Assembly (NCBI GenBank): GCA_003597935.1
Contig: QZJT01000124.1
Location: 1-64,000 of the forward strand
Direction: 5' to 3'
DNA from: Phycisphaerales bacterium
Lineage (GTDB): Bacteria; Planctomycetota; Phycisphaerae; UBA1845
Length of the DNA stretch: 64,000 nucleotides
In this document: positions 1 through 64,000 of the stretch, piece after piece
Numbering within the stretch: position 1 is the stretch's first letter
Layout: every line of letters begins with the position of its first letter
Position numbers and translations under genes: made by a program
The notes under the pieces: model-generated
Databases searched by the model: none
Seen by the model: only the letters and a program-made list of their open reading frames with translations
Told to the model about the DNA's origin: nothing

Positions 1-282
1 CCGCGGCTTTTCAGCGGCGGAAAGATGGCCCGTCGCTGACGCTCGGGGTTCGGATGCGGAAAGATGGCCCGTCGCTGACGCTCGGGGTTCGGACAGGGTG
101 GGCTTCAATGGGGCCGCGGCTTTTCTACGAGGGGGAGCCCTTCCGAACCCCAAGCGTCAGCGCGGGGCCGAACGCGCTCCAATGGGGCCGCGGCTCGCGA
201 GCCGCGGAAGCACGTGCTCACGGTGCATCATCTGGACGGCGACAAGGCGCTTCAATGGGGCCGCGGCTCGCGAGCCGCGGAA
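1..282 (+). CRISPR. Degenerate CRISPR array remnant (units starting near 102, 176 and 249, plus partial units at 1-24 and 54-62)
   Basis: Repeat GCTTCAATGGGGCCGCGGCTCGCGAGCCGCGGAA at 176-209 and 249-282, partial GCTTCAATGGGGCCGCGGCTTTTC at 102; start-to-start spacing 74 and 73 bp, so about 34-36 bp repeat plus about 37 bp spacer. Confidence 0.75.
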
Positions 283-424
283 CCTGCCGCCCTCGCAAGT
301 GTCGTAATGATAGCCACTTGCGCGGCTGCCCGCGAGCGTGGCGGCCTACCACGGCTCCGGCTGACCTTGGACATGCAGTACTGGATTCGTAAGTCTCGCA
401 TTTTCAAGGGTCTACGTTCACGCG

Positions 425-1590
425 AGCGTACCCGGCACCCGATACCGAGCAGGAAGGCCTGGAAGCGCGCGTCGAGCTTGCCGTGATCGTGCAGTTTCGC
501 GGCCTGAACGATGGCGTCCGCGACCGCGGCGACGTCGCACGTATCAGCAAACGAACGTGCCCGATTGGCGACGGCGAGGGCGTGGTCGGCAAGCGCGACT
601 GGACGCGACGTGGCGAAAGCCCGTTCGTCTTCGTCGTCGAAACCTGAATCGATGTCGCCTGGCAGCAGACCTGCCGCGCGCAGGGCGCGCTCGCTGATCC
701 GCCGCCGGCTTCGGATTACGATGCCGCCAGCGGGGTGCTCGACGACTTCGACCCGCAACGCGCGCGAGGTTGTCGCAGTCACGAGAACGCGCAGCGTCGC
801 CCAATCGCGGCCTGTCTGCCCCGCCTTCGTAGCGCTCCTGAGTTGGCGATGGAGGTTACGCAGCGCGGACTTGAGCCGATCGGCGGTGTCGGGCTCGCCC
901 AGCCGTGCGTTGGTTTCGGAATCGCGCAACAGCGACAGGAGTTCCTCCCGCGCCGGCAGCAGCGGTTCATTCGCTTCGTTGCGCGGGTCGGGCCACGATC
1001 CCACGAGCGACGGCGAGAGTCGCAACACCAGCCGCCGCCGGGCGATCAGGTTGGCCTGCTCGGCGCGGTCGGCAGCGCGGGCGGCCCGCAGGCTGTCGGG
1101 CTTGCTGGAGTCCGGTTCTTCGAGGTTGGGGACATGTCCCAAAAGGCTCCAGCCGCCGGCTTGGGCGGGGATGACAACGACGTCGCCGGGGCGGAGGTCC
1201 TTCGGGTTGTTTGTCGCGTGCGTTTCGTTTCGCCCGTCGCGGCGCGGCGCGCCGCGCCAGCGGAGGTCGTGTCGGGCATGAGCGTCGCTTCTCTCACGGC
1301 CGTCATCGTCGCCATCGGCGCCAACCGCGGCCTGTTCGACATCGCCGCAGTCTTCCTCGCGCACCGCTTCGAGCTTGCTCTGTATCCACATGCGGACCAG
1401 GTGCAGCGGCACGGGCATGCACTCGGGTGACGACGGCGGGATGAGCGAGACGATTTCATGCCAGCGGTCGCGTCGTTCGTCCGGCAGGTCCGCACGCCAG
1501 CAGACACTGACCGTGGGGACGCCGCCGCTGGGCCTTCGCCGGTTTCCTTCACGCGAAGTGCGTCGAGCGGGACAATAGTGGATTCGCTAC
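425..1590 (-). pseudogene. cas3: Type I-G/I-U CRISPR helicase-nuclease Cas3, C-terminal fragment with HD domain (truncated and probably frameshifted)
   Basis: Minus-strand reading VSVCWRADLPDERRDRWHEIVSLIPPSSPECMPVPLHLVRMWI...RPGDVVVIPAQAGGWSLLGHVP...LADHALAVANRARSFADTCDVAAVADAIVQAAKLHDHGKLDARFQAFL: resembles the C-terminal part of I-U Cas3 (HD domain at the C-terminus). No helicase motifs upstream; reading frame changes near 1510. Confidence 0.65.
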
Positions 1591-1603
1591 GGATGGCGCC
1601 CGG

Positions 1604-1867
1604 CTATGCTCCCTGAAACTCGACCGGCACGGTGCGGTCGGCTGCGGGGCCGGGGCGGAGCACGACGCGCCAGCGGCGCTCGTGGCCGTCGATGTACCGG
1701 ACGACTTCTGCGTCGGCGCGCGGCAGTATGCGCGGTTCGTAGAGAATCAGGCGGCCACCGCCCGTCTGGGCGACGGGTAAGCACTGACGGTTCACGGGCA
1801 GTTCGATGCGGACCTCCGCCGAGTATCCGCGAGGTGCGGCTTCCGGAATGTCTGAACGGCTCGACAT
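1604..1867 (-). CDS. Small hypothetical protein (87 aa), divergent from the kinase-like pseudogene
   Basis: ORF MSSRSDIPEAAPRGYSAEVRIELPVNRQCLPVAQTGGGRLILYEPRILPRADAEVVRYIDGHERRWRVVL; protein-like composition. Confidence 0.45.
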   Translation of the reverse strand: MSSRSDIPEAAPRGYSAEVRIELPVNRQCLPVAQTGGGRLILYEPRILPRADAEVVRYIDGHERRWRVVLRPGPAADRTVPVEFQGA

Positions 1868-2185
1868 GGATCAGCGTGCCTCCCTGTACGCCCAGCGGCG
1901 CGGCCTGCGGATCGATCGCCGGCTCGGTTACACCAAGGATGGTACCGTCTTTTCGACGATCGTTGCGAAGCCGTACCTCCTCGACTTCGCCGACGCGTAC
2001 CGTGATGAGTCTCCGGATTTCCCAGACGAGGTTATTGAGCACTGGCACGCGCAGAAGATCGAAGAACTCGGTGTCGAGCGCTGGGATCAGGCGCAATTGG
2101 TGTGGCGACGTTACGCGGTTCCTACGGCATCCACCTGCTCGACATGAACCCGGGAGACATCACGTTCGGTGAGGGCGACCCGTGA
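1848..2185 (+). pseudogene. Kinase-like hypothetical protein, degraded (apparent frameshift near 2126)
   Basis: ORF MSERLDMDQRASLYAQRRGLRIDRRLGYTKDGTVFSTIVAKPYLLDFADAYRDESPDFPDEVIEHWHAQKIEELGVERWDQAQLVWRRY; the adjacent frame continues YGIHLLDMNPGDITFGEGDP-stop at 2185, a plausible D-x-x-P-x-N/D kinase-like motif. Confidence 0.5.
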
Positions 2186-2193
2186 AACCGCCC

Positions 2194-2297
2194 GTTTCCG
2201 CGGTGCTGGCCGCGGCCCCATTGAAGCGTGATCTGGGGCGGTGAATGACGCTCACCGGGAGCGATTTCCGCGGCTTTCGGGCCGCGGCCCCATTGAC
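2194..2297 (-). CRISPR. Two degenerate CRISPR repeat units, inverted relative to the 1-282 array
   Basis: GTTTCCGCGGTGCTGGCCGCGGCCCCATTGAAGC (2194-2227), 36-nt spacer, ATTTCCGCGGCTTTCGGGCCGCGGCCCCATTGAC (2264-2297): reverse complement of the repeat at 176/249. Confidence 0.65.
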
Positions 2298-2634
2298 CAC
2301 CTCGCCCTCGCCGAACGGGGATTGACACTACCGCAGCAGCGCCTTCGGGTCCGCGCGACAAGTAAATACAAGTACGGCCGATCCGCGGTGCAAGACTTTC
2401 CGCCTTCGAGCGACCTATGATCTATGGACGACCCTCCGGGCCTGCGGCGTCGTCGGCAGTGCGTCGATTCTCGCTCGATCGCCCGTGGACTCGTCCGTTC
2501 TGGGGGGAACGCCCGGCCGAAGCCCGGCGAATCCGCCCCCCGGGAGGTAACGGTCCGCGTCGCCGTGGCATCATACTGAGTGAAGGTGCGCGGCGCGGAC
2601 GACAGACGCGCGGCGCGGACGACAGACGCGCGCG

Positions 2635-4131
2635 TTGGACGCGACTGGAGCGGATGCGATGGATGCCGGAAGCAGGCATCATGGCTGCGACTCAATCGAC
2701 GGCGGAATCGCCGCCGAGGCGGTTGTCGCAGCGGAGGCAGTTGTCGCACCCGAGGCGGTTGTCGCACCCGAGGCCGTTGTCGCCGCGGAGGCGGTCGTCG
2801 CCGCGGAGGCGGTCGTCGCAGCGGCCCGGACACGCCGCATCGACCTGGGCGGAACCGACGACGATCTCATCGGCGGGGCGGCCGCCCGCGCGGCAATCGA
2901 CGCCGCTTGTCCGACGGCCGTCCTGGCGGGGCAACAGCCCCGACCGCTGGCGGCTCCTCCCGCCCGACTGGGCCCCTTCGAGATTCGCCGCAGGATCGGT
3001 TGCGGGGGAATGGGCACCGTCTACGAAGCCCAGCAGGACCACCCGCGGCGCGTCGTAGCGCTGAAAGTCATCTATGGCGGCGACTGGTCCGACCAGCGCG
3101 ACGTGGAGCTGTTCCGCCGAGAAGCGCAGTCGCTGGCCCTTCTGAACCACCCGTGCGTCGGCGCCATCTACGAGTCCGGGTGCACAAACGACGGCTGGCA
3201 CTATATCGCGATGGAACTGGTCCGTGGCGTTGCGCTGACGGAGTACGTGGCCCGCTCGGCCGTCTGCCGCGACGACCGGCTGCGGTTGTTCCGCCGCATC
3301 TGCCTGGCCGTACACCACGCGCACCAGCGCGGCGTGATCCATCGCGACCTGAAACCCTCGAACATCCTCGTGGACCGCGCAGGCCGGCCGAAGATCCTCG
3401 ACTTCGGACTGGCGCGGCTGACCCATCGCGGCGCCGCTCCGGTGGCGGACCTCACGCAAGTGGGGCAGATCCGCGGGACGTTCGCCTACATGAGTCCCGA
3501 GCAGGCGGGCGGCGACCCGGCCGACGTGGACGAACGGACCGACGTCTATGCCCTCGGCGTGATCCTCTATGAACTGCTGACCGGGCGACGTCCGTATGAG
3601 CTGACCGGCCGGTCGGTGGCCCACGCGATCCGGACGATCTGCGACGGCGAGCCGGCGCGGCCGGGCGACGTCGACGAGGCACTGCGCGGCGATCTCGAGA
3701 CGATCATCCTGACCGCCATGCACAAGTCACGGAACCAGCGCTATCCCTCCGCCCAGGCTCTGGCGGAGGACGTGCACCGCTTCCTGCTGCGCCGCCCGAT
3801 CCTGGCCCGTCGGGTGTCGCCCCCCCCCGACCCGGGCGCGATCCGCCGCCGGCGCCGCGTCGGCGTGCTGGCGGGCGCGGTGCCGCTTCTGGCGCTGTGT
3901 GCGCTGGCCGTGTACCAGCAGCGGGTCGAGTCTGACACGCTCCGCGCGGAACGAGACGCGGCCGTGGCCGCCAGGATCGCCGCGGAGGTGCGGGCCGACG
4001 CAGCGTGGGTGCAGCTTCAACTCGACCGGGCGACGACGGGACGTTCCGCGGACGGCTCCTCGGTGAGCGCCGACAGCAGCGCGGGTCAGAGCGCGGGGGC
4101 TGCGAATCAACCGGTCGTACCCGCCTACTGA
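2635..4131 (+). CDS. Serine/threonine protein kinase (PknB-like) with N-terminal EAVVAA tandem repeats and C-terminal TM/coiled-coil
   Basis: RRIGCGGMGTVYEAQQ, ALKVI, VIHRDLKPSNILVD, KILDFGLARL, GTFAYMSPEQ kinase motifs; TM VGVLAGAVPLLALCALAVY. Confidence 0.93.
   Translation: MDATGADAMDAGSRHHGCDSIDGGIAAEAVVAAEAVVAPEAVVAPEAVVAAEAVVAAEAVVAAARTRRIDLGGTDDDLIGGAAARAAIDAACPTAVLAGQQPRPLAAPPARLGPFEIRRRIGCGGMGTVYEAQQDHPRRVVALKVIYGGDWSDQRDVELFRREAQSLALLNHPCVGAIYESGCTNDGWHYIAMELVRGVALTEYVARSAVCRDDRLRLFRRICLAVHHAHQRGVIHRDLKPSNILVDRAGRPKILDFGLARLTHRGAAPVADLTQVGQIRGTFAYMSPEQAGGDPADVDERTDVYALGVILYELLTGRRPYELTGRSVAHAIRTICDGEPARPGDVDEALRGDLETIILTAMHKSRNQRYPSAQALAEDVHRFLLRRPILARRVSPPPDPGAIRRRRRVGVLAGAVPLLALCALAVYQQRVESDTLRAERDAAVAARIAAEVRADAAWVQLQLDRATTGRSADGSSVSADSSAGQSAGAANQPVVPAY
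2704..2825 (+). repeat. 18-bp tandem coding repeat (EAVVAA/EAVVAP) in kinase N-terminus
   Basis: gaggcggttgtcgcagcg-type unit repeated about 6 times in frame. Confidence 0.85.
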
Positions 4132-4674
4132 CCGGGGTGTACGCGCGCCGCGTGCCCACAACGCTCGGCGTCGATTGGCTGTGTCGAGTCGCCACGTCGG
4201 CTGAAGCGTCGAATCGGGCCAACGCACGGTCCGGGTGAAGCTGCTTCGACACCCGGCCGTGCCGTATGCGCCGATCGCGCGTTTCGCGAGGCGCACCCGC
4301 CGCGCCCCGCTCGACGGAACCCATCGCTCTGACATCCTCTCCGCGGCCCGGCCGCCGTACCCGGCCGAGCGGCGGCCTGTCCGCAGCGTAACAGATTATA
4401 AAATAATAGGTTACAGCGTCAGTAGGCAGCGTTGGCACCCATGTGGGCACCTGCGACGGGCGATCAGCCCGCTGCCGGCCTGGCCTCTTCGTGCGGCCGC
4501 GGCCGGCCCGCAGTAGCCGCGCGGGCGATTGTCGGCTATAGTAGTATCATGCAATAGGCGCTGCTTCGTGACGATGGAGTTGGGCAAGGGCGCGGTCGCC
4601 CTCGTTCGTGACGAAGTGTCTGCCTGACGATCCCATCCCAAGCAGCGGGCCTGTATTTGCAAAGGAGTTAGCCT

Positions 4675-5319
<645 letters not shown>

Positions 5320-5378
5320 GCGGACGGCGAGTCAGGCTGGCGCGGGTCGCCAGGAGACCCTTTGCGGCGGCCGGTCCC

Positions 5379-6857
5379 TCAGGGGCCGGTCGCCGCGTCT
5401 TTTGTTCGAGGCTCGGCTTCCCCGTTCGCGCCGTCCATCGGCAGATCGAGACGGATTTCGAACCAGCCGGGCGCCGGCACCGCCGCCTCGATATCCCCCC
5501 TCAATCGTTGAACCAACGTCCTGCACAGCGACAGCCCCAGGCCGCAGTGTCCGCCTTCCGCCCCGCGGGCCTCGTCGCCGCGCCAGAACCGGTCGAACAC
5601 GCGCGGCAGATCGTCCGGCACCAGCCGGCAGCCGGTGTTGGCGATCGATACGCGCACTCGGCCGTCGTGCCCTGCGCCGCTGACGCGGATGTGACGTGGC
5701 GCCTCATCCGTCGCGCAGGTTTCGCCGCCGCCGTGGACGACCGCATTGTCGAACAGGTTGCCGAACACGACCCGCAGACTTTCCCGATCGGTCACGCACG
5801 GCAGCGGCGACTCGACGTCCCAGGCGACGTCGAAGCGCTTCTGTGCCGCCAGCGGTTCGGACGGGCGCCAGGCGTCGTGGAGCAGTTCGCCGACGTCGAT
5901 CCGCTCGCAATGCTGCGTATCCAGGGCGGCGTCGGCCCGAGCCAGAGCCAACAGCCGGTCGATCATGCCTGCGGTCCGCCGGCAGACCGCAAGGGCATCG
6001 AGAAGCGCCTCGCGATAGGCCGAGGCCTCGCGCTGCCGCGACAGAGCGACCTCCAGCGTTGTGCGCAGCCCGGCCAGTGGGGTGCGCAGCTCGTGAGCGA
6101 CGTTGGCCGTCATGGCACGCTCGCGGGCAAACGCCTCCGCCAGCCGGGCGAACAGCTCATTGAGGCGATCGACGACGACGATCATCTCGCCCGGAGTGTC
6201 CGCGCGGGACAGCCGCGTCGAAAGCCGCCCCGCGTCGACCGCGCCGATCTGCCCGGCCAGCCGGTTCAACGGACGCAGACCGACCGTCACCAGCCAGGCC
6301 AGCAGCCCCGTCGCCGCGATCACGGCCGCGCTGCCGACCGCCACAAGCAACAGCCTCAGTTCCGCCAGCGCTCTCTCGACGTCCAGCGTGTCCCGCCCGA
6401 GCGCCACGGTGAGCCGCACGTCCCGATCGCCGGCGCCCGCGGCGTCTTCGCGCCGCGGCGCAAACGTCATCACCGCCACGCGGCCGGGCCGGCCGTCGGG
6501 AAGCGTCCCGGCTTGCACCACCGCCCCCCCCGCCGAGCGCCCATCCGGCAGCAGGTCGGACCCGTCCAGCGACGGCGAGCGGTACAGCGCCTCGCCGCCC
6601 GATGACCAGACCTGGTAGTACTGGCAGCGCGCGCCGGGCAGGAACTCTCTCATCCCTGCCTCTTCGACCTCTGTATCGATCTCGTCGTCTTCGAGTTCGA
6701 CGATGCGCGCCAGCGTTTCCAGCTTGTGCCGCAGACCGGTGTCGAACTCGCTGACCAGCGAGGAGCGCACGGCGTAGTAAAGCGTTCCCCCGGCCGCGCA
6801 GAGGATGACCGCAGACCCCGCCGCTGTGCCGACGATCAGCCTGCCGCGCAGCGTCAT
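5379..6857 (-). CDS. Sensor histidine kinase (two TM, HAMP, HisKA, HATPase)
   Basis: NVAHELRTPLAGLRTTLEVAL H-box; VFGNLFDNAVVHGGG N-box; GGHCGLGLSLCRTLVQ G-box; overlaps response regulator stop. Confidence 0.92.
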   Translation of the reverse strand: MTLRGRLIVGTAAGSAVILCAAGGTLYYAVRSSLVSEFDTGLRHKLETLARIVELEDDEIDTEVEEAGMREFLPGARCQYYQVWSSGGEALYRSPSLDGSDLLPDGRSAGGAVVQAGTLPDGRPGRVAVMTFAPRREDAAGAGDRDVRLTVALGRDTLDVERALAELRLLLVAVGSAAVIAATGLLAWLVTVGLRPLNRLAGQIGAVDAGRLSTRLSRADTPGEMIVVVDRLNELFARLAEAFARERAMTANVAHELRTPLAGLRTTLEVALSRQREASAYREALLDALAVCRRTAGMIDRLLALARADAALDTQHCERIDVGELLHDAWRPSEPLAAQKRFDVAWDVESPLPCVTDRESLRVVFGNLFDNAVVHGGGETCATDEAPRHIRVSGAGHDGRVRVSIANTGCRLVPDDLPRVFDRFWRGDEARGAEGGHCGLGLSLCRTLVQRLRGDIEAAVPAPGWFEIRLDLPMDGANGEAEPRTKDAATGP

Positions 6858-7531
6858 GCGTCACCTGCTTCCAGCACGTATCCCTGACCGCGGCGGGTGT
6901 GGATGAGCTTCGGCAGGCCCGGCCGCTCGATCTTCTTGCGAAGGTAACCCACGTAGACGTCGACCACGTTGCTCTCCGCGGGCGAGTCGAAGTCGTAGAG
7001 GTGTTCCCATATCTGGGTGCGGGTGACGACGTCGCCGGCCCGCAGGGCGAGGAACTCCAGCAGGGCGTACTCGCGGGCGGTCAGCTCGATGCGCTCGCGG
7101 CCGCGGCGGGCCGTCCGGGCGGCGGTGTCGAGTTCGAGGTCGCCGACGGTGATCCGCGGGTCACGGCGGTGGTAGCGGCGCCGGACCAGAGCCCTCACCC
7201 GGGCGAGCAACTCGGGGAAGGCGAAGGGTTTGACCAGGTAGTCGTCCGCGCCCAGGTTCAGCCCGTGAACGCGGTCCTGGATCGTATCGCGGGCGGTCAG
7301 CAGCAGGATCGGCGTCTGACGGCCCGTGCGCCGAAGTTGTGTTACGATTGACAGTCCGTCGCGGCCGGGCAGCATCACGTCGAGCACGACGCCGTCGTAA
7401 TCGTTCGTCTTCGCGAACCAGAGCCCCTCTTCGCCGTCGGCCGAAGCATCGACGGCGTAGCCGGCCTCCTGAAGGCCCTGGCACAGGGACTTCCGCAGCG
7501 GCGCGTAGTCTTCAACAACCAGCAGACGCAT
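6854..7531 (-). CDS. OmpR/PhoB family response regulator
   Basis: MRLLVVEDYAPLRKSLCQGLQEAGYAVD...VVLDVMLPGRDG...LTARDTI...LGADDYLVKPF; winged-helix RRGQGYVLEAG. Confidence 0.93.
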   Translation of the reverse strand: MRLLVVEDYAPLRKSLCQGLQEAGYAVDASADGEEGLWFAKTNDYDGVVLDVMLPGRDGLSIVTQLRRTGRQTPILLLTARDTIQDRVHGLNLGADDYLVKPFAFPELLARVRALVRRRYHRRDPRITVGDLELDTAARTARRGRERIELTAREYALLEFLALRAGDVVTRTQIWEHLYDFDSPAESNVVDVYVGYLRKKIERPGLPKLIHTRRGQGYVLEAGDA

Positions 7532-7620
7532 CTCGACGGGACCCAGCGCTGAAAGGGCGGTACCAGACCTCAGAGCCCCGGCATTCATGCCGGGAGTTGT
7601 CCGCGCGGCGGTCACGTACT

Positions 7621-7720
7621 GTGAATCGCACCGGCAAGATGCCGGTGCCACACTCCTGGATTACCGGTTGAAAACCGGTGCCACACTGTCCATCCACCGG
7701 TTGAGAACCAGTGTCACACC
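7621..7720 (+). repeat. Cluster of 3 REP-like palindromes (CACCGGTTGAAAACCGGTGCCACA family)
   Basis: caccggcaagatgccggtgccaca, taccggttgaaaaccggtgccaca, caccggttgagaaccagtgtcaca. Confidence 0.85.
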
Positions 7721-8485
7721 TTACTCGAACGACTCGAGTTCCACCCGCTCGCCGGTTTCCTCGACCTCCTCGAGCACGACGCCGATGCCGGGGGCGTAGT
7801 ACTTGAACTCGACGTGCCCCGGCTCCAGCGGGGTGTAATCGCGCGTCTTCAGGCAAGTATACTCGCTGCCGTCCGCCAGCGTCACGGAAACGCCCAACTC
7901 GACGACCAGGCCGATGTCTTCCGCCTCGCCCCTGTAGAATTCCTGATAGTACACGTCGCCTTCCTTCGGCGAGCTGAGCATGACGTACCCGGGGCTGGCG
8001 ACCTCGCCCAGCCCCGCCACGTCCTTACCCGCCTCCCACGCGCCCTCATGCGTGATGTCGATCAGGTTGCCGGCGTCGTCGTAGTTGTAGTTGTCGACCT
8101 CCTCGCCCATGTACCAGACGTTGCCGTCGTCGTCCTGAGCGTACCAGTCGTGGGTGTCTTCGATGAGCACGTCGTCCAGGAACACGCGGTCGCGCACGAC
8201 CACGCAGGTGACGCCCATCACCTCCCGCCGGTCTTCGAGCACTTCGACGATGATCGTCTCCACGCCGTCCTCGGTGTGGGCGCGATAGTTCCGCACCGCG
8301 CCGGGTACGAGCGGCAGATACGGGTTGTCGATCGCCGTCGGATCAGTGAAGTCGGCATCGGCGAACGCCGGCACGTCGTCGGGGACGATCTCGCCGTCCG
8401 GCGGAGGCGGCGTGACGGTACACCCGCCGGCCAGCATCAGCAACGTCGGGGCACTCAGCGTCCAGAGTACGGGTCGCTTCAACAA
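7721..8485 (-). CDS. Hypothetical lipoprotein
   Basis: LLMLAGGCTVTPPPPDGE lipobox; acidic extracellular sequence. Confidence 0.7.
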   Translation of the reverse strand: MLKRPVLWTLSAPTLLMLAGGCTVTPPPPDGEIVPDDVPAFADADFTDPTAIDNPYLPLVPGAVRNYRAHTEDGVETIIVEVLEDRREVMGVTCVVVRDRVFLDDVLIEDTHDWYAQDDDGNVWYMGEEVDNYNYDDAGNLIDITHEGAWEAGKDVAGLGEVASPGYVMLSSPKEGDVYYQEFYRGEAEDIGLVVELGVSVTLADGSEYTCLKTRDYTPLEPGHVEFKYYAPGIGVVLEEVEETGERVELESFE

Positions 8486-8655
8486 GGGTCGTCGTCCTTT
8501 CAGAATCAGGCGCAGCGCCGATCCGCTCCGCGCGCAAGGTCACATTGAGGAAGGGGTGTGCGCGGAACGCCGATTCGCCCCGCGCACCAGGGATATCCAG
8601 AGGGAAGACTCGCGGCGAAGCCGCGCCACAGGCTGCCCTGCGACGCGCGGCCGCG

Positions 8656-9456
8656 TCAGTCGTCGTCATCGCCGTCGTCGTCGTCTCCGTCGTCATCATC
8701 ACCGCCGCTGATGACGCGGCCGGTGGGCGTGACCAGGATCTCGCGGTTGCGGCCGTTGATCTTCCCCTCGATCTCATAGAGGACGATCATTTTCTTTTCC
8801 ACCACGACGGCGGCGCCGGCCCCGAACTGCCCGTCGATGGCGCTGCGCACGCCCGCCGGAGCGCCGGCGGCCGGGATGATCTGCTCGACTTCCAGCAGCG
8901 CCCCCTCGGCGGTCACGGCCGCCTCGTGGCTGACCCCATTGGCCTGCCATTCGGCTTCGTAGATGACCACGCCGCGCTCGACCTCGCGAGAGTAGTGCAG
9001 CACCGCGCCGTTTCCGGCCTGTTTCCGCAACACCGCCCGGGCGGCTTCGGGAACCTGGTCCTCGGGCACTTCGGCCTCATCGCCGTCATCGCCGTCATCG
9101 TCGTCGCCGTCGTCATCATCGCCGTCGTCGTCGCCCGCCAGGAGGGTCCCGTCTGCGGCCACGGCGATCTCGACTTCCCGCCCATTGACGAGCCACTCCG
9201 CCTCGTAGACTACCTGCCCGCCGCGCATCTCCTTTTCGATCTCGCGCACGGTGGCCCCGTTCGCCTCGCGCAGGATCGTGTCCCGGACGGCCTGCGGCAG
9301 GTCTTCCCACGCCACCCGCTCATCGGTGGGGTTCATCACCGCCCCGGCCAGCAACGCCGTCAGGCCCACCGCCCCGACCGTACAGAGCACGGCCTTCGTC
9401 CACGTCGTCATCCGCGTTTGCACCGCTCTCGTCCACGCTTTCACCCGAGTTTGCAT
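8656..9456 (-). CDS. Exported protein with three PepSY-like repeats joined by Asp/Gly-rich linkers
   Basis: VVYEAEWLVNGREVEIAVAADGTLL, VVIYEAEWQANGVSHEAAVTAEGALL, IVLYEIEGKINGRNREILVTPTGRVI; DDDGDDDDGDDDDGDDGD linker and C-terminus. Confidence 0.65.
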   Translation of the reverse strand: MQTRVKAWTRAVQTRMTTWTKAVLCTVGAVGLTALLAGAVMNPTDERVAWEDLPQAVRDTILREANGATVREIEKEMRGGQVVYEAEWLVNGREVEIAVAADGTLLAGDDDGDDDDGDDDDGDDGDEAEVPEDQVPEAARAVLRKQAGNGAVLHYSREVERGVVIYEAEWQANGVSHEAAVTAEGALLEVEQIIPAAGAPAGVRSAIDGQFGAGAAVVVEKKMIVLYEIEGKINGRNREILVTPTGRVISGGDDDDGDDDDGDDDD

Positions 9457-9820
9457 CTGAGTGTCTCCAATCAGGACTCGCTGGCGGCCGACGCCGACCG
9501 CGCCATGCTCCATCGTAGCGTGCAGACATGAGAGCACGATGAGAGGGTCCCACGCCGACGAACCGGGTTCAAGTGGGCAGTCGGCTCATCCCCCGGCCCC
9601 GGGCATTCATGTCGGGAGTTCTTCGCAACGGTCACCGGTTGCGAACCGGTGCCACAACCCGAGCCCCGGCATTCATGTCGGGCGGCACGGGGGGTAACGC
9701 CTCGACCCCAATCGCGTTCATCCGTGTTCATCTGCGCCCATCCGCGGCTCATCCGGAGCCTATTCCCTGCGGCTCATCTCCGGCTCATCCGCGGTTCATT
9801 CCCGGCGGCGGCGGAAGCGC

Positions 9821-10612
9821 TCACGCGCTCTGCCGCGGCTTGGACGCGATGATCGCCACCGCCTCCAGATGGGCCTGATACCTGCGGAAGACCCGCCGCA
9901 TGGCCAGCACCCGCCGGCGGGCTGCGCCGTCGCGCAGCGCGTTCCACGCGAACCGTGCCGCCCCCCGGACGCCTTCGTCGCGAATGAGCCGCCGCGGTTC
10001 CAGCAGGTGCATGGGCGCCTGCATTGTATGCGCGACGCGCAGTCCGCAGGATTCCAGCAGCTCGCGCCAGCCCGCCTCCGTAAGCGGCAGGACCGCGTGG
10101 TGAATCGCGTCGGTCAGCTCGCGGCGGACGCGCTCGGCCAGGTCCGGGTCGATGGTCTCGGGGGCGAGCACGATTTCGTGAATCCCGTAGCGGCCGCCGT
10201 CGCGCAGCAGGCGGGCTGCCTCCGCGACAACGTGCGATTTCACGCCCGGCGTCTGCATCGTCAGCATTGCCTCGCCGTACACGACGCTGGCACAGGCATC
10301 CGGCAGCCCGGTCGCCTGTGCCGCCCCGACCACGCAGCGCTGCGACGTGCCGTTCAGGCATCGCCGCACGCTCTCAGCGGCCGCCTCGTCGCGCTCGATG
10401 GCGACGTAGGAGCGGGGGCGGCGTTGAAGCGTCAGCCGGGCGGTCGCCCCCAGACCCGGCGCGAACTCGACCACGTCGTCATCCGGACCGATGTCGAGCC
10501 GGTCCAACATGCGGCCGGTCAGTTCGACTCCGCCCGGGCGCAGGACTTTCTTACCCAGCCGCGCCAGCACCCAATGGCCCGGCGCTTTTTCGATCCGGGT
10601 GGGTTGCTCCAT
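9821..10612 (-). CDS. Class I SAM-dependent methyltransferase
   Basis: DDVVEFAPGLGATARLTLQRRPRSYVAIERD SAM-binding motif I/II. Confidence 0.8.
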   Translation of the reverse strand: MEQPTRIEKAPGHWVLARLGKKVLRPGGVELTGRMLDRLDIGPDDDVVEFAPGLGATARLTLQRRPRSYVAIERDEAAAESVRRCLNGTSQRCVVGAAQATGLPDACASVVYGEAMLTMQTPGVKSHVVAEAARLLRDGGRYGIHEIVLAPETIDPDLAERVRRELTDAIHHAVLPLTEAGWRELLESCGLRVAHTMQAPMHLLEPRRLIRDEGVRGAARFAWNALRDGAARRRVLAMRRVFRRYQAHLEAVAIIASKPRQSA

Positions 10613-10772
10613 GACGTCGTCTCACACGATTCCTGAGAATCCGGTACCTTCCAACTCACCCGTCGGCGCTTCGCCGAAAAGCCGCCTGGCCCGGACTGAG
10701 TGCTTTCTGCATTCGTTATTCGTTATTCGACATTCGACATTCGACATTCCTGACGGGCGCAATCATGGGCGC

Positions 10773-13055
10773 TTATGCCGGGCTTGCGATCGCCTCGATC
10801 GCCGCGTCGCGGTCTTCCCTCAGCGACCAGCCGGTCTTCAGTCCCAGCACGAACCATCCCAGGGCGAGGGCGCCGCTGGCGAACACTGTGTCGCCGATGA
10901 CGCGCAGCCAGCGGAGCGTGTCCATCAGCGGCGTCTGCAGGAACTCGGCCGAGCGGGCATACCACAGCCCCTTCTCCACGCTCGCCCACGCCTGCATCAG
11001 GCCCACCGGCAGCAGGCTCAGCAGCACCATCAGCAAGAGGCCGACATTGATTGACCAGAAGGCGTAGGCCAACGCTCCAGTGCGCCAGACGCGTCGCGTG
11101 GCCAGCCCCTTGAGGCAGAACAGCATCAGGCCGACGCCCAACATGCCGTAGACGCCGAACAGCGCCGTGTGGCCGTGGACCGGCGTGGTGTTCAGACCCT
11201 GCATGTAGTACAGGGCGATGGGCGGATTGATGAAGAACCCGAACAGGCCGGCGCCCACCAGGTTCCAGAACGCCACCGCCACGAAGAAGTAGATCGGCCA
11301 CTTGTAGGCCGATACCCACGAGCGCACTCGGCTGAGCGTCAGGTTTTCGTATGCCTCGAATCCTATGAGCACCAGCGGCACCACCTCCAGCGCGCTGAAC
11401 GTCGCCCCCAGCGCCAGCACGGCCGTGGGCGTGCCCGTGAAATAAAGGTGATGGAACGTGCCGATGATCCCGCCGCTCAGGAAGATGGTGCTGGAGAAGA
11501 TCACCGCCGAGGTGGCCGTCGACGAGCGCAGCAGGCCCATCCGCGTGAACAGGAACGCGATGGCCACCGTGGCGAAGACCTCGAAGAACCCCTCGACCCA
11601 CAGGTGAACGACCCACCAGCGCCAGTACTCGATAACCGCCAGGTTAGTGCGCCGGCCCCACATGAGGCCCGCGCCGTAGAACAGCGCGATCGCAGTCGAG
11701 GCGATCAGGAACATGGCCAGCAGCGAGCGGTTGTCGCGCGCGTGGCGCAGGGCCGGCCACATCGCCCGCGCCATGAGGAAGAGCCACAGGAACAGGCCGA
11801 TGAAGAGGAAGATCTGCCAGAACCGTCCCAGGTCGACGTATTCCAGTCCCTGGTGGCCCAGCCACAAGTTGGTGATCAGGCCCAGTTTCTGCTGCACGCC
11901 CAGCCATTGGCCCGCCATCGAGCCGACCACGATGACCAGCAGACACACGAACAACACGTTGACGCCCAGCCGTTGGAGCTTCGGCTCATAGCCGGATACC
12001 GCCGGGGCCAGGAACAACCCCGTCGCCAGCCAGGCGGTGGCGATCCAGAAGATGCCCAGTTGGGTGTGCCAGGTGCGCGTGACCGCATACGGGAGGATCT
12101 CGGCCAGCGGAATCCCATAGAATCCGCTGCCCTCGACGCCGTAGTGGGCCGTGACCGCGCCGAGCCCGATCTGGGCCACGATCAGAGCCGCGACGACCCA
12201 GAAGTATTTCAGCGTGGCCCGCATGGACGGGGTAGGGTCGAGTGCCAGCAGCGGGTCCCGCTCCGGCGGGTCGCTCTCTTCTTCGGGCTTGGCCCGCTGC
12301 ACGGCGAAATACCACGTTAGCGCACCGATCCCGGCCAGCAGCATCACGAAGCTGACGACCGACCAGACGACGATGGAACCGGTGGGGCGATTGGCGATGA
12401 GGCTCTCGGCCGGCCAGTTCTGGGTGTAGGTGATGTCGGAGCCGGGGCGGTTGGTGGCGCAGGCCCACGAGGTCCAGAAAAAGAAAGCGTTGAGCATCGC
12501 CCGCCGCTCGGCCGACGGGATCGCGCCGCTCGGAATCGCGTACGCGTCGCGCAGGTCAACGAGCGCCGGGTCGTCGCTGAAGAGCGCATTGTAGTGTCCA
12601 CCCACCTCGGCGATGGCCTCGGCCCGCAGGCTCGACACCCGCAGGTCGCCGGTGGCCGCGTCGAACGTGTTGGTGCGCAGCTCGGCCTGAAGCCGGGCCT
12701 GCAGCGCCGCCTGCGTCTCCGATGGAAGGTCGTCGAAGGGTCGGGCGTGGTCCGTCTGCGCCCACTGGTCGAGCAGCCAGACAGCCTCCCGATGGAGCCA
12801 GTCGGCCGACCAGTCCGGGGCCACGTACGCGCCGTGACCCCAGATCGACCCGACCTCCTGCCCGCCCATCGACTGCCAGACGTGCCGCCCGCTTTCTATT
12901 TGTGCCCGCGTGAACAGCACCCGCCCGTCGTCGCTGACGACCCGATCCGGTATCGGCGGTGCCATTCTGTAAATCTCTACGCCATAATAGCTTAATACAG
13001 CGAAGGAGGCCGCGATGACGATCCCCAACCCCCACCAGAGCCGCTTGGCATTCAT
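10773..13055 (-). CDS. norB: Quinol-dependent nitric oxide reductase (qNor, cytochrome b subunit)
   Basis: GGQEVGSIWGHGAYVAPDWSADWLHREAVWLL; heme-copper oxidase-type TM helices with WWVVHLWVEGFFEVFATVAIAFLF, HHLYFTG, HGHTALFGVYGMLG. Confidence 0.93.
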   Translation of the reverse strand: MNAKRLWWGLGIVIAASFAVLSYYGVEIYRMAPPIPDRVVSDDGRVLFTRAQIESGRHVWQSMGGQEVGSIWGHGAYVAPDWSADWLHREAVWLLDQWAQTDHARPFDDLPSETQAALQARLQAELRTNTFDAATGDLRVSSLRAEAIAEVGGHYNALFSDDPALVDLRDAYAIPSGAIPSAERRAMLNAFFFWTSWACATNRPGSDITYTQNWPAESLIANRPTGSIVVWSVVSFVMLLAGIGALTWYFAVQRAKPEEESDPPERDPLLALDPTPSMRATLKYFWVVAALIVAQIGLGAVTAHYGVEGSGFYGIPLAEILPYAVTRTWHTQLGIFWIATAWLATGLFLAPAVSGYEPKLQRLGVNVLFVCLLVIVVGSMAGQWLGVQQKLGLITNLWLGHQGLEYVDLGRFWQIFLFIGLFLWLFLMARAMWPALRHARDNRSLLAMFLIASTAIALFYGAGLMWGRRTNLAVIEYWRWWVVHLWVEGFFEVFATVAIAFLFTRMGLLRSSTATSAVIFSSTIFLSGGIIGTFHHLYFTGTPTAVLALGATFSALEVVPLVLIGFEAYENLTLSRVRSWVSAYKWPIYFFVAVAFWNLVGAGLFGFFINPPIALYYMQGLNTTPVHGHTALFGVYGMLGVGLMLFCLKGLATRRVWRTGALAYAFWSINVGLLLMVLLSLLPVGLMQAWASVEKGLWYARSAEFLQTPLMDTLRWLRVIGDTVFASGALALGWFVLGLKTGWSLREDRDAAIEAIASPA

Positions 13056-13133
13056 CTGACTTCCGCTCCGACACGAAACAGTGTTATCTGGACCCATAAA
13101 TCCACTTTACTGATCGAAGTCTACCGGGTATAA

Positions 13134-13159
13134 TTTGGATGTCAAGGCCCAAATAGCCT
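13134..13159. promoter_or_regulatory. Candidate operator between norB and Rrf2 regulator
   Basis: Inverted repeat ATTTGG-N10-CCAAAT in the divergent intergenic region; binding is inferred only. Confidence 0.35.
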
Positions 13160-13173
13160 TTTTTGGAGATTAC

Positions 13174-13680
13174 ATGATATCCCCCACCGCCGAATACGCC
13201 CTCCGGGCCGTGGTGGCCGTGGCCCAGGGTCGGGGCCAGGTCATGGTGACGCCGTCGATCGCCGAGGTGACGCGGGTGCCCCCGGGCTATCTACCCAAGG
13301 TCTTGCAGATGCTCAAGAAGGCCGGCCTCTTGGAATCCAAGCGCGGGCTGGGCGGCGGCTTCACGCTGAGCCGGCCGGTTGAGGATATCAGCGTGCTGGA
13401 GGTCGTCAACGCGGTAGAGCCGGTCAAGCGGATCGAGAGCTGTCCGCTTCGGCTCGAATCGCACGGGACGAACCTGTGTCCGCTGCACAAGCGGCTGGAC
13501 GAGGCGGCCGAGATGGTCGAACGGGCCTTCGCCTCGACCGCCATCTCTGACCTGCTGGACGTGCCCGGACGCAGCACGCCGCTGTGCCACGCGACCGCGC
13601 CGGTGACGTTGACCACAGCGTCGGACGGCCGCCCGCCCGAGGAGAGTGGACGTTCCGCGGGCCAAATCTGGGGCGAGTGA
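13174..13680 (+). CDS. Rrf2 family transcriptional regulator (NsrR-like)
   Basis: MISPTAEYALRAVVAVAQ...GYLPKVLQMLKKAGLLESKRGLGGGFTLSRP; three Cys region ESCPLRLESHGTNLCPLH; divergent from norB. Confidence 0.88.
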   Translation: MISPTAEYALRAVVAVAQGRGQVMVTPSIAEVTRVPPGYLPKVLQMLKKAGLLESKRGLGGGFTLSRPVEDISVLEVVNAVEPVKRIESCPLRLESHGTNLCPLHKRLDEAAEMVERAFASTAISDLLDVPGRSTPLCHATAPVTLTTASDGRPPEESGRSAGQIWGE

Positions 13681-13758
13681 CCACGCCGGCCGTGAGCGTC
13701 TTGCCCTGGGGAGAGGCAAAGGACGAAGGCGTTGCGGCCGGCGACGGATGCGGGCGGT

Positions 13759-14247
13759 TCAACACCCCCACCGCAGCCGCTTTTCCGCCTCTTTCCCGCA
13801 CGGAACACGGACGGTACGCCCGTCGATCCTGTCCCGGAACATCCGGTAGTGCCTCTTGATTCTGGCGACGTATTCCGGGTCTTTCAGCAGCACGTTCTTG
13901 CACAGCTCCAGGAGGGCAGGGGCCAGCTTCGATTGACGGCTCAGGCGAGTGAGGGTGGGGCCGCACAACTCGTCAACCGCGGACTTACTGGGAACACTTA
14001 ACCACCGCGTGTAGAATGCCCGTTTTTCCCAGCCATAGGCGATCACCGCCAGCGGCTCGCGGCTGCGCGGCGAGACCACCAGAAAGAAGACCCGCCGACA
14101 GTCGCAGTTTTTCTCGTCACAGTACGATTCCAGAAAACCGTACGTCCAGGCGGGAAGACCGAACTCCGATTCATTGAACACCCGGATCGAACGAGTTTCC
14201 TCCTCGGCCAGCTCGGGGAACAGGTTGTGGAGCAGCGTGTAGGACAT
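13759..14247 (-). CDS. Hypothetical protein
   Basis: MSYTLLHNLFPELAEEETRSIRVFNESEFGLPAWTYGFLESYCDEKNCDCRRVFFLVVSP. Confidence 0.7.
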   Translation of the reverse strand: MSYTLLHNLFPELAEEETRSIRVFNESEFGLPAWTYGFLESYCDEKNCDCRRVFFLVVSPRSREPLAVIAYGWEKRAFYTRWLSVPSKSAVDELCGPTLTRLSRQSKLAPALLELCKNVLLKDPEYVARIKRHYRMFRDRIDGRTVRVPCGKEAEKRLRWGC

Positions 14248-14378
14248 GAGTACCTCCTTGCACAAGAACTGCGGACTCTGTTGCGAGCCTACACCGGACG
14301 CGGCGCGGATTCAAGGAAAAACCGGCGCCCTCCGCGGCGCACGGCGCGTTGCCGATGGCGATCGAAGCGGGCCGCTCT

Positions 14379-15536
14379 TCAGAACGGTATCTCTGCGTCG
14401 TCGCCGACCGGAACCACACCCACCTGACGATCGAACAGCACCTGCACCCGCCCCGGCGACAGGGCGTCGGGGCGGAACGTGAAGTCGGCGTGCTGTCGCA
14501 GGAAGCGCGAGGCGCCGCAGCCGGGAACCTGGCACTCGCGTTTGCCCTCTTTCGGGCAGGAACCGAAGGAACAGAGCCGGCCCAGGTATCGGTCGGTGCC
14601 CGGCTCCAACAGGAACATCTCGACCTGGTGGTGGGCCACGCCGATGTTGCGGGCGGCCTGCAACTCGTTCAGCGCCCGGCTCCGCGCCTTCTGGACACGC
14701 TTAAGATCGCTGACGTCGCTTACCCAGACGGCCAGGTCGACGTCGTGGCACTCGTGCCAGATGGCGATGCCCGCCCGTCGGAACTCGCGGAAGCGCGGCA
14801 CTTCCTTCTCCAGCGGCGCGGCCACCGAGCCGAACAGCGCCACCTTCGTCACGGCCGGCAGCTTCGACAGTTCCCGCGCCACCCACACGGCCGCGGTGCG
14901 GAAGTCGTCGCGGCGGCGGAGCATCGCCTGGTTTTCGCTGGCGATCTCCTTCCTGCTCCGCGGTTGGTCGCGGGACTCGTCGTCGTCAACGAAGACGACG
15001 TCCAGCTCTTCGTCGTCGGCCACAACGTTGGGGTGGTCACCCTGCAACTCGCCGTCCGCTTCGTATTCGTCGTCTTCGTCGAACGAATCGTCGCCTCCGC
15101 AAAAAAGGCGCTCGGAGGCGCGAACGCCGGGGAGGGTCACGCGCCACGAGCCGCCGGGCCGGGGCGGCACGTGCGAAACCGCCGCGTCGTCCGCGTCGAG
15201 CGCCCCGTCCCACTCCACCAGGCGGGGAAACTCGTCCGACGATCGGCGAGGGTTCGGCGCCGCCTGACCGTCCGCGGCGGCGCCCTTGCGCCTCCGAGAA
15301 CCGCGCTTCCCGGCCGGACCCGGGTCGATCACGCCGAATCGCTTCTCGTACATGTGGCGGATCCAGTCGCCCACCGGCTCCTTCCACCGCTGGCGGGGAC
15401 TGGGGACGTTCTTGATGAGGCTGAGTGGGTTCAGCCCCAGTTCCTTCGCCATGCGCAGCGTCTCGGCGTTGAGCCGACACTTCCGTTTGGCCTCATCCCA
15501 GCGGGCGTCCTTCGTTGATTTGCGCTTCTTGGCCAT
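14379..15536 (-). CDS. Nucleotidyltransferase-domain-like hypothetical protein
   Basis: MAKKRKSTKDARWDEAKRKCRLNAET; VTKVALFGSVAAPLEKEV...HECHDVDLAVWVSDV (GS and DxD-like motif); C-terminal Cys cluster CSFGSCPKEGKRECQVPGC. Confidence 0.65.
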   Translation of the reverse strand: MAKKRKSTKDARWDEAKRKCRLNAETLRMAKELGLNPLSLIKNVPSPRQRWKEPVGDWIRHMYEKRFGVIDPGPAGKRGSRRRKGAAADGQAAPNPRRSSDEFPRLVEWDGALDADDAAVSHVPPRPGGSWRVTLPGVRASERLFCGGDDSFDEDDEYEADGELQGDHPNVVADDEELDVVFVDDDESRDQPRSRKEIASENQAMLRRRDDFRTAAVWVARELSKLPAVTKVALFGSVAAPLEKEVPRFREFRRAGIAIWHECHDVDLAVWVSDVSDLKRVQKARSRALNELQAARNIGVAHHQVEMFLLEPGTDRYLGRLCSFGSCPKEGKRECQVPGCGASRFLRQHADFTFRPDALSPGRVQVLFDRQVGVVPVGDDAEIPF

Positions 15537-15771
15537 CGCGTGCCAGACTCCGGCTGTACCCTGGGTGAAGCAGTGTACCGGAAGCGCCGTCGGACGTGCA
15601 ACGTCCGGCGCCAATCGGCCCGATCGGAAGCGGGACCGGACCGGTCGCAGCCGGCGGCGCCGAGGGCCGGTCGTTGCACGCGGCCACACGCGCGAGTATG
15701 TATCCGCCGGACGACCGCGGCGCGCGGAGCGCGGCGGGCCGCGGCGAACACCCTGTCGGACAGAAGCACCG

Positions 15772-17022
15772 ATGCGCAGCTCAGTGCCCACCTGGATGGC
15801 GATCGGAATGGTCATGACGTGGGGATGCTCATCGAACAGCGGCGGCCGTTTTCAGGATCCGGCGGCCGGGCATGAGCCGGAAGACGCGCTGGTCCGCAGC
15901 GCCCTGCGCGTCCACCAGTCGGCGATCGTGATCGACGGACACAACGACCTGCCCGGCGAGCTGCGCACGAAATCCGCGTCGGGCTTCGACGTCATCGACA
16001 TCGCGCAGCCCCAGCCCTCGCTGCACACGGACATTCCGCGCCTGCGGGCCGGCGGCGTAGGGGCGCAGTTCTGGTCGGCCTATGTGCCGGTGTCCACCAT
16101 CGAATCCGGCGGGGCGGCGCGTTTCGCCCTGGAGCAGATCGACCTCATCAAGCGGATGGCCGCGCGCTACCCGGATGCCTTCGAGATGGCGTACAGCGCC
16201 GCCGACGTCGAGCGGATCCACCGCCGCGGGCGGATCGCGTCGCTGATCGGCGTCGAAGGCGGTCACGCCATCGAGAACTCGCTGGGGGCGCTGCGGATGT
16301 TCTACGAGCTGGGGGCGCGCTACCTGACGCTGACGCACACGAAGTCGCTCGACTGGGCGGACTCGTGCAGCGACGAGCCGAAAAGCGGCGGGCTGTCGCC
16401 GTTCGGCGAGCAGGTGGTGCGCCAGATGAACCGGCTGGGCATGCTGGTGGATATTTCGCACGTGTCGGCGGACACCATGCGGGCGGTGCTGCGGGTGTCC
16501 GAGGCGCCGGTGATCGCGTCGCACTCGTCGGCATACGCGCTGGTGCCCCATCCGCGGAACGTGCCGGATGACGTGTTGACACTTATCGCCGGGAACGGAG
16601 GCGTGGTGATGGTGAACTTCTATCCGGTCTTCATCGCGGCGGAGGGGGGCGAGTTCTCGAAGGCCCGGACGGAGGCGCGGGCGTCGCTGCGGGCCCGGTA
16701 CGAGGACGAAGAGGCGTTCAAAGCCGCCTACGACGCCTGGCAGCGCAAGCACCCCGAGCCGGCCGCGACGATCGACACGGTGGTGGACCACATCGACCAT
16801 ATCGTGAAGGTGGCCGGGGTCGATCACGTCGGACTCGGATCGGATTTCGACGGCGTGCCGAGCCTGCCGGCGGGGCTGGAGGACGTATCGAAGTTCCCCG
16901 CCCTCACCATCGAACTGCTGCGGCGCGGCTACACGGACGCGGACGTCAGGAAGATCCTGGGCGGGAACCTGCTGCGGGCGCTGCGCGAGGCGGAGCGGGT
17001 CGCGGCGGAGTTGGAAGGTTGA
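15772..17022 (+). CDS. Membrane dipeptidase (peptidase family M19)
   Basis: IVIDGHNDLPGEL; LIGVEGGHAIENSLGALRMFYELGARYLTLTH; VDISHVSADTM; VDHVGLGSDFDGV. Confidence 0.95.
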   Translation: MRSSVPTWMAIGMVMTWGCSSNSGGRFQDPAAGHEPEDALVRSALRVHQSAIVIDGHNDLPGELRTKSASGFDVIDIAQPQPSLHTDIPRLRAGGVGAQFWSAYVPVSTIESGGAARFALEQIDLIKRMAARYPDAFEMAYSAADVERIHRRGRIASLIGVEGGHAIENSLGALRMFYELGARYLTLTHTKSLDWADSCSDEPKSGGLSPFGEQVVRQMNRLGMLVDISHVSADTMRAVLRVSEAPVIASHSSAYALVPHPRNVPDDVLTLIAGNGGVVMVNFYPVFIAAEGGEFSKARTEARASLRARYEDEEAFKAAYDAWQRKHPEPAATIDTVVDHIDHIVKVAGVDHVGLGSDFDGVPSLPAGLEDVSKFPALTIELLRRGYTDADVRKILGGNLLRALREAERVAAELEG

Positions 17023-17110
17023 AGGTCGAAGGTTGGCAGGTTGGGAGGTTGCAGGTTGGAAGGTTGAAGGTTGGGAGGTTGCAGGTTGGAGGTTGCAGGT
17101 TGCGGGTTAC
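17020..17110 (+). repeat. Low-complexity GGTTGNAGGTTG repeat at 3' end of dipeptidase gene
   Basis: ggttgaaggtcgaaggttggcaggttgggaggttgcaggttggaaggttg... Confidence 0.85.
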
Positions 17111-17443
17111 AGGGGCGGAAGGTCGGTTGGCCAAGGGTCGAACGTCGAAGGTTGAAGGCCGAGGGGTCGGGGGTGACGGGGGAGACGGGGCGGAAGCGCA
17201 CGGAACGCGAATGTGAATCCGCCACCGTTGCGTGGCGGGCGGGTAAAAGCTGGCGGCCCATCGGGCGGCTTCGATGGCGGTTCTGCGGCGGGGCGATTCG
17301 CTTTCCCGGGCTTTAAGGAACAGGCGCGTCGTCCCGCCTTTTGTTGCTCCCATAGCCGGACTTGGCAGGGTCCGGCGGCGCCGAGCGAGCGGGCGTCCGG
17401 CCCTTGAACTCGCCGCGGAGTTCGGCTACAGTTAGGGTGACGC

Positions 17444-18250
17444 ATGAGCGCTACGTCGAAGATCGAGTGGACCGACGCGACGTGGAATCCCGTGCGGGGT
17501 TGCACCAAGGTCAGCCCGGGCTGCGCCCATTGCTACGCGGAGACGTTTGCCGAGCGCTTTCGGGGTGTCCGCGGCCACCCGTACGAGCAGGGCTTCGATC
17601 TTCGTCTGGTGCCCGAAAAACTCGGCGAGCCGCTGCGCTGGACGAAGCCGCGGATGATCTTCGTCAATTCGATGAGCGACCTGTTTCACGAGGACGTGCC
17701 CGACGAGTACATCCTTGCGTGCGTCAGCGTGATGGAAGCGGCCGACTGGCACACTTATCAGGTGCTGACGAAGCGTTCGCACCGCCTGCGCGACCTCCTC
17801 AGGGGGACGTTGGGCCGCGCCGCGCAGCTCCGGCACGTCTGGTGGGGCGTCAGCGTCGAAAACCGCAGGCACGGCATTCCGCGCATCGAGCACCTGCGTT
17901 CCGCGCCGGCCGCCGTTCGATTCCTGTCCATCGAGCCCTTACTCGAGGACGTAGGGCGGCTGGACCTGCGGGAGATCGACTGGGTGATCGTGGGCGGCGA
18001 GAGCGGCGCCGAAGCGCGGCCGATGAAACCCGAGTGGGTCGCCAGCGTCCGCGACCAATGTCGCCGGGCTGGCGTGCGTTTCTTCTTCAAGCAATGGGGC
18101 GGCGTGCGCAAGTGCGACACGGGCCGGGAACTGGACGGACGCACGCATGACGAAATGCCGGAACTGCTTCCGGGCAGGGCGGTTTCCCTCACTGTACGGC
18201 AGCGGGCGATCGCCTCGCTGCCGGCCTTGGCGGCTGGAACCGCTAAATGA
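17444..18250 (+). CDS. DUF5131 / phage Gp37-Gp68 family protein (three-Cys-motif protein)
   Basis: MSATSKIEWTDATWNPVRGCTKVSPGCAHCYAETFAERFRG...FVNSMSDLFHEDVPDEYI...VIVGGESGAEARPMKPEWV. Confidence 0.93.
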   Translation: MSATSKIEWTDATWNPVRGCTKVSPGCAHCYAETFAERFRGVRGHPYEQGFDLRLVPEKLGEPLRWTKPRMIFVNSMSDLFHEDVPDEYILACVSVMEAADWHTYQVLTKRSHRLRDLLRGTLGRAAQLRHVWWGVSVENRRHGIPRIEHLRSAPAAVRFLSIEPLLEDVGRLDLREIDWVIVGGESGAEARPMKPEWVASVRDQCRRAGVRFFFKQWGGVRKCDTGRELDGRTHDEMPELLPGRAVSLTVRQRAIASLPALAAGTAK

Positions 18251-19428
18251 ACGAGTACGATCTCTACGCCGGGCGCGAGCAAACGCTTGTCAAGCACTAC
18301 ATCCTCGAGCACTATCTCGAACGGTTCGCCCACATCGTTGGAAGCACTTGGGATGATATCACGTACGTTGACTGCTTTGCCGGGCCGTGGAATGCGCGTT
18401 CAGACGAACACAGGGACAGTTCTTTCGCGCTGGCTCTGACACAGTTGAGGCAGGCGAGGAGGAATCCGGCGGATCTTAAGGCGGCGCGAAGTCGCCCACA
18501 ATTGGAACTGAGGTGCTTCTTTCTCGAGCGGGACCCCGCCGCATTTGCCAGATTGCGGGGTCTTGCCAGCCGTGTAGCCGATGCCGAGATTGAATTAAGA
18601 AACGCTACCTTGGAACAGTCCATCGACGACATCCTCGCATTCGTAAGAAAGCGTCAGCGGGATGCGTTTGCACTTGTCTTCCTCGACCCGACGGGATGGA
18701 CGGGTTTCGGACTCGACGTGATAGCGCCGCTGTTGAGGCACCAGCCCGGCGAGGTGCTGGTCAACTTCATGACAGGGTACACCGTGAGATTCGCCGAGCA
18801 GGCGGACGAGGCCATACGACGCAGCTTTGATCGTCTCTTCGGTCCGGTCGACTATCGCCGGCGTATTGCGCGACTGGCAGGGCAGGACCGAGAGGAAGAA
18901 CTCGTCCATTGCTATGCTGACGCCATCGGTTGGACCGGCAGCTTTGATTACGTTTGCCCGGCAATCGTGCTGCTCCCGGAGAAAAATCGTACGCATTTTC
19001 ACCTGTTGTACGCTACGCGTAACGCGCGGGGCGTGGAGGTGTTCAAACAGGTGGAGAAAAAGGCGATGGCGGCAATGGAGATGGCGCGGGCCGAAGCACG
19101 ACGGCGATCACGTATACGATCGAGCCGTCAGGAGGAGCTATTCGCGGCACAGCAACTCCATGATAGTGCGTATTATGAATCTTTGCGTGACCGGCATACC
19201 GGCGCAGCCCGAGCGCAGGTTAAAAGTATTCTCGTAGAAGGTCGCACGGTGGACTACGACGATGTCTGGGCGGCGGCGCTCTCACACCCGCTCGTCTGGA
19301 AAAGCGACGTCGACGCCTGGATTGACGAATGGAAGAAGGCCGGGCGCGTCGAGTTGACAGGTCTGAAGCCACGCGAGCGTGTTCCAAAGCTCGATGCCGG
19401 TCATCAGCTCCTGTGGCGTAACCCATGA
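18247..19428 (+). CDS. tcmP: Three-Cys-motif partner protein TcmP
   Basis: MNEYDLYAGREQTLVKHYILEHYLERFAHIV...ITYVDCFAGPWNA...FLDPTGWTGF; ATGA start/stop overlap with DUF5131 gene. Confidence 0.9.
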   Translation: MNEYDLYAGREQTLVKHYILEHYLERFAHIVGSTWDDITYVDCFAGPWNARSDEHRDSSFALALTQLRQARRNPADLKAARSRPQLELRCFFLERDPAAFARLRGLASRVADAEIELRNATLEQSIDDILAFVRKRQRDAFALVFLDPTGWTGFGLDVIAPLLRHQPGEVLVNFMTGYTVRFAEQADEAIRRSFDRLFGPVDYRRRIARLAGQDREEELVHCYADAIGWTGSFDYVCPAIVLLPEKNRTHFHLLYATRNARGVEVFKQVEKKAMAAMEMARAEARRRSRIRSSRQEELFAAQQLHDSAYYESLRDRHTGAARAQVKSILVEGRTVDYDDVWAAALSHPLVWKSDVDAWIDEWKKAGRVELTGLKPRERVPKLDAGHQLLWRNP

Positions 19429-19444
19429 GTGATGTATACGGCGG

Positions 19445-20131
19445 TTACCTCTCCGGGCCCTCCTCCAGCTTCATACAATACCCCGCCCCGATGACCGTGT
19501 GGATCAGCCGGCGGTCGAAGCCGCGGTCGATCTTCCGCCGCAACATGCTGACGTAGACGTCGATGACGTTGCTGTCGCTGTCGAAGTTCATGTCCCAGAC
19601 GTGCTCGCCGATCTGGGTGCGCGTCACCACGCGGCCGGGGTTGCGCATCAGGTATTCGAGCAGGGCGAATTCCTTGGCGGTCAGCTTGACGCCCTGTCCG
19701 GCCCGCGTCACCGTGCGGCGGACCAGGTCCAGCTCCACGTCGGCGAAGGTCAGCCGCGACGCCTCCCGCGCCTCGCCCCGTCTCAGCAGCGCCCGCAGCC
19801 GGGCGAGCAACTCGTCGAACTCGAACGGCTTGGTCAGATAGTCGTCGGCGCCGGCGTCCAGCCCCTGCACCTTGTCGCCGGTGCTCGACAGGGCGGTGAG
19901 CATCATGATCGGCGTGCTGACGCCGCGGCGGCGCAGGTTGCGGCAGACGCGCAGGCCGTCCTGGTCCGGCAGCATGACGTCCAGGACGATGGCGTCGTAC
20001 GGCCGGGACGCCGCCATCTCCTCGCCCTCGTGCCCCCCCCCGGCCGTGTCCACCGCGTAGCCGTTCTCGACCAGCCCCTGGCGGATCACGCCGGCCATCT
20101 TCGGATTGTCTTCGACGACGAGTATCCGCAC
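19445..20131 (-). CDS. OmpR family response regulator
   Basis: MRILVVEDNPKMAGVIRQGLVENGYAVD...IVLDVMLPDQDGLRVCRNL...DAGADDYLTKPFEFDELLARLRALLRR. Confidence 0.94.
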   Translation of the reverse strand: MRILVVEDNPKMAGVIRQGLVENGYAVDTAGGGHEGEEMAASRPYDAIVLDVMLPDQDGLRVCRNLRRRGVSTPIMMLTALSSTGDKVQGLDAGADDYLTKPFEFDELLARLRALLRRGEAREASRLTFADVELDLVRRTVTRAGQGVKLTAKEFALLEYLMRNPGRVVTRTQIGEHVWDMNFDSDSNVIDVYVSMLRRKIDRGFDRRLIHTVIGAGYCMKLEEGPER

Positions 20132-20144
20132 CCCTCAACCTCTC

Positions 20145-20272
20145 CACCTTCCAGCCTCCAACTTTCTAACCTTCCAACCTTCTAACTTTCCAACCTTCCA
20201 ACCTTCCAACCTTCCAACCTTCCAACTTTCCAACCTTCTAACCTTCCAACCTGCAACCTTCCAACCCTACCC
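20145..20272 (+). repeat. Low-complexity AACCTTCCAACC repeat
   Basis: ccttccaaccttccaaccttccaac... about 12 imperfect units between two genes. Confidence 0.9.
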
Positions 20273-21211
20273 CAGGTCCACGTTGCCTCCGCTGAGAATG
20301 ATTCCGACTCGGCGCGCGGGCGAATCGCGCGGGAACTGCGAACTCAGCACCGCCGCCACCGCCACCGCCGCGCTGGGCTCGATGACGATCTTCATCCGTT
20401 CCCAAACCAGCCGCATCGCGGCGCGAATCTCGTCGTCCGAGACAGTGATGATCCCCGCAACGTGGTCGCGGATGATAGGCCAGGTGTATTCCCCCAGGCT
20501 GGTGAGGAGCCCGTCCGCGATCGTGTTCGGCGCGGTCTGCGGGATGAGCCTTCCCGCCGCCAGCGACCGGGCGGCGTCGTCCGCCCCGGCCGGCTCGCCC
20601 GCGAAGACGCGGATCGCGGGGTCGATCCCGCGAGCCGCGATGCACGTGCCGCTGAGCAGCCCCCCCCCGCCCACCGGGGCCACGATCGCGTCGAGCTGAG
20701 GAACGGCTTCCAGCAGTTCGAGCGCGGCCGTGCCCTGGCCCGCGATGACGTGCGGGTGATCGAACGGCGGAATGAACGTCGCCCCGGTGCGTTCGGCCAC
20801 CTCAGCCGCAACCCGCTCGCGGGCCGCCAGCGTCGGCTCGCACGGATAGACCGCCGCTCCGTACTCCTCGACCGCCCGTCGCTTCACCGCCGCGGCGCTT
20901 ATCGGCATGACCACGTGGGCCGCGATCCCCTGCACCGACGCCGCCAGCGCCACCGCCTGGGCGTGGTTGCCCGAGCTGTGGGTGACGACGCCACGGCCGC
21001 AGGCCGCCTGCGGAAGCTGGAGGATGGCGTTGCAGGCCCCGCGGAACTTGAACGCCCCGACCTTTTGGAAGTTCTCGCACTTGAAGAAGAGCCGCCGCCC
21101 CGCGATCCGGTCGATCGATACGCACGTCAGCACCGGCGTGCGATGGACGAAGCGATGAATGCGCCCGTGGGCGCGGCGGACGTCCTCCAGCGTGGCGGCG
21201 TAACCGGACAT
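20267..21211 (-). CDS. Threonine/serine dehydratase (PLP-dependent)
   Basis: KCENFQKVGAFKFRGACNAI PLP-lysine motif; SSGNHAQAVALAA; VGGGGLLSG. Confidence 0.95.
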   Translation of the reverse strand: MSGYAATLEDVRRAHGRIHRFVHRTPVLTCVSIDRIAGRRLFFKCENFQKVGAFKFRGACNAILQLPQAACGRGVVTHSSGNHAQAVALAASVQGIAAHVVMPISAAAVKRRAVEEYGAAVYPCEPTLAARERVAAEVAERTGATFIPPFDHPHVIAGQGTAALELLEAVPQLDAIVAPVGGGGLLSGTCIAARGIDPAIRVFAGEPAGADDAARSLAAGRLIPQTAPNTIADGLLTSLGEYTWPIIRDHVAGIITVSDDEIRAAMRLVWERMKIVIEPSAAVAVAAVLSSQFPRDSPARRVGIILSGGNVDLG

Positions 21212-21533
21212 GGGGTCATTGTCCGGCGGATCGCGAGACTGGCAACCGGGCGGCGCCGCCCGGCACCGCGCCCAGGCCGGGCTTGCGGCATCGTATCGGC
21301 CAATCCGCCCTGCTGAGCCGGGGCGGCCTTCGGACGCAACCAAACACAACCCGTCCAGATTCTCCCCCAAATCGGCAAAGAAGTTCAGCGGTCGATGTCT
21401 ATTCCGTTGCAGAATTCCCTTGATCGGGGTGGCGAAGGACAGTATCGTAACCTTTGACTTGCGGCACACCGAACTCCAGTCGTCGTTTAGCCGCCTCCGA
21501 CACTTGCGTGGTTCATTTCAGGAGACGTCAGTG

Positions 21534-22394
21534 ATGACGATGCGAGTGACAGGACGAACCAAGCGCCCTCGGGGGAGTCGAAAAGGCGCCAAGGCACTGG
21601 CGGCCGCCACCGCGCTGGCCGGGGGCACCGAGGCCTACGCCGAAGCCATCCGGTTCGAGAACAACGGCGACTTTGAGTGGAGCGTGTGCGGCCAGAGCGT
21701 CGGCCTGGACGTCACGCTGCCGGCGGGGGCGCAGGACGGTCGGCCGGGCGCCAGCAGCTTCGAACAGTTCAGGCCCTGTCTGGACTGCCGGGCCCCCAGT
21801 GAGATCAGAATCGACGCCCCCATTTCCGGTTCGTTGGTCCTTGACGAGTGCCACGGATACGGTATCTTCGTCCATAAGTTCCCCCTGGGTCGGCGGATCG
21901 GTGAGGATCCGGGTAGACTCGAGTGGCGAAGTGCCGGGCCGGTGTATTGCGGCTACTATTGCGAAGAGTGGTATCCGCCGTCAACGGGTTACATCGGAAT
22001 CCGATTCTCCGCCCCCGACGGCTTCCACTACGGGTGGATTCACGTGCGAACCAGCGACCCCGAACAACTTCATCTCGAAGCACTCGCATGGGGCTACGAG
22101 ACCGAGCCCGATACGCAAATCCGCGCTGGCGACGGAGTCCCCCCCTGCACGGAAAACGAAAAGCTGCGACTGTCGTGCAAACCGGGCGGAACGCGGTTAA
22201 AGGTCATCATCAAGAAGGCCAAGCCAGAATCCTTCCTGACGCTGCGCCTGGACGGCAATCCAGACAGCGATCGGGTGGCCAGGGTCAACGCGCGCGGCAA
22301 GGTCAAGTGGGTCTTCGTCGAGGTCGGCCCCGGCGAGCACACGGTGGAAGTGCGCGAGTGTGGAATCCAACAGCAAATCACCTGCCCGCCGTAG
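21534..22394 (+). CDS. Secreted hypothetical protein with four-Cys C-terminal domain
   Basis: ATG with GGAGAC RBS; C-terminus CTENEKLRLSCKPGG...VEVRECGIQQQITCPP shared with two other window proteins. Confidence 0.8.
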   Translation: MTMRVTGRTKRPRGSRKGAKALAAATALAGGTEAYAEAIRFENNGDFEWSVCGQSVGLDVTLPAGAQDGRPGASSFEQFRPCLDCRAPSEIRIDAPISGSLVLDECHGYGIFVHKFPLGRRIGEDPGRLEWRSAGPVYCGYYCEEWYPPSTGYIGIRFSAPDGFHYGWIHVRTSDPEQLHLEALAWGYETEPDTQIRAGDGVPPCTENEKLRLSCKPGGTRLKVIIKKAKPESFLTLRLDGNPDSDRVARVNARGKVKWVFVEVGPGEHTVEVRECGIQQQITCPP

Positions 22395-24354
22395 GCCCCG
22401 CGTCCTCCTGATCGGCTGGGACGCCGCTGACTGGAAGATCATTACGCCGCTGGTCGAGCAGGGGCTGATGCCGAACATGGCCCGCTTCGTGGAGGAGGGG
22501 GTCATGGGCAACGTGGCCAGCCTGACGCCGATGCTGTCGCCCATGCTGTGGACGTCCATTGCGACGGGGAAGCTGGCCGACAAGCACCAAATCCTCGGCT
22601 TCGCCGAGCCGGACGCTTCCGGCGGCGTGCGGCCGGTCAGCAGCCTGGCCCGCCGGTGCCGGGCGATCTGGAACATCCTGTCCGACCGGGGGCTGAAAGC
22701 CGGGGCGATCAACTGGTTCGCCAGCCACCCGGCCGAGCGCATCAACGGCTTCGTCGTCACCGATCACTTCCCGCGCGCGGTAGCCCCCCCCGACGCAGCG
22801 TGGCCGCCGGTCCCGTTCAGCGTTCACCCGGCCGAGCTGCTCGACAAGGCATGCTCCCTGCGGATTCACCCGGGCGCGATATCGCGGCAGCAGGTGGAGT
22901 ACTTCATTCCGCGCCTCGATGAGTTCGACGCCGCCAATGATGACCATGTCAAACAGCTTCGAACGCTCCTGGCCCAGTGCGGCACGGTCCACGCGGCCGC
23001 GACCTGGCTGATGCAGGAGCACGAGTGGGACTTCCTCGGCGTCTACTACGACACCATCGACCGCGTCGGCCACGCCTTCATGGAGTTCCACCCGCCGCGC
23101 AGGGAGCAGGTCGACGCCGGGGAATTCGAGCGCTTCAAGGACGTGGTCACCGCCTGCTACCGCTTTTACGACATGATGCTGGGTCGGCTGATGGACCTGG
23201 CGGGCGAGGACACCACCGTCATCATCGTCAGCGACCACGGCTTCCAGAGCGATCACCTTCGCCCCGAAGGCTCCAGCCGCATCGACAAGGGCCAGCCCGT
23301 CGCGTGGCACCGTCGCTACGGCGTGCTGGCGATGCACGGGCCGAACATGAAGAAGGACGAGCGGGTCTACGGCGCCTCGCTGCTGGACATCACGCCGACG
23401 ATCCTCATGCTGCTGGGCCTGCCGGTGGCGGCGGACATGGACGGCAAGCCACTGACGCAAGTCATCGACGCCGAACCGGGCAGCGTCACGCTCGAAACGA
23501 TCGACACGTACGAGACCGGCGAGCCGATCGAAACAAGCTCCAACGAGACGGCGGAGGCGCTGGTGGAAGCGCAAATGCTGGAGCACTTGGCCGACCTGGG
23601 ATACATCGAAAACGCCAGCGTCGAGAACATCCGGCTGGACCGTTATCGCAACCTGGGCCAGGTCTACGCCTCGACCGGCCGCGATGAACTGGCCATGGAA
23701 CAGTTCCACCAGGCGCTGGCCCGCAAGCCGGACGATGTGGCCTCCAAGGTCGCGATCGCCTCGTGCCTGCTGAACCTGGGCCGCTTCGACGAGGGCGAGG
23801 CGCTGATACGCGAGGTCATCGGCGACAACAAGGATGCCCCATGGGCGAACCTGTACCTGGGCCGCATAGCGCTCAACCGCGGTCAGGTCGACGCGGCCCT
23901 CGATCACTTCAAACGCGCCGAGAGGAGCGAACCGGCAAACCCGGTCATACACAATCAGATCGCCGTCTCATACATGCACCAGGCTCGCTGGAAGGACGCG
24001 ATGCGATCCTTCGAGCGCGCGCTCGACATCGACAGTGAAAACGCCGAAGCCTACGACGGGCTGGGCGTGTGCCTGCGGCAGTTGGGCCGCCCGGCGCAGG
24101 CGGTGGAGAAGCACATGCGGTCGATCGCCCTTCTCCACGGCCGGCCCCAGGTCCATTTCCATCTCGGCCTGGCGCTGGCCGAGGTCGGCCGACTCGACTG
24201 GGCCATCCGCGCCTTCCACGTCGCCTTGGAACTCGCCCCCGACATGGCCGCGGCCCACCGCTGTCTGGCCGAGCTGTACGAACGCGGCAAGAAAGACCCG
24301 GAAAAGGCGGAGGAGCATCGCGACGCGGCGGCACGAATCGACGGGAGCGCGTGA
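22360..24354 (+). CDS. Alkaline phosphatase/nucleotide pyrophosphatase-like protein with C-terminal TPRs
   Basis: VLLIGWDAADWKIITPLVEQGLMPNM...TVIIVSDHGFQSDH; DITPTILMLLGLPVAADMDGKPL; TPR-like repeats. Confidence 0.92.
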   Translation: MESNSKSPARRRPRVLLIGWDAADWKIITPLVEQGLMPNMARFVEEGVMGNVASLTPMLSPMLWTSIATGKLADKHQILGFAEPDASGGVRPVSSLARRCRAIWNILSDRGLKAGAINWFASHPAERINGFVVTDHFPRAVAPPDAAWPPVPFSVHPAELLDKACSLRIHPGAISRQQVEYFIPRLDEFDAANDDHVKQLRTLLAQCGTVHAAATWLMQEHEWDFLGVYYDTIDRVGHAFMEFHPPRREQVDAGEFERFKDVVTACYRFYDMMLGRLMDLAGEDTTVIIVSDHGFQSDHLRPEGSSRIDKGQPVAWHRRYGVLAMHGPNMKKDERVYGASLLDITPTILMLLGLPVAADMDGKPLTQVIDAEPGSVTLETIDTYETGEPIETSSNETAEALVEAQMLEHLADLGYIENASVENIRLDRYRNLGQVYASTGRDELAMEQFHQALARKPDDVASKVAIASCLLNLGRFDEGEALIREVIGDNKDAPWANLYLGRIALNRGQVDAALDHFKRAERSEPANPVIHNQIAVSYMHQARWKDAMRSFERALDIDSENAEAYDGLGVCLRQLGRPAQAVEKHMRSIALLHGRPQVHFHLGLALAEVGRLDWAIRAFHVALELAPDMAAAHRCLAELYERGKKDPEKAEEHRDAAARIDGSA

Positions 24355-24554
24355 GATGTTCAGCGGATTCGACCTGGGAGCGCCCGAACTCGACCGGCGA
24401 GCGCCGTCAGATCCACGCCGTCTTCCTCTGATCCGCGTTCATCCGTGTTCATCTGCGGTTCATTCCCCTCCGCAACCGTCGATCGAGCAGCATATTTGGA
24501 CCGCCGATGAACGCTGATAAACGCGGGGGCAGACGGAGCGAGTAGTCAGGATTG

Positions 24555-24647
24555 CGGCCCAGCGCATCATCATGGACCTTGACGACACGACCAACAAGCC
24601 GTACGGGCAGCGATTCCGCAACCTGGTTGTAAATCGCGGCGAATGAG
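24555..24647 (+). pseudogene. Possible IS1380-family transposase fragment
   Basis: Short reading RIAAQRIIMDLDDTTNKPYGQRFRNLVVNRGE-stop resembles the DxDDT...HGQQ region of IS1380 transposases. Confidence 0.35.
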
Positions 24648-24696
24648 GCGGTTGGGGCTGGAATTGGAGGGGTGACTCCCTCACTCCCTGCTCCCA

Positions 24697-25299
24697 TCAA
24701 AGGTACCCCAGATCCTGCAAGCGCCGCTTGATCATTTCTTCCTCTTTCGCGGTGTACTCGGCCGATTCGACGCGGGGGATGCGGCCAAGGAGTTCGAGCG
24801 TGGCGGTCACTTGTTCGGCGGCGTTTTCGACGTCCAACTGGTCGGTGTTGAGCAGCACCTCCGGCTTGAGCGGTTCCTCGTAGGGGGCATTGATCCCGGC
24901 CACGTGCGCGATCTCGCCGCGCTGGGCCTTTTCGAACAGTTCGGCCGCGCCCCGCTTCATCACGACCTCCATCGGGCAGCGGCAGTAGACCTCGATGAAG
25001 GCGCCCACCTCGGCCCGGACCTTGTCTCGGGCGTCGCGGTATGGGGACACGGCGGTGACGACGGCCACGATGCCGTTGCGGTTCAGCAGGCGGCACTCAT
25101 AGCCCAGCCGCAGCAGATTGGTCTCGATCTCCTCGCGGGTGAACCCCAGGTTGCGGTTGAGCTGCTGGCGGATGCGGCCGGAGTCGAGGACTTCCACCTT
25201 GAAGCCGCGGGCGCGGAGCGTGCGGGCCACGGCGTGTCCGATGGTGGACTTGCCCGACCCTGACAGCCCCGTGAACCAGATGGTGAATGCCGCGTCCAC
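24697..25299 (-). CDS. cysC: Adenylylsulfate kinase
   Basis: IWFTGLSGSGKSTIGHAVARTLRARGFKVEVLDSGRIRQQLNRNLGFTREEIETNLLRLGYECRLLNRNGIVAVVTAVSPYRDARDKVR. Confidence 0.95.
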   Translation of the reverse strand: MDAAFTIWFTGLSGSGKSTIGHAVARTLRARGFKVEVLDSGRIRQQLNRNLGFTREEIETNLLRLGYECRLLNRNGIVAVVTAVSPYRDARDKVRAEVGAFIEVYCRCPMEVVMKRGAAELFEKAQRGEIAHVAGINAPYEEPLKPEVLLNTDQLDVENAAEQVTATLELLGRIPRVESAEYTAKEEEMIKRRLQDLGYL

Positions 25300-25302
25300 T
25301 TG

Positions 25303-26739
25303 TCACCAGGCGCCTACGCCGAGCACGGTCCGCCACCAGACGTACACGACCAGCAGCATCACGACAAACGCGCAGACCGTCAACCACCAGCCGAGCGTCA
25401 CGACCTCGCGGACGCTGTAGTGGCCGGCGGCGAAGGCGATCGCATTGGGCGGCGAACTGACCGGCAGCAGGAACGACAGCCCCGTGGGCACCGTCACCAC
25501 CAGGGTCATCATCACCGGGCGGATCCCCGTCATCTCGCCCAGGGCGAAGCCGATCGGCAACAGGATGGCCACCGCGGCCGCGTTGCTGATCGCCTCGGTC
25601 AGTGCCATCGCCACCAGCACCAGCAGTGCCAGCACCAGCCAGGAGGGCGTCTGCTGCGTGATGACCAGTCGGGAAAGCCACTCCATGGCGTGGGTCTCGG
25701 TCAGCGACTGCCCCAGCACCACCGCGCCGCCATAGAGGACGATGACGCCCCAGTTGACGTATCCCTGAATGGCGTTCCACTCGACGATCCGCAGCAGGAA
25801 CAGCGACCCGGCCGCCAGGGCCGCGATGACGGCAATGCCGAAGGTCTTGCCGACCGCGATCCACGCCGCGATGGTGAGCACCGTCAGCCAGGCGAGCCGC
25901 CGCTCGCGCCCGGACATCGGCCCCAGCAGGCGCACGCGCTCGTCCAGCATCTGCGTCGCCGGGGTCACGTCGTCGACGTCGTCGGGCAGACGGACCCGCA
26001 GGATGACCGCGGCCGCCGCCGTCAACAGGACGACCAGCGGGATGCACGCGATCGCCCATTGCAGGAACTCGATCGTCTGGCCGGGATACTCCTTCTCCAG
26101 CAGGCTCAGCGCCAGCGGGCCTCTGCCCCCCCCCAGAATCGTGCCGCAGGACCCGATGATCGACCCCCAGGCCAGGGCCAGAAACAGCCGCTTGGCGTAG
26201 GCGTGCCCGCGCTCCAGCTTCATGGCGTCGACGATTTCGACCGCGATTGGGTAGATCATGGCGGCCACGCCGTAGGAGGGCATCCACAGCGCCAGGAATG
26301 CGGCGGACAGCAGCACGCCGTTGATCAGCCGGTGCGGCGTGCGGTCGAACCGCTGCAGGGCCAGCAGGGTGATGCGCTTGGACAAGCCCGTCGCGATCAT
26401 GGCGGCCGCCAGCAGAAACACCCCCATGATGAAGAAGACCGCGCTGTTTCCGAAGAACGAGAAGACGGTGTCAGCCGGCAGCACGTTGAGCAGCGGCAGC
26501 AGCGCGATGACGAGCAGGCCGGAGGCCGGCAGCGGGATGATGCTGGTGAACCACAGCGCGACGGCGAGGATGAAGACGGCCACGCAGCGCTGGGCCGCGG
26601 CCGGGTGGAGCGAGACCGGCAGGCGGTCGGGCGTCACAAAGGTCGGCAGCAGGCACAGGGCCAGCGCCGCGGCCGCCGCGGCGATGACGATGGCGGCCTT
26701 GACGCGCGTCCTGTCCCAGCCACCCTTCAACTTCGACAC
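25303..26739 (-). CDS. SLC13/DASS family sodium:anion (sulfate) symporter
   Basis: GSIIGSCGTILGGGRGPLALSLLEKEY; multiple TM; SFLLPVSSPPNAIAF; adjacent to cysC. Confidence 0.92.
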   Translation of the reverse strand: MSKLKGGWDRTRVKAAIVIAAAAAALALCLLPTFVTPDRLPVSLHPAAAQRCVAVFILAVALWFTSIIPLPASGLLVIALLPLLNVLPADTVFSFFGNSAVFFIMGVFLLAAAMIATGLSKRITLLALQRFDRTPHRLINGVLLSAAFLALWMPSYGVAAMIYPIAVEIVDAMKLERGHAYAKRLFLALAWGSIIGSCGTILGGGRGPLALSLLEKEYPGQTIEFLQWAIACIPLVVLLTAAAAVILRVRLPDDVDDVTPATQMLDERVRLLGPMSGRERRLAWLTVLTIAAWIAVGKTFGIAVIAALAAGSLFLLRIVEWNAIQGYVNWGVIVLYGGAVVLGQSLTETHAMEWLSRLVITQQTPSWLVLALLVLVAMALTEAISNAAAVAILLPIGFALGEMTGIRPVMMTLVVTVPTGLSFLLPVSSPPNAIAFAAGHYSVREVVTLGWWLTVCAFVVMLLVVYVWWRTVLGVGAW

Positions 26740-26759
26740 CGCGTTCCGATCGATGGACG

Positions 26760-27305
26760 TCAGGAATCGTAGTGCAGCACGGAATGAAGGGGATATCGGC
26801 TCAGCTTGCGGCGGCCGTTGAGAAAGGTCAGTTCGATCAGCACGGCGATGCCGGCCACCACTCCGCCCAGCCGCTCGACCAGCCGCCCGCAGGCCGTCAT
26901 CGTCCCCCCGGTGGCCAGCACGTCGTCCACCAGCAGCACCCGGTCGCCCGGCCGCAGGGCGTCGGCATGCATCTCCAGGCTGTCGGTGCCGTATTCGAGG
27001 TCATACTCTTCACGGTGGGCCTCATAGGGGAGTTTGCCGGGCTTGCGGATCGGGATGAACCCGGCCGAGAGGTGGCCGGCGATCGCCGTGCCGAAGATGA
27101 AGCCGCGCGATTCGGCGCTGGCGACGGCGTCGATCTTCATGCTGCGGAACGGCTGCGTCAGATACTCGATGGCCAGCGCCAGCCCGGCCGGGTCGCGCAG
27201 CAGCGGCGTGATGTCCTTGAACGCCACGCCGGGCTTGGGGAAATCCGGGATGTCGCGGATGAGGTCGCGCAGCTTGGTGATACGGATCGGTCCCGGCTCT
27301 TCCAT
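26760..27305 (-). CDS. apt: Adenine phosphoribosyltransferase
   Basis: LRDLIRDIPDFPKPGVAFKDITPLL; SRGFIFGTAIA; VLLVDDVLATGGTM. Confidence 0.96.
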   Translation of the reverse strand: MEEPGPIRITKLRDLIRDIPDFPKPGVAFKDITPLLRDPAGLALAIEYLTQPFRSMKIDAVASAESRGFIFGTAIAGHLSAGFIPIRKPGKLPYEAHREEYDLEYGTDSLEMHADALRPGDRVLLVDDVLATGGTMTACGRLVERLGGVVAGIAVLIELTFLNGRRKLSRYPLHSVLHYDS

Positions 27306-27361
27306 GGTGATTCCTCCGGCGACCGGCCGGACCCCATCCATTCCTGAGACTGCGGGCGCCA

Positions 27362-27847
27362 TCAAGGCTCCACGTCCGGGCGCTCGGCGTTGCCGTCGGC
27401 GTCCAGCGCCGTGCGGCGCGTCTCCATGGCCCGCTCGAAGAGCGCGTCGTTGGCCACGGGCGGCTGCGGCTGGAGGGTGAACTCGCGCTGCCGGGCGTCC
27501 ACGATCTGTCCCGGCCACAGCACCTCGGCCACGAAGTCCAGCGGCGGGATCTGATACCAGGGCGGGCGCAGCGTCCAATGCGTGTTCAGCGTCGCGTACC
27601 CGTCCTTGCGGATGAGCACTTCGTAGTCGCCATACCAGGTGAAATCGACCGTCACCTCGGACCGGCCGACCTCCTCGTCGTTGAGGTAGACCAGGGCCCC
27701 GGCCGGCTGCGTGGTGATGGTCATCGTTCGGCGGACGCAGCCGGGCAGTGCGAGCAGGGCGAAAACAAGCACGATAGCCGTGATGCGGCCCGCGATGCAT
27801 GGGCGCGCTCGCGCGCGACGCTCTGGTTTCGCAACATCCGACGTCAA
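27362..27847 (-). CDS. PEGA-domain lipoprotein
   Basis: LLALPGCVRRTMTITTQPAGALVYLNDEEVGRSEVTVDFTWYGDYEVLIRKDGY. Confidence 0.88.
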   Translation of the reverse strand: MTSDVAKPERRARARPCIAGRITAIVLVFALLALPGCVRRTMTITTQPAGALVYLNDEEVGRSEVTVDFTWYGDYEVLIRKDGYATLNTHWTLRPPWYQIPPLDFVAEVLWPGQIVDARQREFTLQPQPPVANDALFERAMETRRTALDADGNAERPDVEP

Positions 27848-27974
27848 AGGCGATACTCAGTGCCGGAACCTCCGGCTCCTGCGGTGGCCCGCCGAAAGCC
27901 GACGGGGTTCCGACAGGGGCAGTTGTAACGAACGCCGGCGAAGATTCAACGGTGTCACGCCGGACCTGCCCCGG

Positions 27975-29582
27975 TCAGGGGGGGTTGCGGATTTCGAAAA
28001 CGTCCACCCAGCCGATATCGAAGATCCAGGGTGAGTGAAACCGGTGCTGGTGCGTCGTCGGGCAGGGGTTGAACTCTCCCTCCATGCGCGGCGACACGAG
28101 GATGATCCGCCGATAGCCGCAAGCGTCCGCCTTCGTGTCGTCAGACATGGCGTCTTCGAGCAACAGACACGCCGCGGAACGCTGCCTCATGTAGTACCGG
28201 ACCTGGATGAACTCGCGGCGGGCCCAGTAGGGTGGCGTCCAGCCGATGGCGTCGAAAACGACCAGATCGTCCGGGCCGGCGTACAGGTCGACGATGGCCG
28301 CCGCGCGGCGTGCGTGCGGCGTGTGGATCGCGGGTGGGCGGAGCGTCAGGCCGACGATGGTCACGCCGGCCGCGACCGCCAGCCACGTGGTCCGTCGCGG
28401 GCACTGGCCGACGCCCAGCACGATCAACGCCACCACGCCGGGCGCGGCGATGCAACTGTAGCGGGCGTGGGTCAGCAGTTCCTTCCCGGTCGTCAGATCC
28501 ACGGCCGTCAGGATCAGAATCGGCAGCAGCGCCCACACCGCGAAGGGAAGGGGCGCTCCCACCCGCCGCCGCCACAGCAGCACAGCGGGCTGGACGAGGA
28601 TGGCCAGCCCGGCCAGCGCCTCGATCTCGATGTTCCAACTCGTCCAGTCGGGCAGCGGCCGCGCGATCGTCAGGCGCAGCGGCAGCGACGCCGCCCGCAG
28701 CAGCGTCCGGCGGACGTGATCCGGGGCGGTGTCCATCAGCCAGTCCTGGGCGCCGATGAAGTCGAGTTGGGCGGCGAGCGAAGGACCCCAGACCACCGCG
28801 AACAGCGCCGCCGAGGCCGCGACCGCCGCCAGCCACGCCCGCAGCAGCGAGCCGCGCCAGCGGATCACGGCGATCAGCACATGGCCGAACAGCGCCAGGG
28901 CCGCGAAATAGTGCGTCATCATCGCCGCCAGCAGGCAGGCGCCATACGAACAGGCCGCGATCCAGCGCCCGCGCCGCGTCAGGGTGCTCCACCTCCGCCC
29001 CATCACCTCAAACAGCCAGTAGGCCGTGCTGATCAGGGCGATGGACAGGGCATAGGGCCTGGCCTGCTGACCCGCGAGAATGTGCGCGTGGCTGATGGCC
29101 AGGATCCCGCCGATCACCAGACCGATACGTCCGGCGCCGTGCAGGCGGCACAGCAGCACGACGGGTACGATCGACAGGGCCGAAATCAGGATCGACGGCA
29201 GGCGCGTCGCCACGTCGCCGGCGCCCCAGAGTCGCCGCCACGCGTAGAGCAGGATGAAGTACACCGGCGGATGGCTGTCGTCGCGCATGCCGCGCCAGAC
29301 GGCGGCGGCGGAGGATCCTGCGTCGAACGTGGTATGGTCGGCGACCTTTCGGAGGATTTGGCCGGCGGGCAGGGCCTCGAACTCGGCCCGCCGGCCGGCG
29401 GAATTGAGCAGCGAGTGGAGTTCGTCCAGCCAGTAGTCCTCCGTGTCGATGTTCCACGCCCGCACCGCCAGCGCGATGAGCAGGATCACGGCCAGCCACT
29501 GCCCGAATCGCCGAGCAGGCGGGCGGTGCGTCGCATCCGCGGCGGCGGCACGCGCGGTCGGTTGGGTCGGCTTACGGGCCAC
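27975..29582 (-). CDS. Membrane glycosyltransferase (GT39/PMT-like)
   Basis: DTEDYWLDELHSLLNS; RDDSHPPVYFILLYAWRRLWGAGDVATRLPSIL; multiple TM. Confidence 0.85.
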   Translation of the reverse strand: MARKPTQPTARAAAADATHRPPARRFGQWLAVILLIALAVRAWNIDTEDYWLDELHSLLNSAGRRAEFEALPAGQILRKVADHTTFDAGSSAAAVWRGMRDDSHPPVYFILLYAWRRLWGAGDVATRLPSILISALSIVPVVLLCRLHGAGRIGLVIGGILAISHAHILAGQQARPYALSIALISTAYWLFEVMGRRWSTLTRRGRWIAACSYGACLLAAMMTHYFAALALFGHVLIAVIRWRGSLLRAWLAAVAASAALFAVVWGPSLAAQLDFIGAQDWLMDTAPDHVRRTLLRAASLPLRLTIARPLPDWTSWNIEIEALAGLAILVQPAVLLWRRRVGAPLPFAVWALLPILILTAVDLTTGKELLTHARYSCIAAPGVVALIVLGVGQCPRRTTWLAVAAGVTIVGLTLRPPAIHTPHARRAAAIVDLYAGPDDLVVFDAIGWTPPYWARREFIQVRYYMRQRSAACLLLEDAMSDDTKADACGYRRIILVSPRMEGEFNPCPTTHQHRFHSPWIFDIGWVDVFEIRNPP

Positions 29583-29670
29583 GGTCCGAGAGCAAAGGGC
29601 AACGCACGTCGGGCGTCAACCAGCCACCGGTGGATTGCCGCCTGCGCGGGGGCGCTCTACACTTTTCACC

Positions 29671-31590
29671 ATGATCCAGCCGTTCAAACCGTTCGACCGG
29701 ATGACCCCGGAGGACTACGCCGCCATCGGTTTCAAGTGCGGCCTGGAGGTCCACCAGCAGCTCGCCACCGACCGCAAGCTCTTCTGCCGTTGCCCGGCCG
29801 GACGCTACAGTCCGGAATACGACGCCGAGGTGCTGCGGCACATGCGGCCCACGCTATCCGAGCTGGGCGAATACGACGGCACCGCCCTGATGGAGAAGAA
29901 GACCCACAAGAACATCTTTTACCGCATCCACCACGCCACCGTCTGCACCTACGAGTTCGACGACACGCCGCCCTTCTTCCCGGATGAGCGGGCGATCGAC
30001 ATCGCCCTGGAGATCTGCCAACTTCTGAACCTGAACCTGGTGGGCGAGATGCACATCGCCCGCAAGCAATACCTGGACGGCTCGATCCCTACCGGCTTCC
30101 AGCGCACCGCCATCCTGGGCGTGCGCGGGTGTATCCCGTTCAAGGACCGGCGGATCGGGATCACGCAACTGTCCATCGAGGAAGATTCCTGCCGCGAAGT
30201 GTCGGACGTCGGCCACGACCGCGTGCTGCTGACCGACCGGCTGGGCATGCCGCTCATCGAGACCGTCACCGACCCGGACATGCGCACGCCGCAGGAAGCC
30301 GCCCAGGTGTGCGAACTCATCCGCCTGCTGTGCCGCAGCACGGGCAAGGTGCGGACCGGCTACGGCGCCTCGCGCGAAGACGTCAACGTCAGCGTCCGCG
30401 GCGGGACGCGCGTCGAGATCAAGGGCGTGCCCCAGATCAGCCGCATCCCGCTGCTGGTCTACAACGAAGCGATGCGGCAGTGGTCGCTGTTGAAGATCCG
30501 CGACCTCCTGAAGGAGCGAGGGATCACGCAGGAGACGGTGCGCTGGTCCACGCACGACGTCACGCGCGTGGCCGGGCGCAGTCACTACGCCCCCGTCCGC
30601 GAGGCCGTCAGCCGCGGTTATCGGGTCCGCTGCGTGGTGCTCAAGGGCTTCGCCGGCCTCCTGAGCCATCCGACGCAGGAGCACACCACCTTCGCCAAGG
30701 AGTTCTCCGACCGCGTGCGCGTCATCGCCTGCCTGACGCAGTTGCCGAACATCGTTCACTCCGACACCGCCACCGACACGCTCACGGTGCGCGACTGGAA
30801 GGAGCTGCGCCGCCGCACAGAGGCCGGCGACCACGACGCGCTGATCCTGGTGTGGGGCGACGACCGGGACACGAACACCGCCTGCAACGAGATCGTCATC
30901 CGCGCCACCGAGGCGACGCAGGGCGTCCCCCGCGACACGCGACAGGCGCTGAAGGACGGCACCACCGGCTTCGAACGCGTGCTGCCCGGGGCGGAACGCA
31001 TGTATCCGGACACCGACCTGCCGCCCATGGCGATCACGCGGGAGCGCACTGAGCGCATCCGGGCGCACCTGCCGGAACGGATATGGGAGCGGCTGGCGCG
31101 GCTGGCCGGCCTTGGCATCCCGGCGGATTGCACACACCCGCTGAGCGTCTCACCGCGGCTGGCCCTGTTCGACCGCGTCGTGAACGAACTGAAGGTCAGC
31201 GCCACGCTGGCGGCGGTGGTGCTGGTGCAGCGATTCAAGGCGTTCCGCCGCGCCGGGCTGCCCGTCGATGCCCTGTCCGACGGCGCGGTGTTCGACGTAT
31301 TCCGCGCCTACGCGGAGGGCGGCCTGACGCGCGAGGGGATCGTGCCGGCGCTGGTGGCGGCGCTGCGGCGCCTTCAAGGCGGCGGGACGGAGGAAACCGC
31401 CCCCGGTGTGGAACCCGCGGCAACGATGGTGTCGGTCGAACAGGCAGTGGCGGACGTAGTGTCCCACACCAATGGCCGCAGTTTCGCCAGCGCAGAGAAG
31501 CGCCGCCGCTGGCTGATGGGGCGATTGATGGATTCCCATCGCGGAAGGCTGGCCGGCGCGGACCTGGCGCGACTCCTGGCCCGTTCGTAA
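29671..31590 (+). CDS. gatE: Archaeal-type Glu-tRNA(Gln) amidotransferase subunit E (GatE/GatB family)
   Basis: GFKCGLEVHQQLATDRKLFCRCPAGR...LRPTLSELGEYDGTAL...DGSIPTGFQRTAILG...GITQLSIEEDSCR; C-terminal GatB/Yqey-like domain. Confidence 0.85.
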   Translation: MIQPFKPFDRMTPEDYAAIGFKCGLEVHQQLATDRKLFCRCPAGRYSPEYDAEVLRHMRPTLSELGEYDGTALMEKKTHKNIFYRIHHATVCTYEFDDTPPFFPDERAIDIALEICQLLNLNLVGEMHIARKQYLDGSIPTGFQRTAILGVRGCIPFKDRRIGITQLSIEEDSCREVSDVGHDRVLLTDRLGMPLIETVTDPDMRTPQEAAQVCELIRLLCRSTGKVRTGYGASREDVNVSVRGGTRVEIKGVPQISRIPLLVYNEAMRQWSLLKIRDLLKERGITQETVRWSTHDVTRVAGRSHYAPVREAVSRGYRVRCVVLKGFAGLLSHPTQEHTTFAKEFSDRVRVIACLTQLPNIVHSDTATDTLTVRDWKELRRRTEAGDHDALILVWGDDRDTNTACNEIVIRATEATQGVPRDTRQALKDGTTGFERVLPGAERMYPDTDLPPMAITRERTERIRAHLPERIWERLARLAGLGIPADCTHPLSVSPRLALFDRVVNELKVSATLAAVVLVQRFKAFRRAGLPVDALSDGAVFDVFRAYAEGGLTREGIVPALVAALRRLQGGGTEETAPGVEPAATMVSVEQAVADVVSHTNGRSFASAEKRRRWLMGRLMDSHRGRLAGADLARLLARS

Positions 31591-31654
31591 CCGGGGCGGG
31601 GGCGCACGCGCGGACGACGGTCTGGCCGGCGCCGGCCAGACCGCGCCACGCGCT

Positions 31655-32428
31655 CTACCCCTCCGAAACCCGCTGCTTGCCGAGCTTGTCCAGTTCGTCG
31701 CGCAGCCGCGCCGCTTCCTCGAAGCGCTCCTCCGCGATCGCCGCCTTCAGCGCCTCGCGCATCATCGACACCGGATTGACCGACACCTGCCCGCCGATGC
31801 GGCTGCGCATCTGCTCCAGGATCTTGACCTCCTCGCACTCGTCGTAGAGTTCCGGATGGTCGGTCCCGTCGTAATAGGCGCGGATGGACATCAGCGCCCG
31901 GTTGACGTGGGCGAGCGCACTTTCCGCGTGCCCTTCACGTATGGCCTGGTGGGCGTTGCCACGCGCCTGCATCATCAGGATGTACGGCCGGAAGGCCTCC
32001 AGCCGGTTGCGTTCCTCTCCCTCGTCGGCGTGGTCGCGCAGAAAGTCGAGGATCGCCAGGTTGTGGCCGGTGTCGCGCACCACCCGGTCGAACTCCTCCA
32101 GCACGAAGCTGGCCACGTAGCGCCGGTAGTAGAGCGACGCCTCCTCGCGCAGATCGCGGCACTCCTCCGGCGTGATCGAGAACCCGATCACGGTTCCGTT
32201 GCGCCTCTCGTATTCCGCCATCCGCCGCTGCTGATAATCCAGGAGCGTGTCGCAGTCGTGCGGGCGGCCGCCGTCCGGCCGCCCGTCGACTTCCATCTGC
32301 ATGATCCCCAGCTCCACGCGCTGCTGGATCTTGATCTCGCCCTGCTCGGTGCGGATCTTGCGAACCGATATCCGGTCCGGGTGATACGGCCAGTCTTTCA
32401 GCGATGCATCGAGATCGACAAAAGACAT
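31655..32428 (-). CDS. UvrB/UvrC motif-containing protein
   Basis: C-terminus MMREALKAAIAEERFEEAARLRDELDKL = UVR motif. Confidence 0.85.
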   Translation of the reverse strand: MSFVDLDASLKDWPYHPDRISVRKIRTEQGEIKIQQRVELGIMQMEVDGRPDGGRPHDCDTLLDYQQRRMAEYERRNGTVIGFSITPEECRDLREEASLYYRRYVASFVLEEFDRVVRDTGHNLAILDFLRDHADEGEERNRLEAFRPYILMMQARGNAHQAIREGHAESALAHVNRALMSIRAYYDGTDHPELYDECEEVKILEQMRSRIGGQVSVNPVSMMREALKAAIAEERFEEAARLRDELDKLGKQRVSEG

Positions 32429-32661
32429 GTCTTCTCCCTCCGGTCACGTCCGATGCGGCGACTGGGTAGCTCTGCGTGGGTCTGCCCGAAGTCTACGATT
32501 CCAGACCGGCGCGGGAGCCGCAGCGGGCAAGCCGCCCCCCGTGTTTCGATCAAGTTCCCCATCCTGCCTTCCGTGCCCCCGCGCCTGCCGCGCGGCGGCT
32601 CGACGTTCGCGGACGATCGGCCCGACCGAGGCGGACAGCGCCGGATTGTGACCGGGGTGCG

Positions 32662-33504
32662 ATGCCTCTATGTTCCTCCCGCGTGACGGATGGGTCTGAG
32701 AAAGTGGTGACCGGAACAGAGGATCAGCCGAGCCGGGCGGCGGTGGAGGCGTTTTTCCGGACGCCGCTGGCGGCGCGGCGGAACGCGGTCAAAGTGTGGC
32801 GGCCCGTGCCGCAGGGTCTGTGGACGACGCTGGATCGTCACGCGGACCTTGCCTGGTCGACCCGGCGCGAACGCGCGGCCGTGGCGGCCGTGGGCCTGTT
32901 GATCGTCGTGATCGCGCTCACCTCGGGATGGCGGCGAACGCTGGAATCGAAGGGACAGGTTCGAGAATTCCCGGCCTTCGGCGCCGGGTGTGTGGCGTGG
33001 CCGGGCGAGGCCACCGGCGCGGGCGGCGGTTCATCGCCGACGGTGACGGAGTTCGCGCCGGCCGGATGGTCCTATCGTCCCTGGCAGGCGGCCATGCCCC
33101 TCGCCTGGACCGTGTGCCCGCCCATCCTCGGCTGGCTGCTGGTTCGGGCCTTGTGGATCCCGGCCGCGACGCGGGGGCGCTTCCATCAACCGGCCGCGAT
33201 GAACGCAGCGCGGCTGCTCAGCGGCGTGTACCTTTACGTCTACCTGATGATCGGCGCAGGCGCGTTCCTCAACGCCGTCCTGACGTGGCTGGCGCCGCAG
33301 GCGACGGACCGATGGCGCTGGTGGCTGTGGCTGTTTCTTTTCGGCGAGTCGTTCTTCGTGCCGGCCGTGACGTGGGTGCGGCTGGTACGGGCGGATCGGA
33401 CGGGCGACGCGTTCGGCCCCAACCGTCGTGCGTGGGTGACGCTTTACGCCGGCCTGTGCGTGGCGATCCCGCTGGCCGGTATGGGATGGCACGTGGCGCG
33501 CTGA
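32662..33504 (+). CDS. Hypothetical multi-pass membrane protein
   Basis: Several TM segments (AAVAAVGLLIVVIALTSG, WTVCPPILGWLLVRALW, YLMIGAGAFLNAVLTWLA). Confidence 0.7.
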   Translation: MPLCSSRVTDGSEKVVTGTEDQPSRAAVEAFFRTPLAARRNAVKVWRPVPQGLWTTLDRHADLAWSTRRERAAVAAVGLLIVVIALTSGWRRTLESKGQVREFPAFGAGCVAWPGEATGAGGGSSPTVTEFAPAGWSYRPWQAAMPLAWTVCPPILGWLLVRALWIPAATRGRFHQPAAMNAARLLSGVYLYVYLMIGAGAFLNAVLTWLAPQATDRWRWWLWLFLFGESFFVPAVTWVRLVRADRTGDAFGPNRRAWVTLYAGLCVAIPLAGMGWHVAR

Positions 33505-33593
33505 GGCGTCGGCAGGGAACTGAGCAGCGGTCGAGGGATAGAGCGAAGAAAACGGCCCGGACTGTCTCAGCCGGCGCAGATCGTCGGATCGGT

Positions 33594-33905
33594 CTACTCG
33601 CTCGATTCAGCCCCGACCTTGGCGTCCGCGTGCGATGCCTCCTCCGCAGGATGCGAGTCGTCGTGGTCGGGCAGCGATCGCTTCGCTTTCGCCTGCAACG
33701 TCTTGTCCTTGCGGTCGTCGGCGCTGCGGTCTATCTCGTCTTTCACCTCGCTGAGGCCCTTCTTGAACTCGACGATGCTCCTGCCGGCGGAACGGGCGAT
33801 CTCGGGCAGCCGGCGGCCGAAGATCAACAGGGCCACCACGACGATGATCAACATCTCGAACGGGCCGGGCATTCCGATGGCGAGAATCAGTGGTGCAGGG
33901 TGCAT
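33594..33905 (-). CDS. tatA: Sec-independent translocase TatA/TatE family subunit
   Basis: MPGPFEMLIIVVVALLIFGRRLPEIARSAGRSIVEFKKGLSEVKDEI. Confidence 0.95.
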   Translation of the reverse strand: MHPAPLILAIGMPGPFEMLIIVVVALLIFGRRLPEIARSAGRSIVEFKKGLSEVKDEIDRSADDRKDKTLQAKAKRSLPDHDDSHPAEEASHADAKVGAESSE

Positions 33906-34133
33906 AGGCGCCGCCTTTCGTGGGCCCGCGCGGACTACGGCCGCGCGTATCCTGGGCCGCTTCTATTGTACGACGGGTGGCCGGCTCGCGTCAAAGAAAG
34001 GGCGCCGGCGATCCACCACGCACGGCCGCGCCCGGCGCCGGCCGTTCTTGTCCAGCGCCGGCGAGACCCTAGAATCATCGTCTGAATGACCCCCTGTGCC
34101 GCAACGGCGGCGGCCCCGGACGGATTCCACCGC

Positions 34134-35918
34134 ATGAACCAGCGACGTTTCCTCATCACCGGCGCCCTGCCCTACTCGAACGGACGCCTCCACGTCGGCC
34201 ACGTCGCCGGCGCTTACCTGCCGGCCGACATCTACGTCCGCTACCTGCGGGCGGCCGGGGCGGACGTGCGGTTCATCTGCGGCAGCGACGACAACGGCGT
34301 GGCAGCACTGAAAACCGCCCGCGAGCAGGGGCGCTCGGTGGAGGAACTGACGGCGTTCTACAACCAGTCTCAGCGCCAGGCGTTCGCCGGGCTCGGCATC
34401 CGCTTCGACATCTACGGCGGGACGCACCAATCGGACTACGTCCGCCTGCACGAGCGGTTCAGCCAGGAGTTTTTTCTGAGGATTTACGAAAAGGGGCTGT
34501 TCACCAAGCGGACGTCCAGGCAGCTTTACGACGTGGAGGCGGGCCAGTTCCTGCCCGACCGGTTCGTGCGCGGCACCTGTCCCCACTGTGCCAGTGACAA
34601 CGCCTACGGCGACCAGTGCGAGAACTGCGGCCGGGCGCTCGATCAGACCGAGCTGATCGATCCGGTCAGCGAGATGACCCGGACCCGGCCGGAGCTGCGC
34701 GAGACCCGTCACTGGTACCTGCGGCTGGACCAGCTCCAAGGCAGGCTGTCCGAGTGGCTGGCCGGCAAGAAGGATCCCGCCACGGCCGGGGCACACTGGC
34801 GGCCGGTGGTCATCAACCAGTCGCTGGGCCGCATCGAAGCGGAGGGCCTGCCCGAACGGGCGATGACGCGGGATCTGACCTGGGGCGTTCCCGTGCCCCT
34901 CGACGACCCGGACGCGCGCGGCAAGTCGCTCTACGTGTGGTTCGACGCCCCGATCGGTTACGTGTCGTTTACGGCGGCGCTGTGCCAGCGCGAGGGCGGC
35001 AGCGCCGAGGAGTACGCCGCGTGGTGGAAAGACCCGGATTGTAAAGTCGTTCACTTCATCGGCGAGGACAACATCGTCTTCCACGCCATCATCTGGCCGG
35101 CCATGATGCTGGCGACGCACGAGAGCGGCTCGGCTCAGGGGGCGGCCGGCGAGTATCAGCTTCCGCACAACGTGGTGGCCAATTCGTTCCTGAACATCCG
35201 GTTCCCGGGCAAAGACGAGGAGAAGATCAGCAAGACGCGCGGCACGGCCATCTGGATCGAGGACTATCTGCGCATCCTGCCCCCGGACCCGCTGCGCTAT
35301 TACCTCACCGCCATCGCCCCGGAGTCGCAGCGGTCGACCTTCGACGTGGACGATTTTCTGGCCCGCAACAACGGCGAGCTGGGCAACGCGCTGGGCAACT
35401 TCTTCAACCGCTGCGTGTCGTTTGCGCACAAGTACTTCGACGGCCGGGTCCCGGACGCCGGCCGGCGCGACGCGGTGGACGCCGAGCAGTTGGGCCGCTG
35501 CGCCGCGGCCGTCCAGAAGGTGGCGGCGGAACTGGAGGCGTGCCACTTCAAGGCCGCCCAGGGAGAGATGATGGCGCTGGCACGCGCCGGCAACGCCTAT
35601 TTCGATATCACCAAGCCGTTCATGTCGCGAAAGACGGACATGGCGGCGTGCGGACGGGCGATCAACGTGTGTTTGCAGACGGCGCGAACGCTGACGACTC
35701 TGATGGCGCCGTTCCTGCCGTTTTCGGCGGAAAAGGCGGCGAAGATGCTGGGGCTGGAAGGCCAGTTTTCGTCGGCGAACGCGGCGACCTCCCCGCGGAT
35801 GCCGCGGCCCTACGAGTTGTGGGCCTCGGCGACGCAGGAACTCCCGCCCGGTCACCCATTGGGCGCGGCGGAAGTCCTGTTTCCGCGCATGGATGGGGCG
35901 GAGGTGTTCGGCGCGTAG
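34134..35918 (+). CDS. metG: Methionyl-tRNA synthetase
   Basis: RRFLITGALPYSNGRLHVGHVAGAYLPADIYVRYLR; zinc CPHCASDNAYGDQCENCG; KISKTRG KMSKS-like. Confidence 0.97.
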   Translation: MNQRRFLITGALPYSNGRLHVGHVAGAYLPADIYVRYLRAAGADVRFICGSDDNGVAALKTAREQGRSVEELTAFYNQSQRQAFAGLGIRFDIYGGTHQSDYVRLHERFSQEFFLRIYEKGLFTKRTSRQLYDVEAGQFLPDRFVRGTCPHCASDNAYGDQCENCGRALDQTELIDPVSEMTRTRPELRETRHWYLRLDQLQGRLSEWLAGKKDPATAGAHWRPVVINQSLGRIEAEGLPERAMTRDLTWGVPVPLDDPDARGKSLYVWFDAPIGYVSFTAALCQREGGSAEEYAAWWKDPDCKVVHFIGEDNIVFHAIIWPAMMLATHESGSAQGAAGEYQLPHNVVANSFLNIRFPGKDEEKISKTRGTAIWIEDYLRILPPDPLRYYLTAIAPESQRSTFDVDDFLARNNGELGNALGNFFNRCVSFAHKYFDGRVPDAGRRDAVDAEQLGRCAAAVQKVAAELEACHFKAAQGEMMALARAGNAYFDITKPFMSRKTDMAACGRAINVCLQTARTLTTLMAPFLPFSAEKAAKMLGLEGQFSSANAATSPRMPRPYELWASATQELPPGHPLGAAEVLFPRMDGAEVFGA

Positions 35919-36020
35919 GTGCAACGTATGCCCAGTCCGGAGCACCGATGCCTGTCGTGCTGCGCGAGCAAAGACACAGGCTGACAGACCCGTGCGCATT
36001 CACGGCAGCGACGTCCATGC

Positions 36021-39000
36021 TCATTGCCCGCCGGTCACGGGGACATCCAGAGTGTGCCGGGCGCATACCTGGTAATTCGCATCGAGTTCCGGGCCGACGA
36101 GCAGCAGCGCCTTGAGCCGGCGGGCGACTTCCGTGACGTACGTCACCTCCTCCATTCGCAGTGCCCGACTCAGCACGCGGTGCTCCCGGTAGCTCAGCCA
36201 CTTCTTGATCACCGGATACCCGCCGATGGTCATCTGCCAGACGTCCTCGGGGACGTTCGCCCAGAAAACGCGTGAATTGAGAAAGACGTTCACCGCGCCC
36301 GCGTGTGCCCGATCGCGTTCGACCCGACCTTTGCCGCACATGACGGCATTCCTGGCGCCGCGGTAACCCCAGCCGGCGTCCACGTTGAGGTCATGGTCGG
36401 GGTCGATGATTCCGCCGTTGATTTTCATCGGCACGGCCACGTCGCGCAGCTCGGCGTCGAGGCGACCCGTCGTGACGCCGCGCACGGGCCTGTCCGGCAA
36501 GAGGAGATCGGCCACTCGCCGGCCAATATCGGCAGAAGCGCGGAGTATTTGAGGTTCGGCGGGAATCGGGATCCGCGGCCAGTCCTGCCGCAGCGCAGCG
36601 GCGTTCTCATCGCGGTACGCGGGGGACCAGAGGACGGCGAGGGCATGGTAGAAGATGGACTCGGCGATACGCAGGGCGTCCGCGGCCGCCGTGGGAGCGT
36701 GCGAGTGGAGTGAAATCCCGGCGGCGCTACACGCGGCTACCCAGGCGGCGGAATCGACGTTCGGCTCAGGGCGGTCCGGCGCCAGCGTACTCCGGTTCCG
36801 GACGGCGAGCGGGAAGAACTGCGACCACGGATCCTGCAGATGCAGATCGCCGAGTTTGTCGACAATGACGGGCTGATTGAAGTAGCCCTTTCGTGCAGTC
36901 TGTGATGCCGATAGGAACACATTGTCAGGCCAGAGTTGAGCTACGAAGTCCGGCCGCGCCCTGTTGAGCAGCTTGCTTCTCTCCTCCCAATAACACCACC
37001 AGTCATCGAACGGTCGGTAGGCCAGTCGCCGGATGCGCTGCGGATCCAGTGGATAGGAGCGCAGCATCACGCGACGGACGTGCGCTGCGTCGAAACCGGC
37101 CATGTCGGTGATCGCTCCCGGATTGGTTTCGCGCAGCACGGCATCATCGACGTTGGGGTCGAAGTACTCCTTCAATCGGCTTTCGAGTTCCTGCCGGTCC
37201 ACTGTGATGAAGGCGGCGCCTCTGTTCTCATTCAACCCGCTGTAATGAACCGGAAACAGGTCGGCCAGCCGGGGCCATTTCTCGTACTCCGTCGGTTCGC
37301 CGAGCGCTCCGTTGACCAGGACCCACCGCATCGTCGCGCGGGGCGTCACGGACACGTAGTCCGGAGCGTCGTGCTCCGGGTGCGCCAGCGAATCTACGAG
37401 CTTGGCTCGTTTTTCGTTTCCGCGGCCCCAGAGATCACGGTACTTCACGAGCGCATGCGCGCTGAGCCGCGTCTTGCGGCCTCGGGATGGCCTGGTACGG
37501 ACGAGCGTTGTAATGGCCGTGCCCACCTGAATGCCGATGCGATGCTCGTCCGTCGTGAACATCGACTCGTCTGGTTTGCCCTCGGGCGTGCGCTTGCCGG
37601 TCTTGTACTTATCTCCGTTGCAGTTGTCGATGATGATCCGGTCGAAGTTCGCCACCAGCTTCTCGCGCATGACCGGATGAGAGAGTCCTTCAAGCCAGGA
37701 GTAGTTGCTGATGTAACAGACGATTCCCCTTTCACCGACTTCGGCGATGCGTTTTTCCGCCAACCGAAAGAACCGGATGTACAGGTCGTCGAGCAACTGC
37801 TTGCGTACGCCCCAGTTTTCGTACAGCCCTTGCTTGTACGGTTCGACAAGGTCGGGTTCCTCATCCTCCGCCACACCGGCAAACCGGTTGTACGGAGGAT
37901 TGCCCAGTATGACGAGGATGGGCACATCGTGCTTGACGCGGCGGGCGCGTTCGGCCTCCTTGGCCAATTCAGGAAAGAGCAGTTGCGACTTCGGCTCTTG
38001 CGGTGGCTCCCAGCCGGTCAGTGCATTGGTCAGATAGATCTCCGCCCGTTCATCCGCGGCAAGTTGAATGCCAAGATTCCGAAGCAATACGCCAAGTTGC
38101 AAATGGGCGACGACGTAGGGCGCGGGTAGGATCTCAAAGCCGAAGACGCGCGTGGTCAACGCCTTCTTCACGCCCGCCGCGGCCAGCGGACCGTGACCGT
38201 GCGCGGTAAGCGTCCGATGAATCGTCCGGGCGACCTCGACGATGTAGGATCCCGTCCCACAGGCCGGGTCGAGAACGTATACGTGTTCGTCCGCCAGACC
38301 GTCGGCGATGCCAAGCTCGGTACGCAACAACCGGTCGACGCGCGTCACCATGTAGTGGACGATCTCAGGCGGCGTGTACCATACGCCGAGTTCTTTTCGT
38401 AGCTCCGGATCGAAGGCTTCGAGGAAAGGCTCATAGAACAGAGTAATGGCGTGGTCGGCGTCGAACGAGGCGAAGAACTCGGGCTCGCTGACGCGGTTGA
38501 GGCTGGCGGTTGCCCATTCGAGCGGCTCGTCGAGGCCGAGATTGGCGAGCCGGCGCGGCCGGGCGATCTCTTCGTAGAGGTCGCCCATCAGCGGCAGGGC
38601 CAGGTGCTCACTGGCCTGCCGCCAGTCGAAGGCCCCAGACCCGCGCCGAACCTGACGCCACAGCATCCACCCTGAAAACAGCCCGTAGAAGAGCGTCTGC
38701 ACAAGCGACGACCGAAAGAAAGCCGCGCCGGCGGTGCCCTCGAAGTGCAGGCCCAGCGCCTGCTCCATCGCCTCTTGCAGCGGCGCCAGCGCGCCGATCT
38801 CGTGGCGTTGCAGCCGGCGCTTCGCTTCCCGCGCGTGCCTGGCGAGATCGGCCGCCAGGTCGCGGGGGCGGGAAATCGGCGCCGAACGCGTGAGGACTCC
38901 CGCGAGGAAGTCGAGCAGGGTCTCGCTGTAGTCGCGGGCCGCGCCGCGGGGCGATTGGCGCCAGAATGAATCGGCGTCGGCGGCGAGCGTGAGGCGGGCC

Positions 39001-39617
39001 TCGACACGGGCGCGGCCGGCGTCGCCGCGGACGACCAGGAGGAAGTCACGGTAATTCGTCACCAGGACCGTCCCGTATCTTTGCCAGTAACGAGCGACCT
39101 GCGCTCCGTCCACGGTCAGCGGGACGTTCTGCTCGACGTCCTTCACCTCGACGGCGCAACGGAGGTTGCCGCTCTTGCGTTCGAACGCGCCAAAGTCCGG
39201 GTGCCCGCCCCCCTGGTCGGCGAGTTCAGCGATGACGTCAACTGGAGGTTCAAGCGTCCCCCCGACCGCCCCGAGCAGCGCCTCCAGGGCCGCGCGGTAG
39301 GACAATTCGGGCGTGCCATGACCGGCGCGATGAACGTCGTGCAATCGGCCGATGTACGCCTGAACCGGGCCCACCGATGGCTCCAAGAGGCGGCCTGCAG
39401 CGCCCGCGGCCGCGACGACGATCGGCCAGTGTAGGATTGCACGGGCGGATTTCCAACCGCGATCCGCCCCGCAGCCCCGCAGAGGGGTGTCAGGGGGTGC
39501 GTAACAGACACGGCGGATGTCCCCAAGACTACCCGAATTAGACCTACCGGACTGGGGCGACCGCTGTGTGGTCGGTAGACGCCGTTTCGAGGGAGACTCC
39601 GCGCGGGCTGAAGCCAC
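36021..39617 (-). CDS. Large single-chain N6-adenine methyltransferase / type IIG- or ISP-like restriction-modification enzyme (true start probably 39.4-39.5 kb)
   Basis: PDFGAFERKSGNLRCAVEVKDVEQNV nuclease-like N-terminus; LDPACGTGSYIVEVAR motif I; VILGNPPYNRF motif IV; GVWYTPPEIVHYM. Confidence 0.9.
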   Translation of the reverse strand: MASARAESPSKRRLPTTQRSPQSGRSNSGSLGDIRRVCYAPPDTPLRGCGADRGWKSARAILHWPIVVAAAGAAGRLLEPSVGPVQAYIGRLHDVHRAGHGTPELSYRAALEALLGAVGGTLEPPVDVIAELADQGGGHPDFGAFERKSGNLRCAVEVKDVEQNVPLTVDGAQVARYWQRYGTVLVTNYRDFLLVVRGDAGRARVEARLTLAADADSFWRQSPRGAARDYSETLLDFLAGVLTRSAPISRPRDLAADLARHAREAKRRLQRHEIGALAPLQEAMEQALGLHFEGTAGAAFFRSSLVQTLFYGLFSGWMLWRQVRRGSGAFDWRQASEHLALPLMGDLYEEIARPRRLANLGLDEPLEWATASLNRVSEPEFFASFDADHAITLFYEPFLEAFDPELRKELGVWYTPPEIVHYMVTRVDRLLRTELGIADGLADEHVYVLDPACGTGSYIVEVARTIHRTLTAHGHGPLAAAGVKKALTTRVFGFEILPAPYVVAHLQLGVLLRNLGIQLAADERAEIYLTNALTGWEPPQEPKSQLLFPELAKEAERARRVKHDVPILVILGNPPYNRFAGVAEDEEPDLVEPYKQGLYENWGVRKQLLDDLYIRFFRLAEKRIAEVGERGIVCYISNYSWLEGLSHPVMREKLVANFDRIIIDNCNGDKYKTGKRTPEGKPDESMFTTDEHRIGIQVGTAITTLVRTRPSRGRKTRLSAHALVKYRDLWGRGNEKRAKLVDSLAHPEHDAPDYVSVTPRATMRWVLVNGALGEPTEYEKWPRLADLFPVHYSGLNENRGAAFITVDRQELESRLKEYFDPNVDDAVLRETNPGAITDMAGFDAAHVRRVMLRSYPLDPQRIRRLAYRPFDDWWCYWEERSKLLNRARPDFVAQLWPDNVFLSASQTARKGYFNQPVIVDKLGDLHLQDPWSQFFPLAVRNRSTLAPDRPEPNVDSAAWVAACSAAGISLHSHAPTAAADALRIAESIFYHALAVLWSPAYRDENAAALRQDWPRIPIPAEPQILRASADIGRRVADLLLPDRPVRGVTTGRLDAELRDVAVPMKINGGIIDPDHDLNVDAGWGYRGARNAVMCGKGRVERDRAHAGAVNVFLNSRVFWANVPEDVWQMTIGGYPVIKKWLSYREHRVLSRALRMEEVTYVTEVARRLKALLLVGPELDANYQVCARHTLDVPVTGGQ

Positions 39618-39813
39618 GCGGCTCGCTCAGAGGAGCCGCCTGGTCTGTCACGCACCCGGTGTCGCGCGACCCGTGGCCCGGCCGTGAAACCGCGGCCCCG
39701 GCTTGCTATACTGGCTCTTCGATCGGCGGGCGCCGGCCGCGGCGGGGGTGTGCCGTGCCGCGGCGCGACGTTGCCGCCTGGGGTTCGCGCGATCCAGCTT
39801 CGGGGAGCACGTC

Positions 39814-40863
39814 ATGATCGACAATGGCGCGGTTGGTGGAAGGAACGGCAGGGCGTCCGCCGGATGGCCGGCGATGCTCATCGTGTGTTTCGCGGCTCAC
39901 GTGTTCGCCGCAACGCCTGCGTTCACCGCGGCCCCTGCGGCGCCGGCCGACGATGACGGCCTGACGCCGCAACTGCGGCGCGACATCTACGGAGGCATGA
40001 ACGGCCCCACCGGCAGCGGCGTCGACCGGGACGTGATCATCGTTCACCGCAGCAAGCCGATCGTCTACTTCGGCATGTACCGCACCAGCATGATGACCGA
40101 GCCGGGCTGGGACCTGTACGCCCGCGCCGTCGACTGGGCCAACGGGTTCAAGGCGCCGGCGGACTCGAAGGTGTGGCTGGCCACCTACAACGGCACGCTC
40201 GACCCCGAGTACAGCGCCGAACGGGACGGCATCGCGGTGTACGGTTACCTCATCAACACGATGGGGTTCCCGCGGGAGAACGTCCACGTCGCTCATCAGA
40301 GCAGCATCGAGACGGGCAACTTCGACGGGTACGACATCGTGCTCTACGTCAACCTCTACCCGCGCGACGCCACCAACGTGTTGAACCAGGGCAAGCCGTT
40401 CGTGACCACCTCGCCCGGCGAGACGGACGAGCTGGGCATCGGCACCGGCGAGGGCACGATGCACGAGGTACGCGACAACGTCTACGTTCTCAACACGTCG
40501 CACCACATCACAAAGACGTATGAGCCGGGGCAGATGTTCCTGCAGGCCGGGATGTGGATGGACGCCTCCACCGCGGCCGGCGACGGCATCGTGCTGATCG
40601 CAGCCGACGACCGGCCGGCGACCTGCGGCGGCGGTGAAAAGCTCAAGGCCCGGTGCAAACGGGGCGGGAAACTCACCGCCAAGGTCAAGGGCGGCCTGCC
40701 GGACGCGGTGCTCACGGTGGCGCTGGACACCGGAGAGACGTCACAGATCAACATCAATGACAGGGGTAAGGGCAAGGCGAAGTTCAAGGACGTCGCCCCC
40801 GGCGAGCGCACCGTCACGCTGACCGAGTGCGGCCTGGAGGCGAAGACCGTTTGCCCGGAGTGA
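39814..40863 (+). CDS. Secreted hypothetical protein with four-Cys C-terminal domain
   Basis: Signal peptide; C-terminus TCGGGEKLKARCKRGGKLTAKVKGGLPDAVLTVALDTGE...VTLTECGLEAKTVCPE. Confidence 0.85.
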   Translation: MIDNGAVGGRNGRASAGWPAMLIVCFAAHVFAATPAFTAAPAAPADDDGLTPQLRRDIYGGMNGPTGSGVDRDVIIVHRSKPIVYFGMYRTSMMTEPGWDLYARAVDWANGFKAPADSKVWLATYNGTLDPEYSAERDGIAVYGYLINTMGFPRENVHVAHQSSIETGNFDGYDIVLYVNLYPRDATNVLNQGKPFVTTSPGETDELGIGTGEGTMHEVRDNVYVLNTSHHITKTYEPGQMFLQAGMWMDASTAAGDGIVLIAADDRPATCGGGEKLKARCKRGGKLTAKVKGGLPDAVLTVALDTGETSQININDRGKGKAKFKDVAPGERTVTLTECGLEAKTVCPE

Positions 40864-40918
40864 TCCGGCCGGCGGGTTCCGATGTAGCGCGGGAGGATCT
40901 CTGGAAAGGGGTTTCTGC

Positions 40919-42403
40919 ATGTTCTTCGATAGAATCGGGCCGATGGTGGCGCTGTCGTTTTTACTTGTGCTCGCAAGCGCTTCGGCCGCGCAGGCGGCGC
41001 CGCAGGGTTGTGAACCGGAATGGGTCACGACCCTCGGCAACCCCGGCATCGCCGACGGATACGTGGCGCCGATGCTGGCCTGGGATGACGGCAGCGGCGA
41101 ACAACTCTACGTCGGCGGCAGTTTCAGCCGCGTCGGCGGCATCTCGGCCGAGTCGGTGGCCGCGTACGACCCCGATAGCCGTTCGTGGTCGCCGCTGGGA
41201 CGGGGGCTGGCGTCCGGGTTCCTGACGGCGCTGACGCCGTTCGACGACGGCAACGGCGATCTGCTGATGGTCGGCGGGTTCTTCGCCAATGCCGAGGGGC
41301 TGCCCGGCACGTCGGGGCTGGCGGCGTGGAACGGCTCCACCTTCGCCTCGGTCGGGGGGGGGACGGACGGAAACGGGGCGGTCTGGTCGCTGGAGTCCTC
41401 CGACTATGACGGCACGAACAGGCTCTACATCGGCGGTGGGTTCGCGTCGTACGGCGGCGTTACCGCGTCGTGTATCGCGTCGTGGGACGGGCGGCGGGTG
41501 GCGCCGGTCGGCACGGGCCAGGGTGTGCAGGGTTCGTTCAACCCCTTCGTCACCGATATTCAGGCATGGGACGATGGCAACGGACCAGCGCTCTACATCG
41601 TGGGCCGTTATGACACCGTGGACGGCGTGGCGGCGCCCGTCTGCTCGCGGTTCAAGCACGGCGCCTGGGAGCGCGTCGGCGCCGGGCTGCGCGTTTCCAG
41701 CGGCTTGCGGCACGTCGAGACCATGACGCTGTACGATGACGGCAACGGCGAAGCGCTGTACGTGGCAGGAAGCCCGTTCATCATCAACGGCGTCGGCGGC
41801 GAGCACTCCGTGGCCAGATGGGACGGCAACACGTGGACGCCCGTCGGGCAGAACGTCGGCGGGCGGGTGACGAAGCTGATCGGCTGGGACGACGGCGACG
41901 GACCACGGCTCTACCTGGGCGGCACGGCCACGCCGGACATCCAGTATTTCGCCGTTTTGGACGGCAACACCTGGGTCCCCGCGGCCGGCGGCGTCTGGGA
42001 TCCGCCCGTGCCGCCGTCGAACTTCCCCTCGGTGTTCGGCTTGGCCGAGTGGAACGGCGACCTGCTGGTAGGCGGCAACTTCACCAGGGTGGGGCCGGAC
42101 AAGGTCACGTCGAACGGCATCGTCATGCGCACCACGTGCGCCAGCCCATGCACCGGCCGTGAAACGCTCGACATCACGTGCAAGCCGCGCGGCGGAGACG
42201 TGTACAACCTGGTTGCCAAGATCAAGCGCGGTCCGTCCGGCGGCAAGCTGACCGTGCGGGCCGACGGCGACCCGCGAACCGACCGGGTGGTGACGCTCGA
42301 CAACAAGGGGAGGGGCAAGGCGAAGCTCAAGAAACTGGCGGGCCCGCAGCACGGCGTCGAGATCGTCGAGTGCGGTGTGTTGGTGCAGGTGCGCTGCCTG
42401 TGA
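40919..42403 (+). CDS. Secreted beta-propeller-like (kelch/delta-60-like repeat) protein with four-Cys C-terminal domain
   Basis: Repeated W(D/N)DG(N/D)G..LY(V/I)GG motifs; C-terminus CTGRETLDITCKPRGG...VEIVECGVLVQVRCL. Confidence 0.85.
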   Translation: MFFDRIGPMVALSFLLVLASASAAQAAPQGCEPEWVTTLGNPGIADGYVAPMLAWDDGSGEQLYVGGSFSRVGGISAESVAAYDPDSRSWSPLGRGLASGFLTALTPFDDGNGDLLMVGGFFANAEGLPGTSGLAAWNGSTFASVGGGTDGNGAVWSLESSDYDGTNRLYIGGGFASYGGVTASCIASWDGRRVAPVGTGQGVQGSFNPFVTDIQAWDDGNGPALYIVGRYDTVDGVAAPVCSRFKHGAWERVGAGLRVSSGLRHVETMTLYDDGNGEALYVAGSPFIINGVGGEHSVARWDGNTWTPVGQNVGGRVTKLIGWDDGDGPRLYLGGTATPDIQYFAVLDGNTWVPAAGGVWDPPVPPSNFPSVFGLAEWNGDLLVGGNFTRVGPDKVTSNGIVMRTTCASPCTGRETLDITCKPRGGDVYNLVAKIKRGPSGGKLTVRADGDPRTDRVVTLDNKGRGKAKLKKLAGPQHGVEIVECGVLVQVRCL

Positions 42404-42458
42404 GTCGGTCCCCAGACATGGGCTGGTGGCGCGCCTGCCCGCGGCCGGGCCGATCGTG

Positions 42459-44174
42459 TCACCGCGGTCCGGTGTGATTGCCGGCCAGCAGCGAGAAATC
42501 GGCCAGGTCCACGTCCCGGTCGCCGTCGAGATCGGCGTTGACGTTCTCGCCGCACTCGGGGGCTGGATCGCGCTGCGGACCGTTGGTGCAGGCGAAGAAT
42601 GCGCGGTAGTCGTCGAGGTCGATGTCCCGGTCGCCGTCGAGGTCGCCGGCCATGCCGAACTCGACCTCGACCCCGGTGGCCGGCCCATTGGCGCGGCCGT
42701 CGCCCGGCGTCACCGTACACGAGACCACGTCACCGTCCCGGGCCGTAAACGCAACCAGGGCGTCCGACTGGCCGGCGCTGACGACGTCGCGCACCACCTC
42801 GCCGCCGACGCGCCACACGTAGCGATAACGAACGATGTCGTAGTCGAGGTCGTCCAACAGCACCGGCGAATCCAGTCGGCAGAACAGCACGTCGTCTTCG
42901 CGCGGAGCGGGTGGATCGAACCGGACTGTCACCGCCACCGGCGGACGGTTGAACTTCGGCGTGCGGCGCTGCCGCACCTCGATCGGCGCCCGCACCATCT
43001 CCTGCCCGTTGAACTCCACCAGAACGTGCCACGTGCCGGTGATCGTGTGCATGTCGGGGACGTCGTACTCCCACCAGAACCAGTACGACCGCCAGACCTC
43101 CTCATTGAAGAAGAACCACGCCGAATCGAGCGCCAGCGAGCCGTCCGGCCGGTAGAACCGCACGCGCCAGTCGCTTTCGACCGGCAGATTGACGCCCTTG
43201 AGCCAGAACCTGATCATAGGATCGTCCAAACCGATCTGGCCCGAGCGCGGCATCTCGAAGGGCAGACCGGGATGTCCGTCGAGGTCCACCTCGGTGGTTG
43301 CGAAGTCCATCAGGTGGAGGTCGTCGTGGTCGAGCGGCTCCTGATCTCGCCAGCCGCTCTCGCCCGGTCGGCAGGGTCCGGCGAAGACTTCCACGGGGAC
43401 CTCGTCGTTCTGCGATTCGAAGTGCAGGTGAGGCCCGTAGCTGTTGCCGCTCGAACCCACCATGCCGATCTGCCGCCCGGCGGGCACGTCGTCGCCGACG
43501 CGGACGGCCACGCTGTTCTTCTTGAGATGGTAGTACCAGGTCCAGCGGCCCTGGCCGTGATCGAGCCCGACGATGTTGCCCTGCTCGCCGCCGTTGACGT
43601 TCTTGTCCGGATAGCCGTCCTGGGCGAAGATGACCCGCCCGGGCAGGACGGCGAACACGGGCACGCCCACGTCCTGCTCGCCGAAGCTGCGGATTTCGGT
43701 GTCGATGCCGGCGTGACCGTCGTAAGTGAACGGGCGACAGTCGAAGTCGTGGAATCCCGGCCCGCCGTCCAGATCTGCGAAGCCGCCGTTGAAGATGTCG
43801 CCGCGCAGACTGCCGGCCATCGGATAAAAGTCATAGAGTCGGGATTCGGCGGCCGCCTCGCCGCCTGCGCGTCCTGGCATCGCCGACGAAGCGCCGTCGG
43901 CTGCGGCCGCTGCCGCCGGTGCCCGCGCCGCGCTGACGGCCTGCCTGACGACTGACCGCAGCGTCGCCGGGACGCAACTCTGGTCGGCCGGTCCCACGGC
44001 GATGGGGCCGCCGCCCCTCAAGCCGCCCGCAAACCGGGCAGCCCCGTTCCGTCCACCAGCGTGTTCCACTGCCAGACGGTCACCGTCAACGCCGGCCGCG
44101 CCATCCCCGCCGCCGCCGGCGCCCAGCCACAGACACATGCCGATAACGCCCGTCACCAGGGTTTCGGAATTCAT
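42459..44174 (-). CDS. M23 family metallopeptidase with C-terminal dockerin-like EF-hand repeats
   Basis: GHAGIDTEI...YGPHLHFESQNDEVPVEVF; tail DLDGDRDIDLDDYRAFFACTNGP...ADLDGDRDVDLADFSLLAGN. Confidence 0.92.
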   Translation of the reverse strand: MNSETLVTGVIGMCLWLGAGGGGDGAAGVDGDRLAVEHAGGRNGAARFAGGLRGGGPIAVGPADQSCVPATLRSVVRQAVSAARAPAAAAAADGASSAMPGRAGGEAAAESRLYDFYPMAGSLRGDIFNGGFADLDGGPGFHDFDCRPFTYDGHAGIDTEIRSFGEQDVGVPVFAVLPGRVIFAQDGYPDKNVNGGEQGNIVGLDHGQGRWTWYYHLKKNSVAVRVGDDVPAGRQIGMVGSSGNSYGPHLHFESQNDEVPVEVFAGPCRPGESGWRDQEPLDHDDLHLMDFATTEVDLDGHPGLPFEMPRSGQIGLDDPMIRFWLKGVNLPVESDWRVRFYRPDGSLALDSAWFFFNEEVWRSYWFWWEYDVPDMHTITGTWHVLVEFNGQEMVRAPIEVRQRRTPKFNRPPVAVTVRFDPPAPREDDVLFCRLDSPVLLDDLDYDIVRYRYVWRVGGEVVRDVVSAGQSDALVAFTARDGDVVSCTVTPGDGRANGPATGVEVEFGMAGDLDGDRDIDLDDYRAFFACTNGPQRDPAPECGENVNADLDGDRDVDLADFSLLAGNHTGPR

Positions 44175-44613
44175 GGCGCAATCCCCTCTCCACGCGGCCG
44201 CTCAATGCCCATGCTAGCCTCACCCACGGCCGGATTCAACGGCGACCTACCGCGGGCGGGGACGCAACGTTGCGCTGGAACACCGGTGCGACGTATCGAC
44301 GTTGCTCTGCGCTGGAGCTGCGAAGCGGGCGAGGGGCTGAACGCGCCACGCGAGCCGCACGTCGCGCGAAACGCGCGCTGCTTGTCGGCGGACCCGTAGA
44401 ACGTTAGTCTCAAGGCGACGTCATCCGCTATGGTGCGAATCGGCGGAAGTCGGTGGTTCGCGCTGCCGGCGTGCTCTGCGTTTCGAGGCGGCGGATGTCG
44501 GTAGGCGGCGGATGTCGAGAGCCACCGGGATGTCGGCGGTTCGCGGCGGCGGCGTTGGCCACGCTTCGCGTCGGCGAAACTCGGTATTTCGCGGCAGCGA
44601 ACAGACCGGCCGC

Positions 44614-44686
44614 GGGGGTGTAGCTCAGTCGGTAGAGCAACGGCCTTTTAAGCCGTAGGTCTTGGGTTCGAGTCCCAACGCCCTCA
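44614..44686 (+). tRNA. tRNA-Lys (anticodon TTT)
   Basis: GGGGGTGTAGCTCAGTCGGTAGAGCAACGGCCTTTTAAGCCGTAGGTCTTGGGTTCGAGTCCCAACGCCCTCA; all four stems form by eye. Confidence 0.95.
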
Positions 44687-44871
44687 TTTCGGCCACGCCG
44701 TCGTGCAGGCGCCTTGGATGCGGGGCGCAGGTTCAAGCCGCAACGTGGTCATTCTCGTGTCACGGCGGTGCAGGGACGTGGGTTGCTCTCCATGAGTTCG
44801 AGTCGCGGCGACCCGCTTCACGTTCGATGGTGAGCCGTCGCGGCCGTGAGGTTCAGTTGGGAGGAGACGCT

Positions 44872-45537
44872 ATGGCCACCACGCGCACGCGACAGGCCAA
44901 GGTTCGGGGAGCTGCACCATCCGGGTCCGCGAAGGCCCGCAAGCCAGCCGGGAAACCGAGCGTCCGCGTCCTGACGCGCGCCCAGGTTCCCGCGGCCGTG
45001 AAGCGGATGGCCGCGCCCTCCGGTGCGGATCGGTTCGCGGCCGGTAAGGCTGTGATGCTCACGGCGGAGAGGGATCCCGCCCGCGTCTATCCGCACTTCG
45101 ACGGCGTCGCCGCCCTGCTGGCGGGTGAGGGCAAGATCGTGCGGTGGAACGCGATGCAGATCCTCGCGGCGATGGCGGCGGTGGACGAGGAGCACAAGCT
45201 GGACGGCGTGCTGGACGCCTACCTGACCTTCACCTGCGGCCCCAACCTGGTGACCGCCGCCAACGCGATCCAGGGCGCCGGGCGGATCGCGGCCGCTCGG
45301 CCGGACCTGAAAGACCGGATCGTGTCGGACTTGCTGGGCGTCGAGAACGCGACCTATGGCACGGCCGAGTGCCGCAACGTGGCCATCGGGCAGGTGCTCA
45401 CCGTCCTGGCAGCGCTCGGGCCGGACGTCTGTTGCCGGCCTGACGTGTCCGATTTCGTGCGCCGGCAGCAGAGCAACCCGCGGCCGGCCGTGGCGAAGCA
45501 GGCGAAGCGGATGGTGGCGAATCTCGACGGCGCGTAA
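44872..45537 (+). CDS. HEAT-repeat-like hypothetical protein
   Basis: RBS GGGAGGAGACG; helical repeats; KRMAAPSGADRFAAGKAVMLTAERDPARVYPHFDGVAALLAGEGKIVRWNAMQILAAMA. Confidence 0.8.
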   Translation: MATTRTRQAKVRGAAPSGSAKARKPAGKPSVRVLTRAQVPAAVKRMAAPSGADRFAAGKAVMLTAERDPARVYPHFDGVAALLAGEGKIVRWNAMQILAAMAAVDEEHKLDGVLDAYLTFTCGPNLVTAANAIQGAGRIAAARPDLKDRIVSDLLGVENATYGTAECRNVAIGQVLTVLAALGPDVCCRPDVSDFVRRQQSNPRPAVAKQAKRMVANLDGA

Positions 45538-45617
45538 CCGCGACGGTACGGCCTGTTTCGTTGCGCGGCTCGCCCCGGTGACGAACCTCACGGGCGGCGC
45601 AGGAGTCCGCCGATCGA

Positions 45618-45846
45618 GTGAGCCACCCCTGCGGCAGCGGGTGCTGGGGGGCGGCTCAAGATCAAAACCGATTCGCCGGAGAGCCACCCCTGCGGCAGCG
45701 GGTGCTGGCAGTCCATCCCGTCCATGCAGTCCATCCCGTCCATCCCGTCCATTCACCCCTGCGGCACCGGGTGCTGGCAGTCCATCCCGTCCATGCAGTC
45801 CATCCCGTCCATCCCGTCCATTCACCCCTGCGGCACCGGGTGCGGG
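45618..45846 (+). repeat. Direct repeats: CCCCTGCGGCACCGGGTGCTGG palindrome plus (GTCCATCCC)n / GTCCATGCAGTCCATC motif
   Basis: A 69-bp unit (tcacccctgcggcaccgggtgctggcagtccatcccgtccatgcagtccatcccgtccatcccgtccat) present nearly twice, plus variants. Confidence 0.9.
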
Positions 45847-46021
45847 GCAGCATCATCGGCTTCTCTGAGCGAGCCGCGGGTTCGAAGCCCGCGCGGACTC
45901 TCCCGTTGAGTGTGGTCCCAAGCCGGCAGCGCCTTTCTCCCCTGCTGCCAGGCTGGAGCCCGGCGGTCCCGGAGGCGTCCGCTGATTCTGTCAGGGACCC
46001 CCGCGGCGCCGACATTCGTCG

Positions 46022-46050
46022 TTGCCTTTGCCGTCGGAACGAGCTATCTT
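46022..46050 (+). promoter_or_regulatory. Candidate rnpB promoter
   Basis: TTGCCT-N17-TATCTT, 6-7 nt before predicted RNA 5' end. Confidence 0.6.
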
Positions 46051-46056
46051 CTCTTT

Positions 46057-46720
46057 GGCGGAGTGGGCGGAGGCGATCGCGTTCCCGGCATCCCGCGCTG
46101 CGCGTCGTACAGCGCCCGGAAGGCGACTACACTCTGAGCCCCCGCATTCATGCGGGGGTCCACCGGCTGGAAGCCGGTGCCACACACAGGACGCGTCGCG
46201 CGGGATGCCGGGGATGAGGAAAGTCCGAACTGGACAGGGCGCGGTGGTTGTTAACGGCAACCCGGCGTGAGCCGAGGGAAAGTGCCACAGAAAACACACC
46301 GCCTAAGCTGGAGACTAGAGACTGGAGAACTAGAGACTAGAAAGAACAACCTATCGAAGCACGATGCCCATCGCGGCGCAGGCGTGCCGCTCTTTCTAGT
46401 TTCTAGTTCTCCAGTCTCCAGTCTCTAGTCTCTAGCCGGTAAGGGTGAAAAGGTGCGGTAAGAGCGCACCGCGTCCGCCGTGAGGCGGATGGCAGGGTAA
46501 ACCCCACCGCCAGCAAGCCCAAATAGGCGGCAAGAGGCGGCCCGTCTCGATGGGGGCTTCGGCCCCTGAAAGCCGCGGGTAGGGTGCAAGAGCCGTCGGG
46601 CGACCGGCGGCCTCAGATGAATGATCGCCCGGGCGATCCGCAGGGCCGGCGCGCCTCCGCGCGTGACCGGCCCCCAAACAGATCGCCCGACAGAATTCGG
46701 CTTACCACGCCCACTCCGCC
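46057..46720 (+). ncRNA. rnpB: RNase P RNA, bacterial class A, with enlarged P3 and P12
   Basis: GGATGAGGAAAGTCCGAACTGGACAGGGCG, GGGAAAGTGCCACAGAAAACACACCGCC, GGTAAGGGTGAAAAGGTGCGGTAAGAGCGCACCG, GGCAGGGTAAACCCCACC..AGCAAGCCCAAATAGG, AGATGAATGATCGCCC, ACAGAATTCGGCTTA; P1 GGCGGAGTGGGCG / CGCCCACTCCGCC. Confidence 0.95.
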
Positions 46721-46943
46721 GATCTTGTTTTCTGCGTGCGATCACGAGCCGGCACGGGAGCGCGGGCCTGTGCCGGCGGGAGGGGTGCGTGGCGCGGTCT
46801 GGCGCTGTGATGCGCAGGCCTACCCACGCCGTGGCGGGGCTCATCGGACATTCTCGGCCTGGGGAGGCGGCGCCTGCGGCCCGCGCGGCCTGGCTGCGCG
46901 ACGCTCCGCGTCGCTGCGCCAGGCCGTGCCAGCCGCCCGTGAC

Positions 46944-47050
46944 TGGAGGCGGGGGGAATTGAACCCCCGTCCCGCGGCGGATCCGGACAGGCTTCTACGT
47001 GCGTATTCGGTCGTTTAGTTCTCGGACTCGCCGGCACCGGCCGACAGGCT
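46944..47050 (-). pseudogene. Partial duplicate of tmRNA 3' end
   Basis: 107 nt, 4 mismatches and no indels relative to 49651-49757; lacks 5' half and tag. Confidence 0.9.
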
Positions 47051-47291
47051 GGACGCACGCCCCACGCTGCCGACGCGTAGCCAAACCGGCATGGATGTTC
47101 GTCCGCAGCTCGTGGCGGATGGCGGCGTTGCTTGCGGCACGCCCGCACGGCGCTACAATCGTCTTCGGTCACGGCTTTGCGTTCGGGACGAAGTGCCGCC
47201 GCCGAGCGGACCAGGGATGATACAAGGGGGGCGGTGAAACGTCCGCTCCAGCACGTGGCGTGACCGCACGGAGTTGATGGGGAGGTGCGCG

Positions 47292-47378
47292 ATGATCGAC
47301 AATTTCAATGAACTCCTATTCCAGACGCTGCTGTTTATGGCCGTCTTGACGGTGCTGGTGGCGTTCGCCCTCGGGTAA
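47292..47378 (+). CDS. Possible 28-aa membrane microprotein
   Basis: MIDNFNELLFQTLLFMAVLTVLVAFALG-stop preceded by GGGGAGGTGCGCG Shine-Dalgarno. Confidence 0.5.
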   Translation: MIDNFNELLFQTLLFMAVLTVLVAFALG

Positions 47379-47753
47379 CAACTACATCTGGTGGGCAGTG
47401 CAACCGAGCGGACCGCCCGCGCTGGCCACGCCGCCCGCCGGGTTATGGCTCGGTGGCGGCGGTTGCATCTGGGCAAACCACACTCGCCGCTCCGCGACGA
47501 GTGGCTTGCGGCAACGACCCCTCCGCCCCCGCTTCGGACTTCACGCCGGACGGTCTCATCGTCAAGTCGAGTCAGGCGCGCTGGACTGCTGGACCCCGCC
47601 TCGGCGACAGCGACTTGGCGCGGATTGGGACAATCCGCGAGGCCAAAGGGGGACGAGACAGCGGGCTCATTCCGTGACTTGCTCTTGTGGAGCAAGGCGG
47701 AGGCGAAGCGAAGCAACGGCAGCGACTAAGAATCGCTGCGATTCTCGCCACGG

Positions 47754-47782
47754 AGCCCGGATGCAAGTGTCCCGGCTTTTTT
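47754..47782 (+). terminator. Rho-independent terminator
   Basis: AGCCcGGA-loop-TCCcGGCT followed by TTTTTT. Confidence 0.65.
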
Positions 47783-47888
47783 CGTTCGGCGCTGGGACGG
47801 GGTAGGCTTCGTCCGACCGCGGCAGATTCAGCGATGGCCTTTCTCAGGACTCCGTATAATTGGGTCATGCCGCGTGCGCGTTGGTCTA

Positions 47889-48305
47889 TCAGGGGGATTG
47901 ATTGTCGCGGAGCATCTGAACGACTTGAAGGACAAGTGTTACGCTCGATACAACTGCGGCGATAACTGCTGCCCATTTCGCGACAACGAGGTTCTGTATC
48001 TCAGCTTGCGTCTTGCGTGCTTCGTCCTCGGGGATTCCCAAATGGTGGCAGAGGCGTAGCCACATCGGGCGGTTATTCATTCGTGCCGCCAAGAGAGTAA
48101 GCGTCCAATCTGGTCGCCATGAAACGGGATCGACATGACGTTGCGCACAGGTTGCCGCATTCGTGAGGGCTACTATTGTCCCGTCTCCGAGCAATTCGAC
48201 ACCGGCAAACTCCCGCATCAGAGTCGCAAACTCATCATATGTCATGGACTCAAGGCGGTTGGCTACGGCGTGGTAGTCGGATATTGCGTTACGTTTGCTC
48301 TTCAC
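47889..48305 (-). CDS. Hypothetical protein with C-terminal TM helix
   Basis: MKSKRNAISDYHAVANRLESMTYDEFATLMREF...WAAVIAAVVSSVTLVLQVVQML; lower-GC region. Confidence 0.65.
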   Translation of the reverse strand: MKSKRNAISDYHAVANRLESMTYDEFATLMREFAGVELLGDGTIVALTNAATCAQRHVDPVSWRPDWTLTLLAARMNNRPMWLRLCHHLGIPEDEARKTQAEIQNLVVAKWAAVIAAVVSSVTLVLQVVQMLRDNQSP

Positions 48306-48414
48306 GTCGTGTCTCCGGTTAGGTATGGTCGTAAGGATAAATCTGAAGCGTCACCCATCCATTATGTCAATGCGGGTCGCGGGCCAGAGTCACGCGGCGA
48401 CATAAAGAAATAGT

Positions 48415-49122
48415 TTACCTTGCATTCCAGCCGATCTTCTGATACTGTATAGGAGTCATCTGTTCGAATATGCCTTCGGGGCAATCGGCGGTGATCTGGA
48501 ACGCGTCTGACGGGGGGCGATTGCGCGTAGCGACGTAGATAATCAGGCCACTCTGCCGCCCCGAATCCAGTTTATCGATGAAGAGGGACGCCACGTTGTT
48601 AGCGGATCTCACCGGTCTCATAGTCAACGGTTTGCCGTTGGCCAGACGTACGTCACTGGGGGATGCGACGTGGAGGGAACCGCTGCCGTTGTATTTGATG
48701 CGCACGTGAATGTTGGGCAGCGACGTTTTGGTCAGATTCGCCAGACGAACGGTAAAGACCCATGCACTCGGCGAGTAGCCGAGGTTGAGAAATCCATAGT
48801 GATATGCGGGCTGGAAATCAACGTAGTCGGTGGTAGAAACAAGAGGCGGTAGCGATGGGCGAAGTTTATCAAGATGGAAATCGGGCTCATCGAGACTTCC
48901 GGTAGGTATTTCAAGTCTTCGATTACAGTAGCTGGACGCTTGGGTAGACAAGAAAGTGAGGAATGCGGCTATGATTGCAAGGACCAAACTTTGGCGGAAT
49001 GAGTACCCGCCGGATCGCGCGTGATTAGTCGGAGTTGTAGTCGCCAAAGTCGTGCCTCTCAATAGCAACACAAGCGGCTCCGACGGACGCAATGTCACGT
49101 TTGGCGTATGCATCCATTGCAC
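48415..49122 (-). CDS. Hypothetical membrane-anchored protein (start uncertain)
   Basis: TM SFRQSLVLAIIAAFLTFLSTQASSY then soluble domain; lower-GC region. Confidence 0.6.
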   Translation of the reverse strand: MQWMHTPNVTLRPSEPLVLLLRGTTLATTTPTNHARSGGYSFRQSLVLAIIAAFLTFLSTQASSYCNRRLEIPTGSLDEPDFHLDKLRPSLPPLVSTTDYVDFQPAYHYGFLNLGYSPSAWVFTVRLANLTKTSLPNIHVRIKYNGSGSLHVASPSDVRLANGKPLTMRPVRSANNVASLFIDKLDSGRQSGLIIYVATRNRPPSDAFQITADCPEGIFEQMTPIQYQKIGWNAR

Positions 49123-49429
49123 CGCTAAACTTCTGTCCCGCCAGTATCTTTGCGGCCTTTTCGTTCACGTCCGGTGAATTGACCGCGGCGGAATCGGCTC
49201 CATCCCGAATATGCTCCAGTTTGAGGGACTTCGGAAGTCCGTTGCGGTCCCGAAAGCGCCGATTTGCGTTGCGAAGTGCCTGCGCCGCATACCCCCCGCT
49301 AACGTCGTTCAGGAATACAAACGTCTGGCTCGGATGAGCCTTCAACCAATCCCGCAACGCCACGATTGGCCGCTCCCACAACATGGCTACCCTCGGAGTC
49401 CGCGGTTCCACCCGTTCAGAATAGGTCAT
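49025..49429 (-). pseudogene. C-terminal fragment of a tyrosine recombinase/integrase-like protein
   Basis: LKLEHIRDGADSAAVNSPDVNEKAAKILAGQKFSGAMDAYAKRDIASVGAACVAIERHDFG resembles the integrase R/H-x-x-R...G(H/Q)...Y region; no N-terminal catalytic half found. Confidence 0.45.
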
Positions 49430-49650
49430 TTTTGCCTCGGTGGCAACGGCCGAGGGGGGCGGCGCGGAACCGCGAGGGTGGACAGCCGGCGCAGCGGGCG
49501 GTGGATGGCGAGCCGCGCGGCCTCAGCCCGCGCGGAGTTCCCGCGTCAGCGATGCCCCGCTCCTGTAGCGGTCTCTCGCCATGCCGCCAGGCTGGAGCCG
49601 GGCGGTCCCAGGGGCGAGCCGCCGCTTGTGTCACGCCCGCGTCGCGCGAA

Positions 49651-50002
49651 TGGAGGCGGGGGGAATTGAACCCCCGTCCCGCGGTGGATCCGGACAGGCT
49701 TCTACGTGTGTATTCGGTCGTTTGTTTCTCGGACTCGCCGGCGCCGGCCGACAGGCTTCGGGTCGTCCCAGCCCGACTGTGTCTTGCGGCCGCGCGGTCA
49801 GGCGTCGCGCGGCCGCCAGCCCGCTGTCGTCGTCCTGCGGAATAGCGGGCGTCATCCGCAGGACGGGCTGACCTTAGTTAGGCAGCCATGGCGAACTGAG
49901 TGTTGCCATTTAAGGTTTCCGCCGGAGGATTAACGAGGCCAACCGACGATCCTCGACACGCAACCTGCCTTTCACGTCACCCGGTCGAATCCGATCGCCC
50001 CC
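49651..50002 (-). ncRNA. ssrA: Transfer-messenger RNA; tag ends ...NGNTQFAMAA
   Basis: Minus strand 5' GGGGGCGATCGGATTCGACCGGG and 3' GGACGGGGGTTCAATTCCCCCCGCCTCCA; acceptor stem GGGGGCG/CGCCTCC; tag ORF GGC AAC ACT CAG TTC GCC ATG GCT GCC TAA. Confidence 0.95.
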
Positions 50003-50345
50003 GGTGCGGCCGCGCCGCGACGTGCGCCGGTGGACCGGGCATCGCCGCGGCGGCACAGCCTGCTTGGGATTATACCCGACCATCGGCAAGCCGGACAGCG
50101 GGCCGCCGGTGTGACGGAGGTGCTCTGTTCCGGGGCCGCGACGCGGCCTGGGGGCTGTATCCGCGGGTGACGCCCGCAGACGGGCTTCGCGCCCGCTGCT
50201 CGCTCGGAAGAGGCACCGATGCGGTCGCGCACCGGGGCTCTCGGCCCGCCCGGCCGGCTGCGGCGCTTGACTGGACACCTGCCGTCTGCCCCATAATGCG
50301 CCAGTCGTCGATCGGACACGGTTTCTGCCCAAAGGAGTCTCCCCC

Positions 50346-51887
50346 ATGCGTACTCTCGCGCTGTCAGCCGGCCGCTCGCTTCGATCGAGGTCCGTGCAGG
50401 CCCTTCTTGTCGTTTTGCTGTTCGTCCTCCCCTGTGTCCGCTGCGCCTTCTACGCTCCCAACGGCGACTTCGCTGGCGTCACGACCGGCGGAGTGCAGGA
50501 CATGGCGTACGCCCGCCGGACCATCGATGACGGCGACGTCCCCCACCCCGACTCGATCACGGTCGAAGGGCTGCTCTCCGAGCACAGCATTGAAATCCCC
50601 CTGCCGGACGACCCCGGCCTGCTGTATGCCACCGCGGCCGCGGCATGGAACCAGGATTTCGACGAACTCACGCCGCTGGTGACCGTCCAGGTCGGCTTCG
50701 GCACCACCATCGACGCCGAGACGTTCGAGCGACGGCCGCAGAACCTGTGCCTCGTCGTGGACGCCAGCCGATCCATGTCAGACCCGATCGACTACCGCAC
50801 GCGCACGAGCAAGCTGGAGGCCGTCAAGATCGCCATCGACCGGCTGATGGCTCAGCTCGACGTCCGCGACCGCGTCAGCCTGGTCTCGTTCGCCTTCGCG
50901 CCGCGGACCCGGGTGGAAAACGTCGCCGGCACCAACGTGCGGGCGATCAAGGAGGCACTGGACGAGATCGACGCCCAGGATTCGACCGACCTGGCCCGGG
51001 GACTGGCCCGCGGGTACAGCGTCGCCGCCGAACACGCCGGCGGCGGCCGCGCCAGCCGCGTCATCCTCTTCACCGACGCGAGGGTCACCAGCGGCACGGC
51101 CGAGGCGAAGAACTTCCTCGAGATGATGGAGCGCAACGCCGACGATGACATCGGCGCGACCATCTTCGGCGTGGGGGCTGATTTCGACGACGAACTCGCC
51201 TACGACATCTCGCAGGTGCGCGGCGCCAACCTGTTCTTCCTCAACGATTACGACCGGATGGTCAGCGTCTTCGATGACGAGTTCGACTACCTGGTCACGC
51301 CGGTGGCGTTCGACGTGAAGCTCACCGCCGAGGTTCCGTTCACGTTCGACGTCGCGGACGCTTACGGCCTGCCGCAGATCGATACGAACACTCACCTGCT
51401 GGAACTGACGATTCCCACGCTGTTCCTGTCGAGCCGTGAGGGGGGCGGGGCGATCCTGATCCGCCTGCGGCCGGGGGCGCAGGTGACTTTCGACGAGGAA
51501 CTCCACGCGGCCACCGTCGAGCTGACTTTCGCCGAGGAGCCGGACGCCGCGCCGAGCACGACGAAGTTCGAGGTGGTCCTGCCGCCCGACCTGGATCCGG
51601 ACGCGGCCCAGCCCTGGTTCGAGACGCCCGGCGTCCAGCGCGGCGTGCTGCTGCTGAACACGGCCCTGGTTCTCAAGAATGCCTGCGAGGACTCGTACGG
51701 CAGCCGGGACTACTGGGGTGACTATGTCCCCCGGGATCGGGAGCGCGCCCGGCAGCGACTGACCGAGTTCCTGCCCTACTTCGACGCTCTGGCCGAGGGG
51801 CTGGTGGATCAGCCGACGCCGGACTCGAGGGCGCTGTCGCAGGAGCGCGGCGTCGTGGAACGGCTGCTCGAGAACCTGAGCGAGTGA
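50346..51887 (+). CDS. VWA-domain secreted protein
   Basis: LCLVVDASRSMSDPIDYRTRTSKLEAVKIAIDRLMAQL MIDAS; STDLARGLARGY; VILFTDARV. Confidence 0.9.
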   Translation: MRTLALSAGRSLRSRSVQALLVVLLFVLPCVRCAFYAPNGDFAGVTTGGVQDMAYARRTIDDGDVPHPDSITVEGLLSEHSIEIPLPDDPGLLYATAAAAWNQDFDELTPLVTVQVGFGTTIDAETFERRPQNLCLVVDASRSMSDPIDYRTRTSKLEAVKIAIDRLMAQLDVRDRVSLVSFAFAPRTRVENVAGTNVRAIKEALDEIDAQDSTDLARGLARGYSVAAEHAGGGRASRVILFTDARVTSGTAEAKNFLEMMERNADDDIGATIFGVGADFDDELAYDISQVRGANLFFLNDYDRMVSVFDDEFDYLVTPVAFDVKLTAEVPFTFDVADAYGLPQIDTNTHLLELTIPTLFLSSREGGGAILIRLRPGAQVTFDEELHAATVELTFAEEPDAAPSTTKFEVVLPPDLDPDAAQPWFETPGVQRGVLLLNTALVLKNACEDSYGSRDYWGDYVPRDRERARQRLTEFLPYFDALAEGLVDQPTPDSRALSQERGVVERLLENLSE

Positions 51888-52068
51888 TCCTCGCGGCCCG
51901 CGCGGTTGCCGCGTGCAATGAGGCGCGCGGAGCGAGCCGTGTGGCTTCAGCCCGCGCGAAGTTTCCACCCCGAACGCGGTGACGAGCCCGCGCGCGGCCA
52001 TCCCGTCGAGCGCCGCCGCAGCGCCCGGTGACGTGCCGCGGGAGCCGCACCTTTTTTGTGGCGCGGGT

Positions 52069-52980
52069 CTATCGCGTAGCGCGGCTGGCGCCACAGGAAC
52101 GGCGCTGCTCGATGATCTCGTGCAGCAGGCAGGAATCGCACTGAACGTCGCGGACGCCCAGGGCATCGGAGGTGACCGGCAGAGCTTCGCTGGAAAACGA
52201 CTGAAACGTCGTCATCTCAGCTACCGACAGGATCGTGGCGGCGGAACCGCCGCGGGCCATGAACAGCGTCGGCGCCCCGGGCACGTCCAGGTGAACCAGC
52301 CCGAACGTGTGGCCCGCCTCGTGAACGACGGAGTTGGCGATGGCGGAGGCGGCCATCTCGATCCGCTCGTGCGCCGGCCAGCGCTGCAGCGCGGCCGCCA
52401 GCCCGTTGTCGCGGAAGGCGTTGGCCAGCACGACCCCCTCGGCTGTGCCGCCGTCGTTCAGCCCCAGTTCCGCGGTGGCGCCCTGGCAGCGGCAGACTTT
52501 CGGAGCGCCCTCGACCTGCGTGACGATCACGCGCGAGACCGTCTCGACGGGAACGGCCGCGCCCACCTCGCCGTCCAGCAGGCCGGCGTCCGGTGCAAGC
52601 GTCGCGTCCGCGAGGTCTACCGATCCGATGGTGGCGGCCACGTCGATCCCGAAAGGCCCGTAGGCTTGCCGGACCAGTTCGACGATGCGCGAAACCAGGG
52701 CATCCTGGTAAGATGGGTCAATCCCGACAAGCTCCGCCTCGAACGAAGGCAGCGCGTCGTGCCGGCGCAGTCCAAGGATGTCCAGGTCTCGCTCCAGCAC
52801 GGCGCCATCGAACACCAGTTCCAGGCGCAACGACCGAAAGGGATCGCACTCACCGCCTTCGCCGCGCGCGAGCACGGCCTGCGCGGAGTCGTCACCCAAT
52901 GCGCCGGTGGGCACGCTGCCGCACCCCGACATCGCCAGCAGCGAAAACCCGAGTAGAATGGCTGCGACTTTCCCCGCCAT
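52069..52980 (-). CDS. Matrixin-like metalloprotease lipoprotein
   Basis: LLAMSGCGS lipobox; NSVVHEAGHTFGLVHLD (HExxHxxGxxH). Confidence 0.88.
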   Translation of the reverse strand: MAGKVAAILLGFSLLAMSGCGSVPTGALGDDSAQAVLARGEGGECDPFRSLRLELVFDGAVLERDLDILGLRRHDALPSFEAELVGIDPSYQDALVSRIVELVRQAYGPFGIDVAATIGSVDLADATLAPDAGLLDGEVGAAVPVETVSRVIVTQVEGAPKVCRCQGATAELGLNDGGTAEGVVLANAFRDNGLAAALQRWPAHERIEMAASAIANSVVHEAGHTFGLVHLDVPGAPTLFMARGGSAATILSVAEMTTFQSFSSEALPVTSDALGVRDVQCDSCLLHEIIEQRRSCGASRATR

Positions 52981-53322
52981 GCCAATGGTATCCCGCGGCG
53001 CGGGTCGTTTCTACGAACGCGATCACAAGAAAAGTCAGGCTGATAATATACATGCGGAGGGGGGCCGTTGACAAGGGATTATCGACGCAGGCGGGATCCC
53101 GCGGGTGCGTGACGAAATCGGCGGCTCTACTGAGCGAGCCGCGTGGCTTCAGCCCGCGCGGAGTCCCCCAGTGAACGCGGTTTCAAGCCGCGAGCGCCCT
53201 TTCCCGTACCGCCAAGCTGGCACCAGCCGGTCCCAGGGCGATCCGCCGCGTCGGTCACGCACCCGGACCCCGCCGTGCGACGCGGTTTGCCTTGCGGGCG
53301 GACCCTCATAGACTGGAGCGGC

Positions 53323-54351
53323 ATGGACGGGATGCGAAAAGCGCTGTTGCAGGCGGAGTCGGTCCGAGTGGAGTTCGGACCGCTGGTGGCGGTCCGCGAC
53401 GTCGGGTTCGAGCTGGCGGGCGGCGAACTGCTGGGACTGGTCGGACCGAACGGGGCGGGCAAGACGACCCTGCTGCGGGTGCTGGCGGGTCTGCACGCGC
53501 CCACCCGCGGCGTGGCCCGGGTGATGGGCAAACCGGTGCTGGGCGAGCACGAACTCGTTCGTCATCACATCGGCTTCGCCCCGGATACGCCGCCGGCCTA
53601 CGAGGAGCTGACCATCGCGGAGTTCTTGCGTTTCATCGGTTATGCCTACCAGCTCCAGCGCGATGAGATCGAGGAACGCATCGACTTCTGGCTGGAGCAG
53701 CTCTGGCTGGTAGAGAGGCGTGACAGCAAGATCGGCAGTCTGTCGCGCGGCATGAGACAGCGCGTCACGCTCGCGCGCACGTTCCTGCCCCGCCCGCACG
53801 TGATTCTGCTGGACGAGCCGCTTTCCGGCCTGGATCCGGGCGGGCGGGTGCAACTTCGCGGCGTGCTGGCGGCGCTGCGCGATCAGGGCTGCGCCATGGT
53901 GGTGTCGAGCCACATCCTGTCTGACCTGGAGGAGGTTTCGACCCATGTCGCCATCATCGAGCACGGCTCGATCAAACGCTGGAGCCGCACCGACGCTCTG
54001 CACGCCCACGACGGGCACCGGCGGCACTTCCGCGTGGTGCTGCTGGAGGCGCCGGAGGCCGAAGGCGCCGCGCCGGGCGCGATCGCCGGTGCCGACGCGC
54101 CTGGCGTTGTGGCTGACGAGCAGAAGCAGGGCGGGATCGACTATCGCGCCAGGTTGGCCGCCATCGACGGCGTCACCGACGTGGGCGTCGACGGCCGCGG
54201 CTACACCTTCGAGTACGCGGCCGACGAGCGCGCGGCCTCCGGCCTGCTGCGCCGCATGGTGCTCGAGGGCTGGCCGGTGGCGTCCTTCACCCCGGCGAAG
54301 TCCGGGCTGGAAGAGGTCTACATGCGTGCGGGCGTGAAGCAGGTCGACTGA
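53323..54351 (+). CDS. ABC transporter ATP-binding protein
   Basis: GLVGPNGAGKTTLLRVLAGL; SRGMRQRVTLARTFLPRPHVILLDEPLSGLDPGGR. Confidence 0.95.
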   Translation: MDGMRKALLQAESVRVEFGPLVAVRDVGFELAGGELLGLVGPNGAGKTTLLRVLAGLHAPTRGVARVMGKPVLGEHELVRHHIGFAPDTPPAYEELTIAEFLRFIGYAYQLQRDEIEERIDFWLEQLWLVERRDSKIGSLSRGMRQRVTLARTFLPRPHVILLDEPLSGLDPGGRVQLRGVLAALRDQGCAMVVSSHILSDLEEVSTHVAIIEHGSIKRWSRTDALHAHDGHRRHFRVVLLEAPEAEGAAPGAIAGADAPGVVADEQKQGGIDYRARLAAIDGVTDVGVDGRGYTFEYAADERAASGLLRRMVLEGWPVASFTPAKSGLEEVYMRAGVKQVD

Positions 54352-54417
54352 AGGACCTTGGACGTCGAAAGCCGGCCCGGCGGCGCCGACACGATCACAC
54401 CTTCGGGACTCGGAACA

Positions 54418-54795
54418 CTACGGCTTCTCGTAGATCGTCCGCTCCTCGCGCAGATCGGGAGTCGCCTTCTTGAACTTATCCAGGGCGCTGGTCCGGTCGG
54501 CGTCGTCGGTGGCCTGGAACTGGAGCGTTGTGTCGCCCACGGTGATCTTGTCCAGGTCGTTGAGGACGACCTCCGCCTCGATCTGCGTGCCGTTGACGTG
54601 TACGCCGTTGAGGCTCTTGAACGGCACCAGGACGTAATGGTCCTCGTGGCGGCGGATCATGAAGTGCTTGCGCGACACCTTCGGATCGATGATCTGAATG
54701 TCGCGGGCCGGGTCGCGCCCGGCCGACAGCGGCCGATGGGCCAGCGGAAAGTACGAACCAGCCTGCTCACCCGAGGTGATCACCACACTTGCCAT
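54418..54795 (-). CDS. FHA domain protein
   Basis: GRDPARDIQIIDPKVSRKHFMIRRHEDHYVLVPFKSLNGVHVNGTQI. Confidence 0.93.
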   Translation of the reverse strand: MASVVITSGEQAGSYFPLAHRPLSAGRDPARDIQIIDPKVSRKHFMIRRHEDHYVLVPFKSLNGVHVNGTQIEAEVVLNDLDKITVGDTTLQFQATDDADRTSALDKFKKATPDLREERTIYEKP

Positions 54796-55124
54796 GACGG
54801 TTCTCCTGCGGATCGACGGCACTTCGTCCTTCGACGGGACCCGTGGCGATGCCGCGAGCGCCGCGGCGCCGGCGCCGGACGCAGACCCTCCGCCCTGGCA
54901 TCGGGCTCCGTGACGCCCGCGGCCGCAGGCCGCAGTATAGCGGCGCACCCTCCGATTTCCATCTTCACGACCGGCTGCCCACGAAAGCAGGCGCTTGCCG
55001 GATGCGGCGGGCACGGCCTGGTGGCGCGACGCTTCGTGTTGATGCGTCATACTGTGCTGCCCATCCGCTTATCGGAGCGACAAAGCTCGTCCCGGCTCGC
55101 TATGATCGGCCGGAGGGGAAAGAA

Positions 55125-55574
55125 GTGTCTGACCGAAGGGGACATCGTGCGGAGAGCACGCCGGGGCAGGAACGCAGCGCGCCGTTGCCGAGCCGCGCGC
55201 CACGCGAGCCTGTCCGCCTTCGATACGTGCCGCCGGACGACGCCCCGGCGACGTCGTTCATCCCGCCGACCGAGCTGATCCTGCGGACCATGATCGAGTC
55301 GGAACTCCGCACCGGCCGGCTCACGCCCGCCCGGAGACGGCGCGTGGTCCGGTACGCCATGGCCCTTGGATTGTCAGCGGTGGAGGCGGGTCGGTTGGTG
55401 GCTCAGTGCCGGGACGAAGCTCTGGCCGGCGATGATCCGATCGCCCGGCAGACGGCGCTGAAACTTGTGCCGCGCCCCGTTCCGGATCGCCGCCCGGTGG
55501 CCGCGGCGCTGGCGGTGGTCCTGGCCGCTACCGTCGTCTACAAGCTGGCCGTCATGCTGATTGCGGGCGGGTGA
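55125..55574 (+). CDS. Hypothetical protein with C-terminal TM (GTG start)
   Basis: CGGAGGGGAAAGAA RBS; RTMIESELRTGRLTPARRRRVVRYAMALGLSAVEAGRLV...LAVVLAATVVYKLAVMLIAGG. Confidence 0.6.
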   Translation: MSDRRGHRAESTPGQERSAPLPSRAPREPVRLRYVPPDDAPATSFIPPTELILRTMIESELRTGRLTPARRRRVVRYAMALGLSAVEAGRLVAQCRDEALAGDDPIARQTALKLVPRPVPDRRPVAAALAVVLAATVVYKLAVMLIAGG

Positions 55575-55889
55575 ACGGGTCGGCGGGGGCGTAACAGAGG
55601 CGGCCGGCCGCTTCGGGATCAACCGGCGCCGGCGCTTCGCCAGCGAAAACGCTCCTACCATTCGGGATGCGACACCCGAGCCGAACCTCCATGCGGGCTT
55701 CAAGCCGCGCGGCTCGCTCAGAGAAGCCGCCGTTCCGGTCACGCCCCCGTCGCCGGTTCGCGGGCGTTTTCCCGCGTTGCCAACCTGCAAAGGCCGCGAT
55801 AAGGTGGCCCGGCGCACGGCGGCAGCGATCGGTCCGAAGCGGCGGTCGCGGGCGGCCGCGCGGGTTTTTCTGCAGGAGCAGGTGACGCC

Positions 55890-57422
55890 ATGGCGGACGA
55901 GGAAGCGACGCTCGAACAGGACACCACCGATGACGGCGCCCAGGAACCGGAGGCCCCCGAGGAGAGCGAAACCTCGGAAGCGGAACTGACGGATGAAGAG
56001 CGGCAGATGGCCGAACTCAAGGAGGCCCTGCAGGTTCAGAAGGAGGACATCGGGCCGCTCCGGTTGAAGCTGACGATCACCGTTCCGCGCGACACGCTCG
56101 AAGGGCGCATGCACGAGCAGTTCGAGGAGCTTCGCCGCGACTCGGTCGTGCCGGGGTTCCGCAAGGGCCACGCGCCGATGAAGCTGGTGGAGAAGCGGTT
56201 CGCCCCCGACGTGGGGAACGAACTGGTCGGCAAGCTGCTGGCGTCTTCGTTCCTGGCCGCGATGGAGAAGGAGAGCATCAAGATCGTCGGCGACCCGCTG
56301 GTGTGGGTCCACACCACCGAGCAGCGGGCGGACGAACACGGGCACACGCGGCCGGTCGAGGTCGAGAAGCTCGTCTCTGTCACGGAAGCCCTGAACATCA
56401 TCAAGATGCCCAAAGAGGGCCCGCTGACCTACGTCTGTGAGGCCGAGCTGCAGCCGGAATTCGAGTTGCCCTCGGTGGAGGGGATCAAGGTCAAGCGGCC
56501 CGTCATCGAGGTGACCGACAAGCAGATCGACGAGCAACTGCTGCAACTCCAGAAGCAGCGCGCGACCTACGTGCCGGTCGAGAGCGGCGCCGTGGAGGCG
56601 AACGACCTGCTCTACGTCGACCTGAAGATCTACGTCGGCGACGAACTGGTCCACTCGGCGGACAACGAGGAGGTCGCCGCCCGCGGGATGAGGCTGTGGG
56701 GCGTGCCGCTGCCGACGCTGGGCGCGGTGCTGGAGGGCCGGTCGCGCGATGAAACCGTGACCGCCGAGGGGGTGGTCCCCGACGAGCACGAGCAGATCAG
56801 CTACCGCGGCCAGTCCGCCCGGTTCGAGTTCGTCATCCGCGAGATCAAGCGGCTGACCGTCCCGCCGATGGACGCAGCGGCCCTGGCGGCCGCGGGCGTC
56901 GAGAGCGAGGAGGAGCTGCGGGCCAGGATCAGGGAGATGCTCGAGTCGCGCGTCGAGCAGATGGTGCAGCAGAACATGCGCGGCCAGATCGCTGATTACC
57001 TCATCGAGCACACCGACATGATGCTGCCCGAGCGGCTGTCGATGCGGCAGTCGGGCCGGCTGCTGCGGCGGCGGATGATCGAACTCTACCGCGAAGGCGT
57101 GCCCGAGCCTGAGATCCGCAGCAACCTGGATGCGCTCGTCATGGCCTCGGAGGCCCAGGCCGCGGTGAGGCTGAAACTCGACTTCATCCTCGACAAGCTG
57201 ACCGAGGAGCACAAGATCGAGGTCGAGGAGTACGAGATCAACGGCGCCATCGCCGAGATCGCGGCCCGCCAGAACAAGCGCTTCGACCGCGTCCGCGACG
57301 AACTGGCCCGCAACGACGGGCTGACCACGCTCTACCTCGAAATTCGCAACCAGAAGATGCTGGACGAGATTCTCGATCAGGCGGAAATCACGGAGGTGGA
57401 CGCGACGAAGCCGGCGGAGTAG
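55890..57422 (+). CDS. tig: Trigger factor
   Basis: LTITVPRDTLEGRMHEQFEELRRDSVVPGFRKGHAPMKLVEKRF; upstream of clpP genes. Confidence 0.93.
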   Translation: MADEEATLEQDTTDDGAQEPEAPEESETSEAELTDEERQMAELKEALQVQKEDIGPLRLKLTITVPRDTLEGRMHEQFEELRRDSVVPGFRKGHAPMKLVEKRFAPDVGNELVGKLLASSFLAAMEKESIKIVGDPLVWVHTTEQRADEHGHTRPVEVEKLVSVTEALNIIKMPKEGPLTYVCEAELQPEFELPSVEGIKVKRPVIEVTDKQIDEQLLQLQKQRATYVPVESGAVEANDLLYVDLKIYVGDELVHSADNEEVAARGMRLWGVPLPTLGAVLEGRSRDETVTAEGVVPDEHEQISYRGQSARFEFVIREIKRLTVPPMDAAALAAAGVESEEELRARIREMLESRVEQMVQQNMRGQIADYLIEHTDMMLPERLSMRQSGRLLRRRMIELYREGVPEPEIRSNLDALVMASEAQAAVRLKLDFILDKLTEEHKIEVEEYEINGAIAEIAARQNKRFDRVRDELARNDGLTTLYLEIRNQKMLDEILDQAEITEVDATKPAE

Positions 57423-57507
57423 CTGTCGCGGTTTGTGCCGGCAGACGGCCGGCGCTACAATCCGCAGAAACCGGGCTGTCCGGTGAACGCGACCGTGGGT
57501 TGCAGAT

Positions 57508-57753
57508 ATGGCACTCGAGGCTGAACTTTCTTTTTTCAACGAACACCGCGACGCGTGGTGTGCCGCCCATGAGGGCGAGTTCGTCCTGATCAAGGGTACC
57601 GACTCTTCATTCTTCAGGACCGACGACGAAGCGTATCGGTGCGCGCTCAACCAATGGGGCGAAGTGCCGGTGTTCATCCGACAGGTGTTGCGCGAGGATC
57701 CCACTGAGGATCCGCTGTCTCTGATTTACGGTACGCTTCATGCCCCGCCTTGA
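57508..57753 (+). CDS. Small hypothetical protein (81 aa)
   Basis: MALEAELSFFNEHRDAWCAAHEGEFVLIKGTDSSFFRTDDEAYRCALNQWG; overlaps next gene by 14 bp. Confidence 0.75.
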   Translation: MALEAELSFFNEHRDAWCAAHEGEFVLIKGTDSSFFRTDDEAYRCALNQWGEVPVFIRQVLREDPTEDPLSLIYGTLHAPP

Positions 57754-58288
57754 GTTGTCGCATGGCCGGCTACGGGGCAATACGCTTATTCCACCGCCGG
57801 ACGGCTTGCAGGCCTTCGGTCCGACGATGGAAGTGATGATCGGTCTTCACTCGGCGACCGAGGCGAAACGTCGGACCACCGGGGCCGCGTTGCCTGCGGC
57901 CGTCGTCGGGAAGGCGATGATCGACACCGGGGCCACAGTTACGACGATTGACCGGCCCGCTGCCGAAAGACTCGGACTGGAGCCATCAGGAAAAGTGGAA
58001 TCGTTCGGCATCGGCGGCAAAGCAGTCGGTGTCACGGTGCCGTGCAGTGTGGACATCCAGGGACTGGGTGTCGACATTACACGCTGCCACTGCCACGACC
58101 TCGCGACTCACATCCAAGACCTGCTTTGCCTGATCGGGCGCGATATCCTGCGACACACGGTGTTCCACTACGATGGTCCGGCGGGGACCTTCTATCTGGA
58201 AATCAGGGAGAGGACGGCGCCGGCGTCACTGAAGTCGATCAGACCCGGGAAAGGCGCACGGCGCAACAGACTGAGGCGCCGCGATTAG
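57740..58288 (+). CDS. Retropepsin-like aspartyl protease family protein
   Basis: VVGKAMIDTGATVTTIDRPAAERLGL; CLIGRDILRHTVFHYDG. Confidence 0.8.
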   Translation: MPRLELSHGRLRGNTLIPPPDGLQAFGPTMEVMIGLHSATEAKRRTTGAALPAAVVGKAMIDTGATVTTIDRPAAERLGLEPSGKVESFGIGGKAVGVTVPCSVDIQGLGVDITRCHCHDLATHIQDLLCLIGRDILRHTVFHYDGPAGTFYLEIRERTAPASLKSIRPGKGARRNRLRRRD

Positions 58289-58463
58289 CGCAGGCGTGCG
58301 TTGGATTGCGCGGTCTGGGCCGGCAGCAAAGTGCCCGCCATGGGCTCCAGGTTGCCGTTAGCGGACGCTGCGCGTAAGATACCCAGCCGGGCGACGGAAA
58401 ACGCCGACCTATCTGGGGCGCGGCCGGGGTCGCGGTCGGCTTGCTGGAGATTCAGGGAAACCC

Positions 58464-59084
58464 ATGGACGAGATCATCCATCCGCTGATTCGGACCTATA
58501 ACCAGTACCCGCCGTACCAGCGTACGCGCGAGATGTCCATCGAGGACATGCTGCTGGAGAACCGGATCATCTTCATCCCCGGTCCGATCACCGAGCGGAC
58601 GGCCGGGGTGGTCATCATGCGGCTGCTCTACCTGCAGTCGATCAAGCGTGACCAGGACGTACACCTGTACATCAACTCGCCCGGCGGGCTGGTGACGCAG
58701 ACGCTGGCCATTTACGACACCATCCAGTACATGGGCTGCAGCGTGGCGACCTACTGCATCGGAGAGGCTGCCAGCGGGGCGGCGATCATCCTGATGGCCG
58801 GCACCAAGGGCAAGCGCTACATCCTGCCCAACGCCAAGGTCATGCTGCACCAGCCCTACGGCGGCATTCAGGGCCAGGCGGAGGACATCCGCATCCAGGC
58901 CGAGGAGATCCTCCGCGACAAGAAGCGGCTTAACGAGCTGATCGCCCGCCACACCGGTCAGTCGCTGGAAAAGGTGACGGACGAGACCGAGCGCGACCGC
59001 TACATGGACGCGGAAGAGGCGCTGGCCTACGGCATCGTGGACGAAATCCTCAAGGAGGACGTTCACGACAAGAAGAAGAAGTGA
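58464..59084 (+). CDS. clpP: ATP-dependent Clp protease proteolytic subunit (paralog 1)
   Basis: DVHLYINSPGGLVTQTLAIYDTIQYM...CIGEAASGAAIILMAGTKGKRYILPNAKVMLHQPYGG. Confidence 0.95.
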   Translation: MDEIIHPLIRTYNQYPPYQRTREMSIEDMLLENRIIFIPGPITERTAGVVIMRLLYLQSIKRDQDVHLYINSPGGLVTQTLAIYDTIQYMGCSVATYCIGEAASGAAIILMAGTKGKRYILPNAKVMLHQPYGGIQGQAEDIRIQAEEILRDKKRLNELIARHTGQSLEKVTDETERDRYMDAEEALAYGIVDEILKEDVHDKKKK

Positions 59085-59092
59085 CGAGTCCG

Positions 59093-59305
59093 GTGTGGCA
59101 CCGGTTTTCAACCGGTGATTGGCATGTGGCACCGGTTTCCAACCGGTGATTGGGATGTGGCACCGGTTTCCAACCGGCGGAACTGAGTGTGGCACCGGTT
59201 TCCAACCGGTGAATCTGAAGTAGGTCAGCCCAAGCTTACCGGATGAAATCCGGTGCCACAGACTGGAATTGCAGACACCGGTTGCAAACCGGTGCCACAT
59301 ACTTT
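59093..59305 (+). repeat. Cluster of six CCGGTT(N)AACCGG REP-like palindromes between clpP paralogs
   Basis: Four GTGGCACCGGTTTCCAACCGG copies then two copies in the opposite orientation. Confidence 0.95.
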
Positions 59306-59317
59306 GGAAAGAACACG

Positions 59318-59923
59318 ATGGGTGTGACGAATCAGCGCGTTCCGTTTGTGATCGAGAGCAGCGGCCGCGGCGACCGCGAGATGGACATCTACTCGCGGCT
59401 GCTGAAGGACCGCATCATCTTCCTGACCGGCGGCATCGACGACGAACTGGCGAACCTGACCATCGCCCAGTTGCTGTTCCTGTCCAATGACGACCCCAAG
59501 GCGGACGTCCACCTGTACATCAACTCGCCCGGCGGGTCGGTGTCCGCGGGCCTGGCGATCTACGACACCATGCAGTTCCTGCGCTGCAACGTGGCCACCT
59601 ACTGCTGCGGCATGGCCGCCAGCATGGGGGCGGTCATCATGTGCGGCGGGGCCAGGGGCAAACGATACCTGCTGCCGAACTCGCGGATCCTGCTGCACCA
59701 GCCGCTGCTGGGCGGGATGATGGAGGGCAGCGCCACCGATCTGGCCATCGAGTCGCAGGAGATCATCCGCCTGCGCAAGCTCCTCTACCAGATCATCTCC
59801 ACCCGCACCGGCAAGCCGCTGGCGACGGTGGAGAAAGACTGCGACCGCAACAAGTGGCTCTCCGCCGGCGAGGCGATCGACTACGGCATCGGGGACACCA
59901 TCCTGGAGCGGATGCCGGAGTAG
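59318..59923 (+). CDS. clpP: ATP-dependent Clp protease proteolytic subunit (paralog 2)
   Basis: DVHLYINSPGGSVSAGLAIYDTMQFL...CCGMAASMGAVIMCGGARGKRYLLPNSRILLHQPLLGG. Confidence 0.95.
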   Translation: MGVTNQRVPFVIESSGRGDREMDIYSRLLKDRIIFLTGGIDDELANLTIAQLLFLSNDDPKADVHLYINSPGGSVSAGLAIYDTMQFLRCNVATYCCGMAASMGAVIMCGGARGKRYLLPNSRILLHQPLLGGMMEGSATDLAIESQEIIRLRKLLYQIISTRTGKPLATVEKDCDRNKWLSAGEAIDYGIGDTILERMPE

Positions 59924-60343
59924 CATCGGCCGCTCACCTGCCCCGGGACCACTGTACGTTGGCGCACTGCACTGCGATCGCGAACGCGCCTCGGACCGCG
60001 GGGTCGGCGCTGGGGCGCGAGATTCATGGCCGGCGTCGGGAAAAGGTGCGCGATCCCGGCGCGGGTGTCTGTGCGGTGCGCGGGCGTGCGTGAATTGCGC
60101 TCCAGACGCACTTCCTGCGCCGGCGATCCGGCCGGCGCGGCTTCAGGCTCAGACGCTGCCCCATCCGACCACTTGCCGCTAAGTCCAAGCATCTGACGGC
60201 AGTTACGTCGGCCGACCGGCCGCGACGCGACGCGTCCGAAGGTCGGACCTGCGCTTCTGGCACGCGCCTGGCTTGTGTCGGGTCGAGCGTCAGCGACGCG
60301 CGCCGAGCTTCGGCGCCGGCGACGATGGCGTCGGAGCGATTGG

Positions 60344-60574
60344 ATGGTCATGGATGACGGTGACAACGCGGCGGCCCTCGATGCCGGTGCCGGCGCGGCG
60401 ATGAGGGATGGCCGCGGCGCGCTGTCGGCTCCTCTCGACTGGTCGGGTCTGGGCCGGCAGGTGCGGCGTCTAGCGGAAAACGCGGCCGCGGTACACCGCG
60501 GTCTGCTCGCCATCGCGACGCCCGACCGGCGGCAGGGAACCGACGCCCGGCGCCCGGGGGGGGACTCGTCATGA
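60344..60574 (+). CDS. Small ORF coupled to flgF
   Basis: MVMDDGDNAAALDAGAG...LDWSGLGRQVRRLAENAAAVHRGLLAIA; ATGA overlap with flgF start. Confidence 0.5.
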   Translation: MVMDDGDNAAALDAGAGAAMRDGRGALSAPLDWSGLGRQVRRLAENAAAVHRGLLAIATPDRRQGTDARRPGGDSS

Positions 60575-61335
60575 GCTACGGTCTGTTCCTCTCCGCGGCC
60601 GGGATGCAGGCGAACGAGTACCGCATGAGCATCACCGCCAACAACCTGGCCAACGCCGACACGGTCGGCTTCAAGCACGACCTGGCGGTGCTGGCCCAGC
60701 GGCCGATCGAGCGGATCTTGCAGCGGGGCGGGGCGGCGACCGCTCATCCGGTCTTCGACGGGATGTCGGGCGGGACGAGCGTGCGGCCGACCTATCACAG
60801 CTTCAGCCAGGGAACGCTCGAGCGGACGGGGCGGGCGCTGGATGTGGCCATTGAAGGCGAAGGGTTCTTCGCGGTGCAGGACGGCGACGCGGTCCGCTAC
60901 ACCCGCGACGGGCGGCTGACCTTCAACCACGCCGGCGAACTGGTGCTGGCGGCCGGGGGGGGGAAGATGCAGGTGCTCTCCGACGTGGGGCTGCCCATCC
61001 AGCGCCTGGAGGAGGGCGGCTCGAACGTGCAGATCTCGGACGGCGGGATCGTGCGGCAGGGCGACGAGGTCCTCGGCCGCATCGGCCTGACGGCGTTCGA
61101 TGACCCGATGAAGGTACGGAAGACCGGCCACAACCTGTTCGACGCCGGCGACGCCGAGGCGGCGGCGGCGAAAGGGCGGGTGATCCCGGGGACCGTCGAG
61201 CACTCGACGGTCGATCCGATCTCGGCGCTGACGTCCATGATAGAGGTGCAGCGGGCTTACGAGATGAACGGGCGGGCGCTGACCGCCCATGACCGGGTCA
61301 CAGGAGAAGCGGTTAACACGGTGGGGCGGATCTGA
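60571..61335 (+). CDS. flgF: Flagellar basal-body rod protein FlgF-like
   Basis: MSYGLFLSAAGMQANEYRMSITANNLANADTVGFKHDLAV; C-terminus ISALTSMIEVQRAYEMNGRALTAHD. Confidence 0.92.
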   Translation: MSYGLFLSAAGMQANEYRMSITANNLANADTVGFKHDLAVLAQRPIERILQRGGAATAHPVFDGMSGGTSVRPTYHSFSQGTLERTGRALDVAIEGEGFFAVQDGDAVRYTRDGRLTFNHAGELVLAAGGGKMQVLSDVGLPIQRLEEGGSNVQISDGGIVRQGDEVLGRIGLTAFDDPMKVRKTGHNLFDAGDAEAAAAKGRVIPGTVEHSTVDPISALTSMIEVQRAYEMNGRALTAHDRVTGEAVNTVGRI

Positions 61336-61377
61336 TGGGGTGGGGCAGGTCTCCATGTGAACGGATCGCACCGGGTC

Positions 61378-61468
61378 AAAGACACCGGTTGAAAACCGGT
61401 GCCACACTCGGACACCGGCTGGAAGCCGGCGCCACACTCGGACACCGGCTGGAAGCCGGCGCCACACC
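61378..61468 (+). repeat. Three REP-like palindromes between flgF and flgG
   Basis: acaccggttgaaaaccggtgccacac and two tandem cggacaccggctggaagccggcgccacac. Confidence 0.93.
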
Positions 61469-61487
61469 GGAGTCGGAGTTGCGCTAG

Positions 61488-62300
61488 ATGGCGATTACCG
61501 CGTTACAGTCCGCCGCCTCGGGGATGAGGGCGCTCGACGAGAAACTCAACGTCGTGGCCAACAACCTGGCGAACATCAACACCACCGGCTTCAAGCGGTC
61601 GCGGGTGAACTTCGAAGACCTGATCTACCAGGTGAAGCGCGAGCCGGGCATCCGCAACGCGGACGACGAGCCGATTCCGCACGGGATCCTGGTCGGCACG
61701 GGCGTGACGGTCTCGGGCACGCAACTGAACTTCGCGCCCGGCTCGATCGATACGACCAACCGGCCGCTCGACTGGCAGATCGACGGCACCGGCTTTTTTC
61801 AGGTGAGCACCATCCAGGACGGCGAGCGGGTGATCGCCTACACGCGGGCGGGCAACTTCGCCCTCAACGCGGAGAGCAACATCGTGCTGGGGTCCAGTGA
61901 CGGGCCGCTGCTGGAGCCGCCGATCACGATCCCGGCCGACGTGCCGATGGAGAGCATCACCGTCAGCAAGGACGGGCGGGTGCAGGTGCGCGAGCCCGGC
62001 ACCAACACCTTGACCGAACAGGGACAGATCGAACTGGCCCGTTTCGTCAATCCGGAGGGACTCAAGCAGATCGGCCGCAACCTGTACGTGGCCACCGACG
62101 CATCGGGCGAGCCGATCACCGGGGCGCCGCAGTCGGACGGCATGGGATCGCTCAACTCGAACCAGCTCGAAATGAGCAACGTCGACCCGGTGCGCGAGTT
62201 GATCGACCTGATCCAGACGCAGAGGGCGTTCGAGCTGAACAGCCAGTCGATCGAGTCTGCGGACGAGACGCTCCGGGTGGTGTCGAACCTGAGGCAGTAG
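61488..62300 (+). CDS. flgG: Flagellar basal-body rod protein FlgG
   Basis: MAITALQSAASGMRALDEKLNVVANNLANINTTGFKRSRVNFEDLIYQ; VDPVRELIDLIQTQRAFELNSQSIESADETLR. Confidence 0.97.
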   Translation: MAITALQSAASGMRALDEKLNVVANNLANINTTGFKRSRVNFEDLIYQVKREPGIRNADDEPIPHGILVGTGVTVSGTQLNFAPGSIDTTNRPLDWQIDGTGFFQVSTIQDGERVIAYTRAGNFALNAESNIVLGSSDGPLLEPPITIPADVPMESITVSKDGRVQVREPGTNTLTEQGQIELARFVNPEGLKQIGRNLYVATDASGEPITGAPQSDGMGSLNSNQLEMSNVDPVRELIDLIQTQRAFELNSQSIESADETLRVVSNLRQ

Positions 62301-62400
62301 GCGGAGCTGATGTAAGTCCAACAATGTCAGCGTTGGGAATGGCGAATGTCGAATAGCGAATAACGAACAACGCATGAAGAAGCGGCGGTGTTAGGGCGGA

Positions 62401-63804
62401 ATGCGGAGGTTTGACAGGATGTCAACGAATATGTGCAGGGACGGCAGACAATTCGAGCCACGTCGAGCGAACGCGCCGCGTCCGGGTCCTTCCAGCGAGC
62501 CGCGGGCTTCAGCCGGCGCGGGTGCTCCGGTCTGTCATCGTGTTCACGACGGCGGGCGGGACTCGCCCACGCAGGAGCACGGGCGAATAGCCGCGTCGTG
62601 GCGGCGCCGGACGCAGCCCCTTCCGCGTTGGTCGGCCCGCAACCGGCCGGCCCAGGGTAGCCCGAACCAGGCGACGCCGGGCCTTACGGGCCAACGTCGG
62701 CGGCGTAACGGAGCGCACTGTTCTTCGGCAGTTGCAATCGTCTTCGTCTGCGCGGTCCACGCCATCCTGGCCACGGCGGCGTCGGCGCAGGTCGTGCGGC
62801 TGTGGCCGAAGGCGACCGTCGTGTCGGAACGGATCACGCTAGCGGACGTCTGCGAGTTGAGCGGCTTTGATCGTCAGACGCTCGCAGCGCTGAGCGAGCT
62901 GGAAATCGCCGACGCGCCGTCGCCGGGTCAGCAGGGCGCAGTCGAGATGCGCGACCTGCGCAGCGCCATCGACGCGTCGCGGCTGGCGTTGAGTGGGATG
63001 GTGCGCTTCGTCGGCGCCTCCAGGTGCCAGGTGAGCCGGCCGGCGCCTCCGAGTCTTCCATCCATCGGTCCGGGCGACGAGGCGCAGCTCGAAACTCCGC
63101 GGCCGTTGCGGGAGGAGCCGCCCGCGGCCCCGCCGCCGACGCTGCGCGATCTGCTGCTCAAGGAGATTCAGCGCCGTCCGCCCGTCGCTGGGGCGCGGGT
63201 GGAAGCCGAGTTCAACCCGGCCGATCGGCAGGTGCTGGCGCTGACGGCTTCGTCCTGCACCTTCCGCATCACGCTGGGTGAACCGGACCGCCACGGCGTG
63301 GCGACGGCGGCCGTGGAGATCAACGGCGCGACGGACGAATCGCTGCGCGTCCAGATCGCCTGTCACGTCACCTGGTTCGCGCCGATCGTGGTGGCGCGGC
63401 GCCCGGTCAACCGCGGCATGACCATCCGCGACGTCGACGTCGGCGTGGTGGAGATGAAGTTGAGCACGAGCGATCGCGACTTCGCCACCCACGTTCAGGA
63501 CGTCGTGGGGCGGCGGTCGAAGTCGTTCTTCCCCGCCGGTCAGGTCATTGCGACGCAGGCGCTGGAGGACGTACCGGTCGTCACCCGCAACCAACTGATC
63601 CGGCTGGTCTCGGTCGTGGGCGGCATCCGGGTCGAGACCGCCGCCCGCAGCACCGACGTCGGCTCGATGGGCGACGTGGTGACGGTGCGTTCGCTGGACG
63701 ATCGCGTGCGGGTCTTCGAGGCGGTGGTGACCGGACCGGGCGAAGTGACGCTGGCGGGCAGGAACCCGACGCGCGAGGAGGGCGCGAGGGTTGCGCAGCG
63801 GTAG
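62401..63804 (+). CDS. flgA: Flagella basal body P-ring formation protein FlgA (N-terminus of this ORF overlaps repeat; true start probably downstream)
   Basis: VVSERITLADVCELSGF; VVARRPVNRGMTIRDVDV...FFPAGQVIATQALEDVPVVTRNQLIRLVSVVGGIRVETAARSTDVGSMGD SAF/FlgA domain. Confidence 0.85.
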   Translation: MRRFDRMSTNMCRDGRQFEPRRANAPRPGPSSEPRASAGAGAPVCHRVHDGGRDSPTQEHGRIAASWRRRTQPLPRWSARNRPAQGSPNQATPGLTGQRRRRNGAHCSSAVAIVFVCAVHAILATAASAQVVRLWPKATVVSERITLADVCELSGFDRQTLAALSELEIADAPSPGQQGAVEMRDLRSAIDASRLALSGMVRFVGASRCQVSRPAPPSLPSIGPGDEAQLETPRPLREEPPAAPPPTLRDLLLKEIQRRPPVAGARVEAEFNPADRQVLALTASSCTFRITLGEPDRHGVATAAVEINGATDESLRVQIACHVTWFAPIVVARRPVNRGMTIRDVDVGVVEMKLSTSDRDFATHVQDVVGRRSKSFFPAGQVIATQALEDVPVVTRNQLIRLVSVVGGIRVETAARSTDVGSMGDVVTVRSLDDRVRVFEAVVTGPGEVTLAGRNPTREEGARVAQR

Positions 63805-64000
63805 GGAGCGTCGCGAATCGAGGAGTGCCAGCGAGCTGCGGGCTTTAGCCCGCGCGGAGGTTCCGGTGGAGGGACGTTCAGGAGTCCCGCGCGGCGAAGG
63901 CGACGGGTGTATGAGGCTCATTCACCGCCGGTGGTGTGAAGAGAGACGTGATTAAACATGACACGAATGGATCGACATTCTGAGAGCCGTGCGAAGATGG

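Follow-up and report, generated by a model that had tools for sequence, protein, structure and literature searches.

The gene pair described here is already known and is not a new kind: it is named by NCBIfam and listed by PADLOC. The NCBIfam family TIGR04474 is termed TcmP, and its name, which carries no function, itself states the pairing with a three-Cys-motif protein. PADLOC 2.0.0 holds both gene families as PDC-M30 and PDC-M41, so that the pair already has candidate status there. These entries belong to a class of non-validated "guilt-by-embedding" defence candidates, and PDC-M30 is reported for 32 of 100 P. aeruginosa strains; the phage-resistant share of these carriers was 68.8% (PMC10855318). 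The text consulted there holds nothing on a radical-SAM relation, a methyltransferase fold or an exchange of the TcmP gene. The TcmP gene SMa2243 and the Hna defence gene SMa2245 of Sinorhizobium meliloti are adjacent in an expression table (PMC12445080); judging from their numbering, the two are probably genome neighbours. A literature search returned nothing on what DUF5131 or TcmP does.

Two well-known enzyme systems serve for comparison. Radical-SAM enzymes hold their cluster after the first strand of the barrel. In type I restriction-modification, a constant enzyme is combined with an exchangeable specificity gene, HsdS.

The window, a stretch of 64,000 nucleotides from a contig of a Phycisphaerales bacterium (QZJT01000124.1), contains the two genes, here called D and T, in the following arrangement.

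16-17 kb: M19 dipeptidase, neighbour of the pair
17444-18250, plus strand: D, DUF5131 (Gp37/Gp68) three-Cys protein, radical-SAM-like partial TIM barrel (open reading frame of 268 aa, ATG start; PF07505)
18247-19428, plus strand: T, three-Cys-motif partner TcmP, predicted class-I SAM methyltransferase fold with a C-terminal winged helix (open reading frame of 393 aa, ATG start; TIGR04474)
19448-20131, minus strand: response regulator, between T and the dehydratase
20.3-21.5 kb: PALP-type threonine dehydratase, neighbour of the pair

The stop codon of D and the start codon of T share the bases ATGA (18247-18250, plus strand), and translation of the two genes is possibly coupled via this overlap. 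The same 4-base overlap (spacing of -4) is seen again in the loci L013, L018 and L163 and in others. The preliminary description of this DNA had reported the overlapping pair, the motif GCTKVSPGCAHCYAE, the assignment to DUF5131 and TcmP and the lack of mobile genes nearby, and all of this was confirmed. The motif is present in D as quoted. In profile searches, D reaches 339.9 bits against PF07505 (cut-off 28.9) and T 142.5 bits against TIGR04474 (cut-off 53), and T lies beside a three-Cys-motif protein as its family name states. A Pfam search with the T of the window gave no hit. Neither an integrase nor a transposase was seen next to the pair in the window, and no restriction-modification gene adjoins it. 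The operon also lacks a cognate nuclease, the neighbours being the dipeptidase, the response regulator and the dehydratase; a restriction-modification system with its own nuclease was therefore rejected as an interpretation.

The GC3 value of T (0.656 for 18247-19425) is lower than that of D (0.828) and the gene mean (0.849). It was rejected as proof of recent transfer because T lies below D in 43 of 54 and in 46 of 66 pairs elsewhere. Two arrays of a GGTTGGAAGGTTG-type repeat of 7-8 bases, in inverted orientation, surround the segment of D, T and the response regulator (17010-17113 and 20136-20266). The arrays were not accepted as ends of a module, since the pattern is dispersed and was found 54 times genome-wide.

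The AF2 model of D (alignment of 90 sequences, pLDDT 93.8, pTM 0.91) displays a partial TIM barrel with a Cys loop after strand 1 and matches radical-SAM folds. Ranks 1-5 of the Foldseek search against the PDB are all spore photoproduct lyase, with modest scores (E 7e-4 to 2.8e-3, probability 0.97-0.99, TM about 0.4). The conserved motifs of D are given below with their occurrence among the 90 homologues.

17501-17533, plus strand: three-Cys motif C20-X6-C27-X2-C30 in the loop after the first strand, proposed [4Fe-4S] site; all three Cys in 90/90
17765-17776, plus strand: LTKR motif, residues 108-111, after strand 3; L108, T109 and K110 in 90/90, R111 in 89/90
17993-18007, plus strand: GGESG motif, residues 184-188, after strand 6; each residue from G184 to G188 in 90/90

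The exact spacing CX6CX2C is found in 87 of the 90 homologues; the other three have one extra Cys. D thus resembles spore photoproduct lyase and other radical-SAM enzymes in its fold and in the position of the Cys loop, but the canonical CX3CX2C motif of the superfamily is absent from D, and the PF04055 (Radical_SAM) profile does not match it at E values up to 1. Therefore D is described here as working like a radical-SAM enzyme and not as a demonstrated one. The sequence of D alone had no meaningful match among PDB sequences. Two bridging radical-SAM proteins, encoded at L041:1369-2253 and L042:1132-2013, match both PF04055 (3.6e-14 and 6.1e-13) and PF07505 (8e-6 and 4e-4). L041 has the canonical CX3CX2C spacing (GCGHGCKYCYA) aligned with GCTKVSPGCKHCYA of the D family, so the difference in spacing reads as an insertion of three residues. 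LTKS of L041 is found at the place that corresponds to LTKR of D, the LTK being common to both, and LTKR is possibly a SAM contact. D is furthermore matched by TIGR04471 (radical SAM mobile pair protein A; E 4e-21, residues 15-217), falling below the cut-off of that family with 75.5 bits versus 355. From sequence and model, D is apparently a radical-SAM-like enzyme.

For T, the AF2 model (55 sequences, pLDDT 92.7, pTM 0.92) has a Rossmann-like fold. The top six Foldseek matches include 2oo3, RlmJ (7p9i; 23S rRNA m6A2030 methyltransferase) and Trm1 (3axs), again with modest scores (best E 4e-5, TM 0.3-0.4). A profile of T compared with PDB sequences yielded RlmJ (E 6.5e-4) as the only family under E 1e-3; the T sequence alone had no meaningful match there. 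The following features were located, with their occurrence in 55 sequences.

18292-18294, plus strand: K16 in the first helix, proposed counterpart of the catalytic K18 of RlmJ; 55/55
18370-18384, plus strand: motif I, D42-x-F44-A45-G46, predicted SAM-binding loop; D42 in 54/55, F44 in 52/55, G46 in 55/55
18685-18696, plus strand: motif IV, DPTG, D147-G150, at the position of the catalytic DPPY of m6A enzymes; D147 in 55/55, P148 in 49/55, G150 in 50/55
19159-19425, plus strand: C-terminal winged-helix region, residues about 305-393; helix-helix-helix-strand-strand in the model

The Rossmann-like fold, motif I (DxFAGxG) and the acidic motif IV are those of class-I SAM methyltransferases, and the modelled T is a class-I methyltransferase fold nearest to RlmJ and Trm1. 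K16, G46 and D147 are strictly conserved. Trm1 probably has the motif DPFG, and the commonest forms of motif IV in T are DPYG, DPFG and DPTG, with DPxG in most of the 55 sequences. In contrast, the [DN]PP[YF] form of RlmJ and the m6A enzymes is absent from the T of the window, and DPPY occurs in 0 of 55; therefore T might bind SAM without methylating. T further differs from RlmJ and Trm1 by its added winged helix, its hypervariability and its mobility. At the place of the winged helix, PF22560 (GMT-wHTH) matches the T relatives of L003 (8e-15) and L077 (5.5e-5), and 78 of 113 T are at least 330 aa long, which is enough for this domain. 2oo3 is a homologue of RlmJ, in which K18 and D164 are essential and the K18A exchange abolishes function (PMC3814359). 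D147 of T is the counterpart of D164, and K16 probably corresponds to K18, judged from its position in the first helix and not from the profile alignment.

Of 40 relatives, 14 have T and 22-24 have D. Every TcmP match in these 14 adjoins a D; T is accessory and patchy, and always beside D where it was searched alone. The best 80 D loci in GTDB genomes come from Planctomycetota, Verrucomicrobiota, Acidobacteriota, Myxococcota, Proteobacteria and other phyla. T is adjacent in 66 of them, in the order D-T (47 loci) or T-D (17), convergent (1) or divergent (1). These loci were retrieved by D, T being too divergent to serve as query; their gene calls are mechanical, and the peptide-pattern searches favour near relatives of the D of the window. 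The closest relative, L163 from a planctomycete MAG, has a D of 82% and a T of 70% identity and shares only positions 17431-19081 with the window; the flanking open reading frames are unmatched.

D occurs in no fewer than 595 stretches of viral contigs; phage records with D number 161, most of them from Mycobacterium and Gordonia phages. T also occurs in phages and, in addition, in 26 plasmid records, haloarchaeal ones included. Among 80 viral contigs, 38 showed no T next to D. This number and the 14 of 80 genome loci without T include truncations, because some loci lie at the end of a contig. Peptide patterns found no close relatives of T in viral contigs, because T is too divergent, and a full-sensitivity search for a divergent T in the loci without T gave no convincing hit. 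A distant DNA search found no D in E. coli genomes. A comparison via the neighbouring genes revealed no syntenic empty site, the dipeptidase lying elsewhere in the relatives and the dehydratase being present in only three. The accessory and mobile nature of the pair and its phage link, both proposed in the preliminary description, are therefore upheld by these counts and by L163. That description had also said that universal conservation in core loci and a housekeeping function would speak against it; neither was observed.

Across the set, D proteins are about 50-70% identical and T proteins about 20%. The Spearman coefficient between D identity and T identity is 0.15 (1431 pairs) and 0.13 in a second set; locus pairs are not independent, so no weight is placed on the p-values. 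By sequence comparison, then, D identity does not predict T identity, and the two appear decoupled. In 93 locus pairs D is at least 75% identical, and in 45 of these T belongs to different 35% clusters. L057 and L058 have 87% identical D and 15% identical T; in L112 and L123 the values are 93% and 24%. T identities near 20% are noisy and depend on the alignment, and the exchange of T rests on DNA collinearity. Collinearity between L057 and L058 runs to the final codons of D (78.5%) and resumes beyond T (82%), and their T genes gave only a marginal match in direct comparison (E 0.017); collinearity on both flanks of T extends to L060. Seven acidobacterial loci (L174, L178, L179, L183, L197, L202 and L210) have the order pccB-T-D, pccB being the propionyl-CoA carboxylase beta gene. 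In these loci pccB and D are constant and T differs, with break points within about 100 bases of the ends of T in several pairs. We read this as replacement of T at the level of the gene, as a cassette, with D staying constant.

A constant D next to T of 15-20% identity is hard to square with a tight specific interface of the two proteins. The low correlation suggests instead that D acts via the same chemistry throughout, a mark or donor shared by all. In its evolutionary pattern the pair resembles HsdS, but T is a whole methyltransferase fold and not a target-recognition subunit, and the pair has no dedicated nuclease. Two T genes lie behind one D in L222 and L226. In L128, a P. aeruginosa plasmid, the order is T-D-T (8932-12494); the D frame is split in two, both T are intact, and the split D may be a pseudogene or a sequencing error.

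In the PADLOC models, D matches M41B (5.9e-104) and M30B (1e-103) with about 344 bits. T matches M30A (8.2e-11) and M41A (9.9e-10) weakly, with 36-40 bits, so both components A and B of PDC-M30 and PDC-M41 are matched, and the T of the window is far from the PADLOC models. Among the genes near the pair in relatives are restriction-modification genes of types I, IIG and III, a helicase of the DrmD/Snf2 type and one match to PD-T4-3, versus mainly housekeeping look-alikes (e.g. UvrD, RtcR) around a dipeptidase as control; both sets are small, with 103 and 105 proteins, respectively, and members were listed for part of the families. In L057, a small gene comes after the pair, as do hsdS and hsdM, encoded on the opposite strand. 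These were named by sequence and place (hsdS) and by a PDB match (hsdM), and thus the "viral" contig L057 carries restriction-modification genes. T of Gordonia phage Easley has the immunity repressor 3 bases away and the integrase nearby. The proposed defence association agrees with the candidate listing and with the restriction-modification genes beside several relatives, but stays unproven, and the literature searched gave no experiment.

D of phage contigs that carry D alone is longer (median 310 versus 253 aa). The frames of D and a methyltransferase overlap in L098 and in Gordonia phage Bakery, and the two genes are close by in prophiT36-2a. Near or next to the stand-alone phage D of L098, L109, L111, L113, L121, L130 and L131, a C5 cytosine DNA methyltransferase of unusual length (520-650 aa) is encoded.

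With a probability of roughly 45%, D and T constitute a two-enzyme, SAM-dependent module that modifies nucleic acids as part of host conflict with mobile elements. According to this reading, the radical-SAM-like barrel of D, with its invariant CX6CX2C site, would hold a [4Fe-4S] cluster and cleave SAM. T, with the predicted class-I methyltransferase fold, the invariant Lys-Asp pair at the catalytic position and the winged helix, would bind the target base in DNA or RNA and alkylate an exocyclic amine. D would supply or complete the chemistry common to all targets, either by acting on the base marked by T or by making a SAM-derived donor that T transfers. Diversification of T would shift the target, and T would be the specificity gene. 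The outcome is the least certain part: host defence, abortive modification or protection of the element. The reading is favoured by the folds and motifs, the pairing of D and T, their decoupling and the cassette exchange of T, the two T per D, the restriction-modification neighbours in relatives, hsdS and hsdM beside the pair of L057, phage Easley and the PADLOC candidacy. Against it count the lack of a PF04055 match and the non-canonical Cys spacing of D, the modest Foldseek scores of both proteins, the missing DPPY of T, the difficulty of picturing a tight specific interface between a constant D and such divergent T, the lack of an adjoining restriction-modification or mobile gene in the window and the viral contigs with D and no detected T. 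A bolder version is considered rather improbable: in a modular immune or counter-immune system, the constant radical-SAM enzyme would give a new base modification or SAM-derived donor, and T, drawn from a large set of exchangeable proteins with methyltransferase fold, would pick the target, so that the swap of one gene changes specificity. We know of no such radical-SAM nucleic-acid modification in conflict systems.

The constant occurrence of T beside D, together with the frequent occurrence of D alone (the 38 of 80 viral contigs included), is also what a toxin-antidote or abortive module would produce. Here T would put a harmful modification on cellular or phage RNA or DNA, D would remove or repair it, and phages with D alone would use it as counter-defence. 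Among solved structures, the closest fold to that of D belongs to a radical-SAM enzyme of DNA repair, and a single conserved antidote could suffice for many T if the chemistry of the lesion were identical. However, the plasmid L128 keeps two T with a split D frame, unless this is a sequencing error, and the ordinary DNA methyltransferases that adjoin some stand-alone phage D fit a modification role equally well. We regard a toxin-antidote function as unlikely. The carriage of the pair by phages, prophages and conjugative or mobilizable plasmids would agree with anti-restriction, in which mobile elements modify their own DNA via D and T to escape host restriction and the diversity of T tracks restriction specificities. 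A DNA methyltransferase gene (C5, N6/N4 or Dam-type) lies within 4 kb of D in 11 of 38 viral contigs with D alone and in 4 of 42 with T (Fisher p 0.043), a co-occurrence that is weak, partly due to one actinophage lineage and suggestive only. Anti-restriction is doubtful: the pair is also frequent at constant positions in chromosomes (pccB-T-D) where no mobile element is seen, and RlmJ and Trm1, the fold relatives of T, act on RNA.

These same relatives, both RNA methyltransferases among the nearest folds to T, are the argument for a housekeeping type of tRNA or rRNA modification that is patchy by chance. But the module is missing from most relatives, T is hypervariable and swapped, some loci have two T per D, and the genes are found on phages and plasmids and beside restriction-modification loci. 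Because of the patchy distribution and the exchange of T, a housekeeping role is thought very improbable.

The conflict module of two SAM-dependent enzymes remains the preferred reading. The radical-SAM likeness of D, the methyltransferase fold of T, the patchiness of T beside D and the swapping of T at a constant D are new here, and the likeness, the fold and the swapping go beyond the preliminary description. The pair is widespread, in many bacterial phyla, in phages and in plasmids including haloarchaeal ones, and its families are annotated as of unknown function. The testable idea gained is that of a radical-SAM-like enzyme of fixed chemistry with a swappable partner of methyltransferase fold. 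If true, this would mean a new modification chemistry in phage-host conflict, the loci that differ only in T would be a natural experiment ready for use, and the carriage of D alone by phages could be explained.

Elsewhere in the window, an RNase P RNA is present at 46189-46626 on the plus strand (RF00010, 212.8 bits). Its interior contains short tandem repeats at 46308-46338 and 46395-46435. ARAGORN called a tmRNA at 46944-47438 on the minus strand that lacks Rfam support; the tmRNA at 49648-50002 is supported by Rfam.

Follow-up and report, generated by a model that had tools for sequence, protein, structure and literature searches.

Introduction

Butler and Fuerst (in 2004) reportedly described planctomycete RNase P RNAs with P12 and P19 of variable length, and we know of no study that ties this variation to dispersed repeats. 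The helices P3, P12 and P19 are peripheral in RNase P structures.

Repetitive DNA within the RNase P RNA gene (rnpB) has been described in two other groups of bacteria. Rickettsia palindromic elements (RPE) occur in the rnpB (M1 RNA) and tmRNA genes (Ogata 2002, reviewed in PMC2229807), and heptamers of short tandemly repeated repetitive (STRR) type are reported in rnpB of heterocyst-forming cyanobacteria (Vioque 1997, NAR 25:3471). A further class of relevance is the GTAG-tagged REP/BIME, consisting of a hairpin and a tetranucleotide tag, which occurs in many copies and in inverted pairs, planctomycetes included (PMC3733652).

We analysed rnpB in a 64,000-nucleotide stretch of DNA (the window: contig QZJT01000124.1, positions 1 to 64,000, forward strand) from a Phycisphaerales MAG (GCA_003597935.1), in which an earlier note, made from the letters alone, had pointed out an oversized gene with repeat-derived expansions in P3 and P12. 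The gene probably encodes a class A RNase P RNA that would still be active and whose surface helices gathered repeat DNA from the genome.

Results

Identity and core of the gene

The RF00010 model (Rfam) matched positions 46189-46626 with 212.8 bits (E 1.3e-67), above the gathering cut-off of 100 bits. Since all 13 positions of the P1 arms (46057-46069 and 46708-46720) are complementary, the RNA is estimated at ~664 nt, and the match was probably local because of the enlarged P1-P3 and P19 segments.

46045..46050, forward strand: probable -10 box TATCTT, 6 nt 5' of P1 (read from the sequence)
46057..46720, forward strand: rnpB, class A RNase P RNA, from P1 to P1' (RF00010, 212.8 bits; complementary P1 arms; single copy)

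The fold of the whole RNA had an energy of -387.9 kcal/mol (z = -14 versus 20 shuffles). When columns at least 95% conserved in relatives were selected from three core segments (150 columns), 148 were retained in the MAG gene; the two departures, G to C and C to G, are opposed across the P14 tetraloop and form a compensating pair. Judged from these columns, the core is conserved and under constraint. The rnpA gene was present, and no second RNase P RNA was found in the 4.3-Mb assembly, which is 77% complete and from which a second rnpB could be missing. An oversized class A rnpB with an intact core, as in the earlier note, was thus borne out.

No promoter was called by a strict scan upstream of the gene; TATAAT/TACAAT-like boxes were seen in many relatives at the place corresponding to TATCTT, before GGCGGAGTGGGCG, just 5' of P1. 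A 69-bp tandem repeat with CCATCCCGTCCAT words (45685-45843, 2.3 copies, 98%) is located ~200 nt upstream of rnpB. Among named genomes, a looser pattern yielded 17 loci related to the MAG gene, mostly from Planctomycetota/Phycisphaerae, and a strict pattern for close relatives gave no match; the relatives compared come from outside the genus. A core-rnpB tree had low support and was left unused.

A dispersed palindromic repeat in P3

46084..46106, forward strand: P3 5' arm (inverted repeat, 91% over 23 nt)
46127..46189, forward strand: dispersed composite palindromic repeat in P3, CATTCATG hairpin plus CACCGGCTGGAAGCCGGTGCCAC hairpin (genome matches; copy alignment)
46139..46158, forward strand: first hairpin of the P3 insert, CCCCCGCATTCATGCGGGGG (read from the sequence; copy alignment)
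46161..46183, forward strand: second hairpin of the P3 insert, with a CCAC tail, the other strand starting with GTGG (166 genomic sites)
46190..46212, forward strand: P3 3' arm (inverted repeat with the 5' arm, 91% over 23 nt)

The P3 stem had been proposed to hold an insertion containing CCCCCGCATTCATGCGGGGG and CACCGGCTGGAAGCCGGTGCCAC and belonging to a REP-like family interspersed in the window. The stem (23-nt arms 46084-46106 and 46190-46212, 91% complementary) and both words were found as described, and CACCGGCTGGAAGCCGGTGCCAC, the core word of the insert, occurred at 166 sites genome-wide with up to 2 mismatches (reversed control, 0). The 103-nt P3 segment 46098-46200 gave 98 matches in its own genome, itself included, and ~35 further composite copies aligned with 46127-46189. 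Full composite copies were mostly 85-98% identical to the insert (98% over 48 nt for a copy on contig C3), and their stem positions covary (GGCATTCATGCC to CGCATTCATGCG; GGTTGGAAACC to GGCTGGAAGCC). These alignments show that P3 contains a composite repeat at full length, of which other copies are scattered over the MAG genome, and the assignment to the interspersed family holds.

As in REP/BIME, the insert has a palindrome of 20-40 bp in many copies. Its reverse strand starts with GTGGC, as against the GTAG/CGTC tag of REP hairpins; GTGG is a reported variant of the GTAG tag (PMC3733652). At 161 nt, the MAG P1-P3 segment exceeded those of all other genes in a set of 60 distinct rnpB genes, for which the median was 48 nt. 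Exact matches to the family of this repeat (CACCGG) occurred in 19 of 60 genomes, with a copy inside rnpB in two. The CACCGG palindrome is also found in tandem arrays of 30-31 nt in the window (59094-59212 and 61381-61471).

Genes of the Y1_Tnp (RAYT) type were detected in 39 of 40 genomes, including five in the MAG. At the one RAYT locus inspected (L159, G000:C52, ~600-680 and 1300-1365), long palindromes in inverted orientation, GTAGCTACGGGTGGAGC/GCTCCACCCGTGGCTAC, surround a Y1_Tnp/RAYT-type gene. They are distinct from the P3 family, a copy of which lies ~200 nt downstream of the gene; the locus is a candidate REPtron. A RAYT or another enzyme may have mobilised the P3 repeat. Because ~166 copies are scattered in the genome, no special targeting would be needed for one to land in an RNA gene of ~380 nt: a rough estimate gives ~0.1 such events expected per genome if only intergenic hits are considered.

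A heptad hairpin in P12, and an enlarged P19

46308..46345, forward strand: P12 5' arm, CTRGAGA heptads (inverted repeat)
46391..46435, forward strand: P12 3' arm, one heptad longer than the 5' arm (inverted repeat; tandem repeat)
46630..46689, forward strand: enlarged P19 hairpin (CGGGCGATC/GATCGCCCG stem in folds)

The long, nearly perfect P12 hairpin of repeat words that the earlier note had recognised was confirmed: the 38-nt arms 46308-46345 and 46391-46428, made of CTRGAGA heptads, are 92% complementary. In the 239 kb of the MAG genome searched, eight hairpins had arms of 22 nt or more, and those of P12 were the longest. The 3' arm has a tandem period of 7 with 5.7 copies, as expected for the short heptamer repeats of STRR. 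The enlargement of P19 had been overlooked.

In the MAG genome, CTRGAGA heptads were found only at the rnpB sites, even with 3 mismatches in 21 allowed, and a dispersed family was ruled out at both 0 and 3 mismatches. Of the two repeat families said to have inserted into this gene, the one in P3 was therefore substantiated by dispersed copies, and the one in P12 was not. On the other hand, scattered arrays of CTRGAGA heptads were present in the genomes of relatives (e.g., G016, G032, G035 and G038), and a repeat origin of the MAG P12 is plausible.

As for other sources, a search of plasmids gave no match to P12, and a phage source of rnpB was rejected: the few matches in phage collections were partial (14-27% of the query, 76-81% identity). 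Other tandem arrays of 7-8 nt (GGTTG, CAACCTTC and CATTCGA types) lie in the window at 17010-17113, 20136-20266 and 10710-10749. The reversed control of the heptad search gave 141 matches, which suggests that GAAGGTTG-like arrays are common in the MAG genome.

Length variation and repeats in the rnpB genes of relatives

Most relatives, as the earlier note had not taken into account, have an rnpB longer than that of E. coli: among the 60 distinct genes, the median was ~449 nt and the maximum 807 nt, so that the MAG gene exceeds the local norm by ~215 nt. The P12 region varied from 16 to 355 nt (median, 44.5) and was at least 80 nt long in 24 of 60 genes, most of which fold better here than shuffles. 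Between genera, P12 sequences were mostly unrelated, yet gave long-hairpin folds.

Several relatives carry repeats of their own. P19 of G011 contains the same CACCGG family as the MAG P3 (whole-genome match G011:C12:25772-25793, within rnpB), and P12 of this genome a GTAGGGTCCGC palindrome. P12 of G014 contains two dispersed repeats (no matches with reversed rnpB-segment sequences), and that of G059 an inverted pair of GTAG-tagged GTAGGGTGGGC REPs, representing 2 of 25 genomic copies (control, 0). In ~10 relatives, P12 is built from RAAACGNN octamers, dispersed at 135, 126 and 39 sites in G002, G007 and G031 (controls 0, 10 and 0, respectively). For eight other rnpB genes (G008, G049, G021, G013, G016, G057, G017 and G039), searches of 35-97 kb of their own genomes did not recover the expansion repeats; the samples are small, which makes this absence weak evidence, and the single weak match was to a G057 query from the core. 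In the rnpB of G049 (L003), P12 forms a nearly perfect duplex of ~60 bp that includes AAAAAGGTGTCAGGAACCTTTTTT; a sequence resembling it, AAAAAGGTGTCAGGATGATTTTT, forms a perfect hairpin with 23-nt arms in the MAG genome (L138, 18810-18928). From the sequences compared, repeat capture in the relatives is independent, involving differing repeat families and differing helices (P12 and P19).

Discussion

We propose that the loop of P3 received a copy of the dispersed palindromic repeat with its two hairpins, which would form their own structure past P3, distant from the active site, and that the copy would be tolerated for this reason. P12, free to vary in this order, would have been lengthened by a heptamer-repeat array; because both arms remain complementary, the helix could grow without disturbing the core. 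The inserts in P3, P12 and P19 are predicted to fold on themselves and are probably tolerated, and they may persist in the mature RNA.

How P12 was lengthened is a separate matter. Local replication slippage with template switching in the hairpin, without any insertion, would confine repeat insertion to P3, and we give this about an even chance; as a variant of the preferred explanation, with which it is compatible, it stands equally balanced. Slippage-type lengthening fits because P12 is hypervariable in relatives and its sequences are unrelated, and growth of a helix that was variable to begin with agrees with the data no less than a single insertion does. The confinement of the heptads to rnpB in the MAG genome and the inequality of the arms by one heptad point the same way, while the same heptads in scattered arrays of relatives, and other P12 repeats dispersed in the relatives' own genomes, argue for insertion. 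It is unlikely that the inserts are removed after transcription by RNase III acting on the P12 duplex, so that the RNA would be in pieces yet still assembled, comparable to 23S rRNA with intervening sequences. The nearly perfect duplex of ~38 bp is long enough for RNase III, but repeat-bearing rnpB genes are known in cyanobacteria, and we are aware of no report of fragmentation in their RNAs. The more specific form, in which the repeat-built P12 duplex of Phycisphaerae is cleaved in the cell and RNase P works with a two-piece RNA, the split having been created by repeat capture, is quite improbable.

It is also rather improbable that selection maintains the long helices as structural parts of planctomycete RNase P (e.g., for contacts with protein or substrate), their likeness to repeats being incidental. 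That P12 reaches 80 nt or more in 24 of 60 genes, most of these regions folding better than shuffles, would agree with such a role; however, the sequences and lengths of the helices are unrelated between genera, and selection on rnpB would not yield a P3 insert up to 98% like dispersed repeats. An assembly artefact or a pseudogene, conceivable for a repeat-bearing locus from a MAG, is very improbable in view of the intact core, the compensating base-pair change, the single copy and comparable expansions in relatives assembled as a single contig, such as G008. Capture of genomic repeat DNA by the surface helices of a working RNase P RNA is therefore retained as the best explanation.

Across a bacterial order, an essential single-copy ribozyme would thus have repeatedly tolerated the arrival of REP-like, REP/BIME and short-tandem-repeat DNA, a natural experiment that reveals where RNase P RNA accepts extension. 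Records of REPs inserted into the gene of a structural RNA are rare. A text search of the literature for REP and RNase P RNA returned one review, on mRNA turnover, and nothing on insertion. Repeat inserts may also explain truncated rnpB calls by annotation tools, since the Rfam match here covers only 46189-46626.

Among the known systems, the Rickettsia RPE are similar in being dispersed palindromic repeats within the RNase P RNA gene; they measure 105-146 bp, compared with ~60 nt for the MAG REP-like composite, and differ from the situation in the order of the MAG, where several families and several helices are involved. The cyanobacterial STRR are likewise reported as short tandem repetitive sequences in rnpB, whereas in the MAG a single long hairpin, P12, has heptads in its two arms, and its genome lacks dispersed copies of them. 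The GTAG-tagged REP/BIME share the hairpin and high copy number with the repeats found here and, in G059, also the tag and the inverted pair; in contrast to those described, the present ones lie within a structural RNA gene, and the link of the P3 family to RAYT is a candidate one. The presence of palindromic elements (Rickettsia) and STRR (cyanobacteria) in rnpB is therefore already known. What appears to be new is that REP/BIME are captured, that one RNA combines repeats of two classes, and that capture recurs across an order.
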